Origin: a virus
IMG/VR virus record: IMGVR_UViG_3300037324_000010
Coordinates: 1-27,396 of that record
DNA: 27,396 bases
Strand: one strand, 5' to 3'
Each line of letters starts with the position of its first letter. The first letter of the stretch is position 1. Position numbers and translations under genes: made by a program. The notes under the pieces are model-generated. The model was not told the origin of the DNA. It searched no databases and was given only the letters and a program-made list of their open reading frames with translations. Positions 1 through 27,396 of the stretch are shown here, one piece after another.

Positions 1-184
1 TGAATGAGCGTCGCGTACTGGTACCCGTTCAACGTGCGAGTGGCGAACACCGGGTCAGACTCAGAAATGGCTGTGTTCTCAGCGGTCAACGCGGCACTGC
101 TGTGCGCGGTGGTGACCGGGAACTCCAGAGGCTCCCCACCCGTGGTACGGATGACGGTTGCGAACTGGAGTAGCGCCGCATTCT
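1..184. repeat. Assembly overlap, left copy (circular genome closure)
   Basis: These 184 bases equal 27213-27396 except at one position (G at 128, A at 27340). The repeat lies wholly inside the capsid gene and restores its frame when collapsed, so it marks a circular or circularly permuted assembly rather than a functional terminal repeat. The mismatch changes a Leu codon CTG to TTG and is silent. Confidence 0.95.
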
Positions 185-605
185 GAATCATGTGCTGGTA
201 CAGCTCACCGTAGAACGACTTCGGGACAGTTGCCCCACCCGACGCCGTGGTGATGCTGGTCAGGTCGCGCATTTCGGCAGTGGTCGGTGCGGCCACAAAC
301 GAACGGGATTCTCCGCGCATGAACTTGCGCAGTTCCGAATCGTCAGCGTCAGCAGTCGGGCCGGTGACACGACGTGCGCTCAGTGAACGCATAGCCTCTT
401 CCGTTTCGGCGGTTGCCTTCTCGTCAGCGTTCAGACGGTCAGCACGCGCACGAAGCGAGTCCAGGTCATCGTTCATTTTTGCGTAGGACACCTGTTCGGT
501 GGCGTCCAGGTCGCGGTTCTCCGACTCGGCGTGCGTCAGCAGCGCGGTCATTTCCAGGCCAATGTTGGCCCGCTTCTCAAGCAAGCGGTCTGCAATTTCA
601 GACAT
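1..605 (-). CDS. Major capsid protein, HK97 fold, N-terminal part (continues at 27212)
   Basis: This is the first half of the capsid gene. The start is ATG at 605, preceded by AAAGGAG. The frame stays open to base 1 and joins, in phase, the frame ending at 26612 once the 184-bp overlap is collapsed, giving about 401 residues. The N-terminal 100 or so residues are charged and heptad-like (MSEIADRLLEKRANI at the start), as expected for the HK97 delta domain that acts as internal scaffold and is cleaved off by the prohead protease. After it comes LTSITTASGGATVPKSF, a typical start of mature HK97-type capsid subunits. It lies directly after portal and protease, the canonical order. No separate scaffold gene is visible. 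The split is an artefact of where the circle was opened. Confidence 0.93.
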   Translation of the reverse strand, partial: MSEIADRLLEKRANIGLEMTALLTHAESENRDLDATEQVSYAKMNDDLDSLRARADRLNADEKATAETEEAMRSLSARRVTGPTADADDSELRKFMRGESRSFVAAPTTAEMRDLTSITTASGGATVPKSFYGELYQHMIQNAALLQFATVIRTTGGEPLEFPVTTAHSSAALTAENTAISESDPVFATRTLNGYQYATLI

Positions 606-630
606 GATTTCTCCTTTTAGGAATGACAAA

Positions 631-653
631 AGCCCCCACAATCTGTGGAGGCT
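631..653 (-). terminator. Hairpin with short U-run upstream of capsid gene
   Basis: The arms AGCCCCCAC (631-639) and GTGGAGGCT (645-653) pair with a 5-nt loop and one weak pair. On the minus strand the stem is followed by TTTTG, like a modest intrinsic terminator or attenuator. It lies between the protease stop (708) and the capsid start (605), so it could reduce read-through or stabilise the 5' end of capsid mRNA. There is no gene in the 606-707 gap. Confidence 0.55.
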
Positions 654-707
654 TCAAATGGGTTGTGTCGGTGGTTATCTACCTGCCGACGGGTTGACTG
701 GAAACGG

Positions 708-1412
708 TTACTTGAGTTTTAGTTCAAGTTGCCGTTGACGGAGCATGATCAGTGCCGAGTGGTTTTCTACCTGCTCGACTTCTTCTGTCTCCGAAACTTG
801 TTCGTCCTGACGTATCTCCAACGTCAGGTCGTGTGCGACCAGTAGGCGCGACCGGATTTCTTCCAACGACACGCGGCCCAAGTCGTCTGGTTCAACGTCA
901 ATACGCTCAGCCAGAGAACGCATACCGCTCGACGTGTCCAAGTAGGCGGGTGAGTTGACGGGGGCAACATCAACCAGTTGCACGTTGACGAGGGTGCGCA
1001 GCGGGAACCCCTGCTCCGTCACCCCCCACTCATCCTCCAACGTGTGGAAGGCAAAGCTGGAATAGCGGAGGTCGCCACGGTTGGCAAGCACGGCAACATC
1101 CCGCCCCGCCGACGTGTCCGGCAAGTCCACTTCATACGGCAACCCGATGTCGTCTGCGGACATGCGCAGAGTGCCCGCATCAGTTGTACCCAGCAGGTAG
1201 TTGTCGTCGTGGTTGTACCGTGCCAGCACGCTCACCCGGTCTGCCAACGACTTAGCAAACGCCCGCGTGGACACCTGCTCAACGAACCCGCCCAAGTTTT
1301 GCGAATACCGCATGAACTTCGCCGCATACCCGGCAAGGATGCCCGGCCCACCATCCATCGCCCGCAACTCAACCGGTTGCGCCAAATAACGTCGCTCAAC
1401 ATCCATGATCAA
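708..1412 (-). CDS. HK97-type prohead protease (family U35-like)
   Basis: A 234-residue protein placed between portal and capsid. HK97-family prohead proteases are serine proteases that remove the capsid delta domain and then themselves during maturation. The N-terminal part carries the expected pattern: a GYAAKF-like strand, a His in RYNHDD near residue 68, and the Ser region RYSSFAFH near residues 116-123. The C-terminal third is acidic and helical (SETEEVEQVE), consistent with the self-cleaved tail that targets the protease to the prohead. The start ATG at 1412 overlaps the portal stop (ATGA-type coupling); Met3 at 1406 is an alternative. Confidence rests on motif plus position. Confidence 0.88.
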   Translation of the reverse strand: MIMDVERRYLAQPVELRAMDGGPGILAGYAAKFMRYSQNLGGFVEQVSTRAFAKSLADRVSVLARYNHDDNYLLGTTDAGTLRMSADDIGLPYEVDLPDTSAGRDVAVLANRGDLRYSSFAFHTLEDEWGVTEQGFPLRTLVNVQLVDVAPVNSPAYLDTSSGMRSLAERIDVEPDDLGRVSLEEIRSRLLVAHDLTLEIRQDEQVSETEEVEQVENHSALIMLRQRQLELKLK

Positions 1413-2671
1413 ACCCCCGACTCAATAACAGGCAATGAACCCTCAAAGCCAGCGCCCGCACGATTGGCAAGCGTTCGCGCCTCATCAGCAGTCAGCACAA
1501 CGCCAACCCCCAAATACAGTTTCTGCACCATCTCGGCAACACTGCGCGCCGACGCGTCACCGTCACCCGTAGTCAACGGCGGCAACTCTTCCAACGCCCG
1601 CACCTCATCCAACGTTTTGAATCCCGCGTCGATCGCAATTTTGTGCGACTCGTACCGCGTTTTCAGATCCGCACGAACACGCGCATCCAAGTTCGCTTTC
1701 ACATATTGGGTAGGCGGCAACACGCGGTCAAGCGCCGACTCCACACGGGTAGCAAACGGGCGCAACGTGCGCGTGTTGAAGTTCAACTCATTCATCTCCA
1801 ACGTCGCATATTTCAACGTTGAACCGCCCGCCTCACCACCCACCATGTCCGGGTCAACCCGATACACAGCAGCAATCTGGTTAGCCGTCAACTTCACGCC
1901 GTGGATGAAATTGACATCTGACGGCGGCAACGGGATGGACTGGTAATCCCAATCACTGCCGGAGACAAACGGTTCATTCGATGACGTGGACGCCATGAAC
2001 CGCCGCTTCGCCTCCGTCGCCTGCTCCGCCGTCATCCCCTTCATGCTGTGCTTCAAAATGGCGCCAGGCACAGCCCCCCGCTTGTAGAAACTTTTTCCCG
2101 TCTTTTGCGCTTCCACACCCGTTTCAATTTGCGTGCGAAACACGCCAATAGGTGACAACCCCTTGACCGAGCCGGGCACCACGTACCAGGGAATGTGAAT
2201 CATCGAAGCTGCATCAATGAGGCGGCCCTCGTAGAAGTAACGCGGGGCACGCCCAAACTCTTCATCCACCTCAACCCGGTCGGGGCGCAACCACACAACC
2301 TGCGCAGGCGTACCCACCTGATCGGTAGCCGTCACTAACCCGTAAGCATTCCCCCACAACCCCAACGAGGTTGCCAGCTGGAACCGCCACGAATACAAAT
2401 CAAGGGCAAACGTTCCAGGATCAGTTAGCAGGCGCGGTTGCACAGCAGACTTCACCGGCACACCCGCCGCCGACTTCTCATACGCACACCACGGAGACGA
2501 CGCCCACGCATCAGCAATATGAGAAGTGGACGCATACACGGGCACCAAGCTGAGAGCCGTCTTCCACTTGCCACCATCAACAGTGTCAATCTGACCCGAA
2601 CCCCACAACGCCGCCCAATTGCCGGCAGGCCTTTGCTCACCCGAATCCGACTTGCGAAAAAGAACACTCAT
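1409..2671 (-). CDS. Portal protein (HK97 / SPP1-like superfamily)
   Basis: About 420 residues from ATG 2671; a longer frame to 2734 exists, but 2671 overlaps the upstream stop as ATGA and has a G-rich stretch before it. Portal proteins form the dodecameric ring through which DNA enters and leaves the capsid. Features seen: the WxNAYGL segment (SLGLWGNAYGLV), IHIPWYVVPGSVKGLSPIG typical of HK97 portals, and KRGAVPGAILKH. The C-terminal third has NQIAAVYRVDPDMVGG and SALDRVLPP. It follows large terminase and precedes the protease, the standard module order. Length is usual for the family. Confidence 0.93.
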   Translation of the reverse strand: MSVLFRKSDSGEQRPAGNWAALWGSGQIDTVDGGKWKTALSLVPVYASTSHIADAWASSPWCAYEKSAAGVPVKSAVQPRLLTDPGTFALDLYSWRFQLATSLGLWGNAYGLVTATDQVGTPAQVVWLRPDRVEVDEEFGRAPRYFYEGRLIDAASMIHIPWYVVPGSVKGLSPIGVFRTQIETGVEAQKTGKSFYKRGAVPGAILKHSMKGMTAEQATEAKRRFMASTSSNEPFVSGSDWDYQSIPLPPSDVNFIHGVKLTANQIAAVYRVDPDMVGGEAGGSTLKYATLEMNELNFNTRTLRPFATRVESALDRVLPPTQYVKANLDARVRADLKTRYESHKIAIDAGFKTLDEVRALEELPPLTTGDGDASARSVAEMVQKLYLGVGVVLTADEARTLANRAGAGFEGSLPVIESGV

Positions 2672-2808
2672 CGGCTCAGCCCCCGGCTCACAAAGATCAG
2701 TCCAACCCCGCCGACCACAAACGCAGCAGGCCAAAACATGAACGCCACACCCGCGACAACCGCCACAATGCCCAACACCTCCAACAGTGTCGTCAACACT
2801 TCACGCAC
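2668..2808 (-). CDS. Small two-segment membrane protein between TerL and portal
   Basis: A 46-residue frame missed by length filters. GTG start at 2808 is preceded by AGGAGG, which itself overlaps the TerL stop at 2817. The protein is almost wholly hydrophobic: VLGIVAVVAGVAFMFW and AFVVGGVGLIFVS form two membrane segments, ending SRGLSR. Its stop overlaps the portal ATG (ATGA), so it is translationally coupled on both sides. Tiny membrane proteins occur at this place in several actinophages, function unknown. The strong ribosome site and exact overlaps argue it is real. Confidence 0.75.
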   Translation of the reverse strand: MREVLTTLLEVLGIVAVVAGVAFMFWPAAFVVGGVGLIFVSRGLSR

Positions 2809-2816
2809 GGTGCCTC

Positions 2817-4337
2817 CTAAAACATTCCATCGAGCGGGTCAGCGTCAGACTGCAACCCGTTTATGTAAACCCACCAAGCAGCAGTCGCCGCCCGCAACGT
2901 TGTAATGTCCGTAGACGATCGCGCCTGCGACCACAAAAACCCTTCACCAGATGTGCGCTTTTCTGCACCGAGCACGGCCACGTTCAACGGCTCCTGCCCC
3001 TTATGCTTCACCCGCCCGTTAATTAGCGCGTCAGTGAAACCCATAGCACCGCGCCGCATGTCCAACGTGTCCAACTGCCGCACCGAAATGCCAGCCTCAT
3101 CAAACAACGGAATCAGGTTTGCGTTGTCACCAAACTTGTCCACGACAACCTCAGACAAACCCAACCGTTCAAGCACACCCACAGTCTCCGAAACAATATG
3201 CTCCGCAGCCCACTTCACATCCGCACCCATCTCATACCGGGCAACATCAACCAAATCAAAACCATCAGACGCACCAGCAACAACCACAGCAAACGACTGC
3301 CGCATACCCGTCCGCGCATCAACTGACACAACCGGACGCGACACCACAACATGGTCAGCACTAACTAAATTGGATTCCCACACGCCAGCCGGTAAAACAC
3401 CCTGGCGCAGTTTGTCCACCCACTGACACAACACTTCCGTCCGGAACTCTTTCTCCGGATCAGTACCGGCAGCGGAACCAATCGCACGCTCACTCAACGC
3501 CGACCAGCCCAGCGAAGGGTTAGCCTCAGCCCACCCGTCACGATCCCAAACGTCACGACCAGCCGCCGCCGAATACTCAAACAAACCCAACGAGTCATCT
3601 ACAACATCAGCGGCACGATCCGACCCGTTCAACCCGTCAGGATCACCAACCGCCAAATGTCCGAGCATACGCAAATGCGCCAACACGATCGACGAACGAT
3701 CGCCCGCATTAGACGCACCCCACACCTGCGCCCGCGCCCGCGCCATAGTCGTCTTAGTAACAGCCGACCACGCATCCCACGTTTGATGCTCACGCAACTC
3801 ATCCAACAAAACCAAGTCACCAGTCAACCCACGACCGCCACGCCGAGACGCCGCCGCAACCTTGTACCGTTCACCAGTCGTCAGACGCAACGCCTTTTTG
3901 CCATTGGTCTTGTCAACATGCTCAACCATCTCAGCCAACTCAGGAATTGACTCCGCCAACTCATACGCCGACGTCCACAACTCCTCAGCAATATCAAGAT
4001 TCTGTGCCGTCCCAATAACCAGGGGAGCAGCATCCGCATACATCCGCCACAACGCAAGCACCAACATCAACGTTGACTTGCCATTCTGACGAGCCACCAA
4101 CAACAGCACCGTTCGAAACCTGAACGTACCGTCATCTAACAGCTCAAGCGCATGAATTAGCAACCACTTCTGCCACGGATACAAACTGATCTCAAGAATC
4201 GACTCCGCAAAATTAATACACGCGAAACCCTTAGACGTGACCGGTGTCAACTCACGCAACGGAGGCGTGAAAACACGCGGCTCCTCAACACCCCTAAGCG
4301 GAACCACGGAGAGCTGTGAGCGTCGCACGCTTACCAC
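2817..4337 (-). CDS. terL: Terminase large subunit
   Basis: A 506-residue packaging motor: an ATPase that pumps DNA into the prohead plus a nuclease that cuts it. The N-terminal ATPase has Walker A ARQNGKST (about residues 83-90) after the LYPWQKWLL adenine-binding region, and Walker B LVLLDELREH near residues 173-182. Coupling motif GASNAGD follows. The C-terminal half carries acidic residues of an RNase-H-like nuclease: SVDART, VVVDKFGD and the late LVDVARYE region. Start GTG 4337 has GGAG four bases upstream and overlaps TerS by 44 nt. Length and order (HNH, TerS, TerL, portal) match HK97-type cos phages. Confidence 0.95.
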   Translation of the reverse strand: MVSVRRSQLSVVPLRGVEEPRVFTPPLRELTPVTSKGFACINFAESILEISLYPWQKWLLIHALELLDDGTFRFRTVLLLVARQNGKSTLMLVLALWRMYADAAPLVIGTAQNLDIAEELWTSAYELAESIPELAEMVEHVDKTNGKKALRLTTGERYKVAAASRRGGRGLTGDLVLLDELREHQTWDAWSAVTKTTMARARAQVWGASNAGDRSSIVLAHLRMLGHLAVGDPDGLNGSDRAADVVDDSLGLFEYSAAAGRDVWDRDGWAEANPSLGWSALSERAIGSAAGTDPEKEFRTEVLCQWVDKLRQGVLPAGVWESNLVSADHVVVSRPVVSVDARTGMRQSFAVVVAGASDGFDLVDVARYEMGADVKWAAEHIVSETVGVLERLGLSEVVVDKFGDNANLIPLFDEAGISVRQLDTLDMRRGAMGFTDALINGRVKHKGQEPLNVAVLGAEKRTSGEGFLWSQARSSTDITTLRAATAAWWVYINGLQSDADPLDGMF

Positions 4338-4632
4338 TAGGCTCCGCTCGTTTCAGATCAAGCGACTTCCGACCAGCAGGCGACAAACCCAACTGATCGC
4401 AATACTTCAAATAAGCCGACAAAGAAACATTGTCATTCTGCGGCACCGACGGACGCTTCTCGTCCACCAACGCATCATCAAGAGCAAACTCAACAATTCG
4501 ATCCCACGCCTGAATCTTCCGAGCCAACGCGCGCAACGCCTCAACCGCACCCTGATCCATCTCAGTCAAATGGATCGCAGCAACAATCGCCCGCTCAGTC
4601 TCACCAACCATATCAAGCTCAACAGCACTCAC
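4294..4632 (-). CDS. Terminase small subunit (probable)
   Basis: A 112-residue protein immediately upstream of and overlapping TerL. GTG start at 4632 with AGGAGG about 8 bases upstream. It reads as mostly helical (ETERAIVAAIHLTEMDQGAVEALRAL is the longest helix), followed by SAYLKYCDQLGLSPAGRKSL, a segment typical of P27-like small terminases. Small terminase binds the packaging initiation site and regulates TerL. The identification rests on this C-terminal motif and on position. The 44-nt overlap with TerL suggests coupled translation. Confidence 0.8.
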   Translation of the reverse strand: MSAVELDMVGETERAIVAAIHLTEMDQGAVEALRALARKIQAWDRIVEFALDDALVDEKRPSVPQNDNVSLSAYLKYCDQLGLSPAGRKSLDLKRAEPSGKRATLTALRGSA

Positions 4633-4717
4633 GCGAAACCCTCCTATACGTGCGACCCCCTGCCCAACTCAACGGGGGGAGAAAAAACTAAGCGGGCGCG
4701 GTCTTGCGTGCTCGGAT

Positions 4718-4746
4718 TTTCTAAAACTTTCGACAATTTTCTGCAA
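4718..4746 (-). promoter_or_regulatory. Candidate sigma-70-type promoter for the packaging/structural genes
   Basis: On the minus strand, TTGCAG (4741-4746) and TAGAAA (4718-4723) are separated by exactly 17 bases. They sit in a conspicuously AT-rich 35-bp patch of an otherwise GC-rich genome, 86 bp upstream of the small terminase start. The 174-bp gap between HNH and TerS (4633-4806) also holds a G6 run and is the usual place for a cos site in HK97-type phages, but no cos motif could be recognised. Confidence 0.5.
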
Positions 4747-4806
4747 GAAATGGCGTCGGGGTCACGTTGCAATGTGTTGTGCGTCCGTGTGCGGCTCTGT
4801 GCGGGC

Positions 4807-5109
4807 TTAGTAGGCGGGGTTGCGGTAGCTGGTGCCGACGTCGCGCCCTGCACGCTTAGCGTTGGTGCGTCTTGCACCGTCTCCGTAGTTGCATTTCATG
4901 CACTCAGGCCCGTGGTTGCCTTCTCCGAGTACGTCGCCGCCGTCTTCTAACGCTGTGTAGTGTCCTAGCGTTATGGAACGGGGGTGACCTTTAGGGGCTT
5001 CTGCCCATAGTTCTTTGCCGCAGCGCCAACAATTTTGGATGTCGCCGCGGTTTTTTAGTGCGGCGATTGCTTGCATGTATTTTCTGCCGCCGCGTGGGTT
5101 GGTTGCCAC
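4807..5109 (-). CDS. HNH endonuclease, packaging-associated
   Basis: A 100-residue HNH nuclease. Zinc and catalytic pattern: C27-x2-C30 (NCWRCGK), ITLGHYTAL with His50 as the beta-beta-alpha metal residue, then GNHGPECMKCN with His66, C70-x2-C73 and Asn74. It directly precedes the terminase genes. HNH proteins in this position are known in cos-type HK97-like phages to be needed, with terminase, for cos cleavage and morphogenesis, so cohesive ends are inferred. GTG start at 5109 follows the upstream stop directly (TAAGTG). Typical size for these small HNH proteins. Confidence 0.88.
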   Translation of the reverse strand: MATNPRGGRKYMQAIAALKNRGDIQNCWRCGKELWAEAPKGHPRSITLGHYTALEDGGDVLGEGNHGPECMKCNYGDGARRTNAKRAGRDVGTSYRNPAY

Positions 5110-5292
5110 TTACTCTGTGCCGCGGGTAATGGTTGGCTCGTCGTCGATGACGGTGCAACTTCCGGTCCGAGTGTCCGCAAAATGGTCAAGCACGTCGGTC
5201 ATGTCGTCTAACCCGCCAACAGCCGGATACGACGGTGACGGGGTGACGAGGATGGTTGACCCGGTTGGGACGTTCACCCATTGGCCGGGCAT
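5110..5292 (-). CDS. Hypothetical protein, 60 aa
   Basis: Small protein starting MPGQWVNVPTGSTILV and ending with an acidic stretch (VIDDEPTITRGTE). The ATG at 5292 overlaps the upstream stop by one base (TAATG), and its own stop abuts the HNH start, so it belongs to the same operon. It is probably beta-rich with one helix (DDMTDVLDHFADT). No family recognised. Real by context; function unknown. Confidence 0.65.
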   Translation of the reverse strand: MPGQWVNVPTGSTILVTPSPSYPAVGGLDDMTDVLDHFADTRTGSCTVIDDEPTITRGTE

Positions 5293-5480
5293 TAGATGAC
5301 CTGTCGGCCCATCTCTTTGAGGGCGGCAAGTGTTACACCGTCTAACCGTTCAGTAACAGTGAACCCTGCCCGAAATTGAACAGTCGGATTGGGGAGTAGT
5401 TGGGCGACATGATCGGCTGCCGCAATGACCACCAACGCGTTGTCGTCTAAGCGTGGTTCAAGTTGCGGCGTAGGGATCAT
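5292..5480 (-). CDS. Hypothetical protein, 62 aa
   Basis: Starts MIPTPQLEPRLDDNALVV at ATG 5480, with an AGGAAAG stretch about 13 bases upstream. Contains a helical middle (IAAADHVAQLL) and a C-terminal helix (TLAALKEMGRQVI). Ends in TAATG overlap with the next gene. It is the first gene after the hairpin at 5552-5580, so it may begin a transcriptional segment. No family recognised. Confidence 0.6.
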   Translation of the reverse strand: MIPTPQLEPRLDDNALVVIAAADHVAQLLPNPTVQFRAGFTVTERLDGVTLAALKEMGRQVI

Positions 5481-5500
5481 CAGTCACCAAACACTTTCCT

Positions 5501-5534
5501 GTTAGGCAGGTCGGGGGCAAACGGTTAGGCAGGT
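5501..5534. repeat. Two direct copies of GTTAGGCAGGT
   Basis: The 11-mer occurs at 5501-5511 and 5524-5534, 23 bp apart (about two helical turns), just upstream of the gene starting at 5480 and beside the 5552-5580 hairpin. Such spacing could suit a dimeric DNA-binding protein. No known operator was recognised. Confidence 0.4.
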
Positions 5535-5551
5535 TCGGCGGGCAACGGTGA

Positions 5552-5580
5552 AGCCCCGACCCGGTGAGGGTGTCGGGGCT
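5552..5580. terminator. Perfect 9-bp hairpin, probable intrinsic terminator
   Basis: AGCCCCGAC (5552-5560) pairs perfectly with GTCGGGGCT (5572-5580) around an 11-nt loop. A short T-run follows on the plus strand (TTTG), while on the minus strand only TT follows. It lies in the noncoding 5481-5604 interval between the Zn-ribbon gene and the gene at 5480. It could partly terminate leftward early transcription before the packaging genes. Confidence 0.55.
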
Positions 5581-5604
5581 TTGCCGTGTGGTCAATTCGC
5601 GCGT

Positions 5605-5754
5605 CTAATTTTGGCAGGCGTGCCGGATGCAGACACCGTCCGGCGCAATGAACAGCGACGCCGCCCCGCACTGCACGCAGTGGGAACGGGTTACCGGGTG
5701 CGCTGACCCGCAGTCCCCACAGTGGTCAATGAGGATTCCGGTTGACGTTCTCAC
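5605..5754 (-). CDS. Small zinc-ribbon protein, 49 aa
   Basis: GTG start at 5754 overlaps the upstream stop (GTGA). Cysteine pairs HCGDCG (residues 11-16) and HCVQCG (25-30) are followed by VCIRHAC near the C-terminus, enough for one treble-clef or zinc-ribbon site. It is short enough to be overlooked by length cut-offs. Stand-alone zinc ribbons are frequent in actinophage early regions and are thought to bind nucleic acid or host proteins; no precise role can be assigned. It is the last gene before the 5552-5580 hairpin. Confidence 0.7.
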   Translation of the reverse strand: MRTSTGILIDHCGDCGSAHPVTRSHCVQCGAASLFIAPDGVCIRHACQN

Positions 5755-5906
5755 GCGCTGAGTCCTTCGAGCTTTGCGGTCATGGCCTTGCGCTCGCGGC
5801 GGATGTCCTGAGCCATGTTGCTCAGTCCAAGGCGGGTTGCCTTCTTGATGTTGGCGGTGGCGGTTTCGATTGCTGCGGTGAGGTCTTGTGCCGGTGTCGT
5901 TGTCAT
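5751..5906 (-). CDS. Small helical, basic protein, 51 aa
   Basis: Start chosen at ATG 5906 (MTTTPAQDLT), not the longer frame to 5963, because a strong promoter lies at 5913-5941 and its -10 box ends 7 bp from this ATG. The transcript would be leaderless. The body is helical with a basic centre (ANIKKATRLG, DIRRERKAMTAKLEG). It shares the first residues MTTT and the promoter with the gene at 6267, so the two regulatory regions look duplicated. No family recognised; DNA or protein binding would be a guess. Confidence 0.7.
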   Translation of the reverse strand: MTTTPAQDLTAAIETATANIKKATRLGLSNMAQDIRRERKAMTAKLEGLSA

Positions 5907-5912
5907 AGTTAT

Positions 5913-5941
5913 AGTATGCACGCTGTCAATACGTTTGTCAA
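5913..5941 (-). promoter_or_regulatory. Strong promoter, copy A (TTGACA-17-CATACT)
   Basis: On the minus strand, TTGACA (5936-5941) is spaced 17 bp from CATACT (5913-5918). A second TTGACA within a 10-bp direct repeat (5924-5933 and 5936-5945) lies inside the spacer. The ATG at 5906 begins 6 bases after the -10 box, where transcription would start. The same element recurs at 6274-6302. Confidence 0.8.
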
Positions 5942-5971
5942 TACGCAAAGGGGTAAGAATCACCGCGCGCC

Positions 5972-6115
5972 CTACTTCTTACGCGCGTAAGCCTCCAACG
6001 CCTTCCGGATCACATCCGACAAATTCTCGCGCCGCTCATCGGCCTTAGCCTGAGCCGCCGCCCACGTACCATCCGGCACGCGCACGGAGCGAATAGGCAT
6101 CGGGTCGGCGCTCAC
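5972..6115 (-). CDS. Ribbon-helix-helix DNA-binding protein, 47 aa
   Basis: GTG start at 6115 overlaps the upstream stop (GTGA). Sequence pattern is that of a ribbon-helix-helix (MetJ/Arc type) repressor: a beta strand PIRSVRVPDG, helix A TWAAAQAKADERRE, the turn residues NLSD, then helix B VIRKALEAYARKK. Such proteins bind DNA as dimers through the paired strands. It sits between the two duplicated promoters, so it is a good candidate to control one or both; that is inference. Family-typical length for a minimal RHH domain. Confidence 0.8.
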   Translation of the reverse strand: MSADPMPIRSVRVPDGTWAAAQAKADERRENLSDVIRKALEAYARKK

Positions 6116-6267
6116 GCGGCCACCTCAACAACGATGCCGCGGTTGCCGCAGAACAGCTCGAACTCGTAAGCGTCTGACCATGCGCCGATGAACACGTTGC
6201 GGTTGTACAGGAAGTGCTGCCCGTTTTTTACTTCTGCGGTGAACTGGGGGTTCGTTGTCGTTGTCAT
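6112..6267 (-). CDS. Hypothetical protein, 51 aa, behind strong promoter
   Basis: ATG at 6267 starts 6 bases after a -10 box (leaderless). Begins MTTTTNPQFTAEVKNGQ and continues with an aromatic-rich middle (YNRNVFIGAWSDAYEFEL) and a single Cys, ending VVEVAA. Probably a small beta-rich domain. The stop overlaps the RHH gene start, so the two are cotranscribed and translationally coupled. No family recognised. Confidence 0.7.
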   Translation of the reverse strand: MTTTTNPQFTAEVKNGQHFLYNRNVFIGAWSDAYEFELFCGNRGIVVEVAA

Positions 6268-6273
6268 GTTTAT

Positions 6274-6302
6274 AGTATGCCGTGTGTATTTACGTTTGTC
6301 AA
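6274..6302 (-). promoter_or_regulatory. Strong promoter, copy B (TTGACA-17-CATACT)
   Basis: TTGACA (6297-6302) and CATACT (6274-6279) on the minus strand are 17 bp apart. The surrounding sequence matches copy A closely: TTGACAAACGTA at the -35 side, GCATACTATAA at -10, and ATGACAACGACA at the gene start. It lies in the 60-bp gap after the metallophosphoesterase gene. Confidence 0.82.
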
Positions 6303-6327
6303 CACGCTAGGGAAAGATTTACAACAG

Positions 6328-7473
6328 CTAAAGGATCGTCAGCGAGCTGAGGTCAAACCCGTTCGAAGTCACGTCGAACACGAGTAGGCCAGGGTCAGAG
6401 TCGCGGCCCGCCGTAGTCCTGTACCAGTCGCTCCCATTGTCCAGTGTGGGTGCGCCGATTGACCATCGTTGCCGTTCGGAGACGGGGTTGCGGCCTGCCA
6501 CGTTTGCAGAAAATGAATGATAATGTCCAGAAACTAAAACGTCAGCACCAGCAATGGCTTGAGCGCCGAACGTTTGCTTCTCCCACCACGACACTGATTG
6601 ACCCGGCCCGAACTGGTTGCCATGCACTAAACCAATGCTTGTACCAAGCAGGTTGACGGCTACTGATTCGTCATATGGGTTCGGTGCGCTAAACGTGACG
6701 TTCATGCGTGCCGCCGTCGTGATTTTCTCAACCTGCCGGTGTACGAACAGGCCGAGGTCGTCGGACGGTTTGCCCAGGTTTTGGCGTCCGTTTCTCCAGG
6801 CAGTGTGATTGCTGGGGACTCCGGCAACTGTGACGGGTGCGTGACGGTGGCATTGCTCAATGAACAACCACAGCTCAGTGCCGTAAGCGTCCATCTGCTG
6901 TGCGAGCGACAGGTCATTTGTGAACATGGGATTGCCGCCGGACTCAAAGCCCTCGAACCCGTCGCCCGCATCAGCCAACAGGATCTGGGACGGCTTGCGC
7001 GATTTCAGCAGCGGTTCAAGTAGTGCCCGCTTCTCCGCAATCCGGTCAATCAGTTCGGGTGTGCCACCCCTGCGCCCCGTCTTACCAATCTGCGGGTCAG
7101 CGAACACAACCACGGTTGCCCGGTCACCGGTCGCACGTGGGAGGGGTTTGCGTGGTCGGCGTGCGGTTGCGTAGAGGGCGGGCAAGTCGATTGCGTCGGC
7201 ACCCACAGTGATGCGTTCGAATTGGAAAAAGAAACTGTACGTGTCGGGCTTGTCGTGATGCGTTTTCGTCCACTGCGAAACGCGTCCGATGATGCGCCAA
7301 GCGTCAGGATCTAACCCGGCAAGGCGCAACAGTTGCCCGTGATCGGACACAATCTCACGCACAGGCCCAGTGGCGCCCTGCCCGCCCTCGTCATCCCACT
7401 CAGCACCCTTGCGGAACTTTGCAGGTACAACGTCGGGTTGGTCTAAGCGTGCCGCGTCAATACGATCGGCCAT
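6328..7473 (-). CDS. Calcineurin-like metallophosphoesterase
   Basis: About 381 residues from ATG 7473. An upstream in-frame ATG at 7533 would overlap the previous gene by 77 nt and lacks a clear ribosome site; 7473 overlaps by 17. The C-terminal two-thirds show the metallophosphoesterase motif series: FADPQIGK, ADAGDGFEGFE, VPSNHTAWRNG, GLVHGNQ and SGHYHSF. The first motif has Gln where most members have the metal-binding His (D-x-H), as in related actinophage proteins. The N-terminal 120 residues are helical and unassigned. These enzymes cleave phosphomonoesters or phosphodiesters; the phage substrate is unknown. It follows an HTH protein in the same unit. Confidence 0.82.
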   Translation of the reverse strand: MADRIDAARLDQPDVVPAKFRKGAEWDDEGGQGATGPVREIVSDHGQLLRLAGLDPDAWRIIGRVSQWTKTHHDKPDTYSFFFQFERITVGADAIDLPALYATARRPRKPLPRATGDRATVVVFADPQIGKTGRRGGTPELIDRIAEKRALLEPLLKSRKPSQILLADAGDGFEGFESGGNPMFTNDLSLAQQMDAYGTELWLFIEQCHRHAPVTVAGVPSNHTAWRNGRQNLGKPSDDLGLFVHRQVEKITTAARMNVTFSAPNPYDESVAVNLLGTSIGLVHGNQFGPGQSVSWWEKQTFGAQAIAGADVLVSGHYHSFSANVAGRNPVSERQRWSIGAPTLDNGSDWYRTTAGRDSDPGLLVFDVTSNGFDLSSLTIL

Positions 7474-7696
7474 TGAAGCCAACGCTTCGTCTCCACTTCG
7501 CAACAGTCTCTTTGCCAATTGGTATGCCCTCATCGGCTAGGAACCGTTGAATTGCAAGGTGTGACCAGTCAGGGTCGAGCAGCATGCCCATTACGGCGTC
7601 ACGGTCAGCCGTGGTGAGGCCGGCGTACCACTTGTACACGTCGGCGCGAGTGCGTACCGGTTTCGCGGCGGTAATACGATCGGAAAGCGTGCTCAT
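7457..7696 (-). CDS. Helix-turn-helix protein, 79 aa
   Basis: ATG 7696 has GGAGG at ideal spacing. The C-terminal half reads as a helix-turn-helix: DWSHLAIQRFLADEGIPIG followed by recognition-helix-like KETVAKWRRSVG. This resembles small HTH proteins common in actinophage early regions. It could be a transcription factor or a DNA-targeting partner of the metallophosphoesterase whose gene overlaps its end by 17 nt. The precise role is not known. Confidence 0.72.
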   Translation of the reverse strand: MSTLSDRITAAKPVRTRADVYKWYAGLTTADRDAVMGMLLDPDWSHLAIQRFLADEGIPIGKETVAKWRRSVGFNGRSY

Positions 7697-7745
7697 GGCG
7701 CCTCCAATGTCGAGGGGGGCAGAGTTGACCCGTGCTGCCCCACAC

Positions 7746-7778
7746 GTCCAGTGCGCTCCCCCGCCACCATTACTGGAC
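7746..7778. repeat. Inverted repeat GTCCAGT...ACTGGAC
   Basis: Perfect 7-bp arms (7746-7752 and 7772-7778) around a 19-nt loop in the 118-bp gap before the HTH gene at 7696. It could be an operator or an RNA hairpin; there is no U-run, so it is not a terminator. The rest of 7697-7815 shows only the ribosome site for the next gene. Confidence 0.35.
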
Positions 7779-7815
7779 CGCCGCTTAGTGGGCGGCCCGC
7801 GGGTTTCAGGGCTGG

Positions 7816-7989
7816 TCAGGCGTCACTAGGAGTGCGCCCTTTGTCATCTAATGCCCGCAACATCAAAGCCCCAGTGCCTGAATCGGCTAATAAGTGGTGA
7901 GCTGTGTGCGGGCAAAACAAAACCCCACCAATCCGAGCGGACGATGGGGAGCAGTTAGGCGGTGTCAGAATGCCCGCATTTGGGCACAC
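7816..7989 (-). CDS. Possible small Cys/His protein, 57 aa
   Basis: GTG start at 7989; a weak upstream purine stretch only. Cys residues near the start (VCPN), at NCSP, and in GGVLFCPHTAHHL give a possible Zn site, and the C-terminal part (ALMLRALDDKGRTPSDA) looks like ordinary coding sequence. It fills an otherwise empty 340-bp interval in the operon, which supports it. Other short frames overlap here, so the assignment is tentative. Confidence 0.4.
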   Translation of the reverse strand: MCPNAGILTPPNCSPSSARIGGVLFCPHTAHHLLADSGTGALMLRALDDKGRTPSDA

Positions 7990-8055
7990 CTGTAACGCGC
8001 ACAGTCAGGGTATCACGCGAACGCCCCGAATGGTAGGGGGCGCCCGCGTGTCGCC

Positions 8056-8730
8056 TTATGCTGCGCTCACTCCCATTTCTCGCAACGCATCCAAATCCAT
8101 GGTCGCCCGGACGGAGAAACCTAACTCCAACAACTCCCGGTCGCCCTCCCACCTTCGCAAGCACCGCCGACAATGCCCGACCGGTGATTGACCGCGCGAG
8201 TACGTCAAAATGACTGCCGTCGATTTGAGGCCCGCCGCGTCGAAATAGTCGGTGTGAGCACAACGCGGGCAGGGGGCTTGCAGTTCTTTGACGACGGGCG
8301 GATCGAAATACAAGTCAATGCTTGCTTTCCATTTGACGACCATTGATGACAGACGCGTGAACGTCGGCTCATCCAACCCGCCCGACCTGTACAGCGTGTC
8401 GGCCATTGTTGCCAGTTGGCTTACCGCTGATTTGAGTTCTTTGCTAGGGCGATCCTTTGACAGTTCACGAATCCATGAACGGGTGCCGCCGTCAATGTGT
8501 TCCCACAGTTCGAACGCTGCAAGGTCGATGAGGTTGCGTGAGCTGGCCTCCGACCTGCCACTACCGGTGCGCCCCGTCGATGAACGGCGCGCGTTGTAAA
8601 GCATGTCCAGCAACGGTTGTTGCGGAATGACCGTGTAGCCGGGGCGTCCCGTTTCTTGCGGCGAGAACACCATTTCCCACGGTTCGCAAAGCTGTTCGAC
8701 TGCTGTTCGAAGTTCGCTGTCTTGAATCAT
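8056..8730 (-). CDS. Zinc-ribbon phage protein, 224 aa
   Basis: ATG at 8730 overlaps the stop of a tiny upstream frame. The N-terminal 60 residues contain VIPQQPLLDMLYNARRSSTG, then a long helical middle. A zinc ribbon follows: CPRC (residues 154-157) and CRRC (187-190), then RRWEGDRELLEL. The C-terminus is a helix ending GVSAA. The ribbon suggests nucleic-acid binding. Similar architecture occurs in many actinophages without assigned function; no enzyme motif was found. Confidence 0.72.
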   Translation of the reverse strand: MIQDSELRTAVEQLCEPWEMVFSPQETGRPGYTVIPQQPLLDMLYNARRSSTGRTGSGRSEASSRNLIDLAAFELWEHIDGGTRSWIRELSKDRPSKELKSAVSQLATMADTLYRSGGLDEPTFTRLSSMVVKWKASIDLYFDPPVVKELQAPCPRCAHTDYFDAAGLKSTAVILTYSRGQSPVGHCRRCLRRWEGDRELLELGFSVRATMDLDALREMGVSAA

Positions 8731-8792
8731 GGCGTGGTGTCCCTTTCGGTCGCGTATGCAGCGTCGAGCAGTGTTGTCAACCGTTCACTCAT
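8727..8792 (-). CDS. Possible 21-aa peptide
   Basis: MSERLTTLLDAAYATERDTTP, from ATG 8792, ends in an ATGA overlap with the 224-aa gene. It overlaps the end of the preceding gene by 8 nt. Overlaps at both ends suggest a translated coupling peptide rather than a functional protein. It has no recognisable family. Confidence 0.4.
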   Translation of the reverse strand: MSERLTTLLDAAYATERDTTP

Positions 8793-9069
8793 GGGCTGCC
8801 TTTCCGGTCAGCAGTGCCAAAATTGCTTCGGTTAGCCGTTCTTCTTCATCCCACATGTAGGCGCGCGATTCGCTTGTTGCCGTCACGCTGAGTACCGCGT
8901 TTGCAATCGCTTCACGGCTGGGCATTTTGACGTAACCCGCCGCGATTATCGCGGTAGCCGCCCACTCAGGCACGACCTTCCATCCAGAGCTGTCGGGGTC
9001 GCGTTCGTAGTTGTTGCCGTTGTCAATGATTGCGGTGAGTTCGGCGTGGGCTTCTACGTCGTCACTCAT
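8785..9069 (-). CDS. Hypothetical protein, 94 aa
   Basis: Start chosen at ATG 9069 (MSDDVEAHAELTAII) because it overlaps the previous stop at 9062 by 8 nt; the longer open frame upstream is antisense-like and lies in another gene. Contains GWKVVPEWAATAIIAAGYV followed by MPSREAIANAVLSV and a C-terminal helix EEERLTEAILALLTGK. The pattern of a Trp-rich strand followed by helices is seen in several actinophage early proteins of unknown role. Confidence 0.65.
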   Translation of the reverse strand: MSDDVEAHAELTAIIDNGNNYERDPDSSGWKVVPEWAATAIIAAGYVKMPSREAIANAVLSVTATSESRAYMWDEEERLTEAILALLTGKAAHE

Positions 9070-9325
9070 GGGGTGCCTCATCGGTTTGCGAGTTGCGCTG
9101 AATCTGCAAAAGGAAATCCATCGGCAACTTTTCAATCGTGACTGCCGCATTGCCGGTGGCGACTTGCAACCGGCACTGTGGCGCGGGCTCGGGTTTTGCG
9201 TACTTATTCCATTGAGTCCACGCGCTTTCAAGCGTGCCCTCGAAAGTGCCGCCGTCATGCAAAACCACCACGCGGCTCCCCACGTCGTCTTGACGAAGGT
9301 CAGCCACCTCAATTTCATTCATCAT
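9062..9325 (-). CDS. Hypothetical protein, 87 aa
   Basis: Begins MMNEIEVADLRQDD (ATG 9325 or 9322). The N-terminal half reads as a small beta barrel: GSRVVVLHDGGTFEGTLES, then a later beta segment CRLQVATGNAAVTIE. The C-terminal part is polar (IQRNSQTDEAPHE). It could be an Sm- or OB-like small domain, but this is only an impression from the strand pattern. It is in the operon between a short acidic peptide gene and the 94-aa protein. Confidence 0.6.
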   Translation of the reverse strand: MMNEIEVADLRQDDVGSRVVVLHDGGTFEGTLESAWTQWNKYAKPEPAPQCRLQVATGNAAVTIEKLPMDFLLQIQRNSQTDEAPHE

Positions 9326-9428
9326 CGGCTGCTTCTTTCTCTTTCGCCAGCTTCGCCATCTCGGTTATTGCTTGCAGGGTCGCCCACAAACTGAGCACTT
9401 CCCCCTTGTCCGGGTCGCCGTCAGTCAT
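9315..9428 (-). CDS. Small acidic/helical protein, 37 aa
   Basis: From ATG 9428: MTDGDPDKGEVLSLWATLQ then a charged helix (EMAKLAKEKEAADDE). It overlaps both neighbours by 8-11 nt, typical of this operon. Too short for family assignment; the long helix suggests a protein-binding peptide. Probably real because without it a gap would break the chain of overlapping genes. Confidence 0.55.
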   Translation of the reverse strand: MTDGDPDKGEVLSLWATLQAITEMAKLAKEKEAADDE

Positions 9429-9573
9429 GCGACACCGCCACGGAGTTGTTGGGGCAGGCAATCGTGCTGACACCCCACGGGGTAACGCAATGCCCGCACC
9501 GATGGGGTGCCGGTTCGCGTAGTTGAGTGGACGGTTGGTATGCGGTCGAGTAGCCGCCAGTCATGTAACGCAT
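9421..9573 (-). CDS. Small Cys-containing protein, 50 aa
   Basis: Start ATG 9573 lies one base after the SSB stop (TGAGATG). The longer frame to 9636 would run inside ssb. Contains HRCGHC near residues 25-30 and a later IACPN, giving a partial zinc-ribbon pattern. Ends by overlapping the 37-aa gene. Function unknown. Confidence 0.55.
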   Translation of the reverse strand: MRYMTGGYSTAYQPSTQLREPAPHRCGHCVTPWGVSTIACPNNSVAVSHD

Positions 9574-9574
9574 C

Positions 9575-9973
9575 TCAAAAAGGCAGATCGTCGTTAGAAT
9601 CCCAGTTCGACTGTGCGCCCGTTTGCGGGGTTGCAACTGTCGAACGGGTGTCTGTACCGGAGGGCGCGGAAACCGGCTGAGAATCGCTTACAGCGTCTCC
9701 CGTAGCCACCTCAACGCGTGAACCGTTGATTGACCGCTTCACCACATGCACCGTGTTGCCGTCACGCCCCACAAAGTTGTCAACCTGATCGCCATGCACA
9801 CCCGACACTTTCACCACAGCACCCTCAGACAGTCCATGCTCCGTGTCAAACCAGCACGCCCACCGCGTTTCACCCTCACCCCCATCACGCTTCTTGAACT
9901 TCTCCGTAACCTCCGCACCCAACCCTTTGTAAAACGTGCGGGTGACGGTGCCCTTGATGTTTACGATTGCCAT
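9575..9973 (-). CDS. ssb: Single-stranded DNA-binding protein (OB fold)
   Basis: A 132-residue protein. The N-terminal part reads as an OB fold: IVNIKGTVTRTFYKGLG, then TRWACWFDTEHGLSEGAVVKVSGVHGD and NTVHVVKRSI. A Gly/Ser/Thr-rich linker follows, and the C-terminus is NDDLPF, the acidic-Phe tip by which bacterial-type SSBs recruit replication and repair proteins. The fold part is shorter and divergent from E. coli SSB, but the tail is diagnostic. GGAAGG lies about 10 bases before ATG 9973. It sits next to the initiator and loader-like genes, as expected for a replication module. Confidence 0.82.
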   Translation of the reverse strand: MAIVNIKGTVTRTFYKGLGAEVTEKFKKRDGGEGETRWACWFDTEHGLSEGAVVKVSGVHGDQVDNFVGRDGNTVHVVKRSINGSRVEVATGDAVSDSQPVSAPSGTDTRSTVATPQTGAQSNWDSNDDLPF

Positions 9974-10031
9974 TATTTGCAGCCTTCCTTAGCCCAGACG
10001 GGCGGTTGAGTGTTGGATGTTTCGGTGAAAG

Positions 10032-10448
10032 TCATGCGGCCCACCGTGCTTCGGTCGGCGCGAACCCGGCGGCGATCAGTTGTGCGTCGTACACGGCCAC
10101 CTCACGAGCGAACGCCGCCCGGTCATTCCACGCCGCACACATCGAATCCCAGTTCTCAGGCTTGGGCGCGGACGGGATCACGCCCGCCTCCAACTGCTTG
10201 AACTTCTCCGGTGTTGTGTCATTCGACGGTGTACGAGCGGCCCGCACACGCTTCACATTGGTACGCACATGGGCGGGTGTCAGATAGTCGGTGGTTTCCC
10301 GGCGGTGCATTCGCACAGCCTCAACCGCATCATCAAAATCAAGATCACCAATCGAATCAACCCACTCAAGAATCAGCTCACGGCTTGTCTCCCGGTTATC
10401 GCCCAAACGAATCTTTGCCACCACAGCGGCAACCTGTGCCGCGTTCAC
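10032..10448 (-). CDS. Probable helicase-loader-like replication protein
   Basis: A 138-residue, largely helical protein overlapping the initiator gene (ATGA). Begins MNAAQVAAVVAKIRLGDNR, then ILEWVDSIGDLDFDDAVEAVRMHRRETTDYLTPAHV. This N-terminal pattern is typical of small actinophage proteins encoded after an O-like initiator and thought to act as lambda-P-type loaders. There is no ATPase motif, so a DnaC-like ATPase is ruled out. Function is inferred from order (initiator, this gene, SSB). Confidence 0.6.
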   Translation of the reverse strand: MNAAQVAAVVAKIRLGDNRETSRELILEWVDSIGDLDFDDAVEAVRMHRRETTDYLTPAHVRTNVKRVRAARTPSNDTTPEKFKQLEAGVIPSAPKPENWDSMCAAWNDRAAFAREVAVYDAQLIAAGFAPTEARWAA

Positions 10449-11257
10449 GCGATCGCCCGCATGTCTGCTGCCCGGTCGAGTTCTGCCTGCAACTCAAGAC
10501 CCATCTGCAATGTTTCGTGGAACCGGTCAGACTGCGTGGGTTTGGCTGTGCTCGAGCGGGCTACCGGTGGCCCGTCGTTCCACCGTTCACCGTTCAACCA
10601 CGTTGCCGCGTGCGGGATGAACTCGAGCGCGGGCCGGTTGGGGTGTTGCGTGTACGTGTCCACGAATGCCAGCAAATCCAGGGCGGCAATCTTCGCCGTA
10701 GCTTTTGCCCACGCTTTGGCTGCTGCTGCTTTGCCCTCACTTCGCGGCCAGAGAGTCCAGAACTCCGTGAACAAACGATCGTCAGAAACAGACAAGTCTT
10801 TTGATCTTGTTAACTCTGTCTCTGTCTCTGTCTCTGTCTCTGCCATACCTTTGCCATCGGTTTGCCATTCGTTTGCCATAGCACTTGCCATCGGTTTGCC
10901 ATTCCACCGCTTGTTTGCGCCCAACTTTCCCGACACAGAACGCTTCGCAGACATCTCATCACGGTCAGCAGTCGTCTGCTGGTGGGCTGCATAGTCTCGA
11001 ATCACGTACTCATCCGCCGCTTCGTCGTGGAACATGAGAGGCCGGTCAGCGTGAGACGCACACAGCTCCACCACAACTTCAGACGCCCACATGCGGTGCA
11101 TCATCACAGCCGGAATGCGACCGTCCAGGTCTTGCATTCTTGAGTAACCGTTCATCTCCACAAACGCCCACTTCGCCTCCACGGTGAGCGGTGCAATTTT
11201 CGGGTGCATCCAAAAATCGTTCGGGAACGTCATATACAGACGCTTGTCCTTTGCCAT
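10445..11257 (-). CDS. Replication initiator / replisome organiser (phage O-like)
   Basis: A 270-residue protein. N-terminal 100 residues resemble a winged-helix replisome organiser: FPNDFWMHPKIAPLTVEAKWAFVEM, then AVMMHRMW and YVIRDYAAHQQT. The centre (about residues 118-155) is low complexity, with repeated PMA/AMA units and ETETETETE encoded by the iterons and hexamer repeat described separately. The C-terminal domain has FTEFWTLWPRSEGKAAAAKAWAKA and FIPHAATWLNGERW, a hallmark of phage replication proteins of this type. As in lambda O, origin-like repeats lie inside the gene. ATG 11257 overlaps the HNH stop by one base. Confidence 0.78.
   Translation of the reverse strand: MAKDKRLYMTFPNDFWMHPKIAPLTVEAKWAFVEMNGYSRMQDLDGRIPAVMMHRMWASEVVVELCASHADRPLMFHDEAADEYVIRDYAAHQQTTADRDEMSAKRSVSGKLGANKRWNGKPMASAMANEWQTDGKGMAETETETETELTRSKDLSVSDDRLFTEFWTLWPRSEGKAAAAKAWAKATAKIAALDLLAFVDTYTQHPNRPALEFIPHAATWLNGERWNDGPPVARSSTAKPTQSDRFHETLQMGLELQAELDRAADMRAIA
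10771..10813. other. AT-rich stretch beside the iterons (candidate unwinding element)
   Basis: The segment from about 10771 to 10813 is clearly richer in A and T than its surroundings (about 70% over its last 26 bases) and lies between the iteron/microsatellite block and the C-terminal coding part of the initiator gene. Position and composition suit a DNA unwinding element of an origin. This is inference from composition only. Confidence 0.45.
10814..10843. repeat. Hexanucleotide microsatellite (CTCTGT)x4 plus CTCTGC
   Basis: Five tandem hexamers, four identical. On the coding strand they encode alternating Glu-Thr (ETETETETE). Because the unit is 6 bp, slippage keeps the reading frame while changing the distance between the iterons and the AT-rich stretch by about half a helical turn per unit. 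Confidence 0.9.
10841..10902. repeat. Six iterons (TTGCCAT core) at 11-12 bp spacing, candidate replication origin
   Basis: TGCCAT starts at 10841, 10852, 10863, 10874, 10886 and 10897, so the steps are 11, 11, 11, 12 and 11 bp. The last five copies share TTGCCAT and four of them TTTGCCAT; two are followed by CGG. The period is about one helical turn and is not a multiple of three, so the repeats change codon phase. This points to selection on DNA, not protein. They lie inside the initiator gene, like the iterons of the lambda origin in O. Confidence 0.75.
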
Positions 11258-11652
11258 TACGCTGCTACTCCTATTCCTAAGTCGTGCATGATTTCGCGTG
11301 CCTCCGAGACGGTCAGTGCGGACACTTCACCGGCATCACCGAGCAGCACCCAGCCGTGTACGGCGTGCTCAACGGGCACTCGCGTCGGGTCGGCATAGCG
11401 GGACACCTTCAAGCCGCGTCGCACCGCTTCGGCCTGCATGTCTGCGTCAGCCTCAATTGCCCCGTTGATGAGGCTGTCTAGAAGTACGCCGTTTGACAGT
11501 CGGTTGGCGAGCTTCGAGCCGCCCATGCCGCGCCCAATTCGATGCTGGGGCACTAGACGATCAGATGTGTCACCCGTCCACGCGCACCGGTTGTCATCCC
11601 GTACACGCATGGCGTTCACCTGTTTGACGGTGAAGCCTGTGCGGGCGGTCAT
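11257..11652 (-). CDS. HNH-type endonuclease, 131 aa
   Basis: Contains RDDNRCAWTGDTSDRLVPQHRIGRGMGG (shown here in pieces: CAWTG at residues 23-27, VPQHRIGRGMGG at 34-45), then NRLSNGVLLDS and NGAIEADADM. This is the HNH pattern of a group of actinophage nucleases, with His37 and the Asn of NGVLL as the metal and catalytic residues. It lacks the second Cys pair seen in the terminase-associated HNH at 4807, so it is a different subfamily. It lies between initiator and recombination genes and may be a homing-type or DNA-processing nuclease. Confidence 0.75.
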   Translation of the reverse strand: MTARTGFTVKQVNAMRVRDDNRCAWTGDTSDRLVPQHRIGRGMGGSKLANRLSNGVLLDSLINGAIEADADMQAEAVRRGLKVSRYADPTRVPVEHAVHGWVLLGDAGEVSALTVSEAREIMHDLGIGVAA

Positions 11653-11999
11653 GCGGGCACCGCCATGCTGTGACCGACCGTGCGCACCGGGGTCAACCCG
11701 ACAAACACGCGGTCGTCTTTACGCGGGCCAACAATGCGAACTGTGCGCATTTCGACGGTCGCCAGCTTCGACCCCGGCCACAAAAACATGGATTCGTGTG
11801 CGCCCACGATTGCGTCGTGTTCACTGTCGAACCACAACGTCAGCCCGCAACCGTTGCCGCCAACCTGCGAGCCGCTGACGGTCACTCGGTAGCAGTACTC
11901 ATCCCACTCGACAAACACGGCTGATGGCGGTTTGAGGGGCTGCTGTACCTGCTTGACCGGTTCTATGTCGAACAGCGTCAACGCCATCTGCACGCTCAT
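11649..11999 (-). CDS. Hypothetical protein, 116 aa
   Basis: Overlaps both neighbours by 4 nt (ATGA). Starts MSVQMALTLFDIEPVKQVQQ, then a beta-rich body: AVFVEWDEYCYRVTVSGSQ, LTLWFDSEHDAIVGAHESMF and LATVEMRTVRIVGPRKDDRVFVGL. No catalytic motif was recognised. The conserved overlap and good codon character show it is real; the role within the recombination/replication block is unknown. Confidence 0.65.
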   Translation of the reverse strand: MSVQMALTLFDIEPVKQVQQPLKPPSAVFVEWDEYCYRVTVSGSQVGGNGCGLTLWFDSEHDAIVGAHESMFLWPGSKLATVEMRTVRIVGPRKDDRVFVGLTPVRTVGHSMAVPA

Positions 12000-12205
12000 G
12001 CGGCCAACACCCTTGAACGCAACTTCTCCCGTTCAACCTCACCCCGAAACAGGCAGGCAAGATCGGCGCGGCCAAACCGTCTCAAACCAATCTCCAACGC
12101 GTTCGCCTTGACCCCCAACGCTTCAACAATCAGCGCCGCAGACACGCCGCCAGCCATAAGCCAAGCAACCTCATCAGCACGCTCTTGCATGGTCATGCGC
12201 TTCAT
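11996..12205 (-). CDS. Small helix-turn-helix protein, 69 aa
   Basis: Reads MKRMTMQERADEVAWLMAGG, then VSAALIVEALGVKANALEIGL, a helix-turn-helix in which GVKANALEIGLRRFGR would be the recognition helix. Small single-HTH proteins of this kind are common in actinophage early operons. It ends RSRVLAA, an ssrA-like terminal tripeptide. ATGA overlaps on both sides. Regulatory target unknown. Confidence 0.7.
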   Translation of the reverse strand: MKRMTMQERADEVAWLMAGGVSAALIVEALGVKANALEIGLRRFGRADLACLFRGEVEREKLRSRVLAA

Positions 12206-12471
12206 GCCGCAACCTCAGAGTGTGCGACAACCTGGAACGACTGCGCACGGCGAAACTCAACCCGTCGCGCCTCATGGTTACGACGCATACTCCGATCAGC
12301 CCACCCACCCGGCCTCTCACGATCCAACCGGCGCACCACACTGTCCAACGTCAACGCCGACTGCACGCCCCGCTCGAACTGCAACAGGTCAACGTCAATA
12401 CCGGCAACAAAGTTCGCCCACGCCGTCGAATGCGCATCCACAAGGTCTGGGGTTGGCTGGTCGGCGTTCAT
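12202..12471 (-). CDS. Hypothetical protein, 89 aa
   Basis: Starts MNADQPTPDLVDAHSTAWANF and continues with DVDLLQFERGVQSALTLDSVVRRLDRERPGGW and a strongly basic C-terminal region (RSMRRNHEARRVEFRRAQS). The basic tail suggests nucleic-acid contact. No family recognised. ATGA overlaps with the partners on both sides place it in the recombination operon. Confidence 0.6.
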   Translation of the reverse strand: MNADQPTPDLVDAHSTAWANFVAGIDVDLLQFERGVQSALTLDSVVRRLDRERPGGWADRSMRRNHEARRVEFRRAQSFQVVAHSEVAA

Positions 12472-13079
12472 TCGCCAACCGCCGCAACAAAGTCAGGGTG
12501 CGCCTCATCGACGATTGCAGCGGGTTGCTTTGCCCGCACATACTCGGCACGGATCACACCCAACACGACCGGCCCCGCGTGAGCTGCCTTAGCCGCCCCA
12601 CCCAACGCGCCAATAAGGTCAACGTCGCCGTCAGCCGCCGCCAACTCTTTCAACCAGTCGCGCCCCGACGTGTCTTTGGGCGGTTCAACCGGTTTGAGGG
12701 GCTGCACGGTGAACGGGAGACGACGGCCACGGGTGACGGTGAGGGACACTTTGTGCGGTGCGTCAATGTGTGACATGTGCGAAATTTGGATCCCGCCAAC
12801 CTCATCCTTCCCAAACCGGATCGTCGGGTTGCGGAACAACGTCAACTGGTGTCCAACATGATCTGCCGACTCGACACCCCACGCCGACACCATCACCCGA
12901 CGCATCGACTTTGACGGTTTGTAGGGTCGCTCCGGCCCGAACTCGGCGGTGACTACGTTCACCGGCTGTTCAGCGTTACCCGTGATCACGTCAACGATGG
13001 TGACCGTGACAGGCCCACCAATAAGGTCGTCAGCGTTCAACTGATCCGACTTCGGGGCAATGCTTTCGGTGAGGTTCAT
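12468..13079 (-). CDS. Conserved phage protein partnered with RecE-like nuclease
   Basis: About 203 residues. Start ATG 13079 overlaps the exonuclease stop as ATGA; the longer frame to 13172 lies inside that gene. The central domain has DDLIGGPVTVTIVDV, RPYKPSKSMRRVMVSAWG and GGIQISHMSHI, a recognisable widely distributed phage domain, likely OB-like, found beside exonuclease or replication genes. It is not a RecT, Erf or Sak protein by any motif I can see. A role in single-strand handling during recombination is inferred from its partner. The C-terminal 70 residues are helical. Confidence 0.68.
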   Translation of the reverse strand: MNLTESIAPKSDQLNADDLIGGPVTVTIVDVITGNAEQPVNVVTAEFGPERPYKPSKSMRRVMVSAWGVESADHVGHQLTLFRNPTIRFGKDEVGGIQISHMSHIDAPHKVSLTVTRGRRLPFTVQPLKPVEPPKDTSGRDWLKELAAADGDVDLIGALGGAAKAAHAGPVVLGVIRAEYVRAKQPAAIVDEAHPDFVAAVGE

Positions 13080-13924
13080 GCGTATTCTTCCTCTGCGTAA
13101 ATGGCCCACATGGGCGGCTGTAAGGGGTCGCCGGTTGTTGCATATCCGGGCCACGAATTGGTTCGGGCACACTCGGCATGTAATGCGCGAGCGCGGGCAG
13201 CGGCGGATGCACCGATTTCCCTGAACTGGTCGGACAGTTCATGCACGGCCAGCAGGTAGGGGGCAGCCGTTTCGACCACAACGAACTTCATGCCGAGATC
13301 GGCCAGCCCGGTCGTGAACGCGTACGTGTCCAAATACCATTCCTGTTGAATGTGGTATCCGTAGTTGGCAACCGTTTTGACGAACTCATGCGGTGCCGCC
13401 GACTTGCCCGTTGTTTTCAGATCCACGCTGTACGGGTTGCTCACCGTGAAGTCGGGCAGGAAATCAAACCGCGCGCGCATCTCCACACCCGTTGTGGGGT
13501 CGGTTGCGAACACGGACGCCTCAGCCATTCCCGACTGTTCAAACAATGACCGTGCCTGCGGGTGCGATAGGACACTTTCGGCCATACCGTTCACGTGCCT
13601 CAACTGGGTTGCGGTGAGCAAGATTTGACCCGCCGCACGTTGCCCTGCCACCCATTCGACGGTTGCCGCTTTCGTGGACACCGACCCGGATGGGGTCAAG
13701 TGTTCGTCCGGGTAGGCGACGGCTAAAGTGCCGGTGCCAAGCACGCGACTGTGAACTGCCGTGCCCAGGTCGTAAGCGTCTTTGTGTGGTTGTGGGTTGT
13801 GTTGTGCGTGGTGGAATCGGGCGGGTGAGTCGAGAAGCAGCCGTGCGCCTGTTGAAGACAGGGCGTGGTGTGCGTGGTAGGTGGTTTCGTCTAGGTCTTT
13901 GACGACACCCTGCAAGTCGGTCAT
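13076..13924 (-). CDS. RecE-like exonuclease (PD-(D/E)XK, exonuclease VIII type)
   Basis: A 282-residue nuclease. Family features in order: LSSTGARLLLDSPARF near residues 22-37; GTAVHSRVLG with His58; AEASVFA with Glu135; GVEMRARFDFL with Asp154; YSVDLKTT with Asp168 and Lys170; then QQEWYLDTYAF. These form the PD-(D/E)XK core of the RecE/DUF3799 group, which degrades double-stranded DNA 5' to 3' to leave single strands for annealing. A RecT-type annealase is not visible; the overlapping downstream gene may take that place. Start ATG 13924 overlaps the resolvase-like gene. Confidence 0.85.
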   Translation of the reverse strand: MTDLQGVVKDLDETTYHAHHALSSTGARLLLDSPARFHHAQHNPQPHKDAYDLGTAVHSRVLGTGTLAVAYPDEHLTPSGSVSTKAATVEWVAGQRAAGQILLTATQLRHVNGMAESVLSHPQARSLFEQSGMAEASVFATDPTTGVEMRARFDFLPDFTVSNPYSVDLKTTGKSAAPHEFVKTVANYGYHIQQEWYLDTYAFTTGLADLGMKFVVVETAAPYLLAVHELSDQFREIGASAAARARALHAECARTNSWPGYATTGDPLQPPMWAIYAEEEYA

Positions 13925-14331
13925 GATGCGTCCTTCGTCATCGGGTCAAGCACAATCACTGGGCGTTCGTCAGCGCCGCCCTCAAGGAGTTGCACGAACG
14001 TTTCCAACGTCATCGACACGTACTGATCGGCAGGCTTGTTCGAGCCGTGCCGCTTATGCACAACCACACCAATTGCGGCGTCATCGTTGCCGCGTTCAAT
14101 CTCCGCCTGACGAATCCACAACGGCAGGTTGTCGCGCGACACGTTTTTGACCTCAATGACCACGCGCCCGCCGCGAATCGTGCGCACCCCGCCAACGTCG
14201 CCGCGATCCTTAGCACCGTTCTTCACACGCCGGTCAATGCGGTCGTCATCCAACGCAAACTTGAGGTAGTCGGCAACGAGCCGTTCAAACGAACTGCCCG
14301 CCTTCTTCGCGGTCGCACGACTGCGCACCAT
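13921..14331 (-). CDS. Holliday-junction-resolvase-like nuclease (Hjc-type PD-(D/E)XK)
   Basis: A 136-residue basic protein. GSSFERLVADYL places Glu16 in the first helix, KDRGDVGGV gives Asp45, and RVVIEVKNVSR gives Glu60 and Lys62: the E, D, E-x-K series of archaeal Hjc-type and related phage resolvases. KNGAKDRGD is a typical lead-in. Such enzymes cut branched DNA made in recombination or replication before packaging. It overlaps the RecE-like gene by 4 nt, and no separate RuvC-like enzyme is present. A VRR-NUC-type nuclease is the alternative. Confidence 0.78.
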   Translation of the reverse strand: MVRSRATAKKAGSSFERLVADYLKFALDDDRIDRRVKNGAKDRGDVGGVRTIRGGRVVIEVKNVSRDNLPLWIRQAEIERGNDDAAIGVVVHKRHGSNKPADQYVSMTLETFVQLLEGGADERPVIVLDPMTKDAS

Positions 14332-14489
14332 CAGCGGCTGCTTTCGTGGTCGGTGTTACAGGTAAGGCACTGCCAACCGCTCCACCGCGTTTCCGGGTCG
14401 TACCAAACATCAGCACGGGACTCGTAAGTGCACGCCTTGCAGGTACGCCACGCCTTGAACTCGGTCACGTCAACGCCAGACGTGCGCAT
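14331..14489 (-). CDS. Zinc-ribbon protein, 52 aa
   Basis: ATG 14489 overlaps the upstream stop as TGATG; the longer frame is not used because it would lie inside the membrane-protein gene. CKAC and CLTC, 22 residues apart (RTCKACTYES ... GWQCLTCNTDH), form one zinc ribbon. Its stop overlaps the resolvase start by one base. Likely a nucleic-acid or protein-binding accessory; function unknown. Confidence 0.7.
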   Translation of the reverse strand: MRTSGVDVTEFKAWRTCKACTYESRADVWYDPETRWSGWQCLTCNTDHESSR

Positions 14490-14665
14490 CAGAAGAACAC
14501 CGCCACGAAAACACCGACCACCGTAATGAGCACGCCCAGGGTGAACGCCGACCCGATTTGTGCCCACTGCCACCGTGCCCGCGACCGTTCTTGCGCCGCC
14601 GTGATCGGGCGTGGATAGCGTGACGGCAACGGGGCACAGCACGGGAAATCGTCAAGGGTGTTCAC
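14489..14665 (-). CDS. Single-pass membrane protein, 58 aa
   Basis: GTG start at 14665 overlaps the upstream stop (GTGA), and the stop overlaps the next ATG (TGATG). The N-terminal 35 residues are polar and basic (TAAQERSRARWQWAQ); the C-terminal 20 residues are a membrane segment (FTLGVLITVVGVFVAVFF). The topology would leave the N-terminus in the cytoplasm. Small early membrane proteins near immunity genes are sometimes superinfection-exclusion factors; here that is only a possibility. Confidence 0.7.
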   Translation of the reverse strand: MNTLDDFPCCAPLPSRYPRPITAAQERSRARWQWAQIGSAFTLGVLITVVGVFVAVFF

Positions 14666-14841
14666 AACGTCACGCCCATAACGGATGCCGCCGCACCGTA
14701 ACCAGCCGCATACGATGACGCAGCGGTTGCCGCGATCAACGCCCGCAACGTGTCGAGGTTGCCGTCGAGTGCGGCCATGACCAACCCTGCGTAGTTGTCC
14801 ATGATTTGGTCGGCAGCCATTTCGCCGTATGTAGGGGTCAT
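14662..14841 (-). CDS. Hypothetical protein, 59 aa
   Basis: Start ATG 14841 chosen because it overlaps the upstream stop as ATGA; a Met at 14856 is five codons earlier. Sequence MTPTYGEMAADQIMDNYAGL then an Ala-rich helical stretch (RALIAATAASSYAAGYGAAA). It ends in a GTGA overlap. No family recognised. The Ala-rich segment is weakly hydrophobic and is not a convincing membrane helix. Confidence 0.6.
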   Translation of the reverse strand: MTPTYGEMAADQIMDNYAGLVMAALDGNLDTLRALIAATAASSYAAGYGAAASVMGVTL

Positions 14842-15161
14842 GAGGTCACCGTCCACACGCGAGCGTTACGCCCTGCCGGGGTGCGCTTCAACGCGCCGTC
14901 CACAATTTGCACGCGCCCCTGCTCTTGCAGTTCTTTGAGTGCCGTGCGAACACGGGAGCTGGAGAAGAACCCAGCCAGCGCCCCTTCGATTTCGAACGCG
15001 GCCAACTGGCGCCGTTTGTCGAAACAACGCAACACCCACATTTGCGAATCGCACACGTTGTTACTGTCGGCGGCTTGGTGGGAGGTCAGTGGATCGGTCT
15101 TGCGGGTGCGTGCAGTGTCGTCCGGCAGGATCATCGGCGGTAGCATGTCGGTGCTGGGCAT
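14838..15161 (-). CDS. Winged-helix-like protein, 107 aa
   Basis: ATG 15161 is preceded by GAAAGG. The N-terminal 35 residues are a flexible region with TRKTDPLTSHQAAD, typical of small phage winged-helix proteins. The body has QMWVLRCFDKRRQLAAFEIEGALAGF, then SSSRVRTALKELQEQGRVQIVDG, a wHTH with the recognition helix around RVRTALKELQ. It is near cro and probably regulates early genes or replication. The same TDP-TSHQAA start is seen in related phage proteins. Confidence 0.72.
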   Translation of the reverse strand: MPSTDMLPPMILPDDTARTRKTDPLTSHQAADSNNVCDSQMWVLRCFDKRRQLAAFEIEGALAGFFSSSRVRTALKELQEQGRVQIVDGALKRTPAGRNARVWTVTS

Positions 15162-15183
15162 TGGGTTGCCTTTCTTTTCGGAG

Positions 15184-15206
15184 ACCCCCGCTAGTACGGG
15201 GGTTTT
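15184..15206. terminator. Hairpin ACCCCCG/CGGGGGT, U-run on plus strand
   Basis: Perfect 7-bp arms (15184-15190 and 15197-15203) with a 6-nt loop, followed by TTTT on the plus strand. In leftward mRNA the U-run precedes the stem, so it would not terminate the early operon; it could block rightward antisense transcripts or structure the leader of the 107-aa gene. Confidence 0.5.
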
Positions 15207-15208
15207 CG

Positions 15209-15391
15209 TCATTTGTGGAGCAGGTTTGGAAACGGTGTGGAGTCCACTTCTACGGCGGGCGGCACGTCGGCTAGTTCCTCGACGGGTTCGAGCGCGACCG
15301 GCAGCGACCGGATAAGCCCCCACGCGGCCACGTAAATACCAGCCAGCGCGGTGAGCACGAACACCCACAACACGACCTCCAGGCCGGTCAC
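15209..15391 (-). CDS. Membrane protein, 60 aa
   Basis: GTG start at 15391 overlaps the upstream stop (GTGA). Starts with a membrane segment (LEVVLWVFVLTALAGIYVAAWGL), followed by a cytoplasmic or external acidic, Pro-rich tail (EPVEELADVPPAVEVDSTPF). It is the third small gene after cro. Such pairs of tiny membrane proteins in the immunity-proximal region are candidates for exclusion or membrane-stress functions; unproven. Confidence 0.68.
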   Translation of the reverse strand: MTGLEVVLWVFVLTALAGIYVAAWGLIRSLPVALEPVEELADVPPAVEVDSTPFPNLLHK

Positions 15392-15495
15392 TTCGAACCC
15401 CGCGCCTGCACGAACGCGACGATGAAATACGCGGCCCATGCGGTGACGGCCAACACGGTTAGTGCGGTTGCGTCTGCGGCCATGTCGCCGGTCAT
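15388..15495 (-). CDS. Very small membrane protein, 35 aa
   Basis: ATG 15495 overlaps the Cro stop as ATGA, and its own stop overlaps the next GTG. The peptide has one membrane segment (ALTVLAVTAWAAYFIVAFV) and a basic end (QARGSK), so the C-terminus should be cytoplasmic. Below usual length cut-offs, but exact overlaps on both sides and the well-formed membrane helix support it. Confidence 0.65.
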   Translation of the reverse strand: MTGDMAADATALTVLAVTAWAAYFIVAFVQARGSK

Positions 15496-15710
15496 GCGGC
15501 ACGCACGCTGTAGAAGGCAGACACGGGAACGTCAAAGGCATGAGCCAGGCGCCCGATCTCCCACGCCGCAAACGGAATGTTGCCCGTCATGCGCTGGTTG
15601 ACCGAGCCGCGAGACATTCCGAGAATGTCGGCGATGGTTTGCTGGTTGGCACGCTTTTCGGCGGCTACCCCACGGACTCTGTCCGCGATGTGAATCATTT
15701 CGTCTGGCAT
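15492..15710 (-). CDS. Cro-like HTH regulator (first lytic gene)
   Basis: About 72 residues from ATG 15710; an ATG at 15731 adds seven residues and cannot be excluded. HTH region QQTIADILGMSRGSVNQRMTGN is typical of XRE/Cro proteins. It is transcribed divergently from the repressor across a 110-bp control region and heads the leftward lytic operon, the position of cro in temperate phages. Its recognition helix (GSVNQRMTGN) resembles that of the repressor (STLQSRMTGD), so both likely bind the same operators. Ends in RAA. Confidence 0.8.
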   Translation of the reverse strand: MPDEMIHIADRVRGVAAEKRANQQTIADILGMSRGSVNQRMTGNIPFAAWEIGRLAHAFDVPVSAFYSVRAA

Positions 15711-15795
15711 AACGCCCACTGTGGCACACATTTAGGACAAGCGAGCACCAAGCCGTCCGGCGTGTCGCCCGGTTAGGCCAGAGTTGGCGTCAGAA

Positions 15796-15813
15796 TGTCC
15801 AGGAATGTAGACA
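15796..15813. promoter_or_regulatory. Dyad TGTC-N10-GACA, candidate operator in immunity region
   Basis: TGTC (15796-15799) and GACA (15810-15813) form a small dyad over the -35 box of the repressor promoter. A GGACA half-site also lies at 15735-15739 near the Cro start. These are candidates for repressor/Cro binding; short dyads occur by chance, so confidence is low. No clear leftward promoter for cro was found in this interval. Confidence 0.35.
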
Positions 15814-15836
15814 AACGAGCAGGGAATCAGTACAGT
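15808..15836 (+). promoter_or_regulatory. Candidate repressor promoter (TAGACA-17-TACAGT)
   Basis: TAGACA (15808-15813) and TACAGT (15831-15836) are 17 bp apart, and the ATG at 15844 begins 7 bases after the -10 box, so the transcript would be leaderless, as at the two promoters near 5.9 and 6.3 kb. An alternative pair, TTGGCG (15784-15789) and TAGACA with 18 bp, is also possible. Confidence 0.5.
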
Positions 15837-15843
15837 GACCGGT

Positions 15844-16209
15844 ATGGAAGCCCAAAGAAAACCAGACCCCTACAAAGCGCTGCAATATGCGCGAGCCGCA
15901 CACCTGCGAGAACTCTTCGAGCCGTGGACGTACCGGAAGCTGGAAATGAGAACGCGCATTGGAAGGTCAACCCTGCAATCTCGAATGACTGGAGACACTG
16001 CGTTGACGATTCAGGAAATTGAAACCCTCGCGCCTGTCATTCGCATGAAGGCTGAGGAGTTGTTTTCGGAACTGATGGGAGTGAAGCTCCCCGACTTGGA
16101 CTCGAACCAAGAACCTGCCGGTTACACGCTTCACCACGTTGACGCCGATACAACAGCGACCATTGAGCACACTGCCGACGTTCTGCATTTTCGTCCGCGC
16201 GCCAGCTGA
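15844..16209 (+). CDS. Immunity repressor carrying attP inside its coding region
   Basis: A 121-residue HTH protein. Start ATG 15844 preferred over GTG 15835 because the GTG overlaps the promoter -10 box. HTH: YRKLEMRTRIGRSTLQSRM, then TIQEIETLAPVI. Residues 85-93 (LDSNQEPAG) are the translated antisense of a tRNA T-arm and anticodon stem, i.e. the attachment core. The viral form continues 28 residues to HFRPRAS. Integration would replace these by host sequence; with tRNA-Asn the next codon becomes TAA, giving 93 residues. This matches mycobacteriophage BPs, where only the truncated prophage form is a stable repressor. The stability difference is inferred here. Confidence 0.82.
   Translation: MEAQRKPDPYKALQYARAAHLRELFEPWTYRKLEMRTRIGRSTLQSRMTGDTALTIQEIETLAPVIRMKAEELFSELMGVKLPDLDSNQEPAGYTLHHVDADTTATIEHTADVLHFRPRAS
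16086..16124 (-). other. attP core: 3' half of a tRNA gene (best fit tRNA-Asn)
   Basis: Read on the minus strand, the segment forms a T-arm (CTTGG, TTCGAGT, CCAAG at 16095-16111), a variable loop AGGTT, the 3' strand of an anticodon stem CCGGC, bases UAA of an anticodon loop, and on the other side the acceptor strand TCGGGGA with discriminator G. U1-A72 plus G73 fits bacterial tRNA-Asn better than tRNA-Thr. Homology ends inside the anticodon loop, the usual crossover zone for tyrosine integrases. It is not a full tRNA gene. Confidence 0.8.
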
Positions 16210-16298
16210 CCGAGCGTGCAGCAAGAACAAAAAACGCGCCCGATTCAGTAAACGAGATTAGATCGAACTTCCACTCACAGTAGAGAAACGGAAGCGCC

Positions 16299-17117
16299 AT
16301 GATCGACGCATACGCCCAACACTTAGCCGCAGCAGGTAGAGCCGCGGGAACTATAAAACTACGCACAGCACACCTCACACACTTGAGCCGCCATTACGAC
16401 CTCACCACAGTGACAACCGGGCAGCTTGAGCAAATGCTCGCCGCCCGACGTGACACGCACTCGGCAGAGTCCCGCAAATCGTTGCGCTCAAGCTACCGAT
16501 CTTTCTACCGTTGGGCTGACCGTACCGGGAACGTGACATTCAACCCCGCCGCAGACCTGACACCGATCACGGTACCGGTGAAGGTTGCCCGCGTTGCCGC
16601 CGACGACGTACTACAACACGCGCTCATCGTTGCCGACGAATGGCAGACGGCCATGATTTACCTAGCCCGATTTGCCTGCCTGCGCCTCACCGAACTGACA
16701 ACCCTCCACAGCAAGCAGCGCACCAATGACGAGTTGCGCATCGTCGGCAAGGGTGACAAAGAACGCGTCGTGTATTGCAACGACGACCTCATGCATTCAC
16801 TGCTCACACTGGAACGCATTCAGGGTCGCGGCTACTACTTCCCCGGACGCATCAGCGGGCACATGCACTCCGCCAGTGTCAACAAAATCATGACCCGCCT
16901 GACCGGATGCAACCCTCACTCACTCAGGCACGCCGGTGCAACCGCCGCTTACAAAGCGACCGGTGATCTGCGCAGCGTTCAGCTCATGCTCGGCCATTCG
17001 AGTATGGCAACCACGCAACGCTATTTGCATCCGGGGGTAAACGAGTTGCGTGCAGTCGCGGCAGGTACCGCGTTCGTGTCAAAAGACACCCGTTTTCGGG
17101 TGAGTGTTGCCGCGTAA
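16299..17117 (+). CDS. int: Tyrosine-family site-specific integrase
   Basis: A 272-residue tyrosine recombinase. Catalytic set all present: Arg129 (FACLRLTEL), Lys151 (VGKGDKER), His207 and Arg210 (HSLRH), His233 (LGHSS), Tyr242 (TQRYLH). The N-terminal 90 residues are a core-binding SAM-like domain. The protein is short and seems to lack a separate arm-binding domain, so it may be XerC/D-like in its needs. No xis gene was recognised. It ends RVSVAA, an ssrA-like tail; ClpXP turnover through such a tail controls lysogeny in BPs. It lies 89 bp downstream of the repressor and 175 bp from the att core. Start has GAGAAACGGAAG upstream. Confidence 0.93.
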   Translation: MIDAYAQHLAAAGRAAGTIKLRTAHLTHLSRHYDLTTVTTGQLEQMLAARRDTHSAESRKSLRSSYRSFYRWADRTGNVTFNPAADLTPITVPVKVARVAADDVLQHALIVADEWQTAMIYLARFACLRLTELTTLHSKQRTNDELRIVGKGDKERVVYCNDDLMHSLLTLERIQGRGYYFPGRISGHMHSASVNKIMTRLTGCNPHSLRHAGATAAYKATGDLRSVQLMLGHSSMATTQRYLHPGVNELRAVAAGTAFVSKDTRFRVSVAA

Positions 17118-17131
17118 CCTTCCGGGCACGC

Positions 17132-17180
17132 AAAAAACGGCCCCGGCCCACAACCCGTGAAGGGTGGTGAGGCCGGGGCC
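17132..17180 (-). terminator. Strong intrinsic terminator ending the late operon
   Basis: GGCCCCGGCC (17139-17148) pairs with GGCCGGGGCC (17171-17180), 10 perfect GC-only pairs. On the minus strand the stem is followed by GTTTTTTG. It lies between the end of the leftward lysis genes and the end of int, where the two converging transcripts meet. The U-run exists only for leftward RNA; rightward int transcripts would meet the stem without one. Confidence 0.88.
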
Positions 17181-17197
17181 ACTTTGCGTTCAGTTAC

Positions 17198-17275
17198 TTA
17201 CTGGCAGGAGCTACATTGCGTTTCGTCAGCCGGATCGATAGGGCACGTGTATTCGCCCACCTTGTCGCCGCTCAC
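17198..17275 (-). CDS. Tiny Cys-rich peptide, 25 aa, end of lysis operon
   Basis: GTG at 17275 overlaps the holin stop (GTGA). Contains EYTCPIDPADETQCSSCQ: three Cys including a CxxC. It is the last gene before the terminator. A short Cys-rich peptide at this place might be a metal-binding or membrane-proximal lysis accessory; the evidence is only the exact overlap and the non-random composition. Confidence 0.45.
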   Translation of the reverse strand: MSGDKVGEYTCPIDPADETQCSSCQ

Positions 17276-17439
17276 TCCGACACCTGCGGACGGTTGGGGA
17301 TGACCAACACGGAGATAGCAGCAGCCAACGCGATGACGGCTTGAATCCACGGTGCATACACTTCCGGGATGAGTCCGGCGAATGACACGGCGACCGCACC
17401 GAGTAGTGCCGCAACGAACTTTGCATATTCTTGAATCAT
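17272..17439 (-). CDS. Holin-like protein, two membrane segments, 55 aa
   Basis: ATG 17439 is preceded by AGAAAGGC. Two membrane segments (FVAALLGAVAVSFAGLI and WIQAVIALAAAISVLVI) with a short loop (PEVYAP) and a short polar tail (PNRPQVSE). Size and topology fit a small class II-type holin, which opens the membrane for lysis timing. It lies downstream of the endolysin and the other membrane protein. No sequence family assigned; role from context. Confidence 0.72.
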   Translation of the reverse strand: MIQEYAKFVAALLGAVAVSFAGLIPEVYAPWIQAVIALAAAISVLVIPNRPQVSE

Positions 17440-17450
17440 GGGGTGCCTTT

Positions 17451-17759
17451 CTAGACGACGGGAAACAACGTGCGGATGGAAAGAATCAGCGCACCGACCG
17501 CGGCGAACCCGGTGACGAGTTGCGGCCACGTCATGCGCGGGACGGCGTGAGCTTTCAACACGGCTAGCAGTTCCCCGTGTTCTTCTATGCGTGTGCGTAG
17601 TCCGGCAATGTCTGCCGACGTGGACGCGTTGATGGATGCTTGACGGGAGTTCCCCGCCTCCACGCTTGCGTGGAGTGATTTCACTTCCCCCTGGATTTGG
17701 CCCAAAAGGTAAATGATTTGATCTTGCGGTTTCATCGTCGCCGTAATATCTGTACTCAC
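17451..17759 (-). CDS. Membrane-anchored lysis-cassette protein (holin or antiholin candidate)
   Basis: 102 residues; GTG 17759 with GGAGG upstream. The N-terminal 75 residues are polar and coiled-coil-like (IIYLLGQIQGEVKSLHASVE, ADIAGLRTRIEEHGELLAVL), followed by one C-terminal membrane segment (VTGFAAVGALILSI). This layout is frequent in actinophage lysis cassettes, where a single-TM coiled-coil protein sits beside a two-TM holin. It might tune holin timing; unproven. Confidence 0.68.
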   Translation of the reverse strand: MSTDITATMKPQDQIIYLLGQIQGEVKSLHASVEAGNSRQASINASTSADIAGLRTRIEEHGELLAVLKAHAVPRMTWPQLVTGFAAVGALILSIRTLFPVV

Positions 17760-17786
17760 GTCGGCCCCCCTCCGGGACTTGGAGGG

Positions 17787-18644
17787 TTACTTAGCGGTGA
17801 TGGTGAAGCCGAGCGGGATTTCGTCCACGTTGGCGTTGACGCGGGCGAAGTCGTCAGCAAGCGATGCTTCCACAGCTCGCACAATGGCGGCAGTGTCCAC
17901 GGTTGCGGGAATGCTTGCCCCGGCTAATGCTGACCGAACAGCGGCAGTGACGGTTGAGGCGGTCAACTGTGCGGGGGCGTGCATTGCTACCACTTCGCGG
18001 AACCACCGGTCGGCAGTGTCTTTGCCGACGCTTGCATCTCCGACAATTTGCGCCCCGTTCGGGTTGAACCCGTTGACGGCACAAAACAGTGTGTATGAGT
18101 CCCACGTGGTGAAAATGTAGCCAAGCCCCGGCCCGATAACGGCTTTGGCGTCTCCGCCGAACGGTGCAATGATTTTCATTTCATCCTCTTCTTGATTGCT
18201 GGTCGCTGTGATTGGTGTGCTGGTGCCGCCAGCGAAGGCGGTGAAAAATCCGGCAGGGTTGACGGGTGCCCAATAGAGGCCGCGCTGTAAAACGTGTGTC
18301 TCAAAGTGGAGGTGTACGCCGGTCGATGCGCCAGTCGTACCCGAAGTGAACACTTTGGACCCGCCGCGCACACGATCCCCCGCCTTGACGGGTGCCGCCT
18401 CACGCCCATGCGCATACAAGGTACGCAAGTTTGCGCCGTGTTGCACGACCACACGGTGCCCCCAGCCGTGGCGTTTGTCGCCGGTGAAGTTTGCCGAGAT
18501 AACTACGCCGTCCTCGTAATACAAAACGTCAAACGTGCCGCCAAAGTCATCCCCGTTGTGATGCCGCGGCGTGCCGGTAATCGGGTTGATGCGCGGCCCA
18601 AAACGTGAAGTGAGCGGGCGGTTAGGTGCCGGATGGAATGGCAT
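17787..18644 (-). CDS. Endolysin with M23 metallopeptidase domain
   Basis: 285 residues. N-terminal M23 (LytM-like) domain: LTSRFGPRINPITG, metal ligands His29 and Asp33 (HNGDDFG), LYAHG, and HLHFE. Such enzymes cut peptide cross-links in peptidoglycan. A Thr/Ser linker near residue 150 leads to a second domain starting MKIIAPFGGDAKAV with TTWDSYTLFCAVNGFN, possibly wall-binding, and a C-terminal Ala-rich helical region. No signal peptide is seen, so it depends on the holin. It overlaps the upstream tail gene by one base (TAATG). Confidence 0.87.
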   Translation of the reverse strand: MPFHPAPNRPLTSRFGPRINPITGTPRHHNGDDFGGTFDVLYYEDGVVISANFTGDKRHGWGHRVVVQHGANLRTLYAHGREAAPVKAGDRVRGGSKVFTSGTTGASTGVHLHFETHVLQRGLYWAPVNPAGFFTAFAGGTSTPITATSNQEEDEMKIIAPFGGDAKAVIGPGLGYIFTTWDSYTLFCAVNGFNPNGAQIVGDASVGKDTADRWFREVVAMHAPAQLTASTVTAAVRSALAGASIPATVDTAAIVRAVEASLADDFARVNANVDEIPLGFTITAK

Positions 18645-19138
18645 TAGGCGTCGGCCACAAACGCGGCCATGCCGCCGAAGCTAAACGCGACCGCCGACGC
18701 CGCCGACGCTTGCCCAACATTGCCCGTGGCGAAAATGATGTAACGAAACGAAACGTTATTGGCGTCAGTCCGGCCCACAACGTTCCCTGACGGCCTGAAC
18801 CCAACCGGGAGCGCGTACGCGGCAGCACCCGCAGCCGTGGTGTTTGCCCTGCCACTCAAATACACGACACCGTTCAAGCGTCGGTAGGCGGGAAGCTCGC
18901 CAGGCGTACCGGTCCAACCCGCATTTAACTCCGGGGTGATCCAGCCGGTGTCCTCCAAAGACACAACCCACGCCGAACCATTCCACCGCCACGTGATCCC
19001 CGTATCAAGGGCGGCAATCTGACGGCCAAGCCAGTTACCGGAGGCCGGCAGAGCGCTGAAGGTTGACACCGGAAAGTTGCCGATGTTGTTGATATCGACG
19101 GCACTGATCTTCCCGCCGACGGTTACAGGTAACGGCAC
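18644..19138 (-). CDS. Tail tip / fibre-like minor tail protein, 164 aa
   Basis: GTG 19138 with GGAG upstream. N-terminal LPVTVGGKISAVDINNI and a GTGITWRWNGSAWV-like motif (ALDTGITWRWNGSAWV) common in short tail fibre and baseplate-associated proteins. The C-terminal half (RLNGVVYLSGRANTTAAG, YALPVGFRPSG) resembles phage fibre-end repeats with a beta sandwich, often the receptor-binding part. It lies after the large tail protein and before lysis genes, where host-range genes are usual. The 48-bp gap before it is noncoding. Confidence 0.7.
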   Translation of the reverse strand: MPLPVTVGGKISAVDINNIGNFPVSTFSALPASGNWLGRQIAALDTGITWRWNGSAWVVSLEDTGWITPELNAGWTGTPGELPAYRRLNGVVYLSGRANTTAAGAAAYALPVGFRPSGNVVGRTDANNVSFRYIIFATGNVGQASAASAVAFSFGGMAAFVADA

Positions 19139-19186
19139 GATGGCACTCCAAAATCCTGCACACGGCAGGCGTCAGTTGACAGGTAG

Positions 19187-21316
19187 TTAGAAAGCGAACA
19201 ACGACGGTGGGGTTACGTCAATGAGCGCGTCGAAAGGATGTTCGACCGCGGTTGTACCGTTGCGCCCGCGAATGACCGTCAACGTTTGCGAGTTCGCAAA
19301 CGTGGCAACAGCAGTAACAGTCACCTGCTCCGCATTGATAAACAACGTCAACGGCAGCTCAGTCGTTGTCACCCGGCCAAGCAACCCGAGACTGAACACG
19401 GGGATCGCCGTTTGCGATGCATTGATCGGGTCAATCAGTTGCGTGTCGCCGCCAGCCATGAAAAGGCTGGTGTCAAGAATTGCAACATCTGCCAACACGG
19501 GTTGGTAGTAAAAAGTGAACGTGTGCTCCGAGAGCGTGTGCATTTCCGACACGCCTAGCAGCCAACCGTCCCACGTTGAAAAGCCGAGCTGTGTTGACGG
19601 CAACTGTGTAAACCGGTGCCGATCGCCGGGCCTCAAAGCCAACAACGGAGCAGATCTGTCGGTCGGCGTTGTCATCGCATCCACGCTCACCGACGCGATG
19701 CGCAGTTGAACGTTCGCGCCACGATTCAGCCGGTCTTGCGCGAAGGCCAGCAACTGCAAATCCGACACGTTCAAAATGTCTTCGGTCTTGCTGGCAGAGC
19801 CGACCCGCGCGCTCAGCGCAGCGTCGGTGAAACGAACCTCACCCCGCGGCCCGGAGGCTGTAACGGTGGAGGCCATAAACGACAAGTCACGCACGAACTG
19901 TGGACTGTCGGACACCTCGTTCAGCGCATCAAACGACGCGGTAACAATGGTCGGGCGTGTGCGCTCCCGCACGGTCAACACCTCCACCGGTGCAAGCAGC
20001 GTGCCGGTAACGGTTGAGTTGATTGCCCCCTGCTCAGTCTTCACAACCTCGTTCAACGCATCTAAAACCGACGGCCCCTGCGGGAAGCCGATCGCGGATC
20101 CGTCAAGGGTTGCTGGCAACGCCCCCAATGCGACCCGCGGCACAACCTGGTCAATGAGCGTTAACGCGGCGGCTGCTGTCGTGTCACTGTTCAGCAGGAA
20201 CTCAGAGACTGGTGTTGCCGTGTGCGACAAATGGGCCAAATTGGTGAGCGCAGTCGTGGGCGCTAACCCGTTGAAAACGGTGACGGCTGACGGTGTGCGG
20301 GCCTCATTGTTGACAAGGCCAGCAGTCCCCAAACCGGCGGGCACATAAACGGAACTGCCCGCCGACACGCCGTTGACAAAGAATTGCCCCGTAATTGAGG
20401 TTGACCCGGCATTGGTAACAACCATTTGCAGATAGCAGGGCACGCCTGCCCGCGGAATCGTTGCACTAATCACGGATGTCGTGTTGCCCATGCGCATGAA
20501 GTATTGGCCCGACGTGTTGATACCAAAATCCATATGTTGACTGTTCGGCAAAGTGTTGCCGCGAGTCAGCACGCGAACCGTCAGATTGAAAGATCCCGAA
20601 ACGGGAGTGAACCAGGCACCCCAACAGCCCATTGAGTTTGTTGCGTAGTCAATTCGGGAGATCCGGCCAACCCCGCTGCTGTTTCCCGCGAACCCTTCTG
20701 TAGCAAACTGGAACTGTCCCAGCGTTGCGCCCGGAGTTGCCTCCATCTGCGTGTCCGAACCCAACGCCCTAAACCCGGCCTGCCCAAACTTTGGCACGCT
20801 CGACGCGACAATAGGTGACTGCAAGTTGCTTTGATTGCGCCCTGACTGCTCAACAGCAACAATCGAACCCTCAGCATCATTCAACGGCCAATACAGGTAC
20901 GGCGTTGCGGCAAGCACCATCGCTGTTGTGAACGGTGACGCCATCGTGACGCGGCCCGCATCACCCAGCATGTCCTCAGCGGTCACACGCACCTCAGCAC
21001 GCGCCGACTCACCGCCCGGGAAGGTTGGTGCAATCGACACAATACGACCCGCACGCAGCCGCCCACCCAACGACCAGGCAACCCTCATGCCCTCCGTCAG
21101 TGTCGTCGCCAATCCGCCCGCCGTGTTGTCTGGCGTGTACTTGCCCGTTGAGTTGTTCAAAGTGAACGAGAACCGGCCCGGGTCTGCGTCAAAAAACTCC
21201 GACTCGCGCCCCCACGAATACTCCACACCACGGTCAATGTCCACATCAGCGGACACGTCAACGAGGGCACCGGCAACACCAACACCCATTGCAAGCTGCT
21301 GAGCCATGCGTGGCAT
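19187..21316 (-). CDS. Large minor tail protein with LamG-like lectin domain
   Basis: 709 residues; ATG 21316 overlaps the tape-measure stop by one base, with Met5 as an alternative. The first 130 residues (RGVEYSWGRESEFFDADPGRFSFTLN) are typical of the first tail-tip protein of actinophage siphoviruses. Residues about 130-360 look like a LamG/concanavalin-type lectin (LYWPLNDAEGS, SGRNQSN), often carbohydrate-binding. The rest is beta-rich with GRNGTTAVEH near the end. It seems to combine roles of distal tail and receptor-contact proteins in one gene, since only one more tail-tip gene follows. This compactness is notable. Confidence 0.75.
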   Translation of the reverse strand: MPRMAQQLAMGVGVAGALVDVSADVDIDRGVEYSWGRESEFFDADPGRFSFTLNNSTGKYTPDNTAGGLATTLTEGMRVAWSLGGRLRAGRIVSIAPTFPGGESARAEVRVTAEDMLGDAGRVTMASPFTTAMVLAATPYLYWPLNDAEGSIVAVEQSGRNQSNLQSPIVASSVPKFGQAGFRALGSDTQMEATPGATLGQFQFATEGFAGNSSGVGRISRIDYATNSMGCWGAWFTPVSGSFNLTVRVLTRGNTLPNSQHMDFGINTSGQYFMRMGNTTSVISATIPRAGVPCYLQMVVTNAGSTSITGQFFVNGVSAGSSVYVPAGLGTAGLVNNEARTPSAVTVFNGLAPTTALTNLAHLSHTATPVSEFLLNSDTTAAAALTLIDQVVPRVALGALPATLDGSAIGFPQGPSVLDALNEVVKTEQGAINSTVTGTLLAPVEVLTVRERTRPTIVTASFDALNEVSDSPQFVRDLSFMASTVTASGPRGEVRFTDAALSARVGSASKTEDILNVSDLQLLAFAQDRLNRGANVQLRIASVSVDAMTTPTDRSAPLLALRPGDRHRFTQLPSTQLGFSTWDGWLLGVSEMHTLSEHTFTFYYQPVLADVAILDTSLFMAGGDTQLIDPINASQTAIPVFSLGLLGRVTTTELPLTLFINAEQVTVTAVATFANSQTLTVIRGRNGTTAVEHPFDALIDVTPPSLFAF

Positions 21317-22905
21317 TACGCGAACGCACCCTGCGTGGAAAAGCCCAACCCGCGCTGATTCTTCAACGCATCACGCACGGCAGTTGCGAGTTTGCGTTCA
21401 TCAGCCAGCACGCTTCCATTCACAATCACCGTCACCCCACCGCCACCGCCCAAACCGAACCGTGCCAGCGATGCCGCCGACAACGGGATGACCGCCTCAG
21501 CCTGCCCAGCCTCACCAATGGTCGCAGCCGTGCCGCCCGGAGTGGGACGCACAATGCCACCCTCAGCCATAAACGTTCGCGGGCGTTGAGAAGTTCTTGC
21601 CGGAGTTTGATTCGACCGCGTTTGACCCTGCGCAATGTTCGCGTTCGCCTGCCCAATCATCCCGTTCAGCACCGAGTTGTTCGGCACAAACTTAGGAATG
21701 ACAAACGTGGGCAGGTTCAACAATGTGAGCAAAGCATTCAACGGGGTATATACGCCGTTGATCATGCCAATAATGCCGTTGACGAAACTGCCGATCATGT
21801 TGTTCAGGCTGATTGCCGCCGTCGCCAGGAAGATCAGTGTGTTGTCGGCAGCGTTCAACACCATGTTTTTTGCCGAGTCCGAGTTGGTGCCCAACCAGGT
21901 GAAATATCCGGCAAGAACGGCAATACCTGAAATGACCGCGCCGACCGGGTTTGCATTCATTGCAATGTTCAACCCAAGCTGTGCCAAAGTCACCGCAGCC
22001 AACGCGGTGAGCACGCTCGGAATGAGGGTGCCGTCTCGCTTCATCTTGGCCAGCGTGTCAATGAACGCGCCGATCGCTGGCACGGCTTCCTCAAGGAACC
22101 AGTCCGCGAAGTCGCCTAGCTTCTGCAACCCTTCACCGTTCATGTAATCCAACATTGCCGTCAACACGGGCATCAGCTTGATCACAATTTCCTCAGCCAT
22201 ACCGCCGAGATTGTTCTTCAACGTGTCAATTTGCCCCGCGAACGTACCTGCGTAAGCAGCACCGGAGCCGCCGAACTGTGTTTGCAGCTCGTCAAGGATG
22301 ATGGTTTGAGCGCCCATCAAATCGCCCGACTCAACGAGAGAGGCGATCATGCCCTTCTGCTCGTCCGTAAACTGCACACCTGCTTTGCCCAACGCGGTGA
22401 CACCCTTGATGGGATCGTTCAACGCCTTACCGAGCTGAATGGCACCGTCGCTTGCATCCATGCCCATCGCGCGGGCATAGTCCACCATCAGCTCGGTCGC
22501 CCGGTCGAACACTTTCTCGTTCTTACCGGCACCGTTGCGAATGTTGGTGAACGTCAGCAGCAGGTTTGCGCCCTCACGAATGGACTCCGACTCGGTAGCC
22601 GTCTTCCGCTCCAACGCATCTGACAACTTCGCAATGTCCTCAGCGGTAACATTCGCCGCACCACCGGTGGACTTGATGACAGCAGTTGTTTGCGCACCAA
22701 TAGTTTCAATGCGTTGCAACGCTTTGAACGCATCCACACCAACAGCGATGATGCCCGCCGCCGCCGCCGCGAACGCAATACCAACACCAACGCCAACCTT
22801 CCCGAGAACGTCACCCATTTTGTTAGCGTCATCGCCAACATCCTTGAACGCTTTGGAAGTGTTGTTCTTTGCAAACAGGTCGAACGTTAAAGTGCGCTTA
22901 GCCAC
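21316..22905 (-). CDS. Tail tape measure protein
   Basis: 529 residues from GTG 22905, which has AGGAG at ideal distance; a TTG at 22947 is possible but less likely. N-terminal pattern FDLFAKNNTSKAFKDVGDDANKMG is classic for tape measures, followed by Ala-rich membrane-like segments (IAFAAAAAGIIAVG) and a phage-minor-tail region with NDPIKGVTALGKAGVQF and QFGGSGAAYAGTFAGQI. Three hydrophobic stretches near the centre suit pore formation at DNA injection. The short length predicts a tail of roughly 80 nm by the usual 0.15 nm per residue rule. It overlaps the frameshift product stop at 22898. Confidence 0.92.
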   Translation of the reverse strand: MAKRTLTFDLFAKNNTSKAFKDVGDDANKMGDVLGKVGVGVGIAFAAAAAGIIAVGVDAFKALQRIETIGAQTTAVIKSTGGAANVTAEDIAKLSDALERKTATESESIREGANLLLTFTNIRNGAGKNEKVFDRATELMVDYARAMGMDASDGAIQLGKALNDPIKGVTALGKAGVQFTDEQKGMIASLVESGDLMGAQTIILDELQTQFGGSGAAYAGTFAGQIDTLKNNLGGMAEEIVIKLMPVLTAMLDYMNGEGLQKLGDFADWFLEEAVPAIGAFIDTLAKMKRDGTLIPSVLTALAAVTLAQLGLNIAMNANPVGAVISGIAVLAGYFTWLGTNSDSAKNMVLNAADNTLIFLATAAISLNNMIGSFVNGIIGMINGVYTPLNALLTLLNLPTFVIPKFVPNNSVLNGMIGQANANIAQGQTRSNQTPARTSQRPRTFMAEGGIVRPTPGGTAATIGEAGQAEAVIPLSAASLARFGLGGGGGVTVIVNGSVLADERKLATAVRDALKNQRGLGFSTQGAFA

Positions 22906-23493
22906 GGTTGCTCCTGTTCGACTTAGCCTGCTTCTGATCTGCCTCAACCGCCGCCACAGCGTGACCGCGATAAACCCGCCACCAGTTGAACGTCAATTCC
23001 ATAACGTTGAACGGAGTGACCCCGCAACCGGGAATGTGAACCTGCACGGCAGGAAGCCACGTGTAAACGTCGGCGGGAATGTCCTCAAATGGTTCAAGGT
23101 CGCCAACTACACTGCGGGGCCGCTTTCTGCCGCCGCGCCTAAAGGGGTCGGCTCGTCATCCTCATCGTCAGAAATGAACTCAATGTCGTTGAACGCAACC
23201 CGGCCAGCATCGTCAAAGGTGACCTGTTCGCCAGCCTTACGTCGAGCCAAAAACACGACGCCGACCATGTTTTGAATGAACACGTCATCGTCTAACAGGT
23301 CGATGGAGTTGAACCCGTCAACTGCCGACTCCGCACCGATCCGGGTGAACGTGTCAGCAATCGTTTTAACTGACACGCCAGGGGAACCGTCCCGCCGCGT
23401 TTGCACTTTCAACGCATACAAGTCACCCAGGGTTGCCCCGTTCACCGACTCCTGCAAACTGTAAACAGTGCCACCCACGCGAATACTCGTCAC
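22898..23493 (-). CDS. Tail assembly chaperone, -1 frameshift fusion product (G-T type)
   Basis: The zero frame (23493-23107) can shift -1 at C CCT TTA (23146-23140). The -1 frame is then open to TAA at 22898, adding 80 residues to 118, about 198 in all. The added part has DIPADVYTWLPAV, FNVMELTFNWWRVYRGHAVAAVEADQ, a pattern typical of the T part of G-T chaperones that bind tape measure and tail tube subunits. The -1 frame has no useful start of its own. The fusion ends 8 nt inside the tape measure gene. Programmed frameshifting here is conserved in siphoviruses. Confidence 0.87.
23107..23493 (-). CDS. Tail assembly chaperone, short (G-type) product
   Basis: 128 residues, ATG 23493, overlapping the upstream gene as ATGA. 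Starts MTSIRVGGTVYSLQESVNG, then DLYALKVQTRRDG and a helical core with LLDDDVFIQNMVGVVFLARRKAG; ends with an acidic stretch (FISDDEDDEPTPLG) where the slippery site lies. This protein is the abundant form; the longer fusion is the minor one. Both are usually absent from virions and guide polymerisation of the tail tube around the tape measure. Confidence 0.88.
   Translation of the reverse strand: MTSIRVGGTVYSLQESVNGATLGDLYALKVQTRRDGSPGVSVKTIADTFTRIGAESAVDGFNSIDLLDDDVFIQNMVGVVFLARRKAGEQVTFDDAGRVAFNDIEFISDDEDDEPTPLGAAAESGPAV
23140..23146 (-). promoter_or_regulatory. Slippery heptamer CCCTTTA for -1 frameshift
   Basis: On the minus strand the zero-frame reading is C CCT TTA, a canonical X-XXY-YYZ site allowing both tRNAs to re-pair after a -1 slip. 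It is 33 nt before the zero-frame stop. The -1 frame just upstream is closed by TGA 11 nt before the site, so the slip window is narrow and this heptamer is the only good candidate. No clear downstream pseudoknot was established. Confidence 0.85.
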
Positions 23494-23981
23494 CTGATCC
23501 GACCTCCCAAAGCATCAACAGCGGCATCCAGTGCCGCCAAAACTTCATCCTGAATGTTGCTGATCGTGCTCCGCTGCAAAACAGCGGCCCCAAAATATGG
23601 ACGCCCCTGCGCACTGAACGTGCGCCTGCTGTCGCCAAACAGTGGGATGCGGTAACCGCGCTTGCTGTTGTACGCGGCGAACAGATCCTTCTCACCGGCC
23701 GGCAGGCGAGATGACGACGTTTTGATTTTCACCGACGCACCCGTTCGAGAAAATGACACTGCGGTGGATGTGCCCGCCTGCAACGCTTCCCGAAACCCCG
23801 ACGGGTCAGGCTGCCCAGCAGGTGGAGCATCATCCAACGCGTCACGGATCGCATCAACGGCAACCTGCCCCGCCGCTTTGATCCGCTTCCGCAACGCCGT
23901 CGTCAACTTCTTGTCCGCCGCGTCCAGATCTAACTTCAACCGGTTCAACTCACCCGGATCAATGCGAATAGTGACCGGCAT
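23490..23981 (-). CDS. HK97 gp10-like head-tail/tail completion protein
   Basis: 163 residues. N-terminal IDPGELNRLKLDLDAADKKLTTALRKRIKAAGQVAVDAIRDAL is the helical start typical of HK97 gp10-type proteins, and the C-terminal GRPYFGAAVLQ resembles their conserved RPF/RPY region. In most phages this gene lies before the major tail protein; here it lies after it, directly before the chaperone. Function is joining the tail to the head or completing the tail. Overlaps on both sides fit the operon. Confidence 0.72.
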   Translation of the reverse strand: MPVTIRIDPGELNRLKLDLDAADKKLTTALRKRIKAAGQVAVDAIRDALDDAPPAGQPDPSGFREALQAGTSTAVSFSRTGASVKIKTSSSRLPAGEKDLFAAYNSKRGYRIPLFGDSRRTFSAQGRPYFGAAVLQRSTISNIQDEVLAALDAAVDALGGRIR

Positions 23982-25006
23982 TAGATTGCCGTTTCAGCCG
24001 TCACAATCGCCACATAAAGCGGATGCGCTGCAACACGCCCATCAAGGGCCGTGAAGTCAATGCTCTGTGTAACCACGCCCCCGCCGGCAACAATCGGCAC
24101 GTCACCCTCCAAGCGCACAACCGGGATAGTGATCTGCAATGTTGGGTTGTTGGCACCCGAAATAACGGTGGATGTGCGGAACGTCAACACGATCGCCAAG
24201 TTCGTTTGGTTGATGTACGCATCCCGCAACACGTTCGAGTCATACTCGACGGTCATCGACCCGGTGAGTGAACGCTTGCCCAAAGCGGGCTTGCGACTGC
24301 GCTGACCGACACTGCCAAAGTTGAACCCGTCAGAGTCCAACCCGTTGTCATACGTCAGGTTAATGTCGCGCACGTTCACCGTTGCCGTGCCACCCGCAGC
24401 AAGCGCCGTGTTCGTCGGCACAGTCACAGACCCGCCAATGGTCACGGCACCATGAATGAACGACAACTCTTCAACGCTTGCCGGGTACGACGCAACAGCC
24501 AACGCTGTTGCCGTCGCCAAGCCGCGACCCATCCAGTTGAACTTGATTGTTGGAATGGATGCGTTCGCAGCGGTCAGTTCAAACCCTGAGCACACCATGC
24601 CGGTGAACGTGTGCGGGTTTGTTGCACCGACGCCGAGCGGAGGGACACCCTTCTGGATGGTGTACGAGTCGAGGAAGTCGTTTTGCGTAGGGGTGAACAG
24701 TTGCTGATACGCCGACCCGGTAATCAGTGTGGACGTACCCACACCGCCGAGCGCTGCTTCAAACAGTTTCCCCAACCCACGGCTCTGCCCTTCAACAGTG
24801 AACGAGCCGCTCACTTGCTCTTTCACCAACACGCGCCGATCGGAAAAGTTCAACCGTTGCCCAACCCGCATGCCCACACCCTGCGCATACTCCGGCACAT
24901 AGGTCAGGTCTTCCTCAATGAACTCCACAAACTGGTCAACGACCACACCCGTACCAAATACGGTTTCTTTCTTGTAACCAATTTGAGCATCAAGCTGGGT
25001 TGGCAT
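23981..25006 (-). CDS. Major tail (tube) protein
   Basis: 341 residues; ATG 25006. Begins PTQLDAQIGYKKETVFGTGVV, the common start of actinophage tail tube proteins, with SRGLGKLFEAALGG and later GLDSDGFNFGS. Strand-rich throughout, as for tube subunits that stack in rings around the tape measure. The C-terminal part has TLQITIPVVRLEGDVP and SIDFTALDG, typical of the tube fold. Size is usual. It precedes the gp10-like and chaperone genes. Confidence 0.87.
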   Translation of the reverse strand: MPTQLDAQIGYKKETVFGTGVVVDQFVEFIEEDLTYVPEYAQGVGMRVGQRLNFSDRRVLVKEQVSGSFTVEGQSRGLGKLFEAALGGVGTSTLITGSAYQQLFTPTQNDFLDSYTIQKGVPPLGVGATNPHTFTGMVCSGFELTAANASIPTIKFNWMGRGLATATALAVASYPASVEELSFIHGAVTIGGSVTVPTNTALAAGGTATVNVRDINLTYDNGLDSDGFNFGSVGQRSRKPALGKRSLTGSMTVEYDSNVLRDAYINQTNLAIVLTFRTSTVISGANNPTLQITIPVVRLEGDVPIVAGGGVVTQSIDFTALDGRVAAHPLYVAIVTAETAI

Positions 25007-25169
25007 TGCGCACCTCTTTCACATTCACGGCAGCCCAAACGTTGGACTGAACAACCAAAAGCTCCGCCACGTCAGCAGGAACCTCAAACACTTCACCGGC
25101 CTTCACAATGCGTCCCAGCATCGGCAACTCAAGGTCACCTTGCGTTGACACGTTTTTGACTTTTGCCAC
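24990..25169 (-). CDS. Small protein with GE-VP motif, 59 aa
   Basis: GTG 25169 gives VAKVKNVSTQGDLELP, then RIVKAGEVFEVPADVAELLVVQSNVW. The pattern G-E-V/F-x-x-V-P-x-D-x-A-E-L is shared with the 65-aa protein at 26201-26398 (PGEFLDVPKDEAEQLARLG), suggesting related small beta domains, which occur in head-tail modules of many phages. It overlaps the tail tube start by 17 nt. Probably structural or assembly-linked; function unknown. Confidence 0.68.
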   Translation of the reverse strand: MAKVKNVSTQGDLELPMLGRIVKAGEVFEVPADVAELLVVQSNVWAAVNVKEVRNANPA

Positions 25170-25172
25170 GGT

Positions 25173-25640
25173 CTAACTCCTCACTCGCGCGTCGGCAGAC
25201 AGAGTTGCCGTGATGACGTGCATTCGCCCTTTTGCGAGCACGTCAGGATCAGTAGCCGCATCAGCGGCAATGTCAGTGAGGAAGCATTGACGGACAACGC
25301 CGCCCAACGTGGTGTCGGTGACGCGCACGTATTCGGCTAACCGGTCAAGCATTTGGTAGGCGCGCGCTTCCACCATTTCCTCAACACTTTCTCCGCCCCC
25401 GCGGAATGAGTAGAAGTCGATTTGGCAGGTCAGTGATTCTTCACGCGAACGTTGCGTGCCAAACGTCACCGACTGCTGATTGGCAGTGACAGCGCCAATG
25501 CACACGTTGTCGGACGCTGTAGCAAACGCCGGCAAACCCCGCACAACGAGCGTGTACGGGTCGACGTCGCCAGAGAACAAGAGCACGCATCGATCGAAAA
25601 TGGCTTTGCGGAACTCGCGCGCCTGTGTGCTCGACCCCAT
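25173..25640 (-). CDS. Tail terminator / neck protein (probable)
   Basis: 155 residues; start overlaps the stop of the connector gene by one base. Helical start SSTQAREFRKAIFDRC, then DPYTLVVRGLP, a beta stretch QQSVTFGTQRSREESLTCQIDFYSF and a final helix-strand part (MHVITATLSADARV). This layout is like phage tail-terminator (lambda gpU / HK97 gp-like) proteins that cap the tail. Assigned mostly by order: connector, this gene, small GE-VP protein, tail tube. Confidence 0.65.
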   Translation of the reverse strand: MGSSTQAREFRKAIFDRCVLLFSGDVDPYTLVVRGLPAFATASDNVCIGAVTANQQSVTFGTQRSREESLTCQIDFYSFRGGGESVEEMVEARAYQMLDRLAEYVRVTDTTLGGVVRQCFLTDIAADAATDPDVLAKGRMHVITATLSADARVRS

Positions 25641-26197
25641 CAGGCAAACCCTGCAATGCGCGGAGTGGGTTGCAGCAACTCCATAACTCGCTTCGGCACG
25701 GCAAACCCCATCGGCACGGAAGCATCAGACGGTGCCTCACCAAATGCGGGAATGTTCGCCTGACGACCCTGCTGCCACAAAAACCGCACGAGCTCACGAG
25801 TGGCAAGTTGCACGTTTGCCGGAATCGTCGCCGCACCCGTCACCACGGTGACAACAATGTTTTGCACACCATATGCAAAATATCGGGGCGACTCAGTAGT
25901 GCCGCCGGTAATCAACCCGGCAGACGGTTCAGCAACAAAATCTGTCACCGGCACACCCGACTCAACAATGGAGGTGACAGACGCAAACCGAGTCGGCAAC
26001 ACCAACCGAGTACGGCCACCATCCAACGTGAACACAACACCCGTGCGCAACACCAACGGGCCAGTAATGTTTTCAATGACGGGTGTTGCCGCCTCCACAT
26101 ACCGTTCCAAGTCAGCATCGTTGGCGTTGTCGGAAACAGCCCAGCCTAAAGATGCGCGCGCATCGGCCAACGTAATCAGCCCGTCAACGATTGCCAC
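25640..26197 (-). CDS. Head-tail connector (HK97 gp6-like adaptor)
   Basis: 185 residues beginning IVDGLITLADARASLGW, DADLERYVEAATPVIENITG: the helical LADAR-type start and LERYVEAAT helix typical of gp6-like head-tail adaptors that sit under the portal ring. The middle is beta-rich (RLVLPTRFASVTSIV, RYFAYGVQNIVVTVV), the C-terminal has ANVQLATRELVRFLWQQGRQ, also characteristic. Position after capsid supports it. Confidence 0.84.
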   Translation of the reverse strand: MAIVDGLITLADARASLGWAVSDNANDADLERYVEAATPVIENITGPLVLRTGVVFTLDGGRTRLVLPTRFASVTSIVESGVPVTDFVAEPSAGLITGGTTESPRYFAYGVQNIVVTVVTGAATIPANVQLATRELVRFLWQQGRQANIPAFGEAPSDASVPMGFAVPKRVMELLQPTPRIAGFA

Positions 26198-26200
26198 GGT

Positions 26201-26398
26201 TTAGCCTTTCCGCGTTTCGGCCTTCGGAGCCGTCGCACGCTCAACAGGCTTCACCTTCACCTCAACGATGCGAGCGATACCCAAACGGGCCAACTGCTCA
26301 GCCTCATCCTTTGGCACGTCCAAAAACTCACCAGGTGTCGGCCAGTCGATGCCGTCACGCGACCCGCTTACAACACGCAAAATGATTACTTTCGCCAT
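26201..26398 (-). CDS. Small GE-VP motif protein, 65 aa
   Basis: ATG 26398 follows GGGG at 7 bases. Starts MAKVIILRVVSGSRDG and has DWPTPGEFLDVPKDEAEQLARLGIARIVEV, a small beta fold also seen in the 59-aa gene at 24990. The C-terminal tail is basic and Thr/Ala-rich (ERATAPKAETRKG). Such proteins lie next to capsid genes in many phages with unclear role, perhaps capsid accessory. Confidence 0.7.
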   Translation of the reverse strand: MAKVIILRVVSGSRDGIDWPTPGEFLDVPKDEAEQLARLGIARIVEVKVKPVERATAPKAETRKG

Positions 26399-26407
26399 GA
26401 CTGACCC

Positions 26408-26506
26408 CTAACTGTCGAACTGGTGTGCGAACATCCCGCGAAAACCATCTGTGAGACGCGCGAGGATTGATTCTGCGGGGTTATCCCGCCAAGTGTGCCC
26501 ACGCAT
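26408..26506 (-). CDS. Possible 32-aa peptide after capsid
   Basis: ATG 26506 follows a GGGGGG run at close spacing. Sequence has protein-like character: RGHTWRDNPAES, then LARLTDGFRGMFAHQFDS. Two other short frames overlap the same DNA, so this is tentative. It is the only sensible content of the 26399-26545 interval. Confidence 0.4.
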   Translation of the reverse strand: MRGHTWRDNPAESILARLTDGFRGMFAHQFDS

Positions 26507-26546
26507 ACCCCCCGCATTTTGCGGGAGGCACACGCAGGAAATGGAA

Positions 26547-26591
26547 CTGGTGTTCTCACCAGCCCCGGCAGTCGAATGACACCACCGGGGC
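26547..26591 (-). terminator. Two adjacent hairpins just after the capsid gene
   Basis: GCCCCGG (26562-26568) pairs with CCGGGGC (26585-26591), and CTGGTG (26547-26552) pairs with CACCAG (26557-26562) with a 4-nt loop; the two structures touch at one base. They begin about 20 nt beyond the capsid stop on the minus strand. No clear U-run follows, so partial termination or mRNA 3' end stabilisation is more likely than full termination. Confidence 0.55.
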
Positions 26592-26611
26592 CGGCCAAAG
26601 AGAACTGCTAC

Positions 26612-27396
26612 TTAGGAAGCGCCACCAATGAAGTGCTTGACGGCTCCGGTCTGATCCAGCAGCACGCCGTCGCCACGAACAAGGCAACGGAATGTCACCT
26701 GGTCGGTGTTGAACGCGAACTCGTCGGAACGCTCGAACCGGATTCCACCAGCAAGGCGCACGTAGTACGCGCTCATGTCACCGAAGGCAACCGAGCGTGC
26801 GCCAAGACCCACGGCGGCCACGTTCGGGTCGGTAGCAACCGGCGTGCCCAGGATCGTGTCAGGCGCACCCGCAAGTCCCGGAACCCACAGGTAGTTGTTG
26901 TCCGAACCCTTGAGCTTGCGCACAGTGGCAAGGGTTTGGTCGCGCATCAACCATGCAGCTGACGGTGAGTTGCGGTAAGAGCTGATGACCGAGTAGTACA
27001 GGTCAATCAGGTTGTCCGCAGTAAACGCACCTACAGCAGCGTTGGCACCGGTGACACCCAGCGTGGTGCTGGTCATCAGGCCGGTCGGCTGGCTCGAACC
27101 GCTACCCGCAACAAGGTGAGCGCCCAAAGCGTTACCAACCGCACGGCCAGCCTGCGCCGACAGGTAACCCTCAAGGTCAACCCCAGTGTCGTCCACCAGC
27201 TGACGGGGCGCCTGAATGAGCGTCGCGTACTGGTACCCGTTCAACGTGCGAGTGGCGAACACCGGGTCAGACTCAGAAATGGCTGTGTTCTCAGCGGTCA
27301 ACGCGGCACTGCTGTGCGCGGTGGTGACCGGGAACTCCAAAGGCTCCCCACCCGTGGTACGGATGACGGTTGCGAACTGGAGTAGCGCCGCATTCT
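26612..27396 (-). CDS. Major capsid protein, C-terminal part (starts at 605 across the join)
   Basis: The frame enters from the window edge in phase with the 605-1 segment and ends with TAA at 26612. It holds most of the HK97 fold: PVTTAHSSAALTAENTAI, FATRTLNGYQYATLIQAPRQLVDD (E-loop and spine region, in part), AGRAVGNALGAHLVAGSGSSQP, then ISSYRNSPSAAWLMRD and a C-terminal GDMSAYYVRLAGGIRFERSDEF. The end GVLLDQTGAVKHF is also typical. Bases 27213-27396 repeat 1-184, so the real gene uses each only once. Confidence 0.94.
   Translation of the reverse strand, partial: NAALLQFATVIRTTGGEPLEFPVTTAHSSAALTAENTAISESDPVFATRTLNGYQYATLIQAPRQLVDDTGVDLEGYLSAQAGRAVGNALGAHLVAGSGSSQPTGLMTSTTLGVTGANAAVGAFTADNLIDLYYSVISSYRNSPSAAWLMRDQTLATVRKLKGSDNNYLWVPGLAGAPDTILGTPVATDPNVAAVGLGARSVAFGDMSAYYVRLAGGIRFERSDEFAFNTDQVTFRCLVRGDGVLLDQTGAVKHFIGGAS
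27213..27396. repeat. Assembly overlap, right copy
   Basis: Same sequence as 1-184 with one silent difference at 27340. Collapsing it gives a circular unit of 27212 bp. Confidence 0.95.

Follow-up and report, generated by a model that had tools for sequence, protein, structure and literature searches.

The small temperate phage described here very probably carries an integration-dependent immunity system (we put the probability at about 0.88), in which attP lies inside the repressor gene, a host tRNA-Asn gene would serve as attB, and the C-terminal tail of the repressor would be lost on integration. The window, meaning the whole stretch of 27,396 nucleotides that was analysed (IMG/VR record IMGVR_UViG_3300037324_000010), is a virus record of 27.4 kb in which genes for head and tail, lysis, replication and recombination were recognised. 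In support of this reading, six related prophages were found in which the repressor N-terminus, the core and a TAA codon are joined at attL and the detached tail remains in frame at attR. It is further favoured by an integrase that, among named phages, is nearest to those of clusters CW and G, by a repressor end in -AS as in Angel gp33, and by the A135E change that stabilises the BPs repressor. Published cases of integration-dependent immunity concern Mycobacterium, Gordonia and Bifidobacterium phages and a small number of others; a literature search of incomplete coverage returned no description from Microbacteriaceae.

Organisation of the immunity region

The features of the region are as follows.

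15492–15731, minus strand: Cro-like HTH protein of 79 aa, divergent to the repressor, C-terminus -VRAA (BetR, E 2.6e-7; PHROG repressor, 4.9e-8)
15796–15813, no strand assigned: candidate operator TGTC-N10-GACA, tentative, present also in L091 and L092
15808–15836, plus strand: promoter-like TAGACA-17-TACAGT for the repressor, from a consensus scan, with equal spacing in L091 and L092
15844–16209, plus strand: viral-form repressor, 121 codons and stop, the N-terminal half a putative HTH regulator (open reading frame; homologous prophage repressors)
15844–16122, plus strand: predicted prophage form of 93 residues, ending LPDLDSNQEPAG; TAA is the next codon in 6/6 related attL and at three empty tRNA-Asn sites
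16086–16124, minus strand: attP common core, the 3' half of tRNA-Asn(GTT), antisense to the repressor; 39 bp identical in L087, L088 and L089
16123–16209, plus strand: detachable tail of 28 residues, YTLHHVDADTTATIEHTADVLHFRPRAS, and stop; in-frame tail conserved in L007 and L011
16299–17117, plus strand: tyrosine integrase of 272 aa, C-terminus -SVAA (Phage_integrase, E 3.4e-17; PHROG integrase, 3.8e-33)

The region thus displays an attP core within the repressor reading frame, a Cro-like gene divergent to the repressor across the control region, and an integrase with an SsrA-like C-terminus, all of which are features of integration-dependent immunity. No separate arm-binding domain was recognised in the integrase. 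The repressor matched a PHROG transcriptional regulator (phrog_3557) at E 0.0019, so that the HTH assignment is weak when taken from the window repressor alone. A PDB profile search gave no match, and an AlphaFold model built without an alignment was discarded (pLDDT 42).

The start of the repressor may also be read as a GTG at position 15835, which would give a protein of 124 aa. The ATG at 15844 appears the better start, since the promoter-like element ends 7 nt upstream of it and both homologous prophage repressors (L091, L092) have an ATG equally spaced from a like promoter and repeat. So short a distance between promoter and ATG suggests a leaderless message. The TGTC-N10-GACA repeat overlaps the promoter -35 element and lies exactly 30 nt upstream of the ATG in the window, L091 and L092; it showed no enrichment across the whole window, and we tentatively regard it as a candidate operator.

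The switch can be pictured as follows. In the free phage, the 121-residue repressor would be unstable or inactive through its C-terminal tail, and the lytic genes would run. The integrase would then carry out recombination between the phage core (39 bp) and the tRNA-Asn gene of the host. At attL this would join the repressor N-terminus through the core to the antisense host tRNA, so that translation would end, after Gly93, at a TAA of the anticodon loop. With the tail lost, the short repressor would be stable and the lytic promoter shut, while the tRNA would be rebuilt. Given the SsrA-like ends of the integrase (-SVAA) and the Cro-like protein (-VRAA), host proteolysis would probably set the frequency of lysogeny. 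We infer that the phage integrates at tRNA-Asn, that proteolysis is set off by the tail and that the active repressor is probably the 93-residue form.

The tRNA-Asn core and the junctions of six related prophages

The initial annotation had placed the 3' half of a tRNA, antisense, in the repressor frame, and the comparison with complete genes confirmed this exactly. Read on the minus strand, positions 16124 down to 16087 of the window are TAACCGGCAGGTTCTTGGTTCGAGTCCAAGTCGGGGAG, an exact antisense tRNA match that base 16086 extends to 39 bp. The complete genes with a matching 3' half were tRNA-Asn(GTT), and unoccupied copies identical over all 39 bp were found in three genomes of the Microbacteriaceae group. 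An exact tRNA match of 39 bp in a 27-kb sequence is not a matter of chance. Rfam and ARAGORN reported no tRNA in the window, as expected, because only half a tRNA is present there. A collection of named phages yielded no DNA match, either to the immunity region or to 25 kb of the window. No lysogen of the phage itself was seen, and we infer its host and, from other genomes, its attB at tRNA-Asn.

The codon after Gly93 is TAC (16123–16125). At the three empty sites the host sequence after the core reads GGTTA/ACAG, in which the first host base is A and not C, and joining at tRNA-Asn would therefore turn TAC into TAA and leave 93 residues instead of 121. On paper, the shortening proposed in the initial annotation is hence reproduced exactly by the empty attB sites, and the same anatomy was observed in the six related prophages.

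These prophages were obtained by searching 400 genomes, from the family to which genome G015 (Microbacteriaceae) belongs, with the window integrase and scanning the best-match genomes for the tRNA-Asn core. Two core copies, 17.6 to 46.7 kb apart, bounded a prophage in G053, G019, G075, G069, G203 and G382, and their integrases were 45–59% identical to that of the window. In all six, attL held a whole tRNA-Asn, as found with ARAGORN, which the N-terminal part of a regulator entered antisense and in which it stopped at the TAA of the anticodon loop. The truncated repressors ended, each directly before the stop, in LPELDSNQQPAG, LPHLDSNQEPIG, LPVVDSNHQPAG, LPRLDSNQQPAG, LPGLDSNQEPAG and LPEMDSNHQPAG. 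At attR, beside the integrase, the core led without a change of frame into a tail of 31–41 residues that the lysogen had lost (6/6). Both junctions fit the proposed switch in all six. The repressors of G019 and G075 were 63% and 59% identical to the window repressor, and the N-termini of the remaining ones matched phage repressor families. The core is free of stops in all three frames, and every case used the frame that stops in the anticodon loop; the use of a single frame is therefore not forced by the tRNA. A further search of 396 genomes of the order returned only the already-found prophage.

Two kinds of candidates were set aside. In L030 (Microbacterium sp. STN6), a presumed tRNA-Met attL/attR pair had no repressor at attL; the segment at 7800–16735 is an island of 8.8 kb flanked by two copies of a tRNA-Met core, and it carries a related integrase along with genes of cation-efflux and arsenic type. 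Distant integrases (<40% identity) beside other tRNAs showed the design inconsistently and were left out of the count. In L091 and L092 the repressor frame crosses, shortly ahead of the core (about 1466–1500), a terminator-like hairpin that encodes GPASEETGPK, and the phage there seems to carry the terminator of the tRNA gene too; the window is without that hairpin.

Conservation and possible action of the detachable tail

The viral form of the window repressor ends in -RPRAS. Between the window and the close relative IMGVR_UViG_3300037862_000091, the tail end ADVLHFRPRAS was kept and the middle of the tail had diverged. Four of the 11 codons of this end differ and three of these four changes are synonymous, a small number of changes that limits the test; the pattern points to selection on the protein. 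The tail protein sequence was conserved between relatives whose repressor N-termini differ.

This conservation bears on two readings in which the tail has no part. Many tyrosine integrases use tRNA genes, so that attP might merely overlap the end of the repressor gene in an ordinary tRNA integration, both forms being active and the tail having no regulatory role. We consider this very unlikely, as the same frame and the same stop recur in six prophages, the tail is conserved as protein despite different repressor N-termini, and the layout equals that of the proven BPs system. The second reading holds that the junction acts mainly through RNA, with tRNA transcription toward the repressor, or a repressor message antisense to the tRNA, setting the repressor level. 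The tRNA at attL does read toward the repressor and the hairpin of L091 and L092 stands just before the core, but no such hairpin occurs in the window, no role of this kind is described for the like convergence in MabB and MabK (PMC8092301), and tail conservation would be left unexplained; this reading seems to us extremely improbable.

A switch governed by loss of the tail remains the preferred reading. The initial annotation had taken the non-AA end as a possible sign of a different signal. That argument does not hold, because Angel gp33, which stands in for BPs as the cluster G member in our sequence comparison, ends in LDKAS, the stabilising BPs mutation is A135E, and BPs and several M. 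abscessus repressors have no -AA tag (PMC8092301). Angel gp33 has 136 residues, with Cys (TGT) at residue 104, and A135E, which was found in the 136-residue form of BPs (PMC4557955), fits its penultimate Ala. By sequence, the -AS end of the window resembles that of BPs, the founding member.

In a rival account the switch exists but the tail acts otherwise, by blocking DNA binding or assembly, or as a protease signal unlike SsrA and lacking an SsrA-like C-terminus. Tails without an A-rich end do occur in the related set (L055, -VVNR; L056, -RARQ; L042, -RTHG), and proteolysis may for this reason not be the mechanism in all members; alternative signals have been proposed for some M. abscessus repressors (PMC8092301). 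A loose V-[VIL]-x-[LF] stretch also lies inside many tails of Mycobacterium, Gordonia and Microbacteriaceae phages (ADVLHF, AVVIPL, PVIPLR, AVVTEL). Against such an action, the two BPs forms are alike in DNA binding and it is the long one that is degraded (PMC4557955), the window tail ends in -AS like cluster G repressors, and the shared stretch is only modestly above shuffles: a blind motif search over 20 tails reached a score of 146, the shuffles averaging 128 and peaking at 139, with no single clean motif aligned. We regard V-[VIL]-x-[LF] as a tentative shared motif, and an action of the tail other than through an SsrA-like signal as unlikely, though far from negligible. Host tmRNA tags in the host group end in ALAA or, once, ALAV. 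Upstream of the L078 integrase, which is only about 34–38% identical, a tail following another tRNA core ends in NPVITLFPRAS, similar to ADVLHFRPRAS in the window.

Relation to known systems and exchange of the immunity block

The closest integrases of named phages were those of Gordonia cluster CW (36–37% identity) and mycobacteriophage cluster G (33%), both of which use integration-dependent immunity (PMC5559632). BPs makes a 136-aa viral repressor that is degraded and a 103-aa prophage form that is stable (PMC4557955). The window shares with BPs and cluster G (gp33 repressor, gp32 integrase) an attP in the repressor gene, a codirectional integrase of the tyrosine family downstream, a divergent Cro-like gene, a stop made by the host base beside the core, a similar loss of residues (33 in BPs, 28 in the window), and a tail end in -AS (as in Angel). 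The two differ in attB (tRNA-Arg in BPs, tRNA-Asn for the window) and in host; the repressor N-termini showed no detectable sequence relation, and the window integrase ends in -SVAA. Gordonia cluster CW phages (GMA5, Emperor) likewise have small genomes, attP in the repressor and a detachable tail, but their attB is tRNA-Lys and their repressor tails end in -VAA or -AAA. The M. abscessus prophages, likened by description, have tails with or without -AA and, in several, a stop from the first bacterial base at attL; they use other attB sites, some outside tRNA genes.

The host-supplied stop codon had been proposed as a difference from BPs. It is shared instead: in BPs, a Cys codon becomes a stop through the host base pair adjoining the core (PMC9262239), and in M. 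abscessus prophages stop codons arise from the first bacterial base, with the tRNA of the MabB and MabK prophages transcribed toward the truncated repressor (PMC8092301). As host-made stop codons and tails without -AA were both already known, the window is a member of a known system. Added here are a new host family and tRNA-Asn as a new attB, together with relatives whose whole immunity block was exchanged with its border exactly at the att core. The results extend integration-dependent immunity to a group of phages and prophages from Microbacteriaceae, all at a single tRNA-Asn site, and supply attL and attR junctions in matched pairs; the set of six prophages and relatives forms a natural experiment on what a detachable tail must contain.

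The exchange was seen in two close relatives, IMGVR_UViG_3300028361_000133 and IMGVR_UViG_3300037862_000091, whose integrases are 96–97% identical to that of the window and which have the core and tail in frame, with a repressor N-terminus unrelated to the window's. Alignment to IMGVR_UViG_3300028361_000133 gave 90–100% identity over about 1000 bp rightward from the core; leftward, identity was at background (about 50–68%) for roughly 700 bp and then 86–91%. The replaced stretch, about 15340–16086 of the window (against L013 and L014), has one border exactly at the att core. This step in identity at the core indicates that the control region, cro and the repressor N-terminus were exchanged as one block, and the att core may be a recombination joint for immunity exchange. 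Brujita and Fishburne are a parallel case, in which tails and integrases are nearly identical and the repressor N-termini differ.

It has been argued that, for such phages to form tandem lysogens, their repressors must lie in different frames (PMC9934374). As all tRNA-Asn members share one frame, one repressor should stay tagged after a second insertion, whichever att site it used. That all three propositions hold together, namely a tail signal other than the classical SsrA-like end, a tagged repressor after tandem insertion and immunity-block exchange through the shared core, we consider quite doubtful.

No overlap was found between the ends of the window. The right end (26612–27396) carries a major head protein gene without its N-terminal part, and the left end (1–708) carries the head protease that normally precedes that gene; the contig may represent an almost complete circular genome, its break falling within the capsid gene.
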